From the NCBI RefSeq assembly GCF_000442275.2, contig NZ_KE557306.1:612668-676667 (forward strand): DNA of 64,000 bases, written 5' to 3'. Shown in pieces: positions 1 through 64,000 of the stretch. The translations under genes and the position numbers were made by a program. Within the stretch, counting starts at the first letter, position 1. Each line of letters starts with the position of its first letter. Below the pieces are notes generated by a model. The model was not told the DNA's origin and did not search any database. It worked only from the letters and a program-made list of their open reading frames with translations. This DNA is from Litoreibacter arenae DSM 19593 (GTDB lineage Bacteria > Pseudomonadota > Alphaproteobacteria > Rhodobacterales > Rhodobacteraceae).

Positions 1-1
1 G

Positions 2-118
<117 letters not shown>

Positions 119-124
119 GATATA

Positions 125-163
125 CCCCCCGCGCGCGGCCACAGCGCGCGCGGGGGGCTTTTC
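125..163 (+). terminator. Rho-independent terminator after katG
   Basis: Perfect 12-bp GC-only stem (arms 125-136 and 146-157, CCCCCCGCGCGC with its complement) and a 9-base loop, followed by CTTTTC. It lies between the convergent katG and universal stress protein genes. Confidence 0.8.
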
Positions 164-169
164 TGCTGG

Positions 170-1024
170 CTAGTGCGTCATAAGCACCGGCATTTTCGTT
201 TGCGCCGTCAGGCTGGCTGTCGTGCCGCCGAACAGGTTTTCGCGCAGGCGGGACCGACCGTAGGCACCGGCGACCACGAGGTCGGCGCCAACCTCTTTGG
301 CGCGGCCCAGTATGCACTCCGCGATTTCGCGACCGCCGCTTGGATGCTGCTCGACCGTGACATTGCAGCCGTGGCGGGTCAGCCATTTGCCCAGGTCGGA
401 GCCGGGGTTTTCGCCGTCAGCCATCTCGCTCATCACTGGGTCGAAGCACGCCACCGTGACGGCCTTCGCCTGCTTGAGCAGAGGCAGCGCCTGTTTGACC
501 GTGCGTGCGGCGGGCAGGCTGGTGTTCCACGCGATCAGGATATGGTTTGGAGAGAGCGTCTTCTCGCCAGCGGTGTCGTTGATCACGACAGGCGCGGAGG
601 AGTTGAACAACAACCCGTGCAGCACGTTTTTGAACGTGTAAGGATCGTCTCGCAAGTCGTTAGAGATAAGGCATAAGTCGCATAGATTGGCGCGCCATGC
701 GACGAGGTCGGCAAGGCCTACCGGTTCGGCGCAGGCGGAATTGACATCACCGGACAGGCCTTCCTTGGCGAGCATGTCCTCGACCTCGTCGAGTTTGGCC
801 TTCAGGTCGGCCCCTGTTTGCTGGACGGCTTCCTGCCATGCGTCGGGAACCACGGGCGTTCCGTAAGGCAGCATGCCCACGCCATAGTTGGGGAATTGCG
901 GCACTGCCCCCACCGCCAGATAAGCAAGGTGCAGGTTTCCGGCCCGCGCGGCGTCGGTTACCGGAGAAAGGACGTCCATCGGGCATTTCGCGCCTATGAC
1001 GGTCAGAATGGTCGAGTTTTTCAT
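170..1024 (-). CDS. Universal stress protein (UspA family)
   Basis: A 284-residue cytoplasmic protein of the tandem or long UspA type. The C-terminal half carries the ATP-binding signature GAYGRSRLRENLFGGTTAS (residues 253-271), which fits the G-x2-G-x9-G-(S/T) pattern of nucleotide-binding Usp domains. The N-terminal half (TILTVIGAKCPMDVLSPVTDAARAG...) looks like a first, more divergent Usp domain. Such proteins are induced by starvation, oxygen limitation or oxidative stress. The gene is convergent with katG and divergent from cbpA; the 136-bp gap to cbpA holds a heat-shock-type promoter reading towards cbpA. The specific ligand or stress cannot be read from the sequence. Confidence 0.88.
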   Translation of the reverse strand: MKNSTILTVIGAKCPMDVLSPVTDAARAGNLHLAYLAVGAVPQFPNYGVGMLPYGTPVVPDAWQEAVQQTGADLKAKLDEVEDMLAKEGLSGDVNSACAEPVGLADLVAWRANLCDLCLISNDLRDDPYTFKNVLHGLLFNSSAPVVINDTAGEKTLSPNHILIAWNTSLPAARTVKQALPLLKQAKAVTVACFDPVMSEMADGENPGSDLGKWLTRHGCNVTVEQHPSGGREIAECILGRAKEVGADLVVAGAYGRSRLRENLFGGTTASLTAQTKMPVLMTH

Positions 1025-1077
1025 GTTGTAACCTCATCGCTATATGTCCCCAGTATACCAGAGCGGCGCGACCGTCG

Positions 1078-1106
1078 CTTGAGTTAGCGCAAATGCGACC
1101 CCAGAT
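1078..1106 (+). promoter_or_regulatory. Candidate RpoH (sigma-32) promoter for cbpA-cbpM
   Basis: CTTGAG (1078-1083), a 15-base spacer, then CCCCAGAT (1099-1106). This resembles the heat-shock consensus CTTGAA / CCCCATNT, about 55 bases before the cbpA start. The site fits the chaperone function of the downstream genes. Read from sequence only; not scored against a matrix. Confidence 0.5.
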
Positions 1107-1160
1107 ATTTGTGATACACTGCAATGCAATAGGACTATTCAGCCGGAGCATCCGTCGATC

Positions 1161-2111
1161 ATGGACTACAAGGATTACTACAAGGCGCTGGGCGTGGAGC
1201 GGACGGCGACTCAGGACGAGATCAAGCGCGCCTATCGCAAGCTGGCGCGAAAATACCATCCTGACGTGAACACCGAAGATGGTGCGGATGCCAAGTTCAA
1301 GGAAGCGGGCGAGGCGTTCGCGGTGCTTGGCGACGCGGAAAAGCGCGCCGCCTATGACCAGCTTGGCGCGGAGCCGCAAGGTGGCGGGCAGGGGTTCCGG
1401 CCGCCACCGGATTGGGATCAGCGCTATCATTTTTCCGAGCGGCCACATGGCGCGGGCGGACCGGATGACGCGGCGTTCAGCGACTTCTTCGAAAATCTGT
1501 TCCGGTCGGGGTCGCGGGCCGAAGGCTTCACGTCGCGCAGGCAGGCGGCAGGACAGGACCAGCACGCCCGCGTGGTGCTGGACCTTGAGGACGCATATCA
1601 CGGCACGACGCGTGTCCTGACCATGCAGTCGCCGGAAATGGACGATGCCGGTCGGTTGGTGATGAAAAACCGCAGCGTTTCTGTTAAAATCCCCAAAGGC
1701 GTCCGCGAGGGCCAGCATATACGGCTGAAGGGCAAGGGCTCCCCCGGATTTGGCGGCGGGCCTGCGGGCGATCTGTTTCTTGAAGTGTCGTTCGCCCCGC
1801 ATCCGACCTATCGCATTGACGGGCGCGACATCTATGTGGACCTGCCGGTTGCCCCGTGGGAGGCCGCGCTTGGCGGTAAGATCAGCATGCCGACACCTGC
1901 GGGCGAGGTCGGCGTGACGGTCCCGAAGAACGCGCGGGCGGGACAGAAGCTGCGCCTGAAAGGGCGCGGGCTTCCGGGCAAGAGGGCGGGCGATCTGTAT
2001 GCCGTGCTCAAGATCGTGAACCCGCCGAAGATCAACGACAAGGCGCGGGCTCTGTACGAGCAGATGGCACAGGAGATGAAGTTTGATCCCCGCAAGAACA
2101 TGGAGGGCTAA
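1161..2111 (+). CDS. cbpA: DnaJ-class co-chaperone CbpA
   Basis: A 316-residue type II J-protein that stimulates DnaK ATPase activity and binds unfolded clients; the E. coli homologue also binds curved DNA. The J domain occupies residues 1-70 with the essential HPD at 33-35. A Gly/Phe/Pro-rich linker follows (about 72-130), then the two beta-sandwich client-binding domains (about 130-300). There is no zinc-binding CXXCXGXG region, which separates it from DnaJ proper. It is followed after 3 bases by its partner cbpM, so the two are almost certainly one transcript. A heat-shock-like promoter sits just upstream. Confidence 0.93.
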   Translation: MDYKDYYKALGVERTATQDEIKRAYRKLARKYHPDVNTEDGADAKFKEAGEAFAVLGDAEKRAAYDQLGAEPQGGGQGFRPPPDWDQRYHFSERPHGAGGPDDAAFSDFFENLFRSGSRAEGFTSRRQAAGQDQHARVVLDLEDAYHGTTRVLTMQSPEMDDAGRLVMKNRSVSVKIPKGVREGQHIRLKGKGSPGFGGGPAGDLFLEVSFAPHPTYRIDGRDIYVDLPVAPWEAALGGKISMPTPAGEVGVTVPKNARAGQKLRLKGRGLPGKRAGDLYAVLKIVNPPKINDKARALYEQMAQEMKFDPRKNMEG

Positions 2112-2114
2112 GCC

Positions 2115-2426
2115 ATGAAGAAAGCGAAGATGCACAAGGACGAAGCTGAAACGCTGGACGAGCTGACATTGCACGAGCTGTGCCGCTTTTGCGACGCGGA
2201 CGAGGCTTGGGTGGTGCAGTTGATCCAGCACGGTGTGGTGGAGCCGCGCCAGGCCAGCGGTTCGGAATACAGTTTCAGCCATATCAGCGTGCTGCGGGCC
2301 AAGAAGGCCCGTCGGCTGGAGCGCGATCTGGGGGTCAATATGCCCGGTATCGCGCTGGCTCTGGACCTGCTGGAGGAGCGCGACCACCTACGCCGGATGC
2401 TTGGGCGGTTCGGGCTGGCCTCCTAG
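2115..2426 (+). CDS. cbpM: Chaperone modulator CbpM
   Basis: A 103-residue MerR-like helical protein. It begins with an acidic stretch followed by LTLHELCRFCDADEAWVVQL, the typical CbpM start, and ends in a long helix (DLLEERDHLRRMLGRF). In E. coli CbpM binds the J domain of CbpA and blocks its co-chaperone and DNA-binding activity. The 3-base spacing after cbpA, the classic pairing, supports the call as strongly as the sequence does. It could be annotated generically as a MerR family protein, but it would be unlikely to bind DNA itself. Confidence 0.88.
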   Translation: MKKAKMHKDEAETLDELTLHELCRFCDADEAWVVQLIQHGVVEPRQASGSEYSFSHISVLRAKKARRLERDLGVNMPGIALALDLLEERDHLRRMLGRFGLAS

Positions 2427-2449
2427 GCGATGCCACGGGCGGTTCGCCG

Positions 2450-3160
2450 TCAGGTGTGGAACATGGTCCCGACGAAGTAAGCAATCGCCGCGGCGGTCGA
2501 TCCAATCGCCAGCGTTTCGAGCGCCGAGCGCCACCATGGCGCAAGGGACCACCGGCTTTTAGCCGCCCCGATGCCGAAAAAGACCACAGCGGTCGCCGCT
2601 ATGGAGATGGTAAACGGGTTATCGAGCCCCAGCAGGAACGGCAGCAGTGGCACGATGCCTGCGGCCAGAAACGCAAGGAACGTCGCGATTGCGGCGGCCA
2701 TCGGGGCAGGGGGCGTAGGTGACAGGCCGTATTCGTCGGTCAACATCAGCTCGATCCATTTGCGCGGCTTGCTGGCGATGGCGTCGGTTGCTTGGTCGAG
2801 CAAGGTGCCGGTCAACCCCTTGGCCTCCAGAATTTGCCGAAGCTCTTCGCGCTCTCCGTCGGGGTAGTCGTGAATATGGCGCTGCTCGATGGCGCTGAGG
2901 CGGTGGCGATCATCCAGATCGGCCTTGGTGCCGGAATAGTTGCCCGCCGCCATGGAGAAGCCGTCAGCCAGCACGTTTGCGACCCCGAGCGCGATGATAA
3001 CCGTGTGGGACAACCCGGCCCCTTGCACGCCCGCCACAATGGCGAAAGTCGTCACCGCGCCGTCGATCCCGCCATAGATCATGTCCCGCAGATGGAGTGT
3101 GCCCCCACTTCCGGCGAGGCGTTCCGCGATTTCGGTTTTGCTGTGGCCGTGATCTTCCAT
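2450..3160 (-). CDS. VIT1/CCC1 family iron/manganese transporter
   Basis: A 236-residue inner-membrane protein with about five transmembrane helices: a pair near residues 25-70 (LRDMIYGGIDGAVTTFAIVA, then the ALGVANVLADGFSMAAGNYS helix) and three near the C-terminus (about 150-232). The cytosolic loop between them (about 75-145) is rich in E/H/D, as expected for the metal-binding domain of VIT proteins. The family exports or sequesters Fe2+ and Mn2+. The ATG at 3160 was chosen because AGGAGG precedes it by 9 bases; a longer open frame upstream has no comparable ribosome site. It is divergent from the phasin gene, with an FNR box between them. Confidence 0.85.
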   Translation of the reverse strand: MEDHGHSKTEIAERLAGSGGTLHLRDMIYGGIDGAVTTFAIVAGVQGAGLSHTVIIALGVANVLADGFSMAAGNYSGTKADLDDRHRLSAIEQRHIHDYPDGEREELRQILEAKGLTGTLLDQATDAIASKPRKWIELMLTDEYGLSPTPPAPMAAAIATFLAFLAAGIVPLLPFLLGLDNPFTISIAATAVVFFGIGAAKSRWSLAPWWRSALETLAIGSTAAAIAYFVGTMFHT

Positions 3161-3210
3161 GACGCCGCCTCCTGTGCGGACGACTCTTGCGCAGGTTGCG
3201 GGCGACAACA

Positions 3211-3251
3211 TTGATGCGGATCAATAGGGGGCGGGGCGAATATGCTATGAT
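3211..3251 (+). promoter_or_regulatory. FNR/FnrL box and -10 element upstream of the phasin-like gene
   Basis: TTGATGCGGATCAA (3211-3224) is an exact TTGAT-N4-ATCAA FNR site. A -10-like TATGAT at 3246-3251 predicts a start near 3258, which places the box centre at about -41, the class II activator position for the rightward gene. The site is also about 50 bases upstream of the divergent VIT1-like start, but no good -10 is seen in that direction. Confidence 0.65.
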
Positions 3252-3284
3252 CGGACCCGTAGCTACATTCAGGAGGATACCAAT

Positions 3285-3641
3285 ATGACTGGAAAAACCA
3301 CTGATAAGACACAAAAAACGCCTGAAGCCCCGGGGCTGAAAGCGATTCAGGATGTGCAGCAAGCGGGATTCAAATCGGCATCCGCTCTCGGCAACGCTTG
3401 GGCGGAAGCGCTGAGTAACCTTGGCGTGGAAGTGTTCGACTTCGTGGCGGAACGCGTGAAAGAAGACGTGCGCACGCAACACCAGTTGATGCATGCGAAG
3501 TCCCTGCAAGAAGTGCAGAAGATTCAAGGTGAGTTCGTGCAAAAGGCTCTGGACCAGTATTCGGCCGAGACCGGCAGGCTTGTCGAACTGAGCCAGGCCG
3601 CGATGGCGAAACTGCCCGGCACGAAGATCATGCCTGACTGA
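3285..3641 (+). CDS. Phasin family protein
   Basis: A 118-residue, almost entirely helical, membrane-segment-free protein. The pattern AIQDVQQAGFKSASALGNAW, followed by amphipathic helices ending in VELSQAAMAKLPG, matches the phasin_2 family. Phasins coat polyhydroxyalkanoate granules, and some act as stress-related, chaperone-like proteins. AGGAGG 9-14 bases upstream gives a firm start. No PHA synthase gene lies nearby, so the granule role is by family only. The FNR box and -10 just upstream suggest low-oxygen induction, in keeping with the neighbouring stress genes. Confidence 0.7.
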   Translation: MTGKTTDKTQKTPEAPGLKAIQDVQQAGFKSASALGNAWAEALSNLGVEVFDFVAERVKEDVRTQHQLMHAKSLQEVQKIQGEFVQKALDQYSAETGRLVELSQAAMAKLPGTKIMPD

Positions 3642-3698
3642 CCAACGCGACCGCCGCTGATATGTGGCAGCGCTACTGGCTCTACCAAAGGAAAACCG

Positions 3699-4040
3699 AT
3701 GATTACACCGACCAAGATGACGGCTGACATCAGCATCTGTGCGCAACCCTCGGCGAGAGACGTGGGCTTGATCCATACGCTTGGCTTCAAGTCCATCCTG
3801 TGCAACCGCCCCGACGGCGAAGCGATTGACCAGAGCCTTTACGAAGAGATGCGACAGGCTGCCGCCTATAGCGGCCTCAAGGCTGCATACCTGCCGATCG
3901 GGCAGGACGGCCCGACGGAGGCCGACGTGGAAAAGTTGGCCGAGCTGGTCCGGACTCTGCCGCGCCCGATACTGGCGTATTGCGAAACGGGCGACCGGTG
4001 CGAACGGCTGATCAACGCCATGATGGCCAGCGAGGTCTGA
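3699..4040 (+). CDS. DUF442/BLH-type phosphatase-like protein (TIGR01244 family)
   Basis: A 113-residue single-domain protein. Residues 1-60 (ITPTKMTADISICAQPSARD, then LGFKSILCNRPDGE) match the start of beta-lactamase-hydrolase-like (DUF442) domains. The C-terminal AYCETGDRCERL resembles the phosphatase-like CxxGxR loop of this family (usually YCRSGTRS). In related bacteria the domain is often fused or adjacent to sulfide-oxidising persulfide dioxygenases or rhodaneses. Here it stands alone 58 bp after the phasin gene and is convergent with the TRAP operon. Substrate unknown. Confidence 0.72.
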   Translation: MITPTKMTADISICAQPSARDVGLIHTLGFKSILCNRPDGEAIDQSLYEEMRQAAAYSGLKAAYLPIGQDGPTEADVEKLAELVRTLPRPILAYCETGDRCERLINAMMASEV

Positions 4041-4072
4041 GGGCGAAGGCGCGTCAGAGCCTACGGCGTCGG

Positions 4073-5404
4073 TCAGCCGCCGCCGTAGATATATATCGGC
4101 AGCCATGTCGCGATTGCCGGGAACAGGAACACCAGCGACAGCCCGAGTATCTGGATGACCATGAACTGCATCATGCCGAAGTATATGTCCTTGAGATCCC
4201 ATTCCGGCACCACGCCTTTCAGAAAGTAGGCTGACAAGGCCACGGGCGGACTGAGCCACGCGGTTTGCAGACAGACCGCGACGAGGATGGCGAACCACAG
4301 CATATCGACCTGCAACTCCAGCAGCACGGGCGACAGGATCGGCAGGATGATCAGCACGATCGGCACCCATTCGAGCGGCCAGCCGAGCACGAAGACCAGC
4401 GCGAGGATCAGGATCACCACCACGGAAGCCGAGACGTCGAGGTTCAGCAGCAGCTCGGTGATCATGGTCGGTGTGCCAAGGCGCGAGAACACGGCGCCGA
4501 AGAAGTTGGACGCGGCGACCAGGAACAGGATCAGGACCGAGATTTCCAGCGTCTTGATCAGCGCGTCATATAGGCCTGCCCAAGTGAACTTGCGATACCC
4601 GATGGCCAGCAGGATGGAGCCGAATGCCCCCATGCCCGCGCCCTCGGTCGGAGTGGCCCAGCCTGCGAGGATCGAGCCCAATGCGAAGGCGATCAGGATC
4701 GTGGGCGGGACGAGGCCGAAGAACAGCTCTTTCCAGATGATGGACCGGTTTTCGGGGATCATGTCCTCGGGCAGGGGCGGGCCAAGCTTGGGGTTTATCC
4801 AGCAGCGTCCCAAGGCGTAGATCACATAGAGACCGGCCATCAGGATGCCGGGGAAGATGGCCGCCGCGAACAGGTCGGTGACGGGGATTTCCAGCACCGG
4901 CCCCATGACCACCAGCATGATCGACGGCGGGATCAGGATGCCCAGCGTGCCGCCTGCGGTGATGGTCCCTGCCGCCAGCCGCACGTCATAGCCGGAGCGG
5001 TTCATGGTCTTCGCCGCCATGATGCCAAGGATGGTGACAGAGGCGCCCACGATGCCGGTTGCCGCGCCGAAGACCACAGACACGAACAGCACCGCGAGGT
5101 AGAGCGAGCCTTTCATGCGGGCCAGCATCATCTGGATGGCCGCGAATAATCGCTCCATCAATCCGGCCTGCTCCATCATGAAGCCCATGAACACGAAGAG
5201 CGGGACCGCCGCGAGGGTCTGCTCCATCATCGAGTTGTAGAATTGCAGCGTCATCAGGAAGACGGTCAGTTTCACGCCGAAGCCCCAAGCGCCGAAGACG
5301 ACGCCCAGAAAGATCAGGGTGAAGGAGATCGGGAAGCCGATAAAGATCGCGAACAGCATGGCCCCGATCATGAACAGGCCGATTATTTCGTTGGAGAATT
5401 CCAT
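4073..5404 (-). CDS. dctM: TRAP transporter large permease (DctM subunit)
   Basis: A 443-residue, highly hydrophobic inner-membrane protein with about 12 helices, the Na+-coupled transport subunit of a tripartite ATP-independent periplasmic transporter. Family landmarks include FIGFPISFTLIFLGVVFG near the start and GGTLGILIPPSIMLVVMG in the middle. The ATG at 5404 shares its A with the TGA of the small permease gene (TGATG), so translation is coupled; an in-frame codon 12 residues upstream is rejected for that reason. Last gene of the GMC-dctP-dctQ-dctM run. Confidence 0.93.
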   Translation of the reverse strand: MEFSNEIIGLFMIGAMLFAIFIGFPISFTLIFLGVVFGAWGFGVKLTVFLMTLQFYNSMMEQTLAAVPLFVFMGFMMEQAGLMERLFAAIQMMLARMKGSLYLAVLFVSVVFGAATGIVGASVTILGIMAAKTMNRSGYDVRLAAGTITAGGTLGILIPPSIMLVVMGPVLEIPVTDLFAAAIFPGILMAGLYVIYALGRCWINPKLGPPLPEDMIPENRSIIWKELFFGLVPPTILIAFALGSILAGWATPTEGAGMGAFGSILLAIGYRKFTWAGLYDALIKTLEISVLILFLVAASNFFGAVFSRLGTPTMITELLLNLDVSASVVVILILALVFVLGWPLEWVPIVLIILPILSPVLLELQVDMLWFAILVAVCLQTAWLSPPVALSAYFLKGVVPEWDLKDIYFGMMQFMVIQILGLSLVFLFPAIATWLPIYIYGGG

Positions 5405-6033
5405 CAGACGGGCCACTTTCCGCGTGTCGCGGCGTACCACGATTTCAAGATTTCAGAGATACCCTGAATGCACAGGAAGAAGACCCCAGCTGTCAGGGCC
5501 ATTTTGACGGGCCACACGATGGGTGCCCATGTGCTGTCACCGGCGCGCTCGCCTTGCAGGAAGGACTTGGCGGAGAAGTCGTAGCCCGCCTTCAGAAAAA
5601 ACAGCATCGCGGGCATGAACAGCACCACGTAGAGGATCAGATCGACGCGGCCCTGCGTGCGGTCCGAGAAGCCGCGATAGATGAAGTCAGCCCGGATATG
5701 CAGCCCGCGCATCAGCGCGTAGGCGGCACCCAGCATGAAGGACATCCCGTAGAGCATCCGCGACAGGTCGTAGGACCACAGCGTCGGCGCGATGAAGAAC
5801 TTGCGGGCGATGACCTCGTAAACCATGGCGAGGATGATCGGCACGACCAGAAGGCACGCGATGCGGCCTTGCCAGTTGGAGAAATGGTCGATGGCGTAGA
5901 TCGCCTTGCGGGCGAGGGGGTGCATGTCGTCGGGCAGTTTCTTGCCCACGGCTCCGCCCGCATCCGCGAGAAGCTCGTCACCGACATTCTCGTATTCCGA
6001 GAAGTCGATCTTGTCTTGATCTTCGTTCATCAT
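5404..6033 (-). CDS. dctQ: TRAP transporter small permease (DctQ subunit)
   Basis: A 209-residue inner-membrane protein with an acidic cytoplasmic N-terminus of about 50 residues (MMNEDQDKIDFSEYENVGDE) and four transmembrane helices starting near residue 55. The segment RMLYGMSFMLGAAYALMRGL is characteristic of DctQ. The subunit bridges the binding protein and the large permease. The long N-terminal tail is unusual but common in the subgroup paired with TakP/FcbT-like binding proteins. It is coupled to dctM by a TGATG overlap, and preceded by a 9-bp intercistronic stem-loop after dctP. Confidence 0.88.
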   Translation of the reverse strand: MMNEDQDKIDFSEYENVGDELLADAGGAVGKKLPDDMHPLARKAIYAIDHFSNWQGRIACLLVVPIILAMVYEVIARKFFIAPTLWSYDLSRMLYGMSFMLGAAYALMRGLHIRADFIYRGFSDRTQGRVDLILYVVLFMPAMLFFLKAGYDFSAKSFLQGERAGDSTWAPIVWPVKMALTAGVFFLCIQGISEILKSWYAATRGKWPV

Positions 6034-6074
6034 CGGACTGTCCCCCTTGGCAAATGAGCCTTGGCGTGTGTGGT

Positions 6075-6102
6075 CCTGCCCGCATCACACGACGCGGGCA
6101 GG
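6075..6102 (-). promoter_or_regulatory. Intercistronic stem-loop between dctP and dctQ
   Basis: Perfect 9-bp inverted repeat, CCTGCCCGC (6075-6083) and GCGGGCAGG (6094-6102), with a 10-base loop. It lies 12 bases past the dctP stop codon and has no U-run, so it is more likely an mRNA-stabilising or partial-attenuation element than a full terminator. Confidence 0.5.
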
Positions 6103-6114
6103 GGAGGTTTTGTG

Positions 6115-7218
6115 TTACTTTTCGCCAGCCAGTTCAGCCGCATAGGCGCGGCCCAGATTGGCGTTGGACGTTTGCGCACCGGCCCAGAACGGAACTGCGG
6201 TCCGTGCGAAGTCCTTTTGGGACTGCCACACTTCCGCAAAGAACGCGTTGTCGGCGGCGTTGGTCTCCAGCGCTTTGTTGGCGGCTGCCATGTACTCGGT
6301 GAAGTAGTCGGCAGGGGTGTCATGCAGGATCACGCCGTCCTCGTTCACCAGCTTGTCCAGCGCCAGACCGTTTTCACGGATGCGGTAGGCCATGGATTTC
6401 ATCAGCGACGCGTTTGCGGCGACTTCGATGGCTTTCTGCTGCAAAGGCGTCAGGCCGTTGTAGACGTCACCATTGATGTAAAGGTCAGCGTTCACAACAA
6501 CCTGGTGCAGGCCTTGAAGGTAGTAGTGCTTCAGGACTTTCTGGAAGCCGAAGACTGAGTCAGGCTTCGGGCAGCACCATTCCGCCGCGTCGATAGTGCC
6601 TTTTTCCAGCGCGGGCAGGATGTCCCCGCCGCCCATGGCGACCGAGGCCACGCCGATGTCCTTATAGGTCTGGCCCGGAATGCCCGGAGGTGTCCGGAAG
6701 CGGTATTTGCGGAAGTCGGCCATCGTCTCGATCGGCTCTTTGAACCACCCCAAGGCCTCTGGGCCAACGGGTTGCAGCATGAAGCCTTTGACGTTCACGC
6801 CCATCTCTTTCCACAGCTGGTCATACAGCTCCTTGCCGCCTGCATTCAGGAACCACGACATGAACGCGATGTTGTCGATGCCGACACCGGCACCAGCCAC
6901 CGGCGAGCCGAAGAGCATGGCGGCAGGGTGCTTGCCCGACCAGTAATGCGTCCACGCAAAGCCGCCTTCGATCAGGCCTGCGTCAACCGCGTCGAGCGTT
7001 TCCTGCACGCCCACGACGGAGCCTGCGGGCAGCACCTCGATGACGACTTCGCCGTCGGTCAGGGCTTTGACATCCTCTGCGAAGTCTTTGAGCATGACGA
7101 TCTCGTCCGCCGAGGACGGGATCACCGATTGCACGCGGATCGTGGTCTCGGCAAATGCCGCCGAGGCCAGCATGGACAAGCCCAGTGCGCCTGCCGTGAT
7201 GGTTTTCAAGTTCAACAT
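6115..7218 (-). CDS. dctP: TRAP transporter substrate-binding protein (DctP family, TakP/FcbT-like)
   Basis: A 367-residue periplasmic protein. A Sec signal peptide (MLNLKTITAGALGLSMLASA, cleavage after AFA) is followed by TTIRVQSVIPSSADE. The segment FRTPPGIPGQ with GGGDILPALEKGTIDAAEW matches the ligand/metal region of the TakP-like subgroup, where the Glu-Trp pair helps bind a metal-organic acid complex. The following WHEP motif of TakP is LHQ here, so ligand chemistry may differ. GGGAGG before ATG 7218 fixes the start. Co-transcribed with the GMC oxidoreductase upstream, it probably delivers that enzyme's substrate or a precursor. Confidence 0.88.
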   Translation of the reverse strand: MLNLKTITAGALGLSMLASAAFAETTIRVQSVIPSSADEIVMLKDFAEDVKALTDGEVVIEVLPAGSVVGVQETLDAVDAGLIEGGFAWTHYWSGKHPAAMLFGSPVAGAGVGIDNIAFMSWFLNAGGKELYDQLWKEMGVNVKGFMLQPVGPEALGWFKEPIETMADFRKYRFRTPPGIPGQTYKDIGVASVAMGGGDILPALEKGTIDAAEWCCPKPDSVFGFQKVLKHYYLQGLHQVVVNADLYINGDVYNGLTPLQQKAIEVAANASLMKSMAYRIRENGLALDKLVNEDGVILHDTPADYFTEYMAAANKALETNAADNAFFAEVWQSQKDFARTAVPFWAGAQTSNANLGRAYAAELAGEK

Positions 7219-7342
7219 AAGGTCCTCCCTTAAGGTCCAAGCCTTCCGATTAATCTCTGGCAAAACGGGGAAGGCATCCCGCGCCGCCTTTTCTTCAACG
7301 TCTCACCGCGCTCCTCCTCCAAGGTGCGGTGGTTGAATTCTG

Positions 7343-8962
7343 CTACCCCGCCCTCCTTTCAGTGGACGCGGCATCTTCAAGGATCATGTCGGAGACTTTC
7401 TCCCCGATCATGATCGCCGGTGCGTTGGTGTTGCCGCTCACGATGGTCGGCATGATGGAGCAGTCCGCCACGCGCAGCCCGTCGATGCCATGCACCCGAA
7501 GGCGGGCATCGACCACGGCCATGTCGTCGTTGCCCATTTTGCAAGTGCCGGTCGGATGGTAGATCGTCACGGCGGTGTTGCGCGCCCAGTCGAGCGTGGC
7601 GTCATGGTCGTCGAACGCGACCTCGCGGCCGGGGGCGAACTCTTCGATGATATGCTCTTTCAGCGGGCTATGCTGCGCGATGCGACGGGCGACCTGAATG
7701 CCTTTGACGATGGTGCGCTGGTCGGTTTCCGTCGCCAGATAGTTCGGGTGAATGGCGGGGTGGTCGCGCCAGTTGGCGGATGTCAGTTCCAGATGCCCCG
7801 CGCTTTCGGGGCGCAGTTGCAGCACGCTGGCGGTGAAGGCGGAAAACTTGTGCGGCCCTTCGGCGGGGTGCGAGGCCGAGAAGGGCTGGATGTGGAACTG
7901 GATGTCAGGCGTGTCCAGATGCGGCTCTGTCTTCAAGAAGCCCGTTCCGAGGCTCGCGGCCATCGCCATGGGGCCGGTGCGCTTCAGCGCATATTCCAGC
8001 GCGATCAGACCTTGCTTGAAGTAGTTGGAGACCTCGACATTGATCGTGGACAGGTCGGTTTTGAACACAGGGCGGGCTTGCAGGTGGTCTTGAAGGTTGC
8101 GCCCGACGCCTTTCAATTCGTGCACCATCTCGATGCCGTGGGGCTTGATGCCATCCACGTCACCGATGCCGGATAACATGAGGATCTGCGGGGAACCTAT
8201 TGCGCCTGCTGATAAAATGACTTCCCTGCGGGCACGGATTTCAGTGTGCTTGCCGTTCAGGTCGACCTCAACCCCTGTGGCACGTTTGCCGTCGAGGATC
8301 AGGCGCTTGGTTTGGGCGTGGGTGATGATTTCAAGGTTCGAGCGCCCTCGCGCAGGTTTCAGATAGGCCACCGCCGAGGAGCATCTGCGCCCGTTTGCCA
8401 TGGTCAACTGGAAGTAGCCGACGCCTTCCTGATCGCCGTCATTGTAGTCGGGGTTTTTCTTGTAGCCAGCGGCTTCGGCGGCGTCGATCCACTTGTCCAC
8501 CACGTCGCGTTTCAGACGTGTGGGGGAGACGTGCAAGGGACCGCCCGTGCCGCGATCTTCGCCCTTGTCTTTGCCGTGCCAGTTTTCGGATTTCTTGAAG
8601 TATGGCAGGACCGTTTCCCAGTCCCAGCCGGTATTCCCCATCTGTGCCCAGTGGTCGTAGTCCTGCGCTTGCCCGCGCACATATAGCAGCCCGTTGATCG
8701 ACGACGAGCCGCCCAGCACGCGCCCGCGCGGCCACGGGATAGAGCGCCCGTTCAGCCCCGGATCGCTGGCCGCCTGATAGCGCCAATCGGTCTTGGGGTT
8801 ACCCATGGTTTTGAAGTAGCCGACCGGAATGTGGATCCACGGGTTTGTGTCGCGACCGCCAGCCTCAAGCAGGGCAACGGTAAACCTGCCGCTCTCGGAA
8901 AGGCGGTTGGCAATGGCGCATCCGGCAGAACCGGCGCCCACAATCACGTAGTCAAATTCCAA
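7343..8962 (-). CDS. GMC family FAD-dependent oxidoreductase (choline/alcohol dehydrogenase-like)
   Basis: A 539-residue flavoprotein of the glucose-methanol-choline family. The N-terminus [20 protein letters not shown] is the FAD Rossmann motif. [20 protein letters not shown] and the C-terminal HPTGTCKMG, then [19 protein letters not shown], are GMC signatures; the His of HPTGT is the likely catalytic base. The start is a TTG at 8962, preceded by GGAGG, and it begins exactly at the family N-terminus. Some 124 bp downstream lies the TRAP binding-protein gene, so uptake and oxidation are linked. The substrate (an alcohol, polyol or amino alcohol) is not identifiable. Confidence 0.9.
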
Positions 8963-8979
8963 AACCCCTCCATATGTCA

Positions 8980-9042
8980 AAAAATGAGACTTTGCGTCTC
9001 GTTTTTGATGGTTTAGCCTACAACGATTCGTGCATTGCACAA
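8980..9042 (-). promoter_or_regulatory. Promoter and IclR-type operator for the GMC/TRAP operon
   Basis: On the minus strand, TTGTGC (9042-9037) and TAGGCT (9020-9015) form -35/-10 elements with a 16-base spacer, giving a start near 9008. Immediately downstream is an 11+11 inverted repeat, AAAAATGAGAC (8980-8990) and GTCTCGTTTTT (8996-9006), with one mismatch and a 5-base spacer. A-rich arms ending in GAGAC/GAAAC are typical of IclR/KdgR-type operators. Its position over +2 to +28 suggests repression by the divergent IclR gene product. Confidence 0.5.
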
Positions 9043-9102
9043 GCGGTTTCCTGTGAGGGTATCGCAGGCACGTCCCGCAATCTGTGACGAACGGAGGATG
9101 GT

Positions 9103-9888
9103 TTGGACGATAAGGCGACGCCGGACGACACTGCTGACGCGCGGATTCCGACAAACATGCGGACGCTGCTGTTGTTGGAGGCGCTTGGGCAAAGCGACAA
9201 GGCGATGACCCCGACAGAACTGAATGCGTCGGTCGGATTGCCGAAGCAGACGGTGCACCGGTTATGCGCGACACTGGAGGCGGAGGGGTTTCTGGTGCGC
9301 GACGGCGATGGCAAGGGGTTCCGCGCCGCCCGTCGCGCCCGTCTGATGGCGTCGGGGTTGCTTCATGCCGGCTGGGCGAACGTCGCGCGGCACCAGATCA
9401 TGAGCGAGGTCGCCAGAAGCGTCGGCGAAACCGTGAACTTCGTCGTGCCGGAAGAGGCGGGGATGCGGTATCTTGACCGGGTCGATACAAGCTGGTCGTT
9501 TCGCATCCAGTTGCCCATCGGCACCCATGTGCCGTTCCACTGCACAGCCTCCGGCAAGGTGTTCATGGCTTCGCTGACCCCGAAGGCGCGAGCGGCCTTC
9601 GTCAGCGCGTTGACGCTGTCGCGGGAGACGCGCAAGACCCACGTCTCGACCGATGCACTGTTGGCCGAGTTGAAGGTGATCGCGAAGCAGGGGTTCGCGG
9701 AAGACGACGAGGAGTTCATCGACGACATGGTGGCCGTCGCGGTGCCGGTGCGCGACCCTGCGGGGCGCTACGTGGCTTCCCTGGCGGTGCACGGGCCTGC
9801 CCAGCGGATGAGCCTCGTTCAGGCAAAAAGCATGTTGCCGACGCTGCAAGTCGCGGCAGACAAGCTGCGCGATACCTTGTTTGTCTAG
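9103..9888 (+). CDS. IclR family transcriptional regulator
   Basis: A 261-residue regulator. A winged helix-turn-helix (about residues 18-78, MTPTELNASVGLPKQTVHRL) is followed by the IclR effector domain (about 85-255), with the conserved FHCTASGKVFMASL and the EDDEEFIDDMVAVAVPV segment. The start is TTG 9103 with GGAGG 5 bases upstream; a nearby ATG is out of frame. It is divergent from the GMC/TRAP operon across 140 bp containing an AT-rich inverted repeat, and convergent with the alcohol dehydrogenase gene (stop codons overlap). It most likely controls both, in response to the transported compound. Confidence 0.9.
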   Translation: MDDKATPDDTADARIPTNMRTLLLLEALGQSDKAMTPTELNASVGLPKQTVHRLCATLEAEGFLVRDGDGKGFRAARRARLMASGLLHAGWANVARHQIMSEVARSVGETVNFVVPEEAGMRYLDRVDTSWSFRIQLPIGTHVPFHCTASGKVFMASLTPKARAAFVSALTLSRETRKTHVSTDALLAELKVIAKQGFAEDDEEFIDDMVAVAVPVRDPAGRYVASLAVHGPAQRMSLVQAKSMLPTLQVAADKLRDTLFV

Positions 9889-10871
9889 GGGTGCAGGATC
9901 ACTTTCGGCGCCATGACCTGTCCGCTGAGGATATCCGCAAAGGCTTGCGGCCCCTCCGAGAGCGCGCGTGTTTCGGCCCAGTCGAGCGGACCCAAGCGCC
10001 CGTCGGCCATTGCGGCGACGGTGTCGCGGAAGTCCTGATCGGTATAGGCGTAAGTTCCGAAAACTGTTATTTCCTGTAGGGTTATGCGGCGAACATCAAG
10101 TCCGTCATTGCTGTCTCCAAGCCCGATATGGCAGATCGTGCCACCGGGTGCGACCATCGTGCAGGCGGCTTTTCGGGTTGCCTGGAAGCCGACGCAATCG
10201 ACCACGAGCGCCGCTTGTCCGGCGTTTATTTCGGCGGGGTCGCGCACGGGAATGTCGGTCAGTTCGCGCAGATGCGATGCGCGAACGGGGTTGGTTTCCA
10301 GCAACGTAATGTCGGTCGCCCCGAACGCTTGTAACGCCAACGCGCTCCCGAACCCGATCGCGCCGCCGCCGATGACGATCACGGGCGCGCTCAGGTCGGC
10401 ATAGGGCTGCTCCGCGCACAGCCGGATGGCGTGCCAGCAGACCGCCAGCGGCTCTGCCAGCGCGGCCTGATCGAAGCTTAGGTGGTCAGGGAGGGGGATC
10501 AGGTTGTCCTCCGGCATGGTCAGCCATTGCGAAAATGCGCCTTCGCGGGGTGGCATGGAGATGATCTGGCGTGTCGGGCAAAGGTTCGTGCGCCCGCTTG
10601 CGCAGGCGGGGCAGGTGCCGCAGGTTACCAGCGGGTTTACCGTGACGCGGGTGCCGGTCAACTCGCCCGATGCGACGACGCCGGCAGCCTCGTGACCCAG
10701 CACCAACGGGGCGGGGCGTCGGTCGTCATGGCCCAGATAGCCGTGCATGTCGGAGCCGCAGATGCCGACGGATTTGACCTTAACCAGCGCCTCGTTTGCG
10801 CCCGGGAACGGGCGAGGGCGTTGCTGCATCTCCATGCTCTTCGGAGCAGTATAGACAAGGGCTTGCATCAT
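9885..10871 (-). CDS. Zinc-dependent alcohol dehydrogenase (MDR superfamily)
   Basis: A 328-residue medium-chain dehydrogenase. Catalytic zinc ligands sit in GICGSDMHGY and GHEAAGV. The structural zinc site is the four-Cys cluster in TCGTCPACASGRTNLC. The NAD(P) Rossmann motif is VIVIGGGAIGFGSALALQAF. The family includes L-idonate/sorbitol/threonine dehydrogenases, and the sequence does not discriminate among them. The start MMQALVYTAPKSM (10871) fits the family N-terminus, although the frame stays open farther upstream. Its stop overlaps that of the convergent iclR gene by 3 bases. It probably acts on the same substrate class as the GMC/TRAP operon. Confidence 0.87.
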   Translation of the reverse strand: MMQALVYTAPKSMEMQQRPRPFPGANEALVKVKSVGICGSDMHGYLGHDDRRPAPLVLGHEAAGVVASGELTGTRVTVNPLVTCGTCPACASGRTNLCPTRQIISMPPREGAFSQWLTMPEDNLIPLPDHLSFDQAALAEPLAVCWHAIRLCAEQPYADLSAPVIVIGGGAIGFGSALALQAFGATDITLLETNPVRASHLRELTDIPVRDPAEINAGQAALVVDCVGFQATRKAACTMVAPGGTICHIGLGDSNDGLDVRRITLQEITVFGTYAYTDQDFRDTVAAMADGRLGPLDWAETRALSEGPQAFADILSGQVMAPKVILHP

Positions 10872-10949
10872 GTTGGCGGCTTTCCTCGGGGCGTTCCGGT
10901 GCAGCTTCGGCGCAAGTGCGACGGCAGGCAAGCCTCCAGTTCGCGCTGA

Positions 10950-10963
10950 GTGACTTTGGTCAC
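10950..10963. promoter_or_regulatory. Candidate CRP/FNR-family operator
   Basis: GTGACTTTGGTCAC is a perfect palindromic GTGA-N6-TCAC site in the 148-bp divergent space between the alcohol dehydrogenase and the type I secretion substrate. It resembles the CRP core but lacks the outer T/A positions. The regulated direction is unknown. Confidence 0.35.
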
Positions 10964-11019
10964 CATCCCCCGTTGCCCCTAGGTCACGAATTACCACTAC
11001 ATCTAGAGGGGGTTCAAAT

Positions 11020-11775
11020 ATGTCGGCATTTCCGGCGATGATGGACGCGAACGGCAACTGGTCGGTGACTTTTGGCTCGAACGAGATCCCGCAGGGCGAA
11101 TACATCTCTGACGTCACGGTCACGACCATCGACCGCAACGGCAACCCTGACAGCGTCTCGACCCCTGTCACTGTGGATACCGAGGTGCCGGATGCGCCTG
11201 TCGTGATCTCCTACACGGAATACACCCGTGGCGATCCCGGCGTGTCGGGCGTTGGCACCGAGCTGAGCGACGATATCGTCGCCATCAGTCAGATCAGCGG
11301 GACCGGGCAGGTCAGCAACGTGGCCTATGACACCCGCACCGTGGCCGAAATTCCGGGTGTGCGGGATGGCGAGCTGCAATTCACCTTCAACGAACGCATT
11401 CCCGACGGCTCCAACCTCGTGATCAACGCCGAGGATGCGGTGGGCAACGAAAGCGCCACGTTTGTGGTGCTGGACGACAATGCCCCCGGCGTGGTTGACG
11501 TGTCGCTGGCGGGGCTTTCCGGCTTCGATGTGGGGGCGATCGACCTGTCCATCGCGGGCGACAGTGCGCTGACCCTGAGCGAGGCGGACCTGCTGGGCCT
11601 GTCCGACGACACCAATGCGCTGATCATCCACGGCGATACATCCGACACGGTCAACATCGCAGGCGCGCAGGCCACAGGGGCGACCGAGACGATCGGTGGC
11701 CGCGTCTATGACGTCTACACATTGGGGGATGATGGCAGCTTGATCATCGACCACACGGTCAACGTGAACTACTAA
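11020..11775 (+). CDS. Short Ig-like-repeat secreted protein, likely truncated BapA/LapA-type adhesin and type I secretion substrate
   Basis: A 251-residue, acidic, cysteine-free protein without a Sec signal. The first 50 residues (GNWSVTFGSNEIPQGEY, then VDTEVPDAP) are the second half of a bacterial Ig-like adhesin repeat, and residues 55-155 resemble another repeat. The C-terminus (IHGDTSDTVNIAGAQATGA, then GRVYDVYTLGDDGSLIID) looks like the terminal type I secretion target of large adhesins. An AGAGGGGG ribosome site 7 bases before ATG 11020 supports real initiation. Homologues are usually thousands of residues long, so this is probably a collapsed remnant that may still be secreted by the adjacent transporter. 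No RTX nonapeptides were seen. Confidence 0.6.
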   Translation: MSAFPAMMDANGNWSVTFGSNEIPQGEYISDVTVTTIDRNGNPDSVSTPVTVDTEVPDAPVVISYTEYTRGDPGVSGVGTELSDDIVAISQISGTGQVSNVAYDTRTVAEIPGVRDGELQFTFNERIPDGSNLVINAEDAVGNESATFVVLDDNAPGVVDVSLAGLSGFDVGAIDLSIAGDSALTLSEADLLGLSDDTNALIIHGDTSDTVNIAGAQATGATETIGGRVYDVYTLGDDGSLIIDHTVNVNY

Positions 11776-11785
11776 AAGCGGGCGG

Positions 11786-11813
11786 GGGCGTATCCACATG
11801 GATGCGCCCTTTT
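11786..11813 (+). terminator. Terminator or attenuator between secretion substrate and tolC-like gene
   Basis: Stem GGGCGTATCC (11786-11795) with GGATGCGCCC (11800-11809), one G:T pair, 4-base loop, then TTTT. It should uncouple high substrate expression from lower exporter expression. It also overlaps an upstream alternative ATG of the next gene, arguing against that start. Confidence 0.6.
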
Positions 11814-11845
11814 CCAACCTCTCGACGCATAAGAAGGGGCTCCGC

Positions 11846-13204
11846 ATGGGACAGGGTACGAGGAAACGCGCGATTTTGCGCATGGTGCTGGCTGGCACCA
11901 CCGCGGCTGTATTGACGGGCTGCATGGGGGGCGAGGTGACGCGGGGGATATTCTCCGGCGCGACGCCAGCGGCCAACATCGCGATGGGGGAAAACCTGCC
12001 GGATGCCACCACGCAGCCGGAGGCGCAAGCCGCGCTGGCGGGGAGCGGGGACGGCTCCGTGCTGATCCAGACCTTACTGCAACGTGAAGCGGCACTGGAC
12101 GCGCGGTCGCCCTATGGCAAGGTTGCGGGCGCGGTGCTGGCTGCGAACTCCCGCGCGGCGGAGGCCGAGTTGCGCTCCGCCAAGCTGCGTGCGGAGGCCG
12201 CGTCAAAGAACTGGTTGCCGACGATCGGCCCCGCACTGACGCTGTCGTCGCTTGGAGAAGTTGTCGCCTCCATGGTCATCGACCAGGTGTTGTTCGATAA
12301 CGGCCGCAAGAAGGCGGAACGCAGCTTTGCGAAAGCGGACGTCGAGGTTGTCGCCGTGGCGCTGGCGCAAGACACCAACGACCGCGTCTATTCCGCGCTG
12401 GAGTTGTATATCACCGCCGAGAAAGCCCGTGCACAGGCGCAGGCGGGCAGCCGCGCGGCGGAGCGTTTGGGCGAGTTCGCATGGATCATGGACCAGCGGG
12501 TGCGCGGCGGGGTGTCCAACCCTGCGGACCGCCAGATCGTGAACCAGAAACTGGCCGAGGCGGAAAACCAGCGCAATTCCGATCTGGAGACCGCCCGCAC
12601 CGCGATTGCGGAACTGAACGCGATGTCACTCAAGCCTTTGAGTGATGTGCGCGGTCTGGCCCCGATTGTGAGCACCTCCAGTGTCAAGCCATTGTCGATC
12701 CTGAAGGCAGAAGCCGAACGGGACCGCGATATTGCCGAGGCCACGATCAACCGCGCAGGGTTTCTGCCGGGATTGTCTGCCAAGGGCACCTTGCAAGAAG
12801 GTGGCGCGACGGGCGGCATTACCGCTGGCGCCCCCAACGGCTTCGGCTTTGGCACCAAGTCCAGCCTGAAAGCCATCGAGGCCACCAAGGAAGCCGCCGC
12901 GCGGCGGGTGGCGCAGGCGTCCGAAGACCAGTCGCGCACCATGCGCCGGCTGGAGCAGAACCTGATTTCCCTGAAGCGCCAACAGGCACAGGGGCAGGGG
13001 CTTCTGGCTTCGGCCAACGAAAACCTGTCGCTGTTCGACCGCCAGTATAAGGCGGGGCAGCGCCCCGTGATGGATGTGGTACGCGTCTACGAGACCAAGG
13101 TCGCGACCGAGCGGGACCAGATCGGCCTCACGTATCAGGTCGCGTTGGTCGAGTTGCAGATTGCCCATCTGATGGGCGTGTTGGTGGATGGTGAGGATAT
13201 ATGA
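11846..13204 (+). CDS. TolC-like outer membrane channel of type I secretion system (lipoprotein)
   Basis: A 452-residue outer membrane efflux protein. The start at 11846 gives a lipoprotein signal: basic n-region GTRKRAILR, hydrophobic core and lipobox LTGC (Cys at residue 26). An ATG 16 codons upstream lies inside a terminator-like hairpin and spoils the signal peptide. Two OEP repeats follow (about 95-270 and 290-440), with long helices such as ANSRAAEAELRSAKLRAEAA and the DQVLFDNGRKKAE motif typical of TolC proteins. Overlaps the ABC gene by ATGA. It forms the outer-membrane exit duct. Confidence 0.87.
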   Translation: MGQGTRKRAILRMVLAGTTAAVLTGCMGGEVTRGIFSGATPAANIAMGENLPDATTQPEAQAALAGSGDGSVLIQTLLQREAALDARSPYGKVAGAVLAANSRAAEAELRSAKLRAEAASKNWLPTIGPALTLSSLGEVVASMVIDQVLFDNGRKKAERSFAKADVEVVAVALAQDTNDRVYSALELYITAEKARAQAQAGSRAAERLGEFAWIMDQRVRGGVSNPADRQIVNQKLAEAENQRNSDLETARTAIAELNAMSLKPLSDVRGLAPIVSTSSVKPLSILKAEAERDRDIAEATINRAGFLPGLSAKGTLQEGGATGGITAGAPNGFGFGTKSSLKAIEATKEAAARRVAQASEDQSRTMRRLEQNLISLKRQQAQGQGLLASANENLSLFDRQYKAGQRPVMDVVRVYETKVATERDQIGLTYQVALVELQIAHLMGVLVDGEDI

Positions 13205-15480
13205 CCACGCCCGTCATCGCGTTTGACATGGCACGGGCCAAGGCGGCTCAGGCATCGAACACGGCCAAGCTGAAACCGGTCGAGACGCCAACCGCCGTGG
13301 CGAACGATCCGGGCTTGAGGGTGCCGATGCCGCAAGCGCCGGAAAATGCGGGACGGTTTTCCAAGAAGTTGCGCAGCCGGGCGGAGCTGGTGTCGGTCTA
13401 TGCGGGCCTTCTGGGTGTGGACTTGCAACCGTCCGATGTGCTGGACGCGGCGGTGGAGATGCCGCTGGATGCGGGCGGCGTGTCGCCTGAACTGTTGGCC
13501 CGCGCGATGAAGTCGCTGGGCCTGGTCTGTGCCGTGCGCGATGTACGCTTGCAGCCCGATCTGTGGCCCGCACTGGCCGAGATGAAAACCGGCCAGTTGG
13601 TTTTGGTGCTGGAACAGCACGACCTGACGCTGACGATCTTCGACCAGACAGTCGGCGACCGCCGTGCCGAGGTGCCGCTGGCCGAGTTTGCCAAGGTGTT
13701 TTCCGGCAAAGTGCTGAAGGCCGAAAGCTCCATGGCCCAGGTCGAGGAGAAGCATCGGCTGGACGCGAAGCCTGCCCACTGGTTTTGGGGTGAATTTCCG
13801 AAGTATAAACGCCACCTGATCGAGATCACCGCAGGCTCTTTCGTGGCCAACATCCTCGCAGTCGCCGTCGCGCTGTTTTCCTTGCAGGTCTATGACCGCG
13901 TGATCCCGCACCAGTCCCACGCGACGTTGTGGGTGCTGGCCATCGGCGCCGTTGGTGCTTTGACGCTTGAGGCGTTCCTGAAGATCGCCCGTGCGCGGAT
14001 GATGGACGGGGCGGGGCGCAAGATCGAGCTGGCGGTGCAGCAAACCCTGATGAGCCGCCTGCTGGGCATGCGGGCAGGCACGCCGGGTGCGACGCCGTCC
14101 GGCACGTTCTCGGCGATGCGGGAATTTTCTTCGATCCGCGAGTTTTTCACCGCGTCCACCATCGGCTCGCTGACGGATGTGCCGTTTATCTTTCTGTTCC
14201 TGCTCTTGGTGTCCTCCATCGCGGGCAATGTCGTCTGGGTGCTGATCGCAGGCGGCTTCCTGATGGTGTTGCCGGGCTTCTTTTTGCAAAAGCGGATGAT
14301 GACCCTGACCGAGGAAACGCAAGGCGCGTCGGTGAAGGCAAACCGCTTGCTGCACGAAGCCATCTACGAGGCCGACACCGTCAAAGCGCATCGGGGCGAG
14401 GACCGCTTTGCCCGCGTCTGGGGCGAGTTGAACGCGCTGTCCGCGCTGAAATCCTCCGAGCAACGTCGCCTCGCCTCCGCGCTGACCTTCTGGTCGCAAG
14501 GGGTGCAGCAGGCGACCTATGTGGGCGCGGTTGTGCTGGGGACGTTTCTGGTTTTCGCGGGCGAGTTCACCGTGGGGTCAATCATCGCGGTCGGCATCCT
14601 GACGTCCCGCACACTGGCACCGCTGACGCAACTGGCAGGCACCATGGCGCGGTGGTCGAATGTGAAAACCGCGCTTGCGGGGCTTGATGCCGTGGTTGAC
14701 AGCCCGCAGGACTTCGACGAAGGCCGTAGCTACTTGCGCCGCGAGCGGATCACCGGCCGGTTCGAGCTGCGCGACGTGATCCACCGCTATGACGAGGACG
14801 CGGCGCCGGTTCTGGACCTCGGCGGCTTGGCCATTCCGGCGGGCCAGCATGCGGCGATCCTCGAGGCCAATGGCTCCGGCAAGTCCACGCTGATCAAACT
14901 GCTGTCGGGGCTTTACGCGCCCGACAAGGGCCGCGTGTTGATCGACGGGATCGACATGGGGCAGATCCACCCCAAAGACCTGCGCCGCGGCGTGGGCTAT
15001 CTGAGCCAGGAGGTGCGCCTGTTCGCAGGCTCGCTGCGCGACAACCTCAACCTGTCGGGGCTGGAGCGCGACGATGTTCGCTTGCTGGCGGCGCTCGATT
15101 TTGCGGGGCTGGGGCGCTATGTACGCGAACATGCCAAGGGGCTGGACCTGCCCATCCATGATGGCGGCGCGGGGCTGTCCATCGGGCAGCGCCAGTCCAT
15201 TGGCTGGGCGCGGCTGTGGCTGCAAGACCCGTCCGTGGTGCTACTGGACGAGCCGACCGCAGCGCTTGACCAGTCGCTGGAAGCCGCTTTGGTGGCGAAC
15301 CTGCAAGGCTGGCTCAAGGGCCGCACGGCGGTGATCGCGACGCATCGGATGCCGATTCTGACCCTGACCGAGCGTGTGATGATCCTGAAGGGCGGCAAGC
15401 TGTCCGTGGACGGGCCACGCGCGCAGGTGTTGGAGCATCTGAAAAAGACCACGGCCACCGCGCCGAAAGGGGGCAACTGA
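13201..15480 (+). CDS. Type I secretion system ABC transporter (LapB/LssB-like)
   Basis: A 759-residue permease-ATPase. Residues 50-170 form a C39-peptidase-like domain without the catalytic Cys (a docking CLD). A six-helix membrane domain follows (about 195-480), then the ATPase domain (about 510-745). Walker A is EANGSGKSTL rather than the usual GPSGAGKST, the signature is LSIGQRQ, Walker B is VVLLDEPTAALD, and the H-loop is in IATHRMP. It energises one-step export of the substrate. Coupled to both neighbours (ATGA with tolC-like, TGATG with hlyD-like). A CLD-type exporter fits adhesin or RTX substrates that are not cleaved at the N-terminus. Confidence 0.92.
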   Translation: MTTPVIAFDMARAKAAQASNTAKLKPVETPTAVANDPGLRVPMPQAPENAGRFSKKLRSRAELVSVYAGLLGVDLQPSDVLDAAVEMPLDAGGVSPELLARAMKSLGLVCAVRDVRLQPDLWPALAEMKTGQLVLVLEQHDLTLTIFDQTVGDRRAEVPLAEFAKVFSGKVLKAESSMAQVEEKHRLDAKPAHWFWGEFPKYKRHLIEITAGSFVANILAVAVALFSLQVYDRVIPHQSHATLWVLAIGAVGALTLEAFLKIARARMMDGAGRKIELAVQQTLMSRLLGMRAGTPGATPSGTFSAMREFSSIREFFTASTIGSLTDVPFIFLFLLLVSSIAGNVVWVLIAGGFLMVLPGFFLQKRMMTLTEETQGASVKANRLLHEAIYEADTVKAHRGEDRFARVWGELNALSALKSSEQRRLASALTFWSQGVQQATYVGAVVLGTFLVFAGEFTVGSIIAVGILTSRTLAPLTQLAGTMARWSNVKTALAGLDAVVDSPQDFDEGRSYLRRERITGRFELRDVIHRYDEDAAPVLDLGGLAIPAGQHAAILEANGSGKSTLIKLLSGLYAPDKGRVLIDGIDMGQIHPKDLRRGVGYLSQEVRLFAGSLRDNLNLSGLERDDVRLLAALDFAGLGRYVREHAKGLDLPIHDGGAGLSIGQRQSIGWARLWLQDPSVVLLDEPTAALDQSLEAALVANLQGWLKGRTAVIATHRMPILTLTERVMILKGGKLSVDGPRAQVLEHLKKTTATAPKGGN

Positions 15481-16649
15481 TGGCCACGATCGACGCCGCA
15501 TTCGACGACGAGTTGCGCGGCCCGTCCTGGGTGATCCGCATTATTGGCCTGACCGTTGTCGCGTTCATCGTCTGGGCGTCCTTTGCATGGGTGGACGAGA
15601 TCGTCCGGTCTGACGGGGAATTCGTGTCGTCGTCGCGCCCCCAGATCATCCAGAACCTTGAAGGCGGCATCCTGTCGGAATTGCTGGTTGCCGAAGGGGA
15701 CACGGTCAACCCCGGCGACATTCTCGCGCGGCTGTCTGGCACCAACTTCCAGACCTCGGTGGACGACCTGCAAGACCAGATCGACGCGCTGGACATCCGC
15801 CGGATGCGACTGGAAGCGGAGCTTGCAGGGCAATTCGACTTTGAGGTGGCCGATGAACTTGAGAAGAGGCAGCCTGAGATCGTCGCCTCCGAGCGCGCGT
15901 TGCTGAACGCGCGCCAGACCGATTTCGAAGGGCGCACCGACAGCGCGCGCGCCATTCTGAAAGAGACCCGCCGCGAGGCCGCGTTGATGGAGGACCTGCT
16001 GACGCAGAAGATCGTTTCCCTGATCGAGGTGACCCGCGCCCGCAAGGCGAATACCGACGCAGAGGCCAAGTATAGCGAGATCGTGTCCAAGGCCGAACTG
16101 GACCGTGCGTCGGAATATTCCGACACGCTCAAGGAACTGGCGACGCTGCGCCAGAACATGAAGCTGAGCCGTGACCAGCTGGCCCGCACGGTGATCCGCT
16201 CGCCGATGAAGGGCATCGTGAACAACGTGGCGATTTCCACCATCGGCGGGGTCGTGCGTCCGGGCGAGGAGATTTTTCAGATCATCCCGATGGGCGAGGA
16301 GCTGTTCGTCGAGGCCAAGGTGAAACCGAAAGACATCGCCAGCCTGCGCCCCGGTCAGGACGCGACCGTAAAGCTGTCGGCATACGACTACACCATTTAC
16401 GGCACGCTGGCGGGCAAGGTACAGGTGATCTCCGCCGACACGTTCAAGGACGAGCGGGTGGCCGATGGCGATCCGCATTACAAGGTGCTGCTGTCGGTTG
16501 ATACCGAGCACCTGTCACCCCGCCAGCAATCAGTAGAGATTCGCCCCGGCATGCTGGCACAGGTCGAATTGCACACGGGCGAGAAGACCATCCTGCAATA
16601 CCTGACGAAGCCGCTCTATAAATCGCGCGAGGCCTTCCGCGAGCCTTAG
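15480..16649 (+). CDS. HlyD family periplasmic adaptor of type I secretion system
   Basis: A 389-residue membrane fusion protein. A short cytosolic N-terminus is followed by one transmembrane helix (about 19-38, VIRIIGLTVVAFIVWASFAW) and the biotinyl-lipoyl-like half motif (QIIQNLEGGILSELLVAEGD). A long coiled-coil hairpin spans about 90-235, and the second lipoyl half and beta-barrel follow (LARTVIRSPMKGIVNNVAIS onward). It bridges the inner-membrane ABC protein and the TolC-like channel. Last gene of the export operon; convergent with gckA, with only 3 bases between the stop codons. Confidence 0.92.
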   Translation: MATIDAAFDDELRGPSWVIRIIGLTVVAFIVWASFAWVDEIVRSDGEFVSSSRPQIIQNLEGGILSELLVAEGDTVNPGDILARLSGTNFQTSVDDLQDQIDALDIRRMRLEAELAGQFDFEVADELEKRQPEIVASERALLNARQTDFEGRTDSARAILKETRREAALMEDLLTQKIVSLIEVTRARKANTDAEAKYSEIVSKAELDRASEYSDTLKELATLRQNMKLSRDQLARTVIRSPMKGIVNNVAISTIGGVVRPGEEIFQIIPMGEELFVEAKVKPKDIASLRPGQDATVKLSAYDYTIYGTLAGKVQVISADTFKDERVADGDPHYKVLLSVDTEHLSPRQQSVEIRPGMLAQVELHTGEKTILQYLTKPLYKSREAFREP

Positions 16650-16652
16650 GTG

Positions 16653-17897
16653 TTAGCGGCGGATGAATATCTGCACATCGGCCACATTGGTGCCGGTGCC
16701 GCCCGTCATCAGCAAATCACCGGACGCGCTGAGCGCGGCATAGGCGTCGTTATCGGCAAGCAGCGTCTCGGGATCGACGCCTGCTGCGCGCATGCGCTCG
16801 GTAGACCGGTTGTCCACCAAGCCGCCCGCAGCGTCCGTCGGCCCGTCGCGCCCGTCGGTGCCGCCTGACAGAAACACCCAGTCGCCGGGGATGTGCTCAA
16901 GTGCAATACGCAATGCAAGGTCCTGGTTTCGCCCGCCTTTTCCCGTGCCGGTCAGGGTCACGGTGGTCTCGCCACCAAACAGCAGAACGGCCGGTGCATC
17001 TTGTGGCAGGGCGCGGAATATCTCTGCCAGCTGCGGGGCAACGTCTGCCACGTTGCCCTCCAGCCTGTCGTTGATAACCTGCGCCTCCGGACAAGCCGCG
17101 CGCATGGCGTCGAGGCTCTGGCGGTTCGACGCGATCAGGTGGTTCTCGGCATCCGGTAGCTTGGGGGGGGCAAGCTCCGGCTGGCTCAGATGCGCCTTGA
17201 CGCTGTCGGGCATCTTTTCCCAGATTTTTGCCTTTTCCAGCAAGGCCTTGGCGCTGGCTCTGGTGCCGATCGGGGCGACGGTCGGGCCGGAGGCAATTGC
17301 ACGCAGATCATCGCCGACAACATCGGACAGAATATACGCCGTTACAGGCGCGGGGGCGGCAACCCGCAATAACCCGCCGCCTTTGAGGCGCGATAGCTGC
17401 TGACGGATGTGGTTCATGTCGTTGATATCAAGGCCGGATCCGAGCAGAAGCTGATTGACCTGCGCCTTATCCGCGAGAGTCACGCCGTCAACCGGAGCGG
17501 GCAGCAGCGCCGACCCGCCGCCCGAAATGAGCGCGATTACGCGGTCGTCGGGGGTTGTGTCCGCCAGCATCTGCTCCACCTCGCGTGCGGCCATCTCGCC
17601 GGCGTGATCGGGCACGGGGTGGCCCGATTGCAAAACGCGACACCCATCCAACGGGGCTGCGTTTTCGGGGTTGGTGACGGCGAGCGCCTGAATTCTGCTC
17701 TCCGGCGTCACATTTTTCAGCGTGGCCTGCATCATCGGCACGGCAGCCTTGCCGACCGCGACCAGATAGAGGGTTCCTTTCGCGTCCAAGGGGGCGCCCG
17801 CCAAGGCGCTTTCGACGGCTTTGAAAGGGTCGGCGGCAGCGACAGCTACCTTGAAAAGACGGGAGGCCTGTTCGCGTATATCGGCAGTTTTCGTCAT
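16653..17897 (-). CDS. gckA: Glycerate 2-kinase / MOFRL family (GckA, formerly hydroxypyruvate reductase TtuD)
   Basis: A 414-residue cytoplasmic enzyme. The N-terminal DUF4147 domain includes YLVAVGKAAVPMMQATL and RVLQSGHPVPD, and ALISGGGSALLPAPVDG forms the phosphate-binding region. The C-terminal MOFRL domain includes LLFGGETTVTLTGTGKGGRN and SGGTDGRDGPTDAAGG. It phosphorylates glycerate to 2-phosphoglycerate in the serine cycle, glyoxylate or tartrate pathways. MTKTADIREQ at 17897 was chosen over a longer frame because the family starts there; the ribosome site is weak. Divergent from clpP. Confidence 0.88.
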   Translation of the reverse strand: MTKTADIREQASRLFKVAVAAADPFKAVESALAGAPLDAKGTLYLVAVGKAAVPMMQATLKNVTPESRIQALAVTNPENAAPLDGCRVLQSGHPVPDHAGEMAAREVEQMLADTTPDDRVIALISGGGSALLPAPVDGVTLADKAQVNQLLLGSGLDINDMNHIRQQLSRLKGGGLLRVAAPAPVTAYILSDVVGDDLRAIASGPTVAPIGTRASAKALLEKAKIWEKMPDSVKAHLSQPELAPPKLPDAENHLIASNRQSLDAMRAACPEAQVINDRLEGNVADVAPQLAEIFRALPQDAPAVLLFGGETTVTLTGTGKGGRNQDLALRIALEHIPGDWVFLSGGTDGRDGPTDAAGGLVDNRSTERMRAAGVDPETLLADNDAYAALSASGDLLMTGGTGTNVADVQIFIRR

Positions 17898-18035
17898 TGT
17901 AGGAGTTCTTTTATAGTTTGAGAGCAGCGGTTTGTGATGAAATGTTAAAGCACATTTCGGCGAATGTGACGCTTGGCGACCTTTGCCGACCAAAGAATGC
18001 CTACCACATCAGCTGCATAAGGTCATGGTCGCCCG

Positions 18036-18063
18036 CTTGAACTTCCCGCAAAACGCCCCAATT
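18036..18063 (+). promoter_or_regulatory. Candidate RpoH promoter for clpP
   Basis: CTTGAAC (18036-18042) and CCCCAATT (18056-18063), with 14 bases between CTTGAA and CCCC. This is a close match to the sigma-32 consensus, 114-141 bases before the clpP start. It fits heat-shock control of the ClpXP protease. Confidence 0.5.
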
Positions 18064-18176
18064 CGAGGACGCAAGGGTGCAGCGGCGAGATGCGCTTGCG
18101 CCCGTTTTTCTCCGCCACTAACCTCGCGTTCATATTTACGCATTACGAACCGCTCAAAAGCAGAAGGCAGGCAGGC

Positions 18177-18815
18177 ATGTACGATCCAGTCGAAACCTAT
18201 ATGAACCTCGTCCCGATGGTGGTCGAACAGACCAGCCGCGGCGAACGGGCCTACGACATTTTCTCGCGCCTGTTGAAGGAGCGGATCATTTTCATCAACG
18301 GGCCCATCCATGACGGCATGTCCCATCTGGTGGTGGCGCAGCTGCTGCATCTGGAGGCGGAAAACCCTTCCAAGGAAATCAGCATCTACATCAACTCGCC
18401 CGGTGGCGTTGTGACGTCGGGTCTGTCGATCTATGACACGATGCAGTACATCAAGCCGAAGGTTTCGACGCTGTGCATCGGGCAGGCGGCCTCCATGGGC
18501 TCCGTGCTGCTGGCGGGTGGCGAAAAGGGCATGCGGTTCTCGCTGCCGAACTCGCGGATCATGGTCCACCAGCCGTCGGGTGGCTATCAGGGGCAGGCGT
18601 CTGACATCATGATTCACGCCGCCGAGACGCAGAAGCTCAAAGACCGGCTCTATGACATTTATGTGAAGCATACCGGCCAGACCAAGAAGGCGGTCGAGAA
18701 AGCGCTGGACCGCGACAACTTCATGTCCCCCGAAGAAGCGAAAGACTGGGGCCATATTGACGAAATCGTCGAGAATCGCAGCAAGGGCGATGACGACAAA
18801 GACGGCGGTAAATAG
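18177..18815 (+). CDS. clpP: ATP-dependent Clp protease proteolytic subunit ClpP
   Basis: A 212-residue serine peptidase that forms the tetradecameric chamber of ClpXP/ClpAP. The catalytic triad is Ser106 (GQAASMG), His131 ([10 protein letters not shown]) and Asp180 (ALDRDNFMS), with the same spacing as E. coli Ser97-His122-Asp171. The oxyanion-associated NSPGG is at 73-77. ATG 18177 gives the family N-terminus [10 protein letters not shown]; upstream in-frame codons lie in the leader. clpX follows after 155 bp containing a strong stem-loop. A heat-shock-type promoter lies upstream. Confidence 0.96.
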
Positions 18816-18821
18816 GCAAAT

Positions 18822-18868
18822 CTGCGCCTTGTTTCCTTCGGGAAGCAGGGCGCAGGAAATACGTTTTT
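18822..18868 (+). terminator. UUCG-capped stem-loop between clpP and clpX
   Basis: A 15-bp stem (18822-18836 with 18841-18855, two G:T pairs) with a TTCG tetraloop, starting 7 bases after the clpP stop. A run of six T lies at 18863-18868, 7 bases past the stem. That gap makes it a partial terminator or an mRNA-protecting structure rather than a canonical terminator. Confidence 0.6.
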
Positions 18869-18970
18869 TGGCGTTGTGCCTCCCTTGCTGGTGGCCTAAC
18901 TTGGCCAAACAGGCGCAAACGACACCCGACGCTGCAAAATGTGGCGGGCAAAATCAGGATAGGTGGTGCA

Positions 18971-20236
18971 ATGGCTAACAATTCAGGTGACGGCAAAAAC
19001 ACCCTCTATTGCTCTTTTTGCGGCAAATCCCAGCATGAAGTGCGCAAGCTGATTGCAGGCCCGACCGTGTTCATCTGCGATGAATGCGTCGAACTTTGCA
19101 TGGACATCATCCGCGAAGAGACGAAGACCGCCGGCCTGAAAGCCGCCGATGGCGTGCCGACACCGCAGGAAATCTGCGAAGTGCTGGACGACTATGTGAT
19201 CGGCCAGGGCCACGCGAAGCGCGTGCTGTCTGTTGCGGTTCACAACCATTACAAGCGGCTCAATCACGCTGGGAAATCCAGCGATATCGAGCTGGCGAAA
19301 TCCAACATCATGCTGATCGGTCCCACGGGCTGCGGCAAGACACTGCTGGCGCAAACGCTGGCGCGCATTCTGGATGTGCCGTTTACCATGGCCGACGCCA
19401 CGACCCTGACCGAGGCCGGTTATGTGGGCGAGGATGTTGAGAACATCATCCTCAAGCTGTTGCAGGCATCCGAATACAATGTCGAGCGCGCGCAGCGCGG
19501 CATCGTCTATATTGACGAGGTCGACAAGATCACCCGCAAGTCCGACAATCCGTCGATCACCCGCGATGTGTCGGGCGAGGGTGTGCAGCAGGCGCTTCTG
19601 AAGATCATGGAAGGCACCGTGGCCTCCGTTCCCCCGCAAGGCGGGCGCAAGCATCCGCAGCAGGAATTCCTGCAAGTGGACACGACCAACATCCTGTTCA
19701 TCTGTGGTGGTGCGTTCGCGGGTCTCGACAAGATTATCGCGCAGCGGGGCAAGGGCTCTGCCATGGGCTTTGGCGCTGACGTGCGCGACGAGAACGAAAA
19801 GGGCGTGGGCGATCTGTTCAAGGAGCTGGAGCCGGAAGATCTGCTGAAATTCGGGCTGATCCCGGAATTCGTCGGACGTCTGCCGGTCATCGCGACGCTG
19901 GAAGACCTTGACGAAGAGTCGCTTGTCATCATCCTGACCCAGCCGAAAAACGCGCTGATCAAGCAATACCAGCGCCTGTTCGAGCTTGAAGACGCCAAAC
20001 TGACCTTCACCGACGACGCTTTGGTTGCCATCGCGAAACGCGCGATTGAACGCAAAACTGGCGCACGTGGCCTTCGCTCGATCCTTGAGGACATCCTGCT
20101 CGACACCATGTTCGAGCTGCCTGCCTTGGACAATGTGGACGAGGTTCTGGTCAATGAAGACGCAGTGAGCCGCACCGCCAAGCCGCTGATCATCTACGGC
20201 GAGGCGAAGAAGGAAGCCGGGGCAGAAGCGGGGTAA
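18971..20236 (+). CDS. clpX: ATP-dependent Clp protease ATP-binding subunit ClpX
   Basis: A 421-residue AAA+ unfoldase. The zinc-binding domain has Cys14, Cys17, Cys36 and Cys39 (CSFC, CDEC). Walker A GPTGCGKT lies at about 117-124 and Walker B in [12 protein letters not shown]. The pore loop GYVGEDVE, the arginine-finger region [12 protein letters not shown] and the C-terminal sensor [10 protein letters not shown] are all present. It unfolds tagged substrates and feeds them to ClpP. The ATG at 18971 begins [10 protein letters not shown] as in related species; an in-frame codon 10 residues earlier is less likely. Confidence 0.97.
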
Positions 20237-20260
20237 AGCTGATTGCCTTGGAGACGAGAT

Positions 20261-20773
20261 TTGAAAAGGTCGGCCCGACGGGTCGGCCTTTCGCTTTTGG
20301 GGCTGCTGGCATTCCCGTTCCTCGTTTGGGGCTCTTGGCATCTTCACAACATCCTCTTTGAAAACCCACGCTATGCCGCACAGGTTTTCGAACAGGTTTT
20401 GCCCGGAAGCACGCCGCTTGAAAGCAAGCGCTGGCATGGTCCTGGCGATAACGACTGGGCCTGCACATATGCAGTCGTCGCCTTGCCCGATGACGCGTTG
20501 TCAATGCCGCCGGTGCCGACACAGACCTCGCCGCATTGGCAACTGTCCTACGGCGGCGACGACTGGACCGCGACGCCCATGCCGCCTTTGGGCGACATGA
20601 CCCGCGATGCGCTGTCCACCTGCGCGCCTGAATGGGATGCCGACATCCGACGCCGTGTTGACCACGCGGTAACCAAGGCGGGGTCATTTGTTATTGTGGA
20701 TGGCGTAGGCGAGACAGTATTCATCTACTCAAAGCCGCAAGGGTTTGCCGCCCGGGTGCGGTATGGCGACTAG
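20261..20773 (+). CDS. Hypothetical membrane-anchored protein
   Basis: About 170 residues, function not recognised. A basic N-terminus (KRSARR) precedes one hydrophobic segment (VGLSLLGLLAFPFLVWGSW), then a soluble domain that is probably periplasmic, with two Cys (in DWACTYAV and STCAPEWD). The start is uncertain: TTG 20261 has GGAG 7 bases upstream, while another in-frame TTG at 20243 has none. It follows clpX after 24 bp and precedes ridA after 9 bp, so it may be co-transcribed with them. Confidence 0.6.
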   Translation: MKRSARRVGLSLLGLLAFPFLVWGSWHLHNILFENPRYAAQVFEQVLPGSTPLESKRWHGPGDNDWACTYAVVALPDDALSMPPVPTQTSPHWQLSYGGDDWTATPMPPLGDMTRDALSTCAPEWDADIRRRVDHAVTKAGSFVIVDGVGETVFIYSKPQGFAARVRYGD

Positions 20774-20782
20774 GAGACGACT

Positions 20783-21172
20783 ATGACCATCAAAAGAATC
20801 CACTCCGGCGGCGCGTTCGAGGCCAAAATCGGGTACTGCCGCGCGGTGGTGGCGGGGGACTGGATACACGTTTCGGGAACGGTGGCACCGCCCTTGGAGG
20901 ACACCGGCGAGCCGCCGAAAGGGGCCGCCGCGCAATGCGCCGCGGCGCTGAAAATCATCGACAAGGCATTGCTGGACGCAGGCGCCAGCTTTGCCGATGT
21001 GGTGCGTGTCACTTACATGCTGCCCGCCGCCAGCGAGTTCGAATCCTGCTGGCCGATCCTGAGTGCTACTTTCGGCAGCACCCCGCCAGCGGCCACGATG
21101 ATCGAATGCGGGCTGATCGACCCGAAATACCGCATCGAGATCGAGGTGACGGCGTATAAACCGGCGGCTTAG
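20783..21172 (+). CDS. RidA family protein (YjgF/YER057c/UK114)
   Basis: A 129-residue single-domain protein. It has VAGDWIHVSGTVAPP, the QCAAALKIIDKALLDAGASF helix, DVVRVTYMLPAASEFE, and the PPAATMIECGLIDPKYRIEI ending of the family. Canonical RidA uses an Arg to deaminate reactive enamine/imine intermediates. Here the equivalent region reads PAATMIE instead of PARTxVE, so the catalytic Arg seems to be replaced, as in the non-deaminating RidA subgroups. AGGAG lies 6 bases before the ATG. Biochemical role not inferable. Confidence 0.82.
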   Translation: MTIKRIHSGGAFEAKIGYCRAVVAGDWIHVSGTVAPPLEDTGEPPKGAAAQCAAALKIIDKALLDAGASFADVVRVTYMLPAASEFESCWPILSATFGSTPPAATMIECGLIDPKYRIEIEVTAYKPAA

Positions 21173-21232
21173 CGCTCTGGACTGTGGCGTGGCTATGGTC
21201 CATATAAAGCAGGACGAATTTCGGAGGCCGGT

Positions 21233-21616
21233 ATGGGCATTCTCAACACTCTTTTGCGCGCGGTAACCTGGTGGAACGGGCAGACTTTGAACACGCAACT
21301 GTTCACCTGGCGAAAAGGTGAAAAGGTGGGCGAGGACGAAGGCGGAAACATCTTCTACCAGACGTCTGGCGGCAAGCGCCGCTGGGTGATTTTCAACGGC
21401 GAAGCCGAAGCGTCACGTATCAGCCCGGACTGGCACGGCTGGCTGCACCACACATGGGACGAGCCGCCCAGCGAGGCCCCGATCAAGCGCAAGGCGTGGG
21501 AAAAACCGCACTTGCCGAACCTCACTGGCACAGAAATGGCCTATGTGCCGAAGGGCTCGCTGCGCCGGGCAGAGCCAAAACGGCGTCAGGACTACGAGGC
21601 CTGGACGCCGGAATAG
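21233..21616 (+). CDS. NADH:ubiquinone oxidoreductase accessory subunit, NDUFA12 (17.2 kDa) family
   Basis: A 127-residue protein homologous to the mitochondrial complex I accessory subunit NDUFA12, present as a single gene in many alphaproteobacteria. Recognisable parts are [51 protein letters not shown] and [11 protein letters not shown]. It lies away from the nuo operon and next to the MlaD-DUF2155-aat-acc genes, a typical alphaproteobacterial neighbourhood. GGAGG precedes the ATG. Confidence 0.93.
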
Positions 21617-21640
21617 GCGCAAGACGGGCTGGGGGCGTAT

Positions 21641-22090
21641 ATGTCTGAGAACATTACTGAAGTGATTGTCGGGACCGGCGTTCTGGCCGTGGCGATCGGG
21701 TTTCTGGTCTTCGCGACCGGCGCGACGTCGTTTGCCACCGGCGGGGACGCATATTCCTTGGCGGCGAGTTTTCGCTCTGCCGAAGGGGTAAAAGTCGGCA
21801 CCGACGTGCGCATGGCGGGGGTCAAGGTCGGCACCGTGACGGGGCTTGAGCTGAACCCGCAGACCTTCCGGGCCGACGCGACATTTACGATGAAGCAGGG
21901 GATTGAGGTTCCTGACGATAGTGCGATCTCCATCAGCTCCGAGGGGCTGTTGGGCGGCAATTTCGTCGAGGTGATCCCCGGCGGTTCGCCGTTCAATCTG
22001 GAGCCGGGCGGCGAGATCGAGGATACCCAAAGCTCGGTGTCCCTGATTACCCTGCTCATGAAGTTTGTGGCCGGAGACGGCGAGGAATGA
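21641..22090 (+). CDS. mlaD: MlaD family lipid-transport protein
   Basis: A 149-residue protein with one N-terminal transmembrane helix (about 6-30, IVGTGVLAVAIGFLVFATGA) and one MCE domain. The MCE domain shows FRSAEGVKVGTDVRMAGVKV, VPDDSAISISSEGLLGGNFV and EVIPGG. MlaD forms the hexameric periplasmic ring of the retrograde phospholipid transporter MlaFEDB that maintains outer-membrane asymmetry. No mlaFEB genes are present here, so it is an orphan locus. Its stop overlaps the next gene by ATGA. Confidence 0.88.
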   Translation: MSENITEVIVGTGVLAVAIGFLVFATGATSFATGGDAYSLAASFRSAEGVKVGTDVRMAGVKVGTVTGLELNPQTFRADATFTMKQGIEVPDDSAISISSEGLLGGNFVEVIPGGSPFNLEPGGEIEDTQSSVSLITLLMKFVAGDGEE

Positions 22091-22584
22091 GGCGACTTAT
22101 CGCCGCCATTCTGTTGGCAACGCCCGCAGCAGCCCAGACCACCATTCAAGGCGATGACACTGTGATCCGCTTGGGCAACGCGCCCGTGGTCGAAAGCCGC
22201 GCCCGCGCCGCCGCGTCAAGTGCTGCGCAAGCCGTCATGCGCGGTCTGGACAAGCTTGCCGCGACCAGTGACGATATCGTTTTGACAGTGGGCGAGGTGG
22301 CGCGGTTCGGTCCGTTGAGCATTACAATGCATGACTGCCGCTACCCAAAGGGGAACCCCAGCGGCGACGCGTTCGTCAGCCTGAGTATCGTCGACAACAA
22401 CACCCAGAAGCCGGTTTTCGAGGGCTGGATGGTTGCCTCCAGCCCTGCGCTGAACGCGATGGATCACCCGCGCTATGACGTCTGGGCGATCAGGTGCAAA
22501 CTTGACGACCGGACACCGTCAGTGGTTGCCGGAGAAAGTTCGCCTCTGCCGATAATGCGTCCTGAAGGGCTTGCTGGTAACTAG
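22087..22584 (+). CDS. DUF2155 domain-containing periplasmic protein
   Basis: A 165-residue exported protein with signal peptide MRRLIAAILLATPAAAQ. The DUF2155 core covers about residues 50-137: LDKLAATSDDIVLTVGEVAR, FGPLSITMHDCRY and the ending FEGWMVASSPALNAMDHPRY, then DVWAIRCK. Function unknown; the domain is conserved in alphaproteobacteria, usually beside aat, acc or NDUFA12 genes. Members usually stop soon after the DVW-x-x-x-C motif. Here about 27 extra residues follow, exactly over the convergent 3' end of aat (95-bp overlap), suggesting a lost stop codon. Confidence 0.85.
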   Translation: MRRLIAAILLATPAAAQTTIQGDDTVIRLGNAPVVESRARAAASSAAQAVMRGLDKLAATSDDIVLTVGEVARFGPLSITMHDCRYPKGNPSGDAFVSLSIVDNNTQKPVFEGWMVASSPALNAMDHPRYDVWAIRCKLDDRTPSVVAGESSPLPIMRPEGLAGN

Positions 22585-23128
22585 CGCGCGAAATCTCGAC
22601 GCCGCCCAGCGATGCCAGATGTGGCGTCAGGAATTGCGTGTCGAGCAGTTTGAACCCGCCGGCATTCAGTCGCGACACCAGATAGGCCAGCGCGATTTTC
22701 GACGCATCACGGCGGCGGGAGAACATGGATTCCCCGAAAAACGCGGCTTTCAAAGTGACGCCGTAGACGCCGCCGACCAGGTCCGGGCCGTCCCAGACCT
22801 CGACCGAATGGGCGTGGCCTGCGCGGAACAGGTCCATGTAGATGCCGAAGATCGGGCCATTGATCCATGTCTCGGCGCGGTCCGCACAGCCTTCGATGAC
22901 GCCTGCAAAATCGGTATCGACCTTGATCTGATACGGCTCGCTCAGGATGGTTTTGCGCAGAGACCGCGAGATATGAAATCCGTCAAGCGGGATCACGCCA
23001 CGTATATCGGGGTCGAGCCAGAACAGGCCGTCATCCTCGGCGCTTTCAGCCATCGGAAATATCCCGCGCGCATAGGCGTGCAGGATCAGATCGGGCGTGA
23101 GTTCCGGCGTGTGATCGTCTCGGGCCAT
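22490..23128 (-). CDS. aat: Leucyl/phenylalanyl-tRNA--protein transferase
   Basis: A 212-residue N-end-rule enzyme that adds Leu or Phe to proteins with N-terminal Arg or Lys, marking them for ClpAP. Family landmarks are LILHAYARGIFPMAES, then FWLDPDIRGVIPLDGFHIS, the VYGVTLKAAFFGESMFSRRR block and LLDTQFLTPHLASLGGVEIS. Third gene of the accB-accC-aat run, 38 bp after accC. Its last 95 bp overlap the convergent DUF2155 gene. Confidence 0.95.
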   Translation of the reverse strand: MARDDHTPELTPDLILHAYARGIFPMAESAEDDGLFWLDPDIRGVIPLDGFHISRSLRKTILSEPYQIKVDTDFAGVIEGCADRAETWINGPIFGIYMDLFRAGHAHSVEVWDGPDLVGGVYGVTLKAAFFGESMFSRRRDASKIALAYLVSRLNAGGFKLLDTQFLTPHLASLGGVEISRASYQQALQDALSAEANFLRQPLTVSGRQVCT

Positions 23129-23166
23129 GCCGTCAGGAAAGCAGGGCTGCGCGTTGTGCGCAACTC

Positions 23167-24510
23167 TTAGGTGTGTTCAGCCAGCCAGTGTTCCAGCCAG
23201 TGGATGTTGTAGTCACCGGTTTGCACAGCTTTTTCGGCCAGAAGAGCATGGAACAGCGGCGTGGTTGTGTCGATCCCGTCCACGATCAGCTCTCCCAACG
23301 CGCGTTGCAGCCTTGCCAAGGCGGCGGGGCGGTCGGGGGCATGGACGATCAGCTTACCGATCAAACTGTCGTAGTAAGGCGGGATCGAATAGCCGTCATA
23401 GAGCGCCGAATCCATCCGCACGCCAAGCCCGCCGGGGGCATGATATTGCGTGATTTTTCCGGGGCAGGGGCTGAAGTTGGGCAGTTTTTCCGCGTTAATG
23501 CGCACCTCGATCGCGTGGCCGTTCACCACAAGGTCGTCCTGCTGGAAGGACATCGGCAATCCGGCGGCGACATTGATCTGCTCGCGCACCAGATCGACGC
23601 CGAAGACGGCTTCGGTGACAGGGTGTTCGACCTGAAGGCGGGTGTTCATCTCGATGAAGTAGAACTCGCCGTTCTCGTACAGAAACTCGATGGTGCCTGC
23701 GCCCTCGTAGTCGATATTGGCGACGGCATCGGCACACACCTTACCGATCCGCGCACGGGTCTCTGCGTCGATGGCAGGGCCGGGGGCCTCCTCGAACACC
23801 TTTTGGTGGCGGCGTTGCAGGGAGCAGTCCCGCTCCCCCAGATGCACGGCGCGGCCCTTACCGTCGCCGAAGACCTGAATTTCGATGTGGCGGGGGGTGG
23901 TCAAATACTTCTCGATATAGACTTCGTCATTGCCGAAGTTGGACTTACCCTCCGACCTTGCGGTCTGGAACGCGCTTTTCATATCATCGCGGGAGGTTGC
24001 GACCTTCATGCCCTTGCCGCCGCCGCCCGCCGTGGCCTTGATGATGACCGGATAGCCGATTTCGTCGCCGATACGGTAGGCATCCTCAAGCGAGGTGACG
24101 CCGCCACCCGAGCCGGGGACGCAGGGCACGCCCAGCTTTTTCATGGTGTCGATGGCCGTGATCTTGTCGCCCATAACACGGATATGCTCCGCGGTGGGGC
24201 CAATGAACTTGATGCCGTGATCTTCAACGATCTGCACGAATCCGGCGTTTTCCGACAGGAACCCGTAGCCCGGATGGATCGCCTCCGCGCCGGTGATTTC
24301 ACAGGCCGAGATGATGGCGGGGATCGACAAATAGCTATCGGTGCTTGGGGGCGGGCCGATGCAGATCGCCTCGTCAGCCATGCGCACATGCATGGCGTCG
24401 CTATCGGCAGTGGAGTGCACGGCGACGGACTGGATGCCCATTTCGCGTGCCGCACGGATGACGCGCAGGGCGATTTCGCCACGGTTCGCGATGAGGATCT
24501 TTTTGAACAT
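23167..24510 (-). CDS. accC: Acetyl-CoA carboxylase biotin carboxylase subunit
   Basis: A 447-residue ATP-grasp enzyme that carboxylates biotin on BCCP, the first step of malonyl-CoA formation. It starts [20 protein letters not shown]. The Gly-rich ATP loop is [13 protein letters not shown], the catalytic region is [20 protein letters not shown], and metal and substrate residues lie in [16 protein letters not shown]. The length matches E. coli AccC (449). Six bases after accB; followed by aat. Confidence 0.97.
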
Positions 24511-24516
24511 GGAGGA

Positions 24517-25020
24517 TTACTCCACGATCATCAGCGGTGCGCCGAATTCCACAGGCGTGCCATCCTCGACCAGCACGCGCTTGACGGTGCCGGCTCTTGG
24601 GGCCGGGATGTGGTTCATGGTTTTCATCGCCTCGATGATCATCAAGGTCTGGCCTTCGGTCACCTTGTCGCCGACAGCGGCGAAAGGCGGGGTTCCGGGC
24701 TCGGCCTGCAGGTAGCACGTGCCGACCATGGGCGAGGTTACCGCACCGGGATGCTGCGCGGGATCATCGTCCGTCGCTGCCGCAGATGCCGGTTGGGGTG
24801 CCGCTGCAGGCGCGCTGGCCGCGGGTGCTGAGGCGGGGGCCGCCGGTGCGGCAGCCATGGTTTGCTGCACGACATTGACCTGCTTGGAGACACGCACGTT
24901 CAGGCTGTCATCCTCGCCATATTCGCGCATCACCTCCAGTTCTGTGAGATCGTTTTCTTTCAGAATCTCTGCCAGCGCTTTTACAAAAGCGACGTCGCCG
25001 TCATGGGAGTTCTTTGCCAT
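24517..25020 (-). CDS. accB: Acetyl-CoA carboxylase biotin carboxyl carrier protein
   Basis: A 167-residue BCCP. A helical N-terminal segment is followed by an Ala/Pro-rich hinge (about 55-85), then the biotinyl domain with the thumb-type VTSPMVGTCYLQAEPGTPPF and the biotinylation site EAMKTMN (Lys133). ATG 25020 has GAGG 9 bases upstream; an ATG three codons earlier lies directly against that Shine-Dalgarno sequence and is less likely. First gene of the accB-accC-aat operon. Confidence 0.95.
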   Translation of the reverse strand: MAKNSHDGDVAFVKALAEILKENDLTELEVMREYGEDDSLNVRVSKQVNVVQQTMAAAPAAPASAPAASAPAAAPQPASAAATDDDPAQHPGAVTSPMVGTCYLQAEPGTPPFAAVGDKVTEGQTLMIIEAMKTMNHIPAPRAGTVKRVLVEDGTPVEFGAPLMIVE

Positions 25021-25159
25021 TCGTTTCATCCTCGACCCGGGGTGCCGTTCTTACGTGCCGGAACCTGGTCCGGTAATGCGGCATTGCTTTGACTCTACCG
25101 CTTATAGGCCAAGGCGGAATAGGTGAAAAGCCGTGAATTATAGCGCGCTAGGGTTGGCC

Positions 25160-25483
25160 CTACGCGGCATCGGTCGGGCGCGGGACCAGAAGGTCGACGC
25201 GTTCGCCCTTGGGCGGAGGCTGCTCTATCCCTTGCATATTGCGCAAGAGGGCCTGCAATTCGTGCTGCTCACGGTCGCGCAGCGGCGCGGGCGGGATTTG
25301 GTCGGGAGGAAACAGCGCCGCCGCCGATACCGCCGCAGGCGCTACCGGGTCGACCCGCGCTTGCGATACCGGCGGTGCCATCAGGCGCTGTTCGGGTACC
25401 TGCGTGCGGTCGGTGACCTGTGGTGCGGCAGGTTTCAGGGGGAGCGGCAGCAAGCCGTTCAGATGTTGTGAAAGTGTCGTCAT
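25160..25483 (-). CDS. Hypothetical protein, proline/alanine-rich
   Basis: A 107-residue protein without recognised domain or membrane segment. Its composition is dominated by Pro, Ala and Gln, with a short predicted helix (LRDREQHELQALLRNMQGIE). ATG 25483 is preceded by GGAAGGG, while the frame extends 14 codons farther without a ribosome site. It sits alone between accB and the liv operon terminator. The opposite strand also has an open frame of similar length, so the coding call is moderate. Confidence 0.5.
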   Translation of the reverse strand: MTTLSQHLNGLLPLPLKPAAPQVTDRTQVPEQRLMAPPVSQARVDPVAPAAVSAAALFPPDQIPPAPLRDREQHELQALLRNMQGIEQPPPKGERVDLLVPRPTDAA

Positions 25484-25566
25484 CGCATTGCCCTTCCGTC
25501 GACGAGGAGCCCACCCGTCTTCCAAAGTGCTTAACCTTGATGAAGCGAGTGTTAACGATGCGCATG

Positions 25567-25598
25567 AAAAAAGGCGCAGTTTAAGAAAACTGCGCCTT
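25567..25598 (-). terminator. Terminator of the liv operon
   Basis: Perfect 12-bp stem AAGGCGCAGTTT (25571-25582) with its complement (25587-25598) and a 4-base loop. On the minus strand it is followed by TTTT. It lies 24 bases past the livF stop. Confidence 0.85.
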
Positions 25599-25621
25599 GA
25601 ATTGTTCGGAGCATCGCTGCC

Positions 25622-26377
<756 letters not shown>

Positions 26378-26388
26378 GGGGCCAATCC

Positions 26389-27147
26389 TCAGACTTGGGC
26401 TTCACCCAGATACGCTTCGCGCACCTTGGGATGGCCTTTGATGTTTTCGGGGGTTTCCTCGACCAGCGGCGTGCCTTGGGCCAGAACGGTGATCCGCTCC
26501 GCGAGCGAGAAGACGACGTGCATGTCATGCTCGATGATCGCCATGGTGATGTCGCGCTTGTCCTTGATCTCTTTCAGCAGGTCGATCGTGTTGTTGGTGT
26601 CGGCGCGCGCCATGCCTGCGGTCGGCTCGTCGAGCAGCAGCAGCTTGGGGTTTTGCACCAGACACATCGCCATTTCCAACCGGCGCTTGTCGCCGCGTGA
26701 CAGCGAGGACGCGATCATGTGGCGTTTGTCGAGCATGTTGACGTCTTCGAGGATCGCCTCCGCCGTGGCCCTGATGTCGCCTTGCCCGCGCACCGCGGAC
26801 AACGCGTTCATCCGGAACGACCCGTCCCGCGCCGCGAGGCTGGGGATCACGACATTCTCGAACACCGTCAGGTCTGCGAAAATCTCCGGCGTCTGAAACA
26901 CGCGGGAGACCCCCATCTGGTTGATCTCGTGCGGTTTGCGGCCCAGCAGGGATTGCCCCTGAAAGGTGACCGATCCGGTGTCGGGGATCAGCTTGCCCAC
27001 AAGGCAGTTCAGCAGCGTGGATTTGCCGGCCCCGTTGGGGCCGATGATGGCGTGGACGGTATTTTCGGCCACACTCAGGTTTACGTCAGACAGCGCCTGC
27101 AACCCGCCGAAGCGTTTGCCGACATTCTTGATCTCCAGGATACTCAT
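26389..27147 (-). CDS. livG: Branched-chain amino-acid-type ABC transporter ATPase LivG
   Basis: A 252-residue ATPase. Walker A is IIGPNGAGKSTLLNCLVGKL. The signature is SLSRGDKRRLEMAMCL, a variant of the usual LSYGQQR seen in the urea/amide-like LivG subgroup, and Walker B is LLLLDEPTAGMARADT. It pairs with LivF to form the nucleotide-binding heterodimer. It lies 11 bp before livF and 12 bp after livM. Confidence 0.94.
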   Translation of the reverse strand: MSILEIKNVGKRFGGLQALSDVNLSVAENTVHAIIGPNGAGKSTLLNCLVGKLIPDTGSVTFQGQSLLGRKPHEINQMGVSRVFQTPEIFADLTVFENVVIPSLAARDGSFRMNALSAVRGQGDIRATAEAILEDVNMLDKRHMIASSLSRGDKRRLEMAMCLVQNPKLLLLDEPTAGMARADTNNTIDLLKEIKDKRDITMAIIEHDMHVVFSLAERITVLAQGTPLVEETPENIKGHPKVREAYLGEAQV

Positions 27148-27159
27148 GTCAGGTGCTCC

Positions 27160-28353
27160 TTATTCAGCAGGGGTGGTGTCGGTGGCGGCAGGCGTCTCGT
27201 CCTTGGCCTTTTTCAGGCCCAGCCGTCTGGCGATCTTCTGTCCGCCTTCGACCAGCCCGCCGGGCAGGAAGATCACGATGGCCATGAACAGCAGGCCAAG
27301 CGTCAGGTGCCAACCCTTGCCCACGAAGGGGTGGACGATGGCGATCAGGAAGTCCTCGATGCCGTCGGGCAGGAAGGCGAACCACTGGTGCAGCACGGTG
27401 TCGTTGATCTTCGAGAAGATGTTCTCGAAATACTTGATGAAGCCTGCGCCCAGCACTGGCCCGATCAAGGTGCCCGCGCCGCCGAGGATGGTCATCAGAA
27501 CAACCTCGCCGGACGCCGTCCACTGCATCCGCTCCGCACCGGCCAGCGGGTCCATCGACGCCATCAGGCCACCCGCCAGACCGGCATACATGCCGGAGAT
27601 CACGAAGGCCGCCAACGTATAAGGGCGCGGGTTCAGGCCGGTGTAGTTCAGGCGCGTCTGGTTTGTCTTGATCGCCTTCAGCATAAGCCCGAAGGGCGAG
27701 CGGAAGATGCGGATGGCGAGGTAGAACATCCCCAGCATGATCAGCGCGCACAGGTAGTAGCCGGTGTTGAAGTCAAAGCTCCACGCGCCCGCGTCCAGCG
27801 TGTAGGTGGACTGCATTTCCTGCCCGAACAGATGCGGGATATTGGGCATCGCGTCGGAGTGGAAATATTGCGGGTCGGAGGTGTAGACCTGCAAGCCGGT
27901 CTCGCCATTGGTCAGCGGTGTCAGCACCGAGTAGGCCAGCGCGAAGGACATCTGGGCGAAGGCCAGCGTCAGGATCGAGAAATAGATCCCCGACCGCCGT
28001 AGCGAGATATAGCCGATCAGCAAGGCAAACAGGCCCGAGGTAATGACCGACAGGAAGATGCCCGGCAGGATGTTGTAGCCCAGCAGCTTGAACATCCAAA
28101 CGGCGGAGTAGGACCCCACGCCGAGGAACGCCGCGTGACCGAAGGACAGGTAGCCTGTCAGCCCGAACAGGATGTTGAACCCGATGGCGAAGATGCCGAA
28201 GATCACGAAGCGCTGCATCAGGTCGGGATAGCCCGCGTTGAACTGCGCCAGCGCCGAGTCCGCCGGAAACGGGTTCAGGATGAATGGAGCACACATCGTC
28301 AGGATCGCGACGACGATGAGCAGGGAGGTGTCTTTCTTTTCGAGACCTAGCAT
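27160..28353 (-). CDS. livM: Branched-chain amino-acid-type ABC transporter permease LivM
   Basis: A 397-residue inner-membrane permease with about ten helices. The conserved [20 protein letters not shown] and [20 protein letters not shown] (the coupling-helix region) are present. A 70-residue loop near 160-205 and a Lys/Ala-rich C-terminal tail are longer than in E. coli LivM. Sits between livH (4-bp gap) and livG. Confidence 0.94.
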
Positions 28354-28357
28354 TGTC

Positions 28358-29389
28358 TTAGTCCTCCATCACGCCCTTGCGACCCATAAGGCCACGGGGA
28401 CGTACCAGCAGAATGATGATTGCGACGAGATAGATGATGATCTGGTCGATGCCGGGCAGGATCTGCTTGATCTCGTTCATCGACGAGAAGCTCTCCAGAA
28501 TGCCCAGCAGGAACCCCGCCAGCACCGCGCCGGGCAACGAGCCCATACCGCCGACGACGACCACCACGAAGCTCAGGACAAGGAAGTCCATGCCCATATG
28601 GTAATTGGGCGAGTTGATCGGGGCATACATGACCCCCGCAAGCCCCGCCACCGCGGCGGCGATGCCGAACATGATGGTGAAGCGTTTGTCGATGTTGATG
28701 CCCAGCAAGCCCACCGTTTCACGGTCCGCCATACCGGCGCGCACAACCATGCCGAAGGTGGTGAATTGCAGGAAGCCGAACACGGCGGCGATAATCAGCG
28801 CCGCGAAGAAGAAGTAGACCAGCCGCCAGTAGGGGTAGATGACCACGTTCGGGTCAAAGCCCAGAAGCGTGCCGAAATCGAACGAGCCCTTGAACATGTC
28901 GGGGGCAGGGGTCGGGATTGGGTTCGCACCGTAGAACTGCTTGATGACCTCTTGAATGACGATGGCAAGGCCGAAGGTCACAAGGATTTGGTCCGCATGC
29001 GGGCGCTTGTAGAAGTGCTTGATCAGCCCGCGCTCCATGACGAAGCCGACGCCGATCATGATCGGGATGGCGAACAGGATCGCCAGCGGTACAGACCAGT
29101 CTATGATGGAGCTGCCAAGCTCGGGGCCGAACCAGCTTTCGACATAGGGCGTCTTGATCTTCGCCGGATTGCCGAGGAAATCGGTCTTGGTCGGATCGAC
29201 TGTCTCGAAGGACAGCGACAGGATTTTTTGCAGCGTGACCGCGCAGAAGGCCCCCAGCATGAACAGCGCCCCGTGGGCGAAGTTCACCACGCCGAGCGTG
29301 CCGAAAATCAGGGTCAGGCCCAAGGCGATCAACGCATATGCGGAGCCTTTGTCCAAACCGTTTAAGAGTTGAAGAATGATTACGTCCAT
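28358..29389 (-). CDS. livH: Branched-chain amino-acid-type ABC transporter permease LivH
   Basis: A 343-residue permease with about eight helices. The start [20 protein letters not shown] and [20 protein letters not shown] are typical of LivH, and [20 protein letters not shown] is the coupling region. An insertion of about 45 residues (about 60-105, with [16 protein letters not shown]) lies after the second helix. ATG 29389 chosen as the family start; the frame is open for 17 more codons. It follows livK after a hairpin-containing gap of 115 bp. Confidence 0.93.
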
Positions 29390-29461
29390 CGGTCCCGTCT
29401 CGCCTGTTGGGGTGATCGTGCCTAAACCTGTGCCGCGCATGCGGCCAAGTGGGCAGGGGAT

Positions 29462-29484
29462 GCCGGGGCCATCGAGGCCCCGGC
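29462..29484 (-). promoter_or_regulatory. Intercistronic stem-loop between livK and livH
   Basis: Perfect 9-bp stem GCCGGGGCC (29462-29470) and GGCCCCGGC (29476-29484) with a 5-base loop, 20 bases past the livK stop and without a U-run. Likely stabilises livK mRNA or attenuates read-through, giving excess binding protein. Confidence 0.5.
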
Positions 29485-29504
29485 TTGGAGTGCGTTAGCT
29501 CGGC

Positions 29505-30863
29505 TTATGCGCCTGGGTTGCACGACCCCAGCTCGCCACCGGCGAACATCGGGTGATCCACCGCGTACTCGACCTGTGCCCGTGGGGTGATTTCCACGAT
29601 TTCGAGAAGGTCGAATTCGGAGGTCGGGTTGTCTTTCCCCTTCACGACCAGCACGTCCTTGAAGCACTGGTGATCCTCGGCGCGGTACTCGGTCGGGCCG
29701 TTGCCCAAGCCATCGAACGTGAAGCCTTCGAGGGCTTCGACAACGCCGCACGGGTTGAAAGTGCCAGCGCGTTCGCACGCATCCGCATAGAGCATGGTCT
29801 GCACGTAGCAGGTATGCGCCGCCTGCGAGGGTGGGAAGCCGTACTTCTCGCCGAAGGATTTGACGAATGCCTTGGAGCCTTCGTCGGTCAGCGACCAGTG
29901 CCAGTTGGTAGAGCCGAAGATGCCTTTGACGTTTTCGCCCGCACCCTTGGCCATCAGGCGGGAATACAGCGGCACGACGATCTCGAAGTCCTTGCCGTTC
30001 ACCTGCTTCTCGCGCAGACCGAACTGCACGGCGGATGTCAGCGAGTTCACCATGTTGCCGCCGTAGTGGTTCAGCACCAGCACGTCCGCGCCGGAGTTCA
30101 GCACCGGAGCCACGTAGGACGAGAAGTCCGTCGTCGCCAGCGGGGTCAGCACGTTGTTGGCGGTCTTCCAGCCCATAGCCTCGGTCGCGGCCTGAATGGA
30201 TTCCTGCTGCGTCCAGCCCCATGTGTAGTCGGCCGTCAGGTGGTAGGCGACACGGTCGGAGCCGTAACGCGCGTTCAGCACGGGTGCCAAGGCGGCTGCG
30301 GACATATAGCCGTTGAAGAAGTGGCGGAAGCCGTTGGCCTTCTTGTCCTTGCCGGTTGTGTCGTTGGAGTGGGTCAGGCCCGCCATGAAGATCACGCCAG
30401 CCTCTTGGCACAGACCCTGGACAGCCACAGCCACGCCGGAAGACGAGCCGCCGGTGATCATCACCGCGCCGTCTTTTTCAATCATCGACTTGGCCGATGC
30501 ACGGGCCGCGTCGGACTTGGTCTGCGTGTCGCCGGTGACGAACTCGACCTTCTTGCCGAGGATGCCGTTGCCTTGCAGCACTTTGGACGAGAACGTGCTC
30601 ATCATGCCGCCGTCGCCGCCGCCGTTCAGGTGCTCGACCGCGAGCTCATAGGCGCGAAGCTCGTCCGCGCCTTCGTCGGCATAGGGGCCGGATTGCGGCA
30701 CGTTGAAGCCCAGCGTGACGGTGGAGCCGGTCGGCGCGTTCAGATAGCCGGAATGGGCGTCGGCCCAGACGGAGCCGTCGAAAAGTGTCGGGGCCGCCAG
30801 AGCGCCGCCTGCCATTGCGGACGTCTTGAGTAACCCACGACGCGTGAAGTTCGATTTGGACAT
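29505..30863 (-). CDS. livK: Branched-chain amino-acid-type ABC transporter substrate-binding protein
   Basis: A 452-residue periplasmic type I binding protein. It carries a Tat signal (FTRRGLLKTSAMAGGALAA) instead of a Sec signal. The mature part has VTLGFNVPQSGPYADEGADE, the ITGGSSSGVAVAVQGLCQEA Ser-rich ligand loop and a LivK-like C-lobe. The protein is longer than E. coli LivK (about 370), as in Tat-exported members that can bind amides, urea or other ligands, so the substrate is not certain. GGGAGG precedes the ATG. First gene of its operon. Confidence 0.9.
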   Translation of the reverse strand: MSKSNFTRRGLLKTSAMAGGALAAPTLFDGSVWADAHSGYLNAPTGSTVTLGFNVPQSGPYADEGADELRAYELAVEHLNGGGDGGMMSTFSSKVLQGNGILGKKVEFVTGDTQTKSDAARASAKSMIEKDGAVMITGGSSSGVAVAVQGLCQEAGVIFMAGLTHSNDTTGKDKKANGFRHFFNGYMSAAALAPVLNARYGSDRVAYHLTADYTWGWTQQESIQAATEAMGWKTANNVLTPLATTDFSSYVAPVLNSGADVLVLNHYGGNMVNSLTSAVQFGLREKQVNGKDFEIVVPLYSRLMAKGAGENVKGIFGSTNWHWSLTDEGSKAFVKSFGEKYGFPPSQAAHTCYVQTMLYADACERAGTFNPCGVVEALEGFTFDGLGNGPTEYRAEDHQCFKDVLVVKGKDNPTSEFDLLEIVEITPRAQVEYAVDHPMFAGGELGSCNPGA

Positions 30864-30991
30864 ATTTCCTCCCTAAGTGTTTTAGGCGCGCTCCTCCTCC
30901 GAGAACGCCTTGGCCCGATGGTGTCAGGCATGGGGTAGTATCAGGGGGCACCGGTAAATCGCGCAACAAGCCATTGGCGATGAAATGAAAT

Positions 30992-31040
30992 TTTGTAAAC
31001 AAATGGACATTGCTTGCGCAGAAAATGTAAAGTAATTTTC
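30992..31040. promoter_or_regulatory. AT-rich inverted repeats upstream of the ScfR-like regulator
   Basis: Two short repeats in the divergent gap between livK and the XRE gene: TTTGTAAACAAA (30992-31003, arms TTTGT/ACAAA around AA) and GAAAAT-N8-ATTTTC (31021-31040). The first resembles the TTTGCAAA-type half-sites of short-chain fatty acyl regulators. Possible autoregulatory sites; function inferred only. Confidence 0.35.
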
Positions 31041-31112
31041 CACGCAGCGCGGAAAGCCTATGGATTCGTTTAGGAAAAGCCGCGCTTGCGCGATATCGCC
31101 AAAGGACAAGAC

Positions 31113-32441
31113 ATGCCCAAATCGGCCCTGACCGGCTCCAGAATTCGCGAGCACCGTCTGATGCGTGGTATCAAGCAGGCCGATCTTGCGCGAAGCATCG
31201 GCATTTCCGCCAGCTATCTCAACCTGATCGAGCACAACCGCCGCAGAATCGGTGGCAAGACGCTGCGGGCGCTGTCGGAGGTGCTGAAAATCGACGCCTC
31301 GACGCTCACTCAAGGGGCGGAGCGGGCGGTGGTGACCGAGCTTCAGGACGCTGCGGCATCGGATAGCGAAGTTGCAGTGGAACTGGACCAGATCGACGAT
31401 CTGGTGGCCCGCTTTCCGGGATGGGCCGCGAAGATCACGGCGCAACACCGGCGGTTGCGGGCGCTGGAGCAGACCATGGGCGGGCTCAACGATCGCCTGA
31501 CCCACGATCCTGTCCTGTCGGAGAAAATGCACGAGGTTTTGTCCACGGTTTCCGCGATCCGCTCGACCGCGTCCATTCTCGTGGGGACCCCCGATCTGGG
31601 TACCGATTGGCAGGCGCGGTTTCACAGCAACATCGACACCGAAAGCCGGAGGTTGGCTGAAAGCTCCGCGTCGATGGCGTCGCATCTGGACCGGCTGTCG
31701 CGGCGCGATACCGGACGCGCGACCCCGCTGGAGGCCGTTTTCGCGGCCTTCGACGGACGTGGTCATCATCTGGCGGAGCTGGAGGAAGGTGCCGATCCGG
31801 CGGAGCTTGCCGACAAGCTACCTGTGCTCGACAGCGCCGAGGCGCGGTCGCTGGCGCGGCGATATTTCGAGACCTACCGCGCGGATGCGCGGGCCATGCC
31901 GCTGGCGGAATTCGAGGCCGCGGCGCAGGACGCGCATCTTGATCCGGCAGCACTTGCCGGGCAGTTCGGTGTGCCGCTGGAAGCGGTGTTCCGGCGGCTT
32001 GCAAGCCTGCCGCGTAGCGCGACATTGCCCGATATCGGGCTGGTCACCTGCGACGCCTCGGGGGCATTGCTGGTGCGCAAGTCCCCATCTGGACTGGCGC
32101 TGCCGTGGTTCGGGGCGGGGTGCCCGCTCTGGCCGTTATTTGCCGCGCTCAGCTCTCCGGGGGTGCCTCTGCGGCGTGTCGTCGAGACCGAGGACGGGGC
32201 GCAGTTCGTGGCCATGGCGCTGGCCCATCCGTCCGGTCCGCTGCGCTTCGACCGGCCGCCGGTTTACCACGCGACAATGCTGTTGGTGGCGCAGGACGAC
32301 CAAAGCCACACGAACACCTTGCCCGTCGGCAGTTCGTGCCGTGTCTGCACCCGCGACGACTGCGATGCGCGGCGCGAGCCAACTGTTTTGGGGCGCGGTC
32401 AAAGCCAAGGCCTTTTGACAACGGGCGGAAATCGGTCCTAA
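31113..32441 (+). CDS. XRE family regulator of the short-chain fatty acyl (ScfR/RamB/PccR-like) type
   Basis: A 442-residue regulator. The N-terminal HTH (about 7-62, MRGIKQADLARSIGISASYL, then NLIEHNRR) matches the family that includes RamB and PccR. A long helical middle is followed by a C-terminal DUF2083-like domain ending in the Cys-containing motif GSSCRVCTRDDCDARREP. Relatives control acetate or propionate assimilation in response to acyl-CoA pools. ATG 31113 is preceded by AAAGGA; an upstream TTG is less likely. It stands 39 bp before the receiver gene and the transporter-kinase block, suggesting a shared signalling theme. Confidence 0.82.
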   Translation: MPKSALTGSRIREHRLMRGIKQADLARSIGISASYLNLIEHNRRRIGGKTLRALSEVLKIDASTLTQGAERAVVTELQDAAASDSEVAVELDQIDDLVARFPGWAAKITAQHRRLRALEQTMGGLNDRLTHDPVLSEKMHEVLSTVSAIRSTASILVGTPDLGTDWQARFHSNIDTESRRLAESSASMASHLDRLSRRDTGRATPLEAVFAAFDGRGHHLAELEEGADPAELADKLPVLDSAEARSLARRYFETYRADARAMPLAEFEAAAQDAHLDPAALAGQFGVPLEAVFRRLASLPRSATLPDIGLVTCDASGALLVRKSPSGLALPWFGAGCPLWPLFAALSSPGVPLRRVVETEDGAQFVAMALAHPSGPLRFDRPPVYHATMLLVAQDDQSHTNTLPVGSSCRVCTRDDCDARREPTVLGRGQSQGLLTTGGNRS

Positions 32442-32480
32442 CTGCGCATGAGCGGCCAAACTTTGGGAGGAGCACGGCGC

Positions 32481-32864
32481 ATGTCGAAATCGGTAATGCT
32501 GGTCGAGGATGAGCCGAACATCATCGAGGCGATCAGCTTCCTGCTGGAACGCGACGGCTGGACCGTGCGTATCCACTCCCAAGGCCATGACGCGGTGGAG
32601 GCGGTTCAACGTGTCGCGCCGGATGTGTTGGTGCTTGATGTCATGTTGCCCGGTCGCAGCGGCTTTGAAATCCTGCGCGACCTGCGACGCGATGCGGCGA
32701 CCCGCGATCTGCCGATCCTGATGCTGACCGCGCGGGGCCAGACCAAGGACCGCGAACTGGCCGAAAGCTACGGCGTCAGCCACTTCATGACCAAGCCGTT
32801 TTCCAACGACGACATGCTGAGCACGGTGCGCGACCTCTATGCCGCCTCGGCAGGCGAAGCCTAG
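32481..32864 (+). CDS. Stand-alone response regulator receiver domain (CheY-like)
   Basis: A 127-residue receiver with no output domain. The acidic pair is Glu9/Asp10 (with Glu11), the phospho-acceptor Asp53 (VLDVMLPG), with Thr83 (LMLTARG) and Lys105 (TKPFS). All residues for phosphotransfer are present. Start at 32481 after GGGAGG, 9 bases upstream. It is 9 bp before a small membrane protein and the transporter-coupled kinase, which is its likely partner. Without an effector domain it must act by protein contact; the nearby FliM/SpoA-like protein is one candidate target. Confidence 0.9.
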   Translation: MSKSVMLVEDEPNIIEAISFLLERDGWTVRIHSQGHDAVEAVQRVAPDVLVLDVMLPGRSGFEILRDLRRDAATRDLPILMLTARGQTKDRELAESYGVSHFMTKPFSNDDMLSTVRDLYAASAGEA

Positions 32865-32873
32865 GGGCGCGCG

Positions 32874-33224
32874 ATGCCCGAGAATGACGAGCCAAAGGGG
32901 CAGGGGCGCAGACGCATAAGGCTATCGGCCACGCGCCCGAACTCCCGCACATTGTTTCTGGAGCGGCGCGTCTACCAGCGCCGCCGCCTGATTGATGCCG
33001 CGCGGCTGCTGCCGATTGCGGGTCTGTTTCTGTTTGTGATGCCCGCCTTGCTGCTGGGCACGCCCGGCGAGGACAACGCCACCGGCACCACCGCGTTGCG
33101 GCTGATCTACTTCTTTTTCATCTGGGTCTGCCTGATTGCGATCAGCGCCACCATTGCCCGAGGGTTGGCCGGTGCGGAACGTGTGGATGACAGCGGCAAG
33201 CCCGACGACGCGGATGCGCGCTGA
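32874..33224 (+). CDS. Small two-helix membrane protein coupled to transporter-kinase
   Basis: A 116-residue protein of unknown function. A strongly basic N-terminus (RRRIRLSATRPNSRTLFLER) precedes two transmembrane helices (about 43-61, LLPIAGLFLFVMPALLLG, and about 73-95, ALRLIYFFFIWVCLIAISAT) and an acidic tail. This layout resembles the small subunits that accompany many sodium:solute symporters. Its TGA overlaps the ATG of the symporter-kinase (TGATG), so the two are probably made together and may form a complex. Confidence 0.65.
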   Translation: MPENDEPKGQGRRRIRLSATRPNSRTLFLERRVYQRRRLIDAARLLPIAGLFLFVMPALLLGTPGEDNATGTTALRLIYFFFIWVCLIAISATIARGLAGAERVDDSGKPDDADAR

Positions 33225-35908
33225 TGGTCAGTTTCAACGTCCTGATCACGGTCGCGGTGCTCTACACCATGGTGCTGTTCGGCGTCGCGTTTTACGCCGA
33301 CCGGCGGGCGCAGCGCGGGTCGTCGCGCTGGCTGCGCTCGCCTTGGACCTACACGCTGTCGCTGAGCGTCTACTGCACCGCCTGGACTTTCTACGGCGCG
33401 GTCGGCAATGCCGCGCGGTCCGGTCTGGAATACCTGACGATCTATCTTGGCCCCACGCTGGTGTTCCTTGCCTGGTGGTGGTTGCTGCGCAAACTGGTGC
33501 GCATCGGCAAGGCGGAGCGGATCACCTCCATCGCCGACATGATCTCCAGCCGCTACGGTAAATCGCCGACAATCGCGGTGATCGTCACGGTCTTGGCCAT
33601 CGTAGGGACAACCCCTTACATCGCGCTGCAATTGCAATCGGTGACCCTGTCGGTGGCCGTGTTTACCGAGTTTCCTATCGGCAATGGCGGCGGCTCCGAC
33701 CTGAACGCGACGGCGTTCTGGCTGTCTGCGGGACTGGCACTGTTCACCATTTTATTCGGCACACGGAATCTCGACGCCAACGAGCGCCACCACGGTGTCG
33801 TCACCGCCATCGCGCTGGAGGCCGTTGTCAAGCTGGTGGCGTTGCTTGCGGTGGGCATCTTCGTCGTCTGGGGTGTCTCCGGCGGGGTCGGCGAAACGTT
33901 GCGCGCAATTGACGCGAGCCCCGTGGCGGACTGGCAACCGAGCCCCAGCCGTTGGACCACCATGATCTTCCTGTCCGCCGCCGCCGTCATCTGCCTGCCC
34001 CGCATGTTTCAGGTGTTGGTGGTCGAGAACGCGGACGAGCGGCATCTGCGCACCGCCGCCTGGGCCTTCCCGAGCTACATTCTGGCAATGAGCCTGTTCG
34101 TGATCCCCATCGCCGTGGTGGGTCTGGCCGTGATGCCCGAGGGCTCCAATCCAGACTTGTTCGTGGTGACTCTTCCGCTGGAACTGGGGCAGGAAAAGCT
34201 GGCCCTGCTGGCCTTCCTTGGCGGGTTTTCGTCGGCGACCTCCATGGTGATCGTCGCATCCATCGCGTTGGCGACGATGGTGTCGAACCATATCGTCGTG
34301 CCGATCTGGCTGAACACACGGCCTGCGGGCGCGTCGATTTCCGGCGACATGCGCAATGTGGTGCTGTTGTCGCGGCGGCTGTCCATCGTGGCGGTGCTGG
34401 GGCTGGGCTATGTCTATTACCGCACCACCGGCGGCTCCGCCGCGCTGTCCTCCATCGGGTTGGTCAGTTTTGCGGGCGTCGCGCAGGTGGTACCTGCGCT
34501 GATCGGCGGGCTGTTCTGGCGTGGGGCAACGCGGCGCGGGGCCATTGCGGGGCTGATCGCTGGCTTCGGTCTATGGGTCTACACGTTGTTTCTGCCCGCA
34601 ATCGGGGCGTTTCCGCAGACCATGCTGAGCCACGGCATGCTGGGCGCAGGCCTGTTGCGACCGCAGGCCCTGATGGGGCTGAGCGGCATGGACCCGCTGG
34701 TGCATTCCATCTTCTGGTCCATCTCGCTCAACACGCTGGCCTTTATCGTCGTCTCGCTCGTGTCCTTCCCGACCCCGATGGAGCGGCTTCAGGGCGCGGC
34801 CTTCGTCAACATCTTCGAGCGTGGCGATGGCGGGATCGCGCCCACCGGCGGGCAGGCGGAGGCCGAGGACCTGCTGGTCATGGCGCAACGGCTTTTGGGC
34901 GGGCGGGAGGCGCAGACCCTGTTCCAGCGGGAAGCCACGCGGCAAGGCAAGACGGGCTATCTACCTGATCCGACGCCGGATTTCATCGCGCTGCTGGAAT
35001 TGGAACTGGCGGGCTCCGTCGGCGGTGCGACTGCCCATGCGATGATCGCGCAGATCAACGGGCAGGCCTCAATCACCGTGCGCGACCTGCTGGCCGTGGC
35101 CGACGAGAGCGCACAGATGCTGGAATATTCCAGCCAGCTGGAAGCCCAATCACGCGAGTTGGAGAAAACCGCGCGCAAGCTGCGCGAGGCCAATGCCAAG
35201 CTGACCGCGCTGTCGGTGCAAAAGGATGCGTTCCTGTCGCAGGTCAGCCATGAGTTGCGCACGCCCATGACGTCGATCCGGTCGTTCTCGGAATTCCTGA
35301 TGGAGGGCGGCATGGATGCGCAGACACAGGCCCGCTACGCAGGCATCATCCACGATGAGAGCATAAGGCTGACACGACTGCTCGACGATCTGCTGGACCT
35401 TAGCGTGCTGGAAAACGGGCAGGTGGTGCTGAACACGCAGGACGCCAGCTTGCGCGATCTGCTGGACCGTGCGGTGTCTTCGGCGGGGATCGACGGCTCC
35501 AAGAGCGGCGGCCTTGAAATCGTGCGCGGCAGCGAGGGCGAAGGGCTGTCCCTGACAACTGACACGGACCGCCTTAGTCAGGTGTTCATCAATCTGATCT
35601 CCAACGCCCAGAAATATTGCGACGCCGAAAACCCCCGCTTGCGGATCGTCGTGTCGCAGTCGCGGGGCTATGTGGATATCGACTTTATCGACAACGGCAC
35701 GGGCATTTCGCAAAAGGACGAGCCGGTGATATTCGAGAAATTCGTGCGCCTGACCGATCAGGCCGCCGCAGGCAGCGCGGGGTTGGGATTGGCGATCAGC
35801 CGCGAGATCATGCACCGGCTGGGCGGGACGCTGGACTACCTGCCGGGGCAGGGGGGCGCTGCGTTCCGGGTGCATCTGCCCTTGGTTCGCGTCAAGCGGG
35901 CCGCCTGA
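33224..35908 (+). CDS. Sodium:solute symporter-coupled sensor histidine kinase (CbrA/CrbS-like)
   Basis: An 894-residue protein. Residues about 1-535 form an SLC5/SSS-type membrane domain with about 13 helices (TLSLSVYCTAWTFYGAVGNA, LNTRPAGASISGDMRNVVLL). A linker of about 560-640 (FIALLELELAGSVGGATAHA, then MIAQI) resembles the STAC region. A coiled coil and DHp domain follow, with phospho-His676 (SQVSHELRTPM), then HATPase motifs NLISNAQKY, DNGTG (Asp823) and GSAGLGLAIS. No PAS domain is evident. Relatives sense or take up acetate, histidine or similar compounds and signal to a response regulator. It is encoded with a lone receiver, not a LuxR-type regulator. Confidence 0.9.
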   Translation: MVSFNVLITVAVLYTMVLFGVAFYADRRAQRGSSRWLRSPWTYTLSLSVYCTAWTFYGAVGNAARSGLEYLTIYLGPTLVFLAWWWLLRKLVRIGKAERITSIADMISSRYGKSPTIAVIVTVLAIVGTTPYIALQLQSVTLSVAVFTEFPIGNGGGSDLNATAFWLSAGLALFTILFGTRNLDANERHHGVVTAIALEAVVKLVALLAVGIFVVWGVSGGVGETLRAIDASPVADWQPSPSRWTTMIFLSAAAVICLPRMFQVLVVENADERHLRTAAWAFPSYILAMSLFVIPIAVVGLAVMPEGSNPDLFVVTLPLELGQEKLALLAFLGGFSSATSMVIVASIALATMVSNHIVVPIWLNTRPAGASISGDMRNVVLLSRRLSIVAVLGLGYVYYRTTGGSAALSSIGLVSFAGVAQVVPALIGGLFWRGATRRGAIAGLIAGFGLWVYTLFLPAIGAFPQTMLSHGMLGAGLLRPQALMGLSGMDPLVHSIFWSISLNTLAFIVVSLVSFPTPMERLQGAAFVNIFERGDGGIAPTGGQAEAEDLLVMAQRLLGGREAQTLFQREATRQGKTGYLPDPTPDFIALLELELAGSVGGATAHAMIAQINGQASITVRDLLAVADESAQMLEYSSQLEAQSRELEKTARKLREANAKLTALSVQKDAFLSQVSHELRTPMTSIRSFSEFLMEGGMDAQTQARYAGIIHDESIRLTRLLDDLLDLSVLENGQVVLNTQDASLRDLLDRAVSSAGIDGSKSGGLEIVRGSEGEGLSLTTDTDRLSQVFINLISNAQKYCDAENPRLRIVVSQSRGYVDIDFIDNGTGISQKDEPVIFEKFVRLTDQAAAGSAGLGLAISREIMHRLGGTLDYLPGQGGAAFRVHLPLVRVKRAA

Positions 35909-36002
35909 TTTCGCCGTAGATGCGGAGCGGTTAACCAAATCGCAGCACCTTTCGGGCCAATCTGCACCCGACCCTGACCCGAGACCGCATAGGCAGACCC
36001 CC

Positions 36003-37013
36003 GTGACCGGACCGAATACCGCTTTCGCACGTATGGTGCGCCCCCAGAAACCCAAGCGCGGGGCAAGTCATGTCCTGCTTGAAGACATCGCCGATACGCT
36101 GTTTCGCGGGCCTGCCAAGACAGGCCATGGCATTGACCTGCTGGTGCGTGACGCGCAGGCGGAATGCCTGCCGCAGGTCAAGGCACTGGAGCGTATTCCC
36201 GAAATAGCGGTGCCCCACATGCTGGAACGCACCGATGGTGCCGCAGGGCTGATCGTGTTTGACGGCGCACTTGTGGATGCGTTGATCGAGCAGCAGACGC
36301 TGGGCCGCATCTCCGCCGCGCCGAGGGTGGCGCGGCCGGTTACCTCGATCGACGCGGCGCTCAGTTCCGGTTTCGCCACGTCGGTCGTCGGTAAGCTGGC
36401 AGCCTTGTGCGTAGAGCGGCGTGACGCGTCTGCATTATCGGGTTTCGAATATGGAAAGCCGCAAACCGACCGCGCGGCACTCAGTCTGGCGATGGCGGAA
36501 AAGGCCTATGACGTCTTGCGGTTGACGCTGGATCTCGGGCTGGGGCTGAAATCCGGTCAGGCGCTGTTGATGTTTCCAGCAATCGCCACCGCTGAGCAAC
36601 AAACACCGCGTAAAATCAACCCCGCCATGGTGGCGTTGCTACAGGATGCCCCGCTGCGTCTGGATGCGGTCCTGCCATCGGTGCGATTACCAGTCAAAAC
36701 CCTGCTGGGTCTGGCACCGGACTCGGTCATCACCCTGCCTGACGACATTCTGGGCCGTGCGCAACTGCGCGTCGGTCGTCAGCCGGTGCTGCTAAAAGGT
36801 CGGGTCGGCCAGTTGAACGGACGACGCGCCATAAGGCTGGACGCCGCGCCGGGGGATCAGCCGACCCCGGCGGTCGAGCATTCCAAACCACCCCAGATCG
36901 TGGCGGGCACGGATGAAAATGGTGACGCCGCAGCGCCCGCAGGGGGAACGGACCTGGCGACGGTCGGGTCCGAACCGGCGACGCCCGCAGCCCCCGAACT
37001 GGCCTCGACATAA
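36003..37013 (+). CDS. Orphan FliM/FliN-type (SpoA domain) protein
   Basis: A 336-residue protein. A FliM-like middle (about 55-200, with HMLERTDGAAGLIVFDGALV, RPVTSIDAALSSGF and LGLGLKSGQALLMFP) is followed by a C-terminal SpoA domain (about 220-280, LDAVLPSVRLPVKTLLGLAP, DDILGRAQLRVGRQPVLLKG), then a Pro/Ala/Asp-rich tail of about 50 residues. The standard FliM CheY-binding N-terminal motif is absent. No other flagellar genes are near. The start is GTG 36003 with a weak ribosome site. Located 94 bp after the transporter-kinase and followed by a terminator, it may be a switch-complex accessory or a signalling partner. Confidence 0.75.
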   Translation: MTGPNTAFARMVRPQKPKRGASHVLLEDIADTLFRGPAKTGHGIDLLVRDAQAECLPQVKALERIPEIAVPHMLERTDGAAGLIVFDGALVDALIEQQTLGRISAAPRVARPVTSIDAALSSGFATSVVGKLAALCVERRDASALSGFEYGKPQTDRAALSLAMAEKAYDVLRLTLDLGLGLKSGQALLMFPAIATAEQQTPRKINPAMVALLQDAPLRLDAVLPSVRLPVKTLLGLAPDSVITLPDDILGRAQLRVGRQPVLLKGRVGQLNGRRAIRLDAAPGDQPTPAVEHSKPPQIVAGTDENGDAAAPAGGTDLATVGSEPATPAAPELAST

Positions 37014-37041
37014 AAAAGGCACCCGCGAAGGGTGCCTTTTC
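37012..37041. terminator. Bidirectional terminator between the FliM-like gene and glnA
   Basis: Stem AAAAGGCACCC (37014-37024) and GGGTGCCTTTT (37030-37040) with a 5-base loop, and A/T runs on both sides. It serves both convergent genes and overlaps the TAA of the FliM-like gene. Confidence 0.85.
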
Positions 37042-37061
37042 CGGTAGCATGATGTTTGCGA

Positions 37062-38468
37062 TCAGCAGCTGTAATACAGCTTGTATTCGATCGGGTGGGG
37101 TGTGTGCTCGTAGGCGTAGACCTCTTCCCATTTCAGCGCCATGTAGCCCTCGATCTGCGACTTGGTGAACACGTCACCGGCCAGCAGGAACTCGTGGTCT
37201 TCCTCCAGCGATTGCAGTGCTTCGCGCAGGCTGCCGCACACTGTCGGGATGCCCGCCAGCTCTTCGGGTGGCAGATCGTAGAGGTCCTTGTCAGAGGCGG
37301 GGCCGGGGTCGATCTTGTTCTTGATGCCGTCAATACCGGCCATCAGCAGGGCGGCAAAACACAAGTAGGGGTTCGCTGCCGGATCCGGGAAGCGGGCTTC
37401 CACACGCTTGGCTTTGGGCGACTCGGACCACGGGATGCGCACGCAGCCGGAGCGGTTACGGGCGGAATAGGCCCGCAGAACCGGAGCCTCGAAGCCCGGG
37501 ATCAGACGCTTGTAGCTGTTGGTCGACGGGTTGGTGATCGCGTTCAGTGCCTTGGCGTGCTTCAGGATGCCGCCGATGAAATACAGCGCCTCTTTCGACA
37601 GGTCCGCATACTGGTCGCCCGCAAATAGCGGCTTGCCGTCTTTCCAGATCGACATGTTCACATGCATACCGGTGCCGTTGTCGCCTGCGATCGGCTTCGG
37701 CATGAAGGTCGCCGATTTGCCGTAGGCGTGGGCCACGTTGTGGATCACGTATTTGTATTTTTGCAGCTCGTCCGCCTGGTGGACCAGCGAGCCGAAGATC
37801 AGGCCCAGCTCGTGCTGGCAGCTGGCAACTTCGTGGTGGTGCTTGTCGACCTTCATGCCCATGCGCTTCATGGTGGACAGCATTTCCGACCGCAGGTCCT
37901 GCGCCGCATCGGTCGGGTTCACGGGGAAGTAGCCGCCCTTGATGCCCGGACGGTGGCCCATGTTGCCCATTTCGTATTCGGAGTCCGAGTTCCACGCCGC
38001 GTCTTGTGCGTCGACCTCGAAGGACACCTTGTTCATCTCGACCGAGAAGCGGACGTCGTCGAACAGGAAGAACTCGGCCTCCGGGCCCCAATAGGACTGG
38101 TCGCCGATGCCGGTGGTTTTCAGGTAGGCTTCTGCCTTCTCGGCGGTGCCGCGCGGGTCGCGGTCATAGGGCTCCATCGTGTCGGGCTCGACCACGGTGC
38201 AATGCACGCAGATGGTTTTTTCCGCATAGAACGGGTCCATATAGGCCGAGGACGCATCGGGCATCAGCTTCATGTCGGACTGCTCGATGGACTTCCAACC
38301 GGCGATGGAGGAGCCGTCGAACATGAAGCCCTCTTCCAGAAAGTCCTCGTCCACCAGATCGGAGACGATGGTTACGTGCTGCAATCTGCCGCGCGGGTCG
38401 GTGAAACGGATGTCGACATATTCAACATCCTCGTCCTTGATGGTCTTCAGCAAATCTTTGTTGCTCAT
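37062..38468 (-). CDS. glnA: Glutamine synthetase type I
   Basis: A 468-residue enzyme that makes glutamine from glutamate, ammonia and ATP; it forms a dodecamer. Landmarks are [19 protein letters not shown], the metal/ATP site [15 protein letters not shown], the ammonia-site region [16 protein letters not shown], and the adenylylation site Tyr397 ([10 protein letters not shown]), which marks the GSI-beta type controlled by GlnE. 37 bp after glnB. No clear NtrC or sigma-54 site was seen upstream. Confidence 0.97.
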
Positions 38469-38505
38469 CTGACCGTTCCTCTTCTGTCAGTTGGTATAGT
38501 GTGGG

Positions 38506-39677
<1,172 letters not shown>

Positions 39678-39681
<4 letters not shown>

Positions 39682-40535
39682 CCGTCCTCACCATGACGCC
39701 GGAGCGGATCGACAGCCTGCGCAAGCGATCCGATCAGCACAAGTTCGACCATGGCTCGGTGTTGGTATTATCGGGACCAGCGACCCGCACGGGTGCGGCG
39801 CGGTTGGCGGCCATGGCGGCGCTTCGCGTGGGGGCGGGGCTGGTGACCGTCGGCGCACCGCGCGATGCCTTGCCGGAATGTGCCGCACACCTGACGGGCA
39901 TCATGTTGCGGGAGGTGTCGGAGGCGTTGGACTTGTCGCTAATCCTCGCCGAAGACCAACGGATCAACGCGCTGTGCATCGGGCCGGGCTTCGGGCTGGA
40001 ACCTGCGAACGGTGCCACCCTGCGTGCGGCGCTCGCGACGCACCGCGCGGTGGTGCTGGATGCGGACGCACTGACCCTGATGGCGCAGGACCGCGAGTTG
40101 TTTACCCAACTGCATGGCGGCTGCGTGCTGACGCCCCATGCGGGCGAGTTCCGCAGGCTTTTCCCGGGGCTTGGAGAAGATGGCGACGGGTTCACGCTGG
40201 ACGAAAAGAAAGACGCCACCCAAAGGGCAGCGGACCTGTCTGGCGCAGTGGTGCTGTATAAGGGGGCGCAGACCACTATCGCGGCCCCCGGATGTCCCGC
40301 AACCGTGCTGGACACCACATCGGAGCAAGACGCAGCCTGGCTGGCCACGGCTGGGGCGGGCGATGTACTGGCAGGGCTGGTGACGGGCCTTCTGGCAAGA
40401 GGCAACCCGCCGGTGCAGGCTGCCGAGACCGGCGCGCTGCTACATGCCATGGCGGCCCGCGAGGCGGGGCCGGGGCTTATCGCGGAGGATCTGCCGCAGC
40501 AGATCCCGGGTATTTATCGACGCTTGGGTATTTGA
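39678..40535 (+). CDS. nnrD: ADP-dependent NAD(P)H-hydrate dehydratase
   Basis: A 285-residue ribokinase-like enzyme, the C-terminal half of Nnr. Landmarks are HKFDHGSVLVLSGPATRTGA, ARLAAMAALRVGAGLVT, VLTPHAGEFRRLFPG and the nucleotide-binding/catalytic ATAGAGDVLAGLVTGLLARG (Asp of AGAGD). It repairs S-NADHX with ADP. Translation is coupled to nnrE. Confidence 0.93.
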
Positions 40536-40600
40536 GTGCGGCGCCCCGGTTTGGCGGGACCCCTCTGCCGTATGCGGTGTAGCGAGTGCATATATCGGCG

Positions 40601-41110
40601 TCAGGCGGCCTCAACAGCCGTTTCGACGTTCTCCACCACCTCGGTGGCAAAGTCGGAAATTACTTCGACGCCGTCGGCGTAGAAAATCTCTTCGCTGTCG
40701 AAGCGCAGCTGGTAGACGTCGTGGAGGTCAAGTTCGGTGTCCTCGGCGATGTGTTTGCCATCAACCATCCGGCTGATATTGACGATCACCATGTCGCGGC
40801 CAAACAGCATCTCTGCACGCCAGTCCCGGACCATGACCTCCTGATCGGGCGCCATCAGCATATCCGTGTTCGGACGCGAGAAGCCCAGCGTGCCCTGACC
40901 GACGCGGATCGGGCGCATCATGTGGCGCTGCACGTGCAACTCTTTGAGATTGCGCATCCCGTCGCGTGTGACGATGCGGTCACCTGCCTCAAGGCTCTCG
41001 ATCGGCACGTAGCCGCGCATCGTGAGAACTTGAGTGCCGCCCAGAAGGCCGGTCAGTTTGGTGATGGTCTCATTTCCCCCACCGAAAGTCTTATGCATGT
41101 TGGCAGACAT
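40601..41110 (-). CDS. Hint-domain protein without the catalytic cysteine
   Basis: A 169-residue protein. Residues about 20-140 follow the hedgehog/intein (Hint) pattern of alphaproteobacterial orphan proteins: GGTQVLTMRGYVPIESLEAG, DRIVTRDG, a middle APDQEVMVRD with the LLFG-type segment (AEMLFGRDMVI), and a C-terminal IFYADGVEVISD. The residue before GT that is Cys in self-splicing Hint domains is Gly here, so autoprocessing is unlikely. GGAG precedes the ATG. In this clade Hint domains often tail large RTX proteins; this one is free-standing. Function unknown. Confidence 0.75.
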   Translation of the reverse strand: MSANMHKTFGGGNETITKLTGLLGGTQVLTMRGYVPIESLEAGDRIVTRDGMRNLKELHVQRHMMRPIRVGQGTLGFSRPNTDMLMAPDQEVMVRDWRAEMLFGRDMVIVNISRMVDGKHIAEDTELDLHDVYQLRFDSEEIFYADGVEVISDFATEVVENVETAVEAA

Positions 41111-41360
41111 GTTTCGCTCCGTACTTATGGTTGCGTCCTTCGATAGTTAACTTTTCATTCGCAATTGAGGCGAAAAGTGGACGCGACCCTGTCACAGAAG
41201 AGGCCATATCAGGATGAATCATAGGCAATGGCTGTCGCAAGTAAGCGTTGCCTTACCTTTTGCGGCCCAATTGCGTGATTTTCGTCTCGCATCCTCTGTC
41301 GGGCTTTGCTACATGGGCGCGAAGCAGGCCAGCGGGGTTCCGTTTGGTCTAGAGAGATAC

Positions 41361-41445
41361 GCGGGTGTGGCGGAATTGGTAGACGCACCAGATTTAGGTT
41401 CTGGCGCCGCAAGGCGTGGGGGTTCAAGTCCCTTCACCCGCACCA
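41361..41445 (+). tRNA. tRNA-Leu (anticodon UAG)
   Basis: An 85-base class II tRNA. The acceptor stem GCGGGTG pairs with CACCCGC, followed by A and an encoded CCA (41443-41445). The anticodon loop is TTTAGGT with anticodon TAG (reads CUN codons), the T-loop GTTCAAGTC, and a long variable arm (GGCGCCGCAAGGCGT region) is present. It ends 21 bases before tig. Confidence 0.96.
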
Positions 41446-41466
41446 TTATATATAAGGACGACTAAT

Positions 41467-42804
41467 ATGCAGGTCACCGAGACCCTGAACGAAGGCCTCA
41501 AGCGCGGCTACAAGATCGTAGTCACCGCCGCCGAGATGGACGAGAAAGTGAACGAAAAACTTCTCGAGGCGCAGCCCGAAGTCGAAATGAAAGGGTTCCG
41601 CAAAGGCAAAGTGCCTATGGCATTGCTGAAAAAGCAGTTCGGCGACAAGGTCATGGGCGAAGCGATGCAGGAGAGCATCGACGGCGCGATGACCAAGCAT
41701 TTCGAGGAAACCGGCGACCGCCCTGCGTTGCAGCCCGAAATCAAAATGACCAATGACGACTGGAAGCCCGGCGACGATGTCGACGTCTCCGTGTCGTATG
41801 AAAAACTGCCGGAAATTCCCGATGTCGATCTGAAGAAGGTCAAGCTGGAAAAGATGGTCGTGAAGGCCGAAGACAAGGATATCGACGAAGCCCTGTCAAA
41901 TCTGGCGGAAAACGCGCAGAACTTTGAAGATCGCAAAAAAGGCGCCAAGTCGAAAGATGGCGACCAAGTGACGATCGACTTCCTCGGCAAGGTGGATGGC
42001 GAGCCGTTTGAAGGTGGCGCTGCGGAAGACTATCCGCTGGTGCTGGGCTCGGGCTCTTTCATCCCCGGTTTCGAGGAGCAACTGGTCGGCGTCAAAGTGG
42101 GCGACGAAGTTGAAGTGAAGGTCGATTTCCCGGCCGAGTATCAGGCGGAGCATCTGGCCGGCAAAGCCGCCGTGTTCGAGTGCAAGATCAAAGCCGTCAA
42201 GGAACCCAAAGCCGCCGAGATCAACGACGAGTTGGCCAAGCAGTTCGGTGCCGAAGATCTGGCAACGCTGAAATCGCAAGTGGCAGAGCGTCTGGAAGCC
42301 GAATTCAGCGGCGCGTCGCGCGCCGTGATGAAGCGCAAGCTGCTCGACGAGTTGGACAAGCTGGTGAAGTTCGAGCTGCCCCCGTCGCTGGTCGACGCCG
42401 AAGCGGGCCAGATCGCGCATCAGCTGTGGCACGAGGAAAACCCTGACGTGCAGGGCCACGACCACCCCGAAATCGAGACCACCGACGAGCACAAGTCGCT
42501 GGCCGAGCGCCGCGTGCGCCTTGGTCTGCTGCTGGCGGAAATGGGCCGCAAGAACGAGATCGAAGTGACCGACGCCGAGATGACCCAGGCGATCATGAAC
42601 CAGGCGCGTCAGTATCCGGGCCAGGAGCGCCAGTTCTTCGAGTTCGTGCAACAAAACCAGCAGATGCAGCAGCAGATGCGCGCGCCGATCTTTGAAGACA
42701 AGGTCGTCGATTACATCTTCGAGCTTGCCGACGTGAAAGAGAAAGAAGTCAAGAAGGCCGACCTTGAGAAGGCTGTCGAGGCTCTGGAAGACGACGCGTC
42801 CTAA
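41467..42804 (+). CDS. tig: Trigger factor
   Basis: A 445-residue ribosome-associated chaperone and peptidyl-prolyl isomerase. The ribosome-binding N-domain includes the signature [17 protein letters not shown]. The FKBP-type PPIase domain covers about 155-245 ([18 protein letters not shown]). A helical C-terminal chaperone domain follows, ending in an acidic/Lys-rich tail. ATG 41467 ([10 protein letters not shown]) has AAGGA upstream; earlier in-frame codons lie within the tRNA. A terminator follows. Confidence 0.96.
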
Positions 42805-42825
42805 GTCACTGACAACGCAGTAAAA

Positions 42826-42857
42826 AGAAGGTCGCCCTATGGGGGCGGCCTTTTTTT
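42826..42857 (+). terminator. Terminator after tig
   Basis: Stem AAGGTCGCCC (42828-42837) with GGGCGGCCTT (42843-42852), one G:T pair, 5-base loop, and seven T from 42851. Confidence 0.85.
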
Positions 42858-42970
42858 GTGCCGCCTGAGGCTCACGGGAAAGGCCTTGGGAATTGCCCAT
42901 CATTGCTGAAATTTCGTCTTAATTGTGAGTCAAACTCTCTCCTAGGGAATGAAATACGAGGGAAACGATT

Positions 42971-43552
42971 ATGACGTTGATGGATTTCACGCTGGACGAG
43001 CCGGAACAGCAACCATCTGTTGAGGTGAAGCCGACCGCTGCGGGCTACCGCGTCTTCGAGGCGAAGCAAGACGGTTGGCGGGTGCAGGCCGCGCGTGCGA
43101 CCATGGCGATGGTCTGCTTCGGCATGATGGCTGCGGGCGGCATGGTCTGGACGCTGAGCGATGCCAGTTTTCCGGGTGATCCGGCAATGACCAAGGCCGT
43201 CCTGTCGACGGCGATCTACATTGTCGCCGCCGCCCTTGTGGCTAACGGCGCTTTCTCGCAGCAGCGCGAGGAATTGTTTGTAGACGTCAAAGGTCGCGTG
43301 CTGCACATCCTCACGCGTGGGCCGTTTGGCTGGTCGAAGGGTCGCAAGACCCTGCGGTTCGAGGAAATCACACGCATTGATCTGGCCGAAACGAGCCTGA
43401 TGTCCGAACTTCGCAGCGCACTGACGCAATTGGACTATGGCCGCATCACTTTGCAGGCCCATGGCGAGCGCAGGTTCAATCTGGTGGGCGGCGACATGGC
43501 AGAGCTTGAGCCGCTGCTCAGCCGTTTGCGCGGTGACACAGGCGTCGCCTGA
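42971..43552 (+). CDS. Hypothetical membrane protein, two-helix plus cytosolic domain
   Basis: A 193-residue protein with an acidic N-terminus, two hydrophobic helices (about 46-66 and 80-99) and a C-terminal soluble domain of about 90 residues. The domain, with EELFVDVKGRVLHILTRGPF, GWSKGRKTLRFEEITRID and LVGGDMAELEPLL, has the alternating pattern of a PH-like beta domain. Function not recognised. The ATG is preceded by GAGGG. It is flanked by terminators on both sides, so it is a single-gene transcript. Confidence 0.75.
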   Translation: MTLMDFTLDEPEQQPSVEVKPTAAGYRVFEAKQDGWRVQAARATMAMVCFGMMAAGGMVWTLSDASFPGDPAMTKAVLSTAIYIVAAALVANGAFSQQREELFVDVKGRVLHILTRGPFGWSKGRKTLRFEEITRIDLAETSLMSELRSALTQLDYGRITLQAHGERRFNLVGGDMAELEPLLSRLRGDTGVA

Positions 43553-43588
43553 CCCGGCATTCGATCAAGACCTTTTAAGCAGCTAAGC

Positions 43589-43618
43589 GGACCGTCCTTT
43601 CGGGGGCGGTCTTTTTTT
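43589..43618 (+). terminator. Terminator after hypothetical membrane protein gene
   Basis: GG-ACCGTCC, loop TTTCG, then GGGGCGGT-C with one mismatched or G:T position, followed by seven T (43612-43618). Confidence 0.75.
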
Positions 43619-43635
43619 GTCCCTGAGATCACGAA

Positions 43636-43664
43636 CGAAAAAGGCCGCCCCGAAGGGCGGCCTT
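43636..43664 (-). terminator. Terminator of the rpsF-rpsR-rplI operon
   Basis: Perfect stem AAGGCCGCCC (43641-43650) and GGGCGGCCTT (43655-43664) with loop CGAA. The A-run at 43638-43642 becomes the U-run on the minus strand, 27 bases past the rplI stop. Confidence 0.85.
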
Positions 43665-43690
43665 GAATGGATCGAGACGGCGAAGAAGGC

Positions 43691-44323
43691 TTACGCCTTG
43701 TCTTCGTCCTCGCCTGCGTCTTCAGCTTCCGCTTCGACAGCTTCGGCCAGCTCTTCGTCTTCCGAGGCGGCAGCGCCGATATCGTCGAACAACTCGGCGA
43801 TTTCGAACTCTGCTTCGGCTTCGGCTTCAGCGGCCAGTTCCTGAATGGACTTGCCGGAGGCTTGCAGCTCTGCTTCCTCGTTGGAACGGGCGACGTTCAG
43901 CGTGAACGTGGTGTCGACCTCGGCGTGCAGGCGCACGGTGACTTCGTGGACGCCCAGCTCCTTGATCGGGCGTTCCAGCACGATCTGGCCGCGATCCACG
44001 GAGAAACCTTCGGCGGTTGCTGCATCGGCGGCGTCACGGGTGGTGACGGAGCCATACAGAGCGCCCGCATCGGAAGCCTGACGAATCACGATGAACTGTT
44101 GGCCGCCAAGTTTGTCGGCCAGTGCTTCGGCCTCTTTCTTGGTTTCCAGGTTGCGGGCTTCGAGTTGCGCTTTCTGCGCGTCGAAGACCTTCTGGTTGGC
44201 CTCGGTCGAGTTCAACGCCTTGCCTTGCGGCAGGAGGAAGTTACGGGCGTAGCCCGCTTTGACGTCTACGATATCGCCCATCTGGCCGAGTTTCGCGACG
44301 CGTTCGAGAAGGATAACTTGCAT
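43691..44323 (-). CDS. rplI: 50S ribosomal protein L9
   Basis: A 210-residue L9. The N-terminal rRNA-binding domain is [20 protein letters not shown] followed by [17 protein letters not shown] long connecting helix (about 40-75) leads to the C-domain (about 80-150). It is about 60 residues longer than E. coli L9 because of an acidic Glu/Ala/Asp-rich tail (about 150-210, [20 protein letters not shown] and onward), a feature common in related alphaproteobacteria. Last gene of the operon, before a terminator. Confidence 0.96.
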
Positions 44324-44335
44324 GTGCTTTGCTCC

Positions 44336-44563
44336 TTACTTCACTGCGTAGGGCAGCAGGGCCAGGAACCGTGCGCGTTTGATGGCACGGGCCAGCGCAC
44401 GCTGGTTCTTGGCGCCGACGGCGGTGATACGCGACGGGACGATCTTGCCACGCTCGGAGACGTAGCGTTGCAGCAGGCGGGTGTCTTTGTAGTCGATCTT
44501 CGGGGCGTTATCACCCTCGAACGGATCGGACTTGCGACGGCGGAAAAATGGTTTAGCAGCCAT
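44336..44563 (-). CDS. rpsR: 30S ribosomal protein S18
   Basis: A 75-residue protein with the conserved [20 protein letters not shown] and [20 protein letters not shown], then [10 protein letters not shown]. It binds S6 on the small-subunit platform. Between rpsF (31 bp) and rplI (12 bp) in the standard order. Confidence 0.97.
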
Positions 44564-44594
44564 TGGTTAGCTCCTTGAGTTCAAGTAACAAGAC

Positions 44595-44945
44595 TTAGTT
44601 GCGAGGGCGGCGTTCACGCTCGTCGCGCTTCTGCATCTGGACGGACGGGCCTTCTTCGTGCTCGTCGACCTTGATGGTCAGAACACGCATGACATCGTCA
44701 TGCAGGCGCATCAGGCGTTCCATCTCCTGCACGGCGGCAGCCGGTGCATCGGAGCGGACGAAGGCATAGTGGCCCTTGCGGTTCTTGTTGATCTTGTAGG
44801 CCATGGTCTTCAGGCCCCAGTACTCGTGCTCGACGACCTTGCCACCATTGTCGGACAGGACGGCACCGAAATGCTCGATCAGGCCTTCGGCTTGGGTGTT
44901 GCTCAGGTCTTGGCGCGAGATAAACACGTGCTCATACATTGGCAT
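44595..44945 (-). CDS. rpsF: 30S ribosomal protein S6
   Basis: A 116-residue protein starting MPMYEHVFISRQDLSNTQAE, with GGKVVEHEYWGLKTMAYKIN, KNRKGHYAFVRSDAP and a charged tail (KRDERERRPRN). First gene of the rpsF-rpsR-rplI operon. Its leader upstream may carry an S6:S18 autoregulatory structure as in other bacteria, but this was not verified. Confidence 0.97.
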   Translation of the reverse strand: MPMYEHVFISRQDLSNTQAEGLIEHFGAVLSDNGGKVVEHEYWGLKTMAYKINKNRKGHYAFVRSDAPAAAVQEMERLMRLHDDVMRVLTIKVDEHEEGPSVQMQKRDERERRPRN

Positions 44946-45099
44946 GTGTAGTTCCTCTTACTTTTCAGGCGTGCTTCATAGGACGGGCATCACAGACCTT
45001 CGCACCCATCCACGAGGGGCATCGCGGTTCAAACAGTTTCACGAAGGTGCGGGCGGTATAGCAGGGTTGGGGCAGGGCGCAAGGGCTTTGGCGGCAGAC

Positions 45100-45822
45100 C
45101 TAGCAGCCGTTGATCAACTGGCCGATGGCGAGGAAAAACACGAAGTCCACCACCAGCAGCGCATGCCAGAATACCAACGCCAGAACGAAGGCGGTCGCCC
45201 CGCGCAACGCGCCCATCGGAAACAGCCGGAAATACAGCCGCACCGAGGCGATCCAGTAGGCGATCAGCGCGACGAAAATGACCGTAGCCTGAACGTTGTT
45301 AAGCGTGTTGACCAGCGGATCGCTTGCCACCAGATCGTTCAGCCGCTGGATCTTCGCGCCAAGCCCGTCCTCGCAATTGGTCAGCCCGTCGTGGTATTCA
45401 CGGTAAAGCTGCGGCGACAGCACCTTGAACGCGCCGTAAAACAGCAGCGCCACGAAGGTCGAGATCGTCACGTAGATGCCGTTGAAATAGAACCCCAGCC
45501 GCATCAGCCGCCTGAAGTTTCCCTTGTAGCGGCAGATTTTCCACGCCAGCGCGAAACTGACAAACCCAAGCAGCGACAGGAAGGCAGCGTTGATGCCAAG
45601 GATCACCACACGGCTCATGTCGGTCAGGCTTTGCCCAAGCACCAGAGTGATCAGCACCGAGTTTGTCAGCAGCGCGGCCGCCAGAAACAGCACCGAATTG
45701 CGCATGCCCCGGTCATTGCGCACCCTGTAGGATAGCTCGTCGATGGGGCGCAGCAGCGCGGCGCCCAGCAATTGCCAGAAGCGCAGATAGTCGTCCCAAT
45801 ACTCTTTAACGAGGCCAATCAT
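45100..45822 (-). CDS. Hypothetical polytopic membrane protein (Yip1-like layout)
   Basis: About 240 residues with roughly five transmembrane helices (about 45-63, 70-95, 110-133, 180-200, 213-236). A short cytosolic N-terminus carries aromatic residues (KEYWDDYLRFWQLLGAALLR). The arrangement recalls the Yip1/DUF1282-type membrane proteins, but no decisive motif was recognised. The ATG at 45822 is chosen because the preceding 27 codons look non-coding; the ribosome site is weak. A single gene between rpsF and the yceI gene. Confidence 0.65.
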   Translation of the reverse strand: MIGLVKEYWDDYLRFWQLLGAALLRPIDELSYRVRNDRGMRNSVLFLAAALLTNSVLITLVLGQSLTDMSRVVILGINAAFLSLLGFVSFALAWKICRYKGNFRRLMRLGFYFNGIYVTISTFVALLFYGAFKVLSPQLYREYHDGLTNCEDGLGAKIQRLNDLVASDPLVNTLNNVQATVIFVALIAYWIASVRLYFRLFPMGALRGATAFVLALVFWHALLVVDFVFFLAIGQLINGC

Positions 45823-45985
45823 CCGACCATCCCGCGTGCTGAAAGCCCGATGATAGCAGCTTGCGAGTAGTTTTTCGCGGTCATCGTGTATTTGCGCACA
45901 CAAACTGTTGACCGCTGGTGAATTGCTTACCGAGGGGAAGGGCTGGCACTAAGCCGCGACGGAACCCAACAACGGAGCTACATTA

Positions 45986-46555
45986 ATGAAAACCCTCGCC
46001 TTTGCAGCAGCGCTCGCGCTGTCGACCACCGCAACTTACGCCGCCGACACCTATACGCTGGAGTCCAGCCACAGTCAGGTCGTGTTCAGCTACAATCACC
46101 TTGGCTTCTCGACCACCCACGGCATGTTTGCCGGGTTCGAGGGCGAGATTTCCTTTGACGAAGCCGATCCGGCAGCGTCTTCGGTCAGCGTGTCCATGCC
46201 CGTCAAAAGCATGTTCACCGGCTGGGAACAGCGTGACAGCCATTTCATGAGCGCGGATTTCTTTGGCGTAGAGGATGGCGACATGATTACCTTCACCTCG
46301 ACCGGCATTGAGGTGACTGGCGACGACACCGCCAAGATCACCGGCGATCTTTCGATGAACGACGTCACCAAGTCGGTCGTGCTGGACGCCAAGCTGAACA
46401 AGGCGGATACCCACCCGATGGAAAACAAGGCATGGCTCGGGTTCGACGCGAGCACGACGCTTTTGCGCTCCGATTTCGGCTTGGGCGCGTTTGCCCCGGC
46501 GATTGGGGACGAGGTTGAGGTGATGATCTCGGTCGAGGCGCAGAAGGCCGAGTAA
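45986..46555 (+). CDS. YceI family periplasmic lipid-binding protein
   Basis: A 189-residue protein with signal peptide MKTLAFAAALALSTTATYAA. The YceI barrel opens with DTYTLESSHSQVVFSYNHLG and contains the internal SVSVSMPVKSMFTG, the DSHFMSADFFGVEDGDMITF motif, and the MSIS-type ending EVEVMISVEAQKAE. YceI proteins form lipocalin-like barrels that bind isoprenoids or quinone-like lipids. A second YceI domain, fused to a cytochrome b561, is encoded 1.3 kb downstream on the other strand. A clear terminator follows. Confidence 0.93.
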   Translation: MKTLAFAAALALSTTATYAADTYTLESSHSQVVFSYNHLGFSTTHGMFAGFEGEISFDEADPAASSVSVSMPVKSMFTGWEQRDSHFMSADFFGVEDGDMITFTSTGIEVTGDDTAKITGDLSMNDVTKSVVLDAKLNKADTHPMENKAWLGFDASTTLLRSDFGLGAFAPAIGDEVEVMISVEAQKAE

Positions 46556-46575
46556 TCCTTCTGTTTGATCTGCAA

Positions 46576-46611
46576 GGCCCCGCACGGTGACCACCGCGCG
46601 GGGCTTTTTTG
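46576..46611 (+). terminator. Terminator after yceI
   Basis: GCCCCGC (46577-46583) pairs with GCGGGGC (46598-46604), with an inner CGGT/ACCG helix (85-88/93-96), followed by six T. Confidence 0.85.
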
Positions 46612-46709
46612 TGCGCTCGGAGCCCCTGCGATTGACTCAATTCTCGAAAAAAGCGACAAATTTCGAGATTTTGCGCAATCTTGAAATTTGCGTGCTTGGG
46701 GAGGGCGTC

Positions 46710-47609
46710 ATGACAGATCAACCAACCGCCGCGGTCATCGGGCTCGGCTCCATGGGCTGGGGCGCAGCCGTATCGCTGTTGCGCGCGGGCATCGCAACGC
46801 ACGGTGTGGACCTGCGTGCGGAGGTGCTGGAGAAGTTTAGAGCCGAAGGTGGCAGCAGTTTCGACAGGGCGAGCGACGCCGTGGCTGATGTAGACGTGGT
46901 GTTCATTTTCGTCGTCAACGGCCAGCAAGCCGAAGACGTCTTGTTCGGCTCAGGCGGCGCGGTTGCGTCCGCCCGCAAAGGCACCGTGTTCGTGATCTGT
47001 GTCACCATGGAGCCGTCCCGCGCCATTGATCTGGCGGAACGACTGGAAGCGGCAGGCATGTTGGCGCTGGACGCGCCGGTGTCGGGCGGCTCGGCCAAGG
47101 CGCAAGCGGGCGAGATGACGATCATGGCGTCGGGCCGTGCGGAAGCGTTCGACAAGGCGGGGTCGTGTCTGGATGCGATTGCCAGCAAGGTCTACCGTTT
47201 GGGGGACGCGGCGGGCAAAGGCTCTCAGGTCAAGATGATTAATCAGCTTCTGGCAGGCGTCCACATTGCCGCGGCCGCCGAGGCGCTGACCTTGGGGGCG
47301 AAGATCGGCCTTGATCTGGGGATGCTGCACGAGGTCATTCAGGAATGCGCGGGTAACTCGTGGATGTTCGGCAATCGCGGCGCGCATATCGTGGCGGGCG
47401 ACTACACGCCCCATTCTGCGGTGGACATTTTCGTGAAGGATTTGGGCATTGTGACCGGCGAGGCGGCGGATCATCCGGTACCCTTGTCGCAAACCGCGCT
47501 GGCGCTGTTCAAGGAAGCCTCCGCCGCTGGCATGGGCCGCGAGGATGACGCGGCGGTGGCGAAACTGCTGGCGACCAAAGGCGGCATCAAACTGCCGGGC
47601 ATGACATGA
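46710..47609 (+). CDS. ltnD: L-threonate dehydrogenase-like NAD(P)-dependent oxidoreductase (beta-hydroxyacid dehydrogenase family)
   Basis: A 299-residue enzyme. The NAD-binding motif AAVIGLGSMGWGAAVSLL lies at about residues 7-24, the substrate-binding DAPVSGGSAKAQAGEMTIM at about 113-131, and the catalytic Lys in GKGSQVKMINQLLAG. This subfamily oxidises L-threonate and related four-carbon acids. It is called ltnD because the next frame (ATGA overlap) is the start of a four-carbon acid sugar kinase, the usual partner; that gene is destroyed, so the pathway is probably incomplete here. GGGGAGGG precedes the chosen ATG. Confidence 0.82.
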   Translation: MTDQPTAAVIGLGSMGWGAAVSLLRAGIATHGVDLRAEVLEKFRAEGGSSFDRASDAVADVDVVFIFVVNGQQAEDVLFGSGGAVASARKGTVFVICVTMEPSRAIDLAERLEAAGMLALDAPVSGGSAKAQAGEMTIMASGRAEAFDKAGSCLDAIASKVYRLGDAAGKGSQVKMINQLLAGVHIAAAAEALTLGAKIGLDLGMLHEVIQECAGNSWMFGNRGAHIVAGDYTPHSAVDIFVKDLGIVTGEAADHPVPLSQTALALFKEASAAGMGREDDAAVAKLLATKGGIKLPGMT

Positions 47610-47838
47610 CCGTTCTGGGTTGCATCGCGGACGACTTCACGGGTGCTACCGATCTGGCGAGACCTCCGGCGCGGTGACCAAGGCGCTTGGCGTGACGCAG
47701 CAGACCATCGGAGCGGAAATCGCGCCCGGCGTGCCGTGGTGCTTTGCCACAAGCGCGGGTCAGGACATTGCCCTGACCCTCAAATCCGGCAATTTCGGCG
47801 CAGAGAGCTTCTTTGCCGACGCGGTGGCAAAACTCTAG
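47606..47838 (+). pseudogene. otnK: Four-carbon acid sugar kinase (OtnK/DUF1537), collapsed by internal deletion
   Basis: The first 18 codons (MTVLGCIADDFTGATDLA) are the unmistakable DUF1537 kinase N-terminus. They are followed directly, in another frame, by the family C-terminus: GETSGAVTKALGVTQQTIGA, then PGVPWCFATS and ALTLKSGNFGAESFF, ending at TAG 47838. About 330 residues are missing between them. The junction is near 47656-47661. The N-terminal frame runs into TGA after five further codons. Coupled to ltnD by ATGA, so it was once the second gene of that operon. Non-functional. Confidence 0.85.
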
Positions 47839-49028
47839 TTGCGGGTGGCGGTCAGGTTGACCGTCACGGCCACGTCAAAGCCCACCGAACTTTCGTCGGG
47901 ATAGGTCTCGCCAATGTTGAAGCTGGTCCGGTTCAACCGCGTCTGGCCCTGCATCACCGCCGTATCCCCGTCGATTTGTAGCGAGAAGGGCAGGTTCACC
48001 GGCACCTCCATGCCTTTCAAGGTCAATGTGCCGTTCGCCGTGTAGGTGGGGCCGTCCTCCAGAATATCCGCCTTGAACACGGCAGTGTCATGTGCCTCCG
48101 CGTTGAGGAAATCCGGCCCCATGGCCTGCGCGGTGACCGAGCCAAGGCTGAGCGAGCCGATTGCGACCTGCACCTCCACATCGCCATGGACGCCGTTCGC
48201 GTCCGGCTCCTCGGCAAAATTGATGGCGGCGGTCCAGTCGGCGAAGCTGCCCTCCACGTCGCTGCCCAACTGGCGCACGGTGATCGCCAGGGTGCCGTCC
48301 TGCACGGTCCAGCCGCTTTCGACCGCCGCGAGCCTTGGCACGCTGTCCTGCTCGGTGGCTGCGAACAGCCCAAGGCTGGCACCAACCACCAAGGCCAGCA
48401 TATATGCTCCCACCGCGCCGATGATCGGCAGGGCGGAGCGGTGTTGCTCCGGCACGCTATCCGGCTCGGTGGTGCCGGGGAGCATACGTTTCAGGGTGAT
48501 GTCGCGGTCGATGAAGTGGTGTTTCAGCGCGCCTGCGACGTGGAGCAGGATGGAGATGACCAGCACCCGTTCGAAAATAATGTGCAGGGACGCGAAGATG
48601 TGGGCGAAAGCGTCGTCTTTTGGGACGAAGGGCAGACCCTGCCCGAACGGCCACCAGATCGGCGCGAAGCCTGTGGTGGCGGCGTGGTGGATCCAGCCGG
48701 TCAACGGCACCAGCACCAAGGCGGCGTAGAGCGTCCAGTGGATGAGTTCGGCCAGCATGGCCTCCAGCCGCTTGTCGGCGTTCAGCAGGGCGGGCTTGGG
48801 CTGCGAGATGGCCCACGCGATGCGGGCAAGGGCGGTGAAGAAGATGAACACACCCAGCGTCTTATGGATGGAGAACATCTGCGCCTTGAACGCCAGCGCC
48901 TCGCCGGTGTCGTAGGGCAGGCCATTGGCGTAGATGCCCAGCGGGATCATGGTGATGATCAACAGGGCGATCAGCCAGTGGAAACTCTTTGTGACGGACC
49001 CGTAAGTGGTCGTGCTGTTGCCGCGCAT
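47835..49028 (-). CDS. Cytochrome b561-YceI fusion protein
   Basis: A 397-residue fusion. The N-terminal half (about 1-180) is a four-helix cytochrome b561 domain with conserved His residues for two hemes (SFHWLIALL, FSIHKTLGV, LIHWTLYAALVLVPLTGWIH, SLHIIFERV, LLHVAGALKHHFIDRD). A linker and one more helix (about 205-225) are followed by a YceI domain (about 235-397, ending GFDVAVTVNLTATRN). Such fusions suggest electron transfer with a quinone-like lipid held by YceI. ATG 49028 has AGGA upstream; the stop overlaps the kinase remnant by 3 bases. Confidence 0.88.
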   Translation of the reverse strand: MRGNSTTTYGSVTKSFHWLIALLIITMIPLGIYANGLPYDTGEALAFKAQMFSIHKTLGVFIFFTALARIAWAISQPKPALLNADKRLEAMLAELIHWTLYAALVLVPLTGWIHHAATTGFAPIWWPFGQGLPFVPKDDAFAHIFASLHIIFERVLVISILLHVAGALKHHFIDRDITLKRMLPGTTEPDSVPEQHRSALPIIGAVGAYMLALVVGASLGLFAATEQDSVPRLAAVESGWTVQDGTLAITVRQLGSDVEGSFADWTAAINFAEEPDANGVHGDVEVQVAIGSLSLGSVTAQAMGPDFLNAEAHDTAVFKADILEDGPTYTANGTLTLKGMEVPVNLPFSLQIDGDTAVMQGQTRLNRTSFNIGETYPDESSVGFDVAVTVNLTATRN

Positions 49029-49118
49029 GGGGTGTTCCTGTTTTTGGTCGAGCGTCAAACTAGACGCGAAGGGCGGGAAGCTGAATGCACGAAACTGTGC
49101 ATCGCTGCGAGCGGTGGT

Positions 49119-49493
49119 TCAGGTCGCGTCGGGATCGACCAGATCGGTCTGTATCCAGTCGCGGCTGAGGTGAATGTCGATGCTTTCCAGACGGCCCGGC
49201 CCGAGGTTCTCGTATTTGTGCGGGACCGCAGCGGGGCCCATCAAAACGTCGCCTTCGGAGGCCTCGATCACCTCGTCGCCGATGGTGAAACGGGCGCGGC
49301 CTTTGCGGAGGACGAAAATCTCGTCATAGGGATGCACATGCCATTTGGGGCCGATACCGACCTCGTCGGTGGCGTAGAACAGGACCGTGACGTCGGAATC
49401 GATCAGCGACCCGCCTATGACACCTTTCCAATTATCCTTGTCCGACTTCCAGTCGACGTGTTTTACGTGCTGCGCGGGTTTTTGCGGTCTCAT
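49119..49493 (-). CDS. Cupin domain protein
   Basis: A 124-residue single cupin fold. Motif 1 is PKWHVHPYDEIFVLRKGRAR (two His and Glu as metal ligands) and motif 2 is GDVLMGPAAVPHKYENLG (third His). It is likely a cytoplasmic metal-binding protein; the substrate is unknown. ATG 49493 has GGGAG upstream; a longer open frame extends over the gap to fabD and is not used. Confidence 0.82.
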   Translation of the reverse strand: MRPQKPAQHVKHVDWKSDKDNWKGVIGGSLIDSDVTVLFYATDEVGIGPKWHVHPYDEIFVLRKGRARFTIGDEVIEASEGDVLMGPAAVPHKYENLGPGRLESIDIHLSRDWIQTDLVDPDAT

Positions 49494-49620
49494 CTTACAA
49501 TCTCCCTCGTTGGCTACCGGACGCGCCCGACCGGTCCAGGGTTGGCGCAAAGCGTTGCCGGAACTTAGGTCAGCGGGCCTTGCATGACCATCTGTAACAT
49601 CGCCAAAAAACTGCGAACCG

Positions 49621-49658
49621 GCGCACAGGTTTTGTGCGCGAAGCACCGCGCGGTGCTT
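49621..49658. promoter_or_regulatory. Tandem palindromes upstream of fabD
   Basis: GCGCAC-N7-GTGCGC (49621-49639) is followed directly by the perfect 18-bp palindrome AAGCACCGCGCGGTGCTT (49641-49658), 65-102 bases before the fabD start. Possible operator pair or leader hairpins. No T-run follows. Confidence 0.4.
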
Positions 49659-49722
49659 GTGAGGGGGCAATTGGTCGGCTAGACCTTTAAAAAACACGAC
49701 AAACAAACAGGGGAGCAGCCAT

Positions 49723-50661
49723 ATGCGCGCATTTGTATTTCCGGGCCAAGGGGCCCAGACCATCGGGATGGGCCGCGATCTGGCGGAAAACTACCCTGAA
49801 GCTAAAGCCGTATTCGACGAGGTGGACGACGCCTTGGGCGAAAAGCTGTCCACCCTGATCTGGGAGGGGGAGCAGGACACGCTGACCCTGACCCAGAACG
49901 CACAACCGGCGCTGATGGCGACGTCTCTGGCGGTGATGGCGGCTTTGAAATCCGAAGGGGTCGGCATCGACGCCGCGTCCTTCGTGGCGGGGCATTCGCT
50001 TGGGGAATACTCGGCATTGGCGGCGGCAGGGTCCATTTCCGTGGCCGACACCGCCCGCCTGCTACGCAAACGCGGGCTGGCGATGCAGGAGGCCGTGCCG
50101 GTGGGTGTCGGTGCTATGGCGGCGCTGCTGGGGCTGGATTTCGAGGCGGTTCAGGGCGTCGCGGCAGAGGCTGCGGGCGACGAGGTGTGCCAAGCCGCCA
50201 ATGACAATGATCCGGGGCAGGTGGTGGTCTCCGGCCACAAGGCTGCGGTGGAGCGTGCGGTGGACTTGGCCAAGGCGCGCGGTGCCAAGCGTGCGGTGCT
50301 GTTGCCGGTCAGCGCCCCCTTCCATTGCGCCCTGATGGAGCCTGCGGCCCGTGCCATGGCAGAGGCGTTGCAGGAGGTGGACATCAAGGACCCCTCCGTC
50401 CCGCTGGTGGCGAACGTTCGGGCGTCGTCTGTTAACGATGGCGCAACCATTCGCACGCTTCTGGTGGAACAAATCACCGGCTCCGTCCGGTGGCGCGAGA
50501 GTGTGGAATATATGGGCGCGCAGGGCGTGACCGAGATCTGGGAGGTCGGTGCGGGCAAGGCGCTGTCCGGCATGATCCGCCGCATCAACCGCGATATCGC
50601 GACCCGCGCGGTCGGCACGGCGGATGACGTGAAAGCCGCCGTGGAAGCGCTGAATGCTTAA
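49723..50661 (+). CDS. fabD: Malonyl-CoA-ACP transacylase
   Basis: A 312-residue enzyme that loads malonyl units onto ACP. It has MRAFVFPGQGAQTIGMGRDL at the start, the nucleophile Ser92 in GHSLGEYSAL, the His of SAPFHCALM and the Gln/Val-rich ending ITGSVRWRESVEYMG. The first gene of the fatty-acid cluster. GGGGAG precedes the ATG; its end overlaps the next gene by 8 bases. Confidence 0.97.
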   Translation: MRAFVFPGQGAQTIGMGRDLAENYPEAKAVFDEVDDALGEKLSTLIWEGEQDTLTLTQNAQPALMATSLAVMAALKSEGVGIDAASFVAGHSLGEYSALAAAGSISVADTARLLRKRGLAMQEAVPVGVGAMAALLGLDFEAVQGVAAEAAGDEVCQAANDNDPGQVVVSGHKAAVERAVDLAKARGAKRAVLLPVSAPFHCALMEPAARAMAEALQEVDIKDPSVPLVANVRASSVNDGATIRTLLVEQITGSVRWRESVEYMGAQGVTEIWEVGAGKALSGMIRRINRDIATRAVGTADDVKAAVEALNA

Positions 50662-51214
50662 AGCCCGACTGCTCTCGCTCGCCCTCGTGGCGGGCTGCGG
50701 GACGGTGGAGAACATGTCCCAGACCCTGAATATGCAGGTCGACGGGCAAAGCCTGCGCATGGATGGGGTCATCAACACGCGGGCATTGCGGCAGTTCGTG
50801 CAAACGCTGGACGACAATCCCGGCCTGCGTGAGGTGGTTCTGGGCCGCATCGACGGCTCGCTGGATGACGAGGTGGTGGCCGAAATGGGCTACACCCTGC
50901 GCGAACGGGGGCTGGCGACGCGGATGCTGCCAAGCTCGGAAGTGTTTTCCGGCGGGGTGGACCTGTTTCTGGCGGGTGTGCAACGCACGGTGCCTGCGGG
51001 CGCTGTGGTTGGCGTGCATGAGTGGGAGACCAGCTTCGGCTCGGCGCGGGATTATCCGCGCGATTCGCGTCAGCACGAACCGACGCGGGGATATATCGAG
51101 GATATGCTGGGCTCTGACGCCTTCTACTGGTTCACGGTGGAGGCCGCATCGTTCAACGATGTGCATGTCATGACCCGAGACGAATTGATCAGATACGGCG
51201 TGGTTACGCGTTGA
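50654..51214 (+). CDS. Putative lipoprotein, COG3904-like (ClpP/crotonase fold)
   Basis: A 186-residue exported protein with a short signal and lipobox (LLSLALVAGC, Cys at about 15). The remainder resembles COG3904-type periplasmic proteins of the ClpP/crotonase fold: MDGVINTRALRQFVQTLDDN, GLREVVLGRIDGSLDD, VFSGGVDLFLAGVQRTVPAG and VVGVHEW. The Ser-Ala-Cys element usual at the oxyanion position is SGGVDLF here, so peptidase activity is doubtful. It overlaps fabD by 8 bases and precedes fabG by 24 bp; this position is unusual in the fab cluster. Confidence 0.6.
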   Translation: MLKARLLSLALVAGCGTVENMSQTLNMQVDGQSLRMDGVINTRALRQFVQTLDDNPGLREVVLGRIDGSLDDEVVAEMGYTLRERGLATRMLPSSEVFSGGVDLFLAGVQRTVPAGAVVGVHEWETSFGSARDYPRDSRQHEPTRGYIEDMLGSDAFYWFTVEAASFNDVHVMTRDELIRYGVVTR

Positions 51215-51238
51215 AATACATTAAGAAAGGTCAGTAAG

Positions 51239-51976
51239 ATGTTTAATCTAGAAGGAAAATCGGCGCTTGTCACAGGTGCGTCCGGCGGGATTGGCGGCGA
51301 GATCGCCAAGACGCTGCACGCGCAGGGCGCAACGGTCGCCCTGTCCGGCACGCGGGTGGAGCCGCTGGAGGCGCTGGCGTCAGAGCTGGGCGAGCGCGCG
51401 CATGTGCTGCCCTGCAACCTGAGCGATTTCGACGCCGTCGACGCGCTGCCCAAGCAGGCGGTGGAGGCGATGGGCGCGGTGGACATTCTGGTCAACAACG
51501 CGGGCATCACCCGCGACAACCTGTTCATGCGCATGTCGGATGACGAATGGCAGTCGGTGATCGACGTCAACCTGACCTCGACCTTCAAGCTGTGCAAAGG
51601 CGTGTTGCGCGGCATGATGAAGGCGCGGTGGGGGCGGATCGTGAATATCTCGTCGGTCGTGGGGGCCACGGGCAATCCGGGGCAAGGCAACTACGCGGCG
51701 TCCAAGGCGGGCATGGTGGGGATGTCCAAATCGCTGGCCTACGAGGTCGCGTCGCGGGGGATCACCGTCAACTGCATCGCGCCGGGGTTTATTACCACGG
51801 CAATGACCGACAAGCTGAATGATGACCAAAAGGCCGACATCCTTGGGCAAATCCCCGCTGGCCGAATGGGCGAGGCGGGCGAGATCGCGGCCGCCGCGCT
51901 GTATCTGGCAAGCCCCGAGGCGGGCTATACCACAGGCACCACGCTGCATGTGAACGGCGGAATGGCGATGATCTAG
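51239..51976 (+). CDS. fabG: 3-oxoacyl-ACP reductase
   Basis: A 245-residue short-chain dehydrogenase. It has the NADPH motif TGASGGIGGEIAKTL, then NNAGITRDNLFMRM and catalytic Ser/Tyr152/Lys156 in the segment NISSVVGATGNPGQGNYAAS. The family C-terminus TTLHVNGGMAMI is intact. It catalyses the first reduction of the elongation cycle. Between the lipoprotein gene and acpP. Confidence 0.96.
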   Translation: MFNLEGKSALVTGASGGIGGEIAKTLHAQGATVALSGTRVEPLEALASELGERAHVLPCNLSDFDAVDALPKQAVEAMGAVDILVNNAGITRDNLFMRMSDDEWQSVIDVNLTSTFKLCKGVLRGMMKARWGRIVNISSVVGATGNPGQGNYAASKAGMVGMSKSLAYEVASRGITVNCIAPGFITTAMTDKLNDDQKADILGQIPAGRMGEAGEIAAAALYLASPEAGYTTGTTLHVNGGMAMI

Positions 51977-52195
51977 GCGCTGCGCTGCGGCGATTTCCCT
52001 ATGGTCAATTCGGGGTTGCATAAGCGTTTGCGTTCCCCATTTGGTATGCTATAGGCGGCGCAGATATTGCCGGGGTGACCCCTCGGTTGCCGTGTATGCG
52101 GCGAGAATAACAGGCCAAATGGCCACCACCACTTGGGCGGGGAAACCTGTCCGCAACATATCGGGCCAGCCCCGAGCAACTACGAGGAATAGAAC

Positions 52196-52429
52196 ATGAG
52201 CGATATCGCAGACCGCGTTAAAAAGATCGTTGTCGAGCACCTGGGTGTGGAAGAAGACAAAGTTGTTGAAAACGCATCGTTCATCGACGATCTGGGCGCA
52301 GACAGCCTCGACACCGTTGAGCTGGTCATGGCGTTCGAAGAAGAGTTCGGGATCGAGATCCCCGACGACGCGGCTGAGACCATCCAGACCTTCGGCGACG
52401 CAACGAAATTCATCAAAGAAGCCTCCTGA
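52196..52429 (+). CDS. acpP: Acyl carrier protein
   Basis: A 77-residue acidic protein. The phosphopantetheine attachment site is Ser37 in [20 protein letters not shown]. Central to fatty-acid and lipid A synthesis. GAGGAA precedes the ATG; a 219-bp gap to fabG holds a TATGCTATA element that could be its own -10. A terminator follows, so it is separated from fabF, which lies 4.4 kb downstream. Confidence 0.98.
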
Positions 52430-52459
52430 GTTTAACTTAGAGCTTTGACGAGATTAGAG

Positions 52460-52487
52460 ATGGCGTCCCTTAGGGCGCCATTTTTTA
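52460..52487 (+). terminator. Terminator after acpP
   Basis: ATGGCGTCCC (52460-52469), loop TTA, then GGGCGCCAT (52473-52481) with one bulge, followed by TTTTTT. Confidence 0.8.
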
Positions 52488-52650
52488 TTTGGTTATAGTC
52501 TGTTTGATTAGAGATAGGGTGTTACCTCTTGGGACACATCAGGCTTCCGCTTCCATGACCGGCAACAGTCCACTTCGGAATTGCTAAAACGTTTCATAGT
52601 TGGCTAATAGTACATCGGTGCAGATGAGAGCCGACAAGGAGCAGCAACGT

Positions 52651-53004
52651 ATGATACGAATTTTGTACTTCAGCACGGCCCGTGCAAACCTGACGCGAGC
52701 CGATGTCGACGCTATCGCGTCGCATGCGTCTGAGGCGAACTTGAAAAGAGGGATAACGGGCTCGCTGGCGTATAATGGCAGAAACTTTTGCCAGTGCCTT
52801 GAGGGTGAAGAAGGCCAAATAAGAGCGTTGATTGAAACGATCCGCAAGGATGACCGCCATAGCGGTTTCAAAGTGCTGGATGAAAAGACAGTTCAATCCC
52901 GCTATTTCAAGGATTGGGGGCTGCGGCTGGTCGATGACCTAGATTTTTCTTACGTCATCAATGCCATGAGTGCGGACAGCCGTGACCGCGAACCAGTGTC
53001 ATGA
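52651..53004 (+). CDS. BLUF-domain blue-light photoreceptor
   Basis: A 117-residue single-domain BLUF protein, an FAD-binding blue-light sensor. The key photochemical residues are all present with AppA spacing: Tyr6 (ILYFST), Asn30 (EANLKRGITG) and Gln48 (NFCQCLEGE). Trp89 (YFKDWGL) is present, while the Met two residues later is Leu91. No output domain is fused; about 25 residues follow the core. AAGGAG lies 9 bases before ATG 52651. It must signal by protein contact; no partner is evident nearby. It sits in the block between acpP and fabF. Confidence 0.92.
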   Translation: MIRILYFSTARANLTRADVDAIASHASEANLKRGITGSLAYNGRNFCQCLEGEEGQIRALIETIRKDDRHSGFKVLDEKTVQSRYFKDWGLRLVDDLDFSYVINAMSADSRDREPVS

Positions 53005-53560
53005 AGGCCGCAAAGCAAGGTCGATAATCTGGGTTTTAGCTGGATCCGCCCGGTTCATCAGGTTGCGGATATCCGCATTGTATCTGGCCCAACTGTCGAT
53101 GGACGCAGGTTCGGCTACACACCACTACGTTCGCTCCATCCCCATGCTTTGTCTGCGTGCGGTGGGTGCGAACGGTGTCTGATCAGCGCAACGGGCGTAG
53201 GGCGGTGGGGCGGACCATTAGGCTCCAGCCAGCATCTGTCCGACCCGCTCTTCCTGCGGTCGACGTGGCGTTTGGTTGGCCGATACTCCGGCAGTAAGCC
53301 GCTCCGTAGCGCCGGATTGGCGAAGTTCCGCAAGCGCATTTTCCAAATCAACAAGCTGGTTGATTTTGAGCAAAAGTCCGTTACGCTACGTAAATCATAA
53401 ACTCTAATTACGCGTCGTGTTGTTGGGAGGCACGCGAGGCGTTTTGACAAGTGCTGGTCGTTCGCCATTCTCTTGCTGCCCCGGCGTCGACAATTGCTTT
53501 TCCTATCCTCCTTTTACCCAGACGCTGGCAACGTCGCTGCTTGTCAAAGTGGAGCCCTCA
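53005..53560. other. Gene-poor stretch between BLUF gene and small ORF
   Basis: 556 bases without a convincing conserved gene. Overlapping open frames exist on both strands, but they lack ribosome sites or recognisable sequence. The best candidate is a 51-codon frame on the minus strand (listed separately). No tRNA, insertion sequence end or long repeat was seen. Confidence 0.5.
53218..53373 (-). CDS. Possible small protein (51 aa)
   Basis: A short frame starting at TTG 53373, with a GGA nearby, and ending at TAA 53218. The translation begins with an amphipathic helix (KINQLVDLENALAELRQSG) and ends PRRPQEERVGQMLAGA, a plausible protein-like composition compared with the overlapping frames. 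No family recognised; may be a fragment or chance. Confidence 0.25.
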   Translation of the reverse strand: MLKINQLVDLENALAELRQSGATERLTAGVSANQTPRRPQEERVGQMLAGA

Positions 53561-53749
53561 ATGAACACCTTTTCTCTAGAAGATACATTGAACGAACTGG
53601 AGCGTCAGGCCGCTGCGAGCACTGTCACCGACAAAGAGCTTGTTAAAAGCCGTTTGCGCCGTTTGGCGTCGATCCTAGAGACGCGATCAACGGTTCGGGC
53701 GAGTATCGTTCCGGATGACGATCTGCTGTTCGACAACGTCCCCGTCTGA
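53561..53749 (+). CDS. Small hypothetical helical protein (62 aa)
   Basis: Residues 1-45 (MNTFSLEDTLNELERQAAAS, then KELVKSRLRRLASILETRST) form an amphipathic, highly charged helix pair, followed by an acidic tail (PDDDLLFDNVPV). GGAG lies 6 bases before the ATG. No family recognised. It lies between the BLUF and DUF2270 genes; a role as a partner of the BLUF protein is only a guess. Confidence 0.45.
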   Translation: MNTFSLEDTLNELERQAAASTVTDKELVKSRLRRLASILETRSTVRASIVPDDDLLFDNVPV

Positions 53750-53989
53750 ACTGGCACCTGACATCGGGTTGGCATCCGGCCCGCGCAAATCTGCCTTCGC
53801 GGAAGCAAGGCTGCCAATGACCCAGGGCCTTGCTGCCCGACGGTCGGCCCGCGATCTCTGTCTGGACGAAAAGCTTGGTCTAAACCGACACCAAGCTTAT
53901 GGTGTAGGCGGTTAATTCGGGAAGGCGGGGCTATCAGCAAGCGTAAGGCCAAGGACACGCAGGAATTTACTGCGGCGGAAATATCGGCG

Positions 53990-54613
53990 TTGGCGCATCT
54001 GTATCGGGGCGAGGTCTATCGCAGCACGATCTGGCGCACGCGGCTGGATACGACCACCAACTGGGCCGTCGTGACCCTTGGGGTGGCGCTGTCGATCACC
54101 TTTGCCTCGCCGGAGGCCTCTGCGCTGCCTTTGCTGCTGGTGGGTGTGCTGATCTTGCTGTTTTTGTCGCTGGAAGCCCGCCGCTACCGCTATTTCAACG
54201 TCTGGCGGGCGCGGTCGCGCTGGCTTGAGACGCATTTCTACTCCCCCATGTTGCTGGCAAGCGACCTGCATACCGAGGATGACTGGCAGAAGACGCTGGC
54301 ACAGGACTACCAAAAACCGCAGTTCCATATCAGCTATGCCACGGCTTTGGCGCGAAGGGTGCGGCGCAACTACCTGTGGATATTGCTGATTCAGGCACTG
54401 GCTTATTGCGGCAAGCTGATGATCCACCCGTTTCCGGTGGAAGATGTCCACATGTTTCTGGACCGCGCCAATATCGGCGTTTTCCCGGGCGAATTGGTGC
54501 TGATAACGGGGGCGCTCTATCTGGCGGCAGGGGTCGCGTTGTCTGTCTGGGTCAAGGTGAACGACACGAGAAACGCCCGAGAAAGGGGCAGCGCCAACGG
54601 GGCGATCGGCTAG
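53990..54613 (+). CDS. DUF2270 family membrane protein
   Basis: About 207 residues from TTG 53990. The conserved HLYRGEVYRSTIWRTRLDTT, then TNWAVVTLGVALSITF is the DUF2270 core. There are four transmembrane helices in two pairs (about 25-40, 45-62, 135-152, 172-193) with an intervening cytosolic segment containing RARSRWLETHFYSPML. Function unknown. The protein-like reading, EFTAAEISALAHLY, continues upstream of the TTG to about 53933 without an ATG/GTG/TTG, so the real start may be a rare ATC (53933) or ATT (53915). Confidence 0.78.
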   Translation: MAHLYRGEVYRSTIWRTRLDTTTNWAVVTLGVALSITFASPEASALPLLLVGVLILLFLSLEARRYRYFNVWRARSRWLETHFYSPMLLASDLHTEDDWQKTLAQDYQKPQFHISYATALARRVRRNYLWILLIQALAYCGKLMIHPFPVEDVHMFLDRANIGVFPGELVLITGALYLAAGVALSVWVKVNDTRNARERGSANGAIG

Positions 54614-54691
54614 GGTGCCATCGGTGAAAGCCGATGGCCTTACCGGCAGTCTGGCCATAGCATGTGGGCAACATGCCAAAGGACCGCCCCT

Positions 54692-56035
54692 ATGCCACTT
54701 TCCAGCCCGCACGCTCCGCGCATCTATCCCGAGACCGATGCGTCGGCACAGGAAATTGCAGCCTTCGTCGAGTTCGCCCATGTCGTCGATGTGGCGGGGT
54801 GGCTGGAGCAGCTTTCCCGACCTGACGCCAGCCAGCGCCTGCTGGCTTTGCAGCGCGCGCAGCGGGCCAAGGTCTTTGGCAACATGTCGCTGGACGCGCA
54901 GGTCGATCTGGCGCGGTTGATGACCATGCCCGATCTGGCGGGGATCGTGACGCAGATGGATGCCGACGACCGCGTCGATCTGTTCAACCGCCTGACGCCG
55001 GAGGAACAGCAGCAGTTGATGGGGCAACTGGCGCGGGAAGATCGCGACGACATCCGGCAACTGTCGGCGCATGACGAAGGCTCTGCCGGGGCGCTCATGA
55101 CGTCGGATTATGCCGTGCTTGGGTCGGATATGACGGCGGTGGAGGCCATTTCGGAGCTGAAACGGCAGGCGCCGGAGACCGAGACCATCTACCGCTCCTA
55201 CATTCTTGATGAACAGCGGCGCTTGATCGGGTCGATCCAGTTGCACAGGCTTGTTCTGGCGGCGGATACCGCGCTGATCGGCGATTTGATGGAGGCGAAC
55301 CCGGTGTCGGTGCCTTTGGAGGCGGACCGCGAAGAGGTCGCGCATCTGATCGCGCGATACGATCTGTTTGCCTTGCCCGTGGTCGATGCGCAGGGGGTGC
55401 TGCTGGGGATCGTCACGCATGACGACGCCTCCGACGCGTTGCAGGCGGAAATGACGGAGGACTTCCAGAAAATCTCGACCGTGTTGCCGTTCTCCCAGAG
55501 CATGCGCGATGCCAGCATCCGCGTGCTGTATTCGAGACGGATCGTCTGGCTGGCGCTTCTGGTGTTCGGCAACCTGTTTTCCGGCGCGGGCATCGCCTAT
55601 TTCGAGGAGACCATTCTGGCCTATGTGTCGCTGGTCTTCTTCCTGCCGCTTCTGATCGACAGCAGCGGCAATGCGGGGGCGCAGTCGGCGACGTTGATGG
55701 TGCGCGCGCTGGCCACGGGGGACGTGGCGATGCGGGACTGGCGCGACCTGATCGGGCGCGAGTTGCTGATCGCGGCGGCGCTTGGCGCGACGATGGCGCT
55801 GGTGGTGTTCCCCATCGGCATCTGGCGGGGCGGCGCGGATGTGGCGCTGGTGGTGGGCCTCACCATGGTGCTGGTGGTGATCATCGGCAGCCTTGTGGGC
55901 ATGTCATTGCCGTTTTTGCTGAGCCGCCTGAAGCTGGACCCCGCAACGGCCAGCGGCCCGCTGGTCACCACGATCTCGGACGCGGTTGGCGTGATGATCT
56001 ATTTCTCGATCGCGACGATGGTGTTGTCGCTGTGA
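54692..56035 (+). CDS. mgtE: Magnesium transporter MgtE
   Basis: A 447-residue Mg2+ channel. The cytosolic N-domain covers about 20-130 (ADDRVDLFNRLTPEEQQQLM, GSAGALMTSDYAVLGSDM). Paired CBS domains span about 130-250 (PVVDAQGVLLGIVTHDDASD). A five-helix pore domain (about 285-447) carries FFLPLLIDSSGNAGAQSATL, with the Asp/Asn/Gly filter region, and ends TISDAVGVMIYFSIATMVLS. AAAGGA precedes ATG 54692. Its 3' end overlaps the convergent GST gene by 37 bp. Confidence 0.95.
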   Translation: MPLSSPHAPRIYPETDASAQEIAAFVEFAHVVDVAGWLEQLSRPDASQRLLALQRAQRAKVFGNMSLDAQVDLARLMTMPDLAGIVTQMDADDRVDLFNRLTPEEQQQLMGQLAREDRDDIRQLSAHDEGSAGALMTSDYAVLGSDMTAVEAISELKRQAPETETIYRSYILDEQRRLIGSIQLHRLVLAADTALIGDLMEANPVSVPLEADREEVAHLIARYDLFALPVVDAQGVLLGIVTHDDASDALQAEMTEDFQKISTVLPFSQSMRDASIRVLYSRRIVWLALLVFGNLFSGAGIAYFEETILAYVSLVFFLPLLIDSSGNAGAQSATLMVRALATGDVAMRDWRDLIGRELLIAAALGATMALVVFPIGIWRGGADVALVVGLTMVLVVIIGSLVGMSLPFLLSRLKLDPATASGPLVTTISDAVGVMIYFSIATMVLSL

Positions 56036-56670
56036 TTTTCGCGTAACTTCCCGTCCATCCAGTCCTGCATATGCGGGCGGTAGGACGCCAACTCCTGCGC
56101 GACTTGGGGCAGGGCCTGCATCTGCGCACGGTAGCTGCGTACGGTGGGCGACCAGTGCAACGGGCGCAGGACGCTGTGTTGCTCCATCAGATCCAGCCAC
56201 TCCAACGTGACGATGAGGCCGCAATCGCCTAGCCACAGGCGGTCGCGGGGGAGCGGGCTTTGGTCAAGCAGCGTGCTGAGCGCGGTGAGACGTTTGGTGA
56301 TCTCTGCGTGCGCTGCCTCGGTTTCGGATGCAACGCGCGTCGCCGGGCTGACATTTGAGAACAGCAGGCGCAGGGCGGGCTCCAGCCTTGTGTCGTGAAA
56401 GCGCGACAGCTCGCGGCATTTGGCGCGGGGGATAAGGCCCTTGGGCAGCATGGCGGAATCGGGATGCTTTTCCTCAAGGTATTCGGCAATCGCCTCGCTA
56501 TCGGTGAGGGTCAGATTGCCGTCTTTTAGCGCGGGAAGGTTCCCTGTAGGGACCAGCGACAGGTAGTCGGCGGGCGGGGCCAGATCGCGCCACTCCAGCC
56601 CCTTGGTGCGTAAGGCAAGGCGCAGCTTGGCGCAGTAAAGCGAATGGTCGACGGAAAAGATTTCATACAT
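55999..56670 (-). CDS. Glutathione S-transferase family protein
   Basis: A 223-residue protein. The thioredoxin-like N-domain shows MYEIFSVDHSLYCAKLRLAL, VPTGNLPALKDGNLTLTDSE (cis-Pro and the glutathione-binding Asp-Ser-Glu) and IAEYLEEKHPDS. An all-helical C-domain follows from about residue 85. A SerLeuTyrCys element in place of the usual Ser/Cys-x-x start site leaves the class unclear. The substrate is unknown. It overlaps the 3' end of mgtE and lies before fabF on the other strand. Confidence 0.88.
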   Translation of the reverse strand: MYEIFSVDHSLYCAKLRLALRTKGLEWRDLAPPADYLSLVPTGNLPALKDGNLTLTDSEAIAEYLEEKHPDSAMLPKGLIPRAKCRELSRFHDTRLEPALRLLFSNVSPATRVASETEAAHAEITKRLTALSTLLDQSPLPRDRLWLGDCGLIVTLEWLDLMEQHSVLRPLHWSPTVRSYRAQMQALPQVAQELASYRPHMQDWMDGKLRENHSDNTIVAIEK

Positions 56671-56823
56671 GCGGGCCAGTGTAGCCTTCCCCCTTGCAGG
56701 CGTGAAGTTGCCAATACATGCTGTACGCAGTTGTGAATTCCCAAGCGGACGCCTTGCCCCTATGGGTCGCGGGCGTGTAAGACGCGAGGGATAGACCTTG
56801 TGCTACAGGATAAAGGGGTGGGT

Positions 56824-58077
56824 ATGCGTCGAGTTGTTGTGACCGGGCTTGGAATGGTGACGCCTTTGGGCGACGGGGTGGAGACCACCTGGAAAAACGC
56901 GCTGGCGGGGAAATCCGGCGCGCGGACGATCAAGAAATTTGACGCCTCCCACCTTGGGACCGACTACGCCTGCGAAGTGCCGCGTGGCGAAGGTGAGGGC
57001 GAGTTCAACGCCGACGCGTATATGGAGCCCAAAGAGCAGCGCAAGGTGGATGATTTCATCCTCTACGGCATGGCGGCGGCGCAGCAGGCGGTGGAAGACG
57101 CGGGCTGGACACCGGATGACCAGCACGAGCTGGAGCGCACCGGCGTGATGATCGGCTCTGGCATTGGCGGCTTGTCGTCGATTGCCGATACGGCTGTTTT
57201 GATAAAGGAACGTGGGCCCCGTCGGGTGTCTCCGTTCTTTATTCCGGGCGCTTTGGTCAATCTGGTGTCGGGGCAGGTGTCCATCCGCTACGGCTTCAAG
57301 GGGCCGAACCATGCGGTTGTGACCGCGTGTTCCACCGGCGCACATGCCATCGGTGACGCGGCGCGGCTGATCGCGCTGGACGACGCGGATGTGATGATCG
57401 CAGGCGGCGCGGAGAGCCCGATTTGCGAGATCGGTATTGCCGGTTTCAACGCGTGCAAGGCGCTGTCGACGGCCCATGCGGACGATCCCGAGAAGGCCTC
57501 GCGGCCCTGGGACGCGGACCGCGACGGGTTTGTCATGGGAGAGGGCGCGGGCGTTGTGGTGCTGGAAGAATACGAGCATGCCAAAGCGCGCGGTGCGAAG
57601 ATTTACGCGGAGGTGCTGGGCTACGGGCTGTCGGGCGACGCACACCACATCACTGCGCCGCCACCGGATCATGAGGGCGCGGAACGCGCCATGCGGGCTG
57701 CGGTGAAGCGGGCTGGCATCGAGCCGTCGCAGATCAACTATATCAACGCGCATGGCACCTCGACCATGGCCGACACGATCGAGCTGGGCGCGGTAGAGCG
57801 GCTGCTGGGCGATGCCTGCAAGGGGGCGACCATGTCGTCCACCAAGTCGATGACCGGCCACCTGCTGGGGGCTGCTGGCGCCATCGAGGCGATCTTCTGC
57901 ATTCTGGCGATCCGTGACCAAGTGTGCCCGCCGACGATCAACCTTGACAATCCGGCGGTCGAAACCGACATAGACCTGTGTGCAAACAAAGCGGTAGAGC
58001 GCGAAGTTAATGTTGTTTTGTCAAACAGCTTCGGCTTTGGCGGGACCAATGCCTGCCTGATTATGGGAAAAGTGTAA
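56824..58077 (+). CDS. fabF: 3-oxoacyl-ACP synthase II
   Basis: A 417-residue condensing enzyme. The catalytic triad is Cys169 (VTACSTGAHAIGD), His310 (INAHGTSTMADT) and His346 (KSMTGHLLGAAG). It elongates acyl-ACP and adjusts membrane unsaturation with temperature. ATG 56824 (MRRVVVTGLG) is chosen; eight codons upstream form a weaker start. Followed by mltG after 7 bp. Normally found directly after acpP. Confidence 0.97.
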   Translation: MRRVVVTGLGMVTPLGDGVETTWKNALAGKSGARTIKKFDASHLGTDYACEVPRGEGEGEFNADAYMEPKEQRKVDDFILYGMAAAQQAVEDAGWTPDDQHELERTGVMIGSGIGGLSSIADTAVLIKERGPRRVSPFFIPGALVNLVSGQVSIRYGFKGPNHAVVTACSTGAHAIGDAARLIALDDADVMIAGGAESPICEIGIAGFNACKALSTAHADDPEKASRPWDADRDGFVMGEGAGVVVLEEYEHAKARGAKIYAEVLGYGLSGDAHHITAPPPDHEGAERAMRAAVKRAGIEPSQINYINAHGTSTMADTIELGAVERLLGDACKGATMSSTKSMTGHLLGAAGAIEAIFCILAIRDQVCPPTINLDNPAVETDIDLCANKAVEREVNVVLSNSFGFGGTNACLIMGKV

Positions 58078-58084
58078 GCCCCTT

Positions 58085-59242
58085 ATGTGGAAATCCATCG
58101 CCTCGAACTTCCTGACGCTGTTCATCCTGCTACTGGTCGCTGCTGGCGCGCTGGTGGGCTGGGGACAGGCGCAATACACCAAGACCGGCCCGCTGGAGGA
58201 CGCGATTTGTGTGCGGGTGCCGTTGGGCGGCTCGATGGCGCTGGTCTCACGCGACCTTGAGGCGAAAGGGGCCGTGTCGAACGGGCGGATTTTCCGCATC
58301 GGTGCGGATTATGCGGACAAGTCGCAACAGCTGAAAGCGGGCAGCTTTCTGGTGCCTGCGGGCGCGTCGATGGAGCAGATTGTCGACATCGTCACCCGTG
58401 GCGGGCAGAACACATGCGGCACGGAAGTGGTGTACCGCATCGGTGTGACCTCGCGCAGCGCGGTGGTGCGGGAGTTGGACCCGACGACGAACGAGTATAT
58501 CGAGACGGCCAAGTTTACGCCTGGTGTGGACGAAGCGCCTCAGGTCTATGTGGAGGCGCGTGACGACCGTGATGTGCGCTACCGCGTGGCGGTGGCCGAG
58601 GGCGCGACTAGCTGGCAGATCGTGGATAGCCTGCGGGCGCTGGACGTGTTCGAAGGCGAGATCGACGAAACCCCGCCGGAGGGCAGCCTTGCGCCGGACA
58701 GCTACGAAGTGCAGCCGGGTGCGGACCGTGCAGCGTTGATCGCGAAAATGACGGCAGCGCAAGAGAAGATACTGGCGGAGGCGTGGGAGGCGCGTGACCC
58801 GAACGTGCCGCTGGAGAGCCCGGAGGAGGCGTTGATCCTTGCCTCGATCATCGAGAAGGAAACGGGTGTTCCCGAGGAGCGGCGGCAGGTGGCGAGCGTG
58901 TTCACCAACCGTTTGCGTCAGGGCATCAAGCTGCAAACGGACCCGACGGTGATCTATGGCGTCACGCGCGGCGAAGGAGTGCTGGGCCGTGGCCTGCGCC
59001 AGTCGGAGTTGCGCCGCGAGACGCCTTACAACACCTATGTGATCCCCGGCTTGCCGCCGACCCCGATTGCCAACCCCGGCAAGTTGTCGATTGAGGCAGC
59101 GCTGAACCCGGACGACACCCCCTACATCTTCTTTGTGGCGGACGGCACGGGAGGTCATGCGTTTGCGGTGACCATCGAGGACCACAACCGCAACGTCGCC
59201 GAATGGCGCAAGATCGAGGCGGAGCGGGCCGCGCAGAACTGA
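58085..59242 (+). CDS. mltG: Endolytic murein transglycosylase MltG
   Basis: A 385-residue inner-membrane-anchored enzyme (YceG family) that cleaves nascent glycan strands and sets their length. One N-terminal helix (about 8-28) and a LysM-like segment are followed by the catalytic YceG domain. Landmarks are LILASIIEKETGVPEERRQV, with the catalytic Glu in IEKETG, ASVFTNRLRQGIKLQTDPTV, and IPGLPPTPIANPGKLSIEAA. It is longer in the middle than E. coli MltG (340). A terminator follows, then the GTA cluster. Confidence 0.94.
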   Translation: MWKSIASNFLTLFILLLVAAGALVGWGQAQYTKTGPLEDAICVRVPLGGSMALVSRDLEAKGAVSNGRIFRIGADYADKSQQLKAGSFLVPAGASMEQIVDIVTRGGQNTCGTEVVYRIGVTSRSAVVRELDPTTNEYIETAKFTPGVDEAPQVYVEARDDRDVRYRVAVAEGATSWQIVDSLRALDVFEGEIDETPPEGSLAPDSYEVQPGADRAALIAKMTAAQEKILAEAWEARDPNVPLESPEEALILASIIEKETGVPEERRQVASVFTNRLRQGIKLQTDPTVIYGVTRGEGVLGRGLRQSELRRETPYNTYVIPGLPPTPIANPGKLSIEAALNPDDTPYIFFVADGTGGHAFAVTIEDHNRNVAEWRKIEAERAAQN

Positions 59243-59360
59243 GGAAGGTCGCGCGTTAACCCGTTGTTAACGCTCACCGTTCGCAGGTTTGCGGATCGCG
59301 CATTTTCTTGACTTTTGGCCTGTGATGGGTGAAAAGGCATCTCAAGACGGAACAAGTGAG

Positions 59361-59399
59361 AAAGCGGCTCGGGTCACCATGACCCAAGGCCGCTTTTTT
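59361..59399 (+). terminator. Terminator after mltG
   Basis: Nested stem AAGCGGC (59362-59368) / GCCGCTT (59389-59395), with inner GGGTCA (59371-59376) / TGACCC (59380-59385) and loop CCA, then six T. It separates mltG from the GTA genes. Confidence 0.85.
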
Positions 59400-59456
59400 G
59401 TTTTCCGACCCTAGATAGAGCCTTCCCGCCGCTGGCGAGGGACGTAGGAGGCCCAC

Positions 59457-60032
59457 ATGAACGAGACACCCGAACCAACCGGCTTGCCGGACCAATTGGT
59501 GACCCAATCCGTAGACGAGATTTTGGAAGACCTGACGATGATGGCCCGGGAACTGACGGCACAAGTCAGACGGGAATGGCGGCGCGTTATCGCAGACCAG
59601 TCGGTCGCGCCGGACTTCAGAACGAAGCTGAAGCAGGATCTTCAGAGCCTGTTGAACACAAGCAGAGACGCGGAAGGAAAACTTGATGAATACCGCAGAA
59701 AGCGTGCCGGGCGCGCCGCAGAATACGCCGTTGATCTTGGAGCGGCCCGGCTTGAGATCAGGCGCCGCCTTGATCGCATCCGAGACGGACGAGATCCGCG
59801 AGGCGTTTCTTGGGGGTCTGAGCGACGAGGAGGCCTCGGCGCTGCCGTTCCTGTTCGATTTCTGGGCGCATCCGCATCAACTGCCGCCTGCGGGCGACTG
59901 GCGGTCTTGGGTCATCATGGGCGGGCGCGGCGCGGGCAAAACCCGTGCGGGGGCCGAATGGGTGCGGATGATGGTCGAGGGCGACATGCCCGGCGATCCG
60001 GGCCGTGTGCGGCGCGTGGCGCTGGTAGGTGA
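59457..60032 (+). CDS. GTA g1-like small terminase, with out-of-frame overlap into g2
   Basis: The first about 105 residues (MNETPEPTGLPDQLVTQSVD, then MMARELTAQVRREWRRVIAD and AVDLGAARLEIRRRLDRIRD) match the small-terminase-like first gene of the Rhodobacter GTA cluster: helical and charged. Homologues end about there. In this genome no stop occurs, and the frame continues for about 80 low-complexity Arg/Gly-rich codons that simply read the terminase gene in another frame (to 60032). Either the stop was lost or a small indel occurred. The functional part is 59457 to about 59775. Its role is DNA recognition for packaging. Confidence 0.7.
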   Translation: MNETPEPTGLPDQLVTQSVDEILEDLTMMARELTAQVRREWRRVIADQSVAPDFRTKLKQDLQSLLNTSRDAEGKLDEYRRKRAGRAAEYAVDLGAARLEIRRRLDRIRDGRDPRGVSWGSERRGGLGAAVPVRFLGASASTAACGRLAVLGHHGRARRGQNPCGGRMGADDGRGRHARRSGPCAARGAGR

Positions 60033-61080
60033 AACCTTTGACCAAGTGCGCGACGTGATGATCTTTGGCGATAGCGGGATACTGGCGTGCTCGCCCCCTG
60101 ACCGTCGGCCTGAGTGGCAGGCCACGCGGCGGCGGCTGGTCTGGCCCAACGGGGCGATTGCGGAGGCGCATAGCGCGTCCTCGCCGGAGCATATGCGCGG
60201 GCCGCAGTTTGACGCGGCTTGGGTGGATGAGCTGGCCAAGTGGACCAAGGCGCGGGAGGCCTATGACCAGCTGCAATTCGCGCTGCGTCTGGGGGACCGT
60301 CCGCAGCAGGTGATTACGACCACGCCGCGCAATGTGACGGTGCTGAAGCAGATACTGGATGCGGGGTCGACGGTGGTGACCAATGCGCCGACCGAGGCCA
60401 ACAAGGACAACCTTGCGGCGTCGTTTTTGGAAGAGGTGCGCAGGCGCTATGGCGACACGCGGATGGGGCGTCAGGAACTGGACGGTCTGCTGCTGGATGA
60501 TGTGGACGGGGCCTTGTGGACCGCGTCGATGCTGGAGGACTTGCGGGTGAGTGAATTGCCCCACTTCGAGCGGGTGGTGGTCGCGGTGGACCCTGCGGTG
60601 TCGTCGAAGAAGGCGTCGGACGCGTGCGGGATCGTGGTCGCCGGGCTGGTGCGGTCCGGCAAGGACTGGGAAGCCGTGGTGATTGAGGACGCAACCGTTG
60701 AGGGGGCGTCGCCCACAGGCTGGGCGCATGCGGCCTTGGCAGCGTATGAGCGGCACGGTGCGAACCGGATCGTGGCGGAGGTGAACCAAGGCGGCGATCT
60801 GGTGGAGACGTTGATCCATCAGCTGGACCCTGTGGTGCCGTACCGGTCTGTCCATGCCTCGCGGGGCAAGGCGGCGCGGGCGGAGCCTGTGGCGGCTTTG
60901 TATGAACAGGGGCGTGTTAAGCACTATGGCGCCTTGGGGCCGTTGGAGGACCAGATGTGCCAGATGACGGTGACGGGCTTTCAGGGCTCCGGCTCGCCGG
61001 ACCGTGTGGACGCGCTGGTCTGGGCGTTGACGGAACTGATGGGTGCGAGTGCGCCACAGGCGCGGATCCGCACGCTCTAG
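59686..61080 (+). CDS. GTA large terminase (g2-like)
   Basis: A 464-residue packaging ATPase/nuclease. Walker A is MGGRGAGKTRAGAEW (about residue 78-92), the Walker B area QFDAAWVDELAKW, the coupling motif VITTTPRN, and the RNase H-like nuclease Asp in VVAVDPAVSSKKASDACGIV with VAEVNQGGD. It closely follows the GTA/T4-like large terminase and looks intact. ATG 59686 follows AAGGAAAA; the conserved region begins near 59785. It could still be expressed even though the rest of the cluster is incomplete. Confidence 0.9.
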   Translation: MNTAESVPGAPQNTPLILERPGLRSGAALIASETDEIREAFLGGLSDEEASALPFLFDFWAHPHQLPPAGDWRSWVIMGGRGAGKTRAGAEWVRMMVEGDMPGDPGRVRRVALVGETFDQVRDVMIFGDSGILACSPPDRRPEWQATRRRLVWPNGAIAEAHSASSPEHMRGPQFDAAWVDELAKWTKAREAYDQLQFALRLGDRPQQVITTTPRNVTVLKQILDAGSTVVTNAPTEANKDNLAASFLEEVRRRYGDTRMGRQELDGLLLDDVDGALWTASMLEDLRVSELPHFERVVVAVDPAVSSKKASDACGIVVAGLVRSGKDWEAVVIEDATVEGASPTGWAHAALAAYERHGANRIVAEVNQGGDLVETLIHQLDPVVPYRSVHASRGKAARAEPVAALYEQGRVKHYGALGPLEDQMCQMTVTGFQGSGSPDRVDALVWALTELMGASAPQARIRTL

Positions 61081-61179
61081 AGCACCGTACGGTGGTGTAA
61101 GACGATCTTAGGGGCGGCGACATAGATTGCCCTTAACGACGCGATAAAGGGGTTTCGGCCCTGATGCGACAGACAATTG

Positions 61180-61217
61180 AGGCCCCTGTGACATGAACAC
61201 GGGGGCCTTTTCTTTTT
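61180..61217 (+). terminator. Terminator-like hairpin between GTA terminase and portal genes
   Basis: An 11-bp stem (61180-61190 with 61198-61208, one G:T pair) and a 7-base loop, then a T-rich tail TTTTCTTTTT. It lies in the 154-bp gap between g2 and the portal remnant, and would cut transcription inside the GTA cluster. Confidence 0.65.
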
Positions 61218-61234
61218 GGACGAACAGGAGCCGG

Positions 61235-62140
61235 ATGATGGTGTTTGACTTTTTGCGGCGTGGACAGGCGGAGGTGCCGGAGGCGAAGGCCTCGGCCACG
61301 GGCAAGGTGCTGGCTTATGGCGGGCGCGGCATTGCCTGGAGCCCACGGGATACGCCGTCGCTGACGCGGTCCGGCTTTGCGTCGAACCCTGTGGGGTTCC
61401 GGTCGGTGAAGATGATCGCCGAGGCGGCGGCGGCGTTGCCACTGGTGTTGCAGGACGGGGCGCAGCGCTATGACACGCACCCTGTTCTGGGACTGATGTC
61501 GCGGCCCAATCAGGCGCAGGGGCGGGCGGAGATGCTGGAAGCGCTCTATGGCCAGCTGCTGCTGTCGGGGAACGGGTATCTGGAGGCCGTGGGGCTTGGA
61601 GAGGGCGTTCCGGTGGAGCTGCATGTGCTGCGCTCTGACCGGATGAGCTTGGTTCCGGGCGCGGATGGCTGGCCTGCGGCGTATGAATACGCAGTGGGCG
61701 GGCGCAAGCACCGGTTTGACATGACGGGGGAGCTGGCACCGATCTGCCATATCCGCAGTTTCCATCCGCAGGATGACCATTACGGGTTCTCGCCCCTGCA
61801 GGCGGCGGCAACGGCGATTGACGTGCATAACTCTGCCTCGCGCTGGTCCAAGGCGCTGCTGGACAACGCGGCGCGGCCTTCGGGGGCGATTGTCTACAAG
61901 GGCGGTGATGGCCAGCAAGCGATGACCAATGACCAGTTCGAGCGGTTGCAGGTCGAGATGGAAGCGCACCATCAGGGCGCGCGGAATGCGGGGCGGCCGA
62001 TGCTGCTGGAGGGTGGCCTGGACTGGAAGCCGATGGGGTTCTCGCCCTCAGATATGGAATTCCAGAAGACCAAGGAAGCCGCCGCGCGCGAGATTGCGCA
62101 GGCCTTCGGGGTGCCGCCGATGCTGCTGGGGATATGTTGA
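61235..62140 (+). pseudogene. GTA portal protein (g3-like), 3'-truncated by deletion
   Basis: About 300 residues of an HK97-type portal protein. It contains TRSGFASNPVGFRSVKMIAE, LYGQLLLSGNGYLEAVGLGE, HIRSFHPQDDHYGFSPLQAA and EIAQAFGVPPMLLGI. In intact portals this last motif is followed by PGDNTYANYAEA and about 90 more residues. Here it stops with Cys-TGA at 62140, because the sequence switches to a fragment of the g15-like tail gene near 62133. AGGAG precedes the start. It could not form a complete portal ring. Confidence 0.85.
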
Positions 62141-63446
62141 GGCAGAAGGGGAGTTTGTGGCCCGGGTCACTGATGCACGGTTTCCCCATGACGAGGCAAC
62201 GGACGTGACGCAGAACGAATTGCCGCTGGCGTTGACCGAAGCGGAAGCGACAACAATTGCGGAGCGTTGGCTGTCCGGGGCGCGCGTGGCGCGTGACGGA
62301 GTGAGCTTCAGCCTTCCGCCGTCGCGCAGCGATTTGCGGGCGGGTGACCTGGCCAAATTGACCGATGCCAGCGGTGGCTCGACGCTCTACCGGGTCGACC
62401 GGATCGAAGACCGTGGCGCGCGGCACGTCGAGGCGGTGAGGGTGGAGCGGCAAATCTACACGCCAAGCGAGGCCGTGGAAAGTGTGGGGGAGGTGAGACC
62501 TTTCGCGGTTCCAGTCCCTGTGTCCGCGCAGTTCATGGACTTACCTTTATTGAAGGGCGATGAGGTGCCACACACCCCCTATATCGCCGCGACGGCGCGC
62601 CCCTGGCCGGGGGGTGTTGCGGTGTATGGCTCCGCCGAGGACAGCGACTACAGCCTCAACACCGTGATCGAACGACCTGCCAGAATGGGCGTGCTAAAAA
62701 CTTCGCTGGAAAAAGCGGAAGCGGGACTGTGGCAGCGGGGCAGGCCTTTGCGGGTGAACGTAGCGGGCGCACCGTTGAGTTCTGTGACAGCTGACGCCGT
62801 ACTGAACGGGGCAAATGTGGCAGCTATCGGCGACGGATCGTCCGACAAGTGGGAGGTTATCCAGTTTGCAAGGGCAGACTTAGTTGCGCCCGACACCTAC
62901 GACCTGTCCGGCCTATTGCGCGGGCAGGCGGGAAGCGATGGATTGGTTCCGGATTCTTGGCCAACGGGAAGCCGCTTCGTCCTGCTCGATGGTGCGCCGA
63001 CCCAGATTGGCATGGAGCTATCCTCGCGCGGATTGGCGCGACACTACCGGATCGGCCCGTCTCTGAGGCCCTATGATGACCCTTCTTATCGCTACTACGT
63101 CGAGGCATTCCAAGGAGTTGGCTTGCGCCCTTACGCCCCTGCGCACCTCAAAGTGCGGCAAACGGGAGGAGATACCCACCTAAGCTGGGTGCGTCGGACC
63201 CGGATTGACGGTGACAGCTGGGCATCGCTGGAGGTGCCTCTGGGTGAGGAATTCGAGCGGTATTTGGTGCGTGTCACCCACAATGGCAGCGTTGTGCGTG
63301 AGGTGGAAACAGGATCTGCGGCTTGGACCTACGTCGACGCTGAACAATCACAGGACGGGCTGACAGGCCCCTATGAAATCGAGGTGGCGCAGGTCTCCCT
63401 GCGCTTTGGCCCAGGACTCTTCTCAAGGATTGAAATCAATGGTTGA
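62133..63446 (+). pseudogene. GTA g15-like baseplate/host-specificity protein, C-terminal fragment
   Basis: About 437 codons of the C-terminal part of the large multidomain GTA tail protein, which is normally about 1300 residues. It has EFVARVTDARFPHDEATDVT, ELPLALTEAEATTIAERWLS and YRVDRIEDRGARHVEAVRVE, then the LSGLLRGQAGSDGL and RYYVEAFQGVGLRPYAPAHL ending. It has no start codon or ribosome site of its own and begins, out of frame, at the junction with the portal gene. Followed by the DUF2793 gene with an 8-base overlap. Confidence 0.85.
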
Positions 63447-64000
63447 TACGGTAAATCTTAGACTTCCTCTATTGGCACCTTCACAGGCTCAAAAACATGT
63501 GACGGTAAACGAAGCCTTGGCGCGTATTGACGCCGCCTTGCAATTGGGCGTCGTCAGCCGGTCCCTTGCAACGCCGCCGGCACTGCCGGAACAAGGCGAC
63601 AGCTATCTGGTTCCGTCCGGCGGGGTGAATGACTGGGATGGTGAGGACGGAAACCTGGCATTCTTCATCAATGGCGGGTGGGACTTCCTCTCTCCAATTG
63701 CAGGTTGGCGCATTTTCGTTGCCGACGAGGCGGTAAGCGTGACATTCGACGGCCTTGGCTGGCAAGACAACGTATTGTCCACCTCACCTTTCGGTGCGGC
63801 AATGCGTGCCGAAACAGTCGAGTTCGATTTTGACATTGGCGCAGGCCCAAGCGTGCTAACCGGCTACGTGATCCCTGACGGAGCCATTGTGCTTGCGGTG
63901 ACGGGGCTTGTGATAAATGCAATCACCGGCACGTTGACGGACTGGTCATTGGGGGTAGAGGTGTCCGACATACGTTATGGATCGGGACTTGGGATTGGTA
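63439..64000 (+). CDS. DUF2793 domain protein, putative GTA tail fibre (partial, runs off the window)
   Basis: 187 codons are visible from ATG 63439 to the window end. The start MVDTVNLRLPLLAPSQAQKH, then VTVNEALARIDAALQLGVVS and the block PALPEQGDSYLVPSGGVNDW, matches DUF2793 proteins encoded right after g15 in Rhodobacterales GTA clusters, likely tail-fibre or receptor-binding parts. The gene overlaps the g15 fragment by 8 bases (ATG within its end). The 3' end is not in the window, so intactness is unknown. Confidence 0.82.
   Translation, partial: MVDTVNLRLPLLAPSQAQKHVTVNEALARIDAALQLGVVSRSLATPPALPEQGDSYLVPSGGVNDWDGEDGNLAFFINGGWDFLSPIAGWRIFVADEAVSVTFDGLGWQDNVLSTSPFGAAMRAETVEFDFDIGAGPSVLTGYVIPDGAIVLAVTGLVINAITGTLTDWSLGVEVSDIRYGSGLGIG

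Follow-up and report, generated by a model that had tools for sequence, protein, structure and literature searches.

Loss of the structural genes of an RcGTA-type gene transfer agent cluster in Litoreibacter arenae by a probable single deletion, and recurrent cluster loss among its relatives

Gene transfer agents (GTAs) are tamed viruses which carry host DNA from cell to cell. RcGTA-type systems also have loci that are unlinked to the head-tail cluster, namely a regulator, head spikes, lysis and maturation. Gene numbers g1 to g15 are taken here from the GTA of Rhodobacter capsulatus (RcGTA), and g1 is presumably the position of the small terminase gene.

In R. capsulatus, g16 and cysE1 are located directly downstream of RcGTA and cysE1 is on its own transcript (PMC9552610). 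The megatron, encoded by g15, consists of a peripheral domain (residues 230-744), a central domain (745-984) and a fibre-binding domain (985-1304) (PMC7296036). Pseudogenised and lost GTA clusters have been described in several lineages, which are possibly cheaters (PMC10883770). The window analyzed here is a stretch of 64,000 nucleotides of Litoreibacter arenae DSM 19593. It contains a locus which resembles RcGTA, as its truncated portal matches the RcGTA portal 6te8 (E 3.8e-143) and g15 of a congener matches 6tba/6teh. Unlike RcGTA, the locus lacks about 10.1 kb of structural genes, and no particle could be made from it. The pseudogenised and lost alphaproteobacterial clusters in PMC10883770 match the window in outcome and in suggested cause (non-producers), but no join of the window type is described in the accessible text of that study and incomplete clusters were discarded from its analysis. 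GTA cluster loss itself is already in print, and the feature in the window is real and of a known kind. From sequence comparison, we interpret it as a recently gutted RcGTA-type head-tail cluster that most probably suffered one deletion of about 10.1 kb, in a non-producer lineage, and assign this reading a probability of roughly 0.88.

The window locus and its break point

The assembly (3.68 Mb in 14 contigs, 99.96% complete) carries the join within the 1.49-Mb contig C4. The order of the locus is fabF-mltG-g1-TerL-portal'-'g15-g16-cysE, with cysE outside the window. The features are as follows.

58085..59242, + strand: mltG (yceG), 385-aa open frame flanking the cluster on its left
59457..60032, + strand: g1, small terminase position, with a stop-loss, 191 aa; 95% identity to G005 over 111 aa
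59686..61080, + strand: g2, large terminase TerL, full length, 464 aa; Terminase_6N 1.2e-27, Terminase_6C 2.3e-18
61235..62140, + strand: g3, truncated portal; native through codon 300, followed by a single foreign codon and TGA
62130..62134, + strand: GGATA at the join of the putative deletion, present in both parental sequences in L103
62133..63446, + strand: C-terminal third of g15 (megatron), remnant frame of 437 codons, stop at 63444-63446
63439..64000, + strand: g16 (DUF2793 gene), overlapping the end of g15 and continuing past the window edge; DUF2793 6e-29

The TerL protein is 87-97% identical to those of the five closest congeners. The portal gives a Phage_portal match (3.8e-69) which covers positions 2-240 of the 321-position profile, the rest of the profile being absent, and its 301 codons before TGA compare with open frames of 407-430 aa in the five closest congeners. 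The g15 remnant covers 437 of 1317 codons and is 79-82% identical to the five closest congeners over these codons, without stops; it matches Rcc01698_C (3.2e-33), Phage-tail_3 (1.3e-18) and phrog_4271 (positions 858-1307 of 1309). Mapping to the numbering of PMC7296036 suggests that it retains the fibre-binding domain and some of the central domain. In the whole window-strain locus (L002), g16 encodes 236 aa and cysE follows downstream, beyond the window. The g1 gene ends at residue 118 in six of the seven congeners translated (G001, G002, G003, G005, G013 and G004), the seventh (G006) having a longer, diverged g1 of 136 aa. In the window this stop codon is replaced by TGG (59811-59813), giving a 73-residue extension which overlaps TerL. 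This stop-loss is the one lesion seen among the window remnants.

The break was mapped by blastn of L002 against the five closest intact congeners (L101-L105). In all five, the left block ends at 4801/4802 and the right block starts at 4797/4798 of L002, which corresponds to 62130-62134 of the window. The left block is 80-90% and the right block 73-74% identical, and the blocks are collinear with a single break at one point; judged by these alignments, the pattern is more than chance. In the more distant congeners L106 and L107 the left match ends at 4801 too, and the right match resumes only at 5626 and 5056, respectively. Relative to the five closest congeners 10,081-10,128 bp are missing, from portal codon 300 to the last 437 codons of g15. 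Pfam searches of the corresponding stretch of L101 identified prohead protease, capsid, connector, head completion, tail completion, tail tube, DUF2460, baseplate hub and NlpC/P60 domains, with one of the ten frames scanned lacking a Pfam match. A preliminary description of the window, made from its sequence, had proposed that everything from the portal 3' end through most of g15 was lost in a single deletion, and the alignment to the intact clusters of close relatives agrees with this on both the extent and the single break. It had also described the portal as fused to g15, which holds for the DNA (62130-62134) but not for the protein. The portal frame reads ...PPMLLGIC up to its TGA stop (62138-62140); the g15 frame, open from 62133, lies one frame over, so that no portal-g15 protein is made. 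A restart of the g15 remnant is possible at GTG 62157.

The GGATA repeat is 5 bp long (in L103, left ...GGGGATACC, right ...TTGGATATG). The comparison shows that two thirds of g15 and the portal 3' end were lost together with the genes for protease, capsid, connector, tail and baseplate, most probably in one illegitimate deletion of about 10.1 kb between the short GGATA repeats in portal and g15. What remains is g1 with its stop-loss, an intact TerL, the truncated portal, the out-of-frame g15 remnant, g16 and cysE. That the strain has an intact cluster from which the assembler dropped 10 kb is very improbable. With only about 5 bp common to the parental sequences where the break lies, no long repeat was available for such a collapse. 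The deleted DNA was found in none of the 14 contigs, and the separate stop-loss in g1 fits a dead cluster.

The window genome was also searched for GTA genes elsewhere. The portal family gave one match, the truncated portal itself, and capsid family PF05065 gave none; the capsid of a congener scores 8.4e-90 to this family. The deleted 10 kb, searched as DNA against all 14 contigs (40 of 123 first-look candidates scored), returned only ten matches of 25-47 bp to one dispersed repeat. No second intact cluster was found with portal, capsid and deleted DNA as queries. A capsid gene, a full-length portal and the tail and baseplate genes up to g15, which characterize a functional RcGTA-type cluster, are absent from the window, and the remaining genes are orthologous to and syntenic with those of intact clusters, as in a degenerate RcGTA-type cluster. 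The earlier proposal that the lineage cannot make particles is borne out for this locus. Particles could not be built from it, and the lineage is most likely a non-producer ("cheater") that would avoid the lysis cost of production while the downstream cysE stays intact.

As a separate observation, the start of g9 in L101 (7375-7400) carries a 26-bp sequence, AGGTATTTTTGAAGCAATGATGGGGG, which has 10 listed full or partial copies in the window genome (87-100% identity).

Constraint on the remnants and age of the deletion

Selection on the remnants was estimated with a two-rate codon model with the window branch as foreground (an in-house script, not published software). For TerL, omega was 0.049 on the window branch versus 0.054 in the background (0.049-0.053 across runs), and values of 0.10 and 0.15 for the window branch cost 3.5 and 9.1 in twice the log-likelihood. 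For the g15 remnant, omega was 0.042 versus 0.063, and values of 0.08, 0.10 and 0.15 cost 4.8, 8.6 and 16.9. For g16, omega was 0.054 versus 0.048; a value as high as 0.20 costs only 4.0, so this gene bounds the age little. As constraint is undiminished in TerL and the g15 remnant, either the deletion happened recently or selection still acts on the remnants. Unless they are selected, only a small part of the window branch would be neutral, about 2% as judged by g15 and up to about one tenth by TerL. Identity is lower on the right side of the join, which was considered as a sign of decay and rejected, as intact congeners have the same drop. The deletion is probably recent relative to the species split, as the preliminary description had suggested; the lack of relaxed omega in TerL and the g15 remnant supports this but falls short of proof.

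Remnants that still have a role would show undiminished constraint as well. TerL, the g15 C-terminus together with g16, or both may have been kept for a second function, in which case the deletion may be old. Omega on the window branch is as low as in other congeners, which speaks for such a role, but the g15 remnant has no native start, the stop of g1 is lost, and deletion of g16 in R. capsulatus is reported to have been without significant impact (PMC9552610). Taken with the family data below, we regard a second role as possible but rather unlikely.

Another explanation is that the deletion arrived with imported DNA, the segment from g1 to portal coming from the group of G002, G003 and G005 and having been joined through a short repeat on its right side. 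Synonymous divergence between the window and these genomes is 0.13-0.20 in TerL and portal, against 0.38-0.42 for the portion of mltG that was compared and 0.54-0.60 for the g15 C-terminus, g16 and cysE, which suggests that the TerL-portal segment (59457-62134) may be recombined or imported. However, intact congeners drop similarly to the right (G005-G003: portal 0.19, g15 C-terminus 0.50) and identity among them declines after about 10-12 kb. The rightward drop is common to intact congeners, so only the contrast between mltG and TerL is specific to the window strain. Import and deletion may be separate events, and arrival of the deletion with the imported DNA is unlikely. The favoured reading remains a recent single deletion.

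Recurrent cluster loss and the TerL-g15 chimera

Neither the g1 stop-loss nor the recurrence of such deletions in the genus and family was part of the preliminary description. In the genus, a portal match was found in 16 of 21 genomes (window genome included), the g15 end in 20 and TerL or part of it in 19. Among the portal-less genomes, G010 retains only the last 52 codons of g15, G008 gave no match (its assembly is 79% complete), and G004, G006 and G017 have one frame of 843-853 aa that combines TerL and g15. In the family, a portal match at E up to 1e-60 was found in 315 of 394 genomes, and the g15 C-terminal domain in 349. The window genome, G362 and G393 score as portal-positive, so that a portal match is no proof of an intact cluster. 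By hand count, the g15 domain is retained in 40 of the 79 portal-less family genomes, some of which may be prophage relatives or incomplete. This retention favours a second role of the remnants, but the other 39 portal-less genomes have no match to the domain. Other joins in the family are portal-g15 (G065), capsid-g15 (G362) and g14 adjoining a g15 remnant (G393), and in G131, G143, G259, G355 and G096 pieces of TerL and g15 lie close together with different end points. For the locus of G065 (L167), one search gives TerL and the g15 remnant in a 977-aa open frame with a portal fragment between them; another gives a g15 frame of 385 aa, with TerL aligning in two pieces.

As judged from these loci, cluster loss is repeated among relatives and the commonest kind met is a TerL-g15 fusion at the same codon. 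This chimera was detected in 19 genomes, three of the 21 in the genus (L116 of G004, L117 of G006 and L118 of G017) and at least 16 of the 394 in the family sample, from 16 other genera (G063, G075, G090, G099, G112, G124, G157, G159, G160, G164, G236, G260, G263, G332, G357 and G397). A DNA pattern of the join, allowing up to 2 mismatches, gave 28 places in 26 of the 394 genomes, compared with 4 for the reversed pattern; upon translation, 13 places were true fusions and 15 chance matches. The chimeras of G124, G164 and G357 were detected by protein and missed by the DNA pattern, which makes 16 of 394 a lower bound. The chimeras of the genus contain TerL up to residue 182 (window numbering) followed by the last ~650 residues of g15. 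In all 19, the Walker B Asp of TerL precedes a shared Glu, a g15 TIM-barrel strand fits after this Glu, and Walker A is kept. Mapping to the domain numbering of PMC7296036 suggests that the chimera retains the megatron from the end of the peripheral domain onwards. In L107 (G015), this strand of g15, at ~13 kb in cluster orientation, reads WFTELVCAAV, where most other congeners have WFTE(L/M)GCAAI. The full frame is 827-904 aa in 16 chimeras, and 16 of the 18 assessable frames are intact, the others having a frameshift (G075) or an in-frame stop (G332); the frame of G159 runs off its contig.

Next to the chimera, mltG was detected in 18 and cysE in 18 of the 19 loci, and g16 in 11. In other genera, fabF-mltG is located upstream in 12 of 13 fused loci. 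No GTA portal was found in the chimera genomes, 16 of which were searched at E 0.001 and G124, G164 and G357 at E 1e-60; G112, the one genome of its genus, has one weak portal match (22% identity). The chimera loci resemble the window in that the middle of the cluster is lost from the same locus and the g15 C-terminus retained. They differ in that their TerL ends after Walker B and passes in frame into g15, whereas in the window TerL is whole, the break lies in the portal, out of frame, and there is no Walker B-g15 join at the shared Glu codon. No mention of a TerL-g15 fusion was found in the accessible text of the GTA literature searched. None of 230 matching phage records and none of 16 matching plasmid records covers 80% of the chimera in one place.

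Selection on the chimera was estimated with fused rows as foreground. With 15 of the 19 fused rows among 31 rows, omega of the terminase half (TerLN) was 0.079 versus 0.128 in the background (2 dlnL 16.2), which favours a second role; for the g15 part (g15T, 8 fused of 16 rows), 0.130 versus 0.142 was no difference (2 dlnL 1.3). Fused pairs gave 0.051-0.057 (G099+G236, G332+G160) and 0.071-0.109 (G397+G164, G112+G157), and G063 and G090 gave 0.054-0.111. Against a second role, TerLN omega is raised in two fused lineages (G260 0.386, G124 0.267), the fused frame is broken in G075 and G332, and g16 is missing from the detected genes at the fused loci beyond the 11 given above. Many, not all, fused genes appear to behave like working genes, and low omega could also be maintained through recombination with intact alleles.

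Origin and meaning of the recurrent losses

That the chimera arose once and was passed on by plain descent was rejected by AU tests for the sequence compared. The test gave p 8e-6 for the three Litoreibacter fusions among 15 rows with both arms, p 3.5e-6 for Litoreibacter when restricted to the 80 codons next to the join in each arm, and p 1.6e-51 for all 19 fused among 51 rows, with at least 13 changes of state on the tree. Fused rows adjoin intact rows in the trees of both arms, and in a fabF+mltG tree the 18 fused rows fall into 14 separate clades (eye count). These change-of-state counts carry no direction; the intact state is taken as ancestral because phage and RcGTA relatives are intact. 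Sampling was one genome per species.

Two causes of fusion at the same codon were tried. Microhomology was rejected for now, since exact runs at the site are only 3-5 bp in the ten of twelve intact congeners that have both motifs; exact repeats of at least 7 bp common to TerL and g15 number in the hundreds. A structural rationale gained no support, as an AlphaFold model of the chimera (48 rows, pTM 0.43, mean pLDDT 73) shows no joint fold at the join. This model is weak, with pLDDT below 50 for residues 182-221 and most of 256-290. Residues 48-85, which include Walker A, are also mostly below 50, which makes the model weak there, and later parts are confident.

The recurrence at one codon can be read in two ways: the exact chimera may have been selected repeatedly, or one old null allele may have had its arms homogenised by recombination. 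We tentatively propose, as a possibility that falls somewhat short of probable, that GTA loss in Rhodobacteraceae is non-random and that a precise GTA-null allele, combining the ATPase half of TerL in frame with the megatron at the Walker-B/TIM-strand Glu codon, recurs across the family either as an ancient trans-species producer/cheater polymorphism or as a domesticated chimera. If so, the deletion in the window would have led to this non-producer state in a more haphazard way.

GTAs are costly and depend on lysis, which raises the question of how they persist against non-producers. In the present data, one genus contains intact clusters as well as several null alleles and the family contains a null allele that recurs at a single codon, which makes the producer/cheater question testable. 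The remnants are easily misread in annotation; the chimera tested, for example, scores 752 bits to the NCBI megatron model, just below its cut-off of 800. The recurrence of cluster loss, and above all the same-codon chimera, is the part most worth attention.
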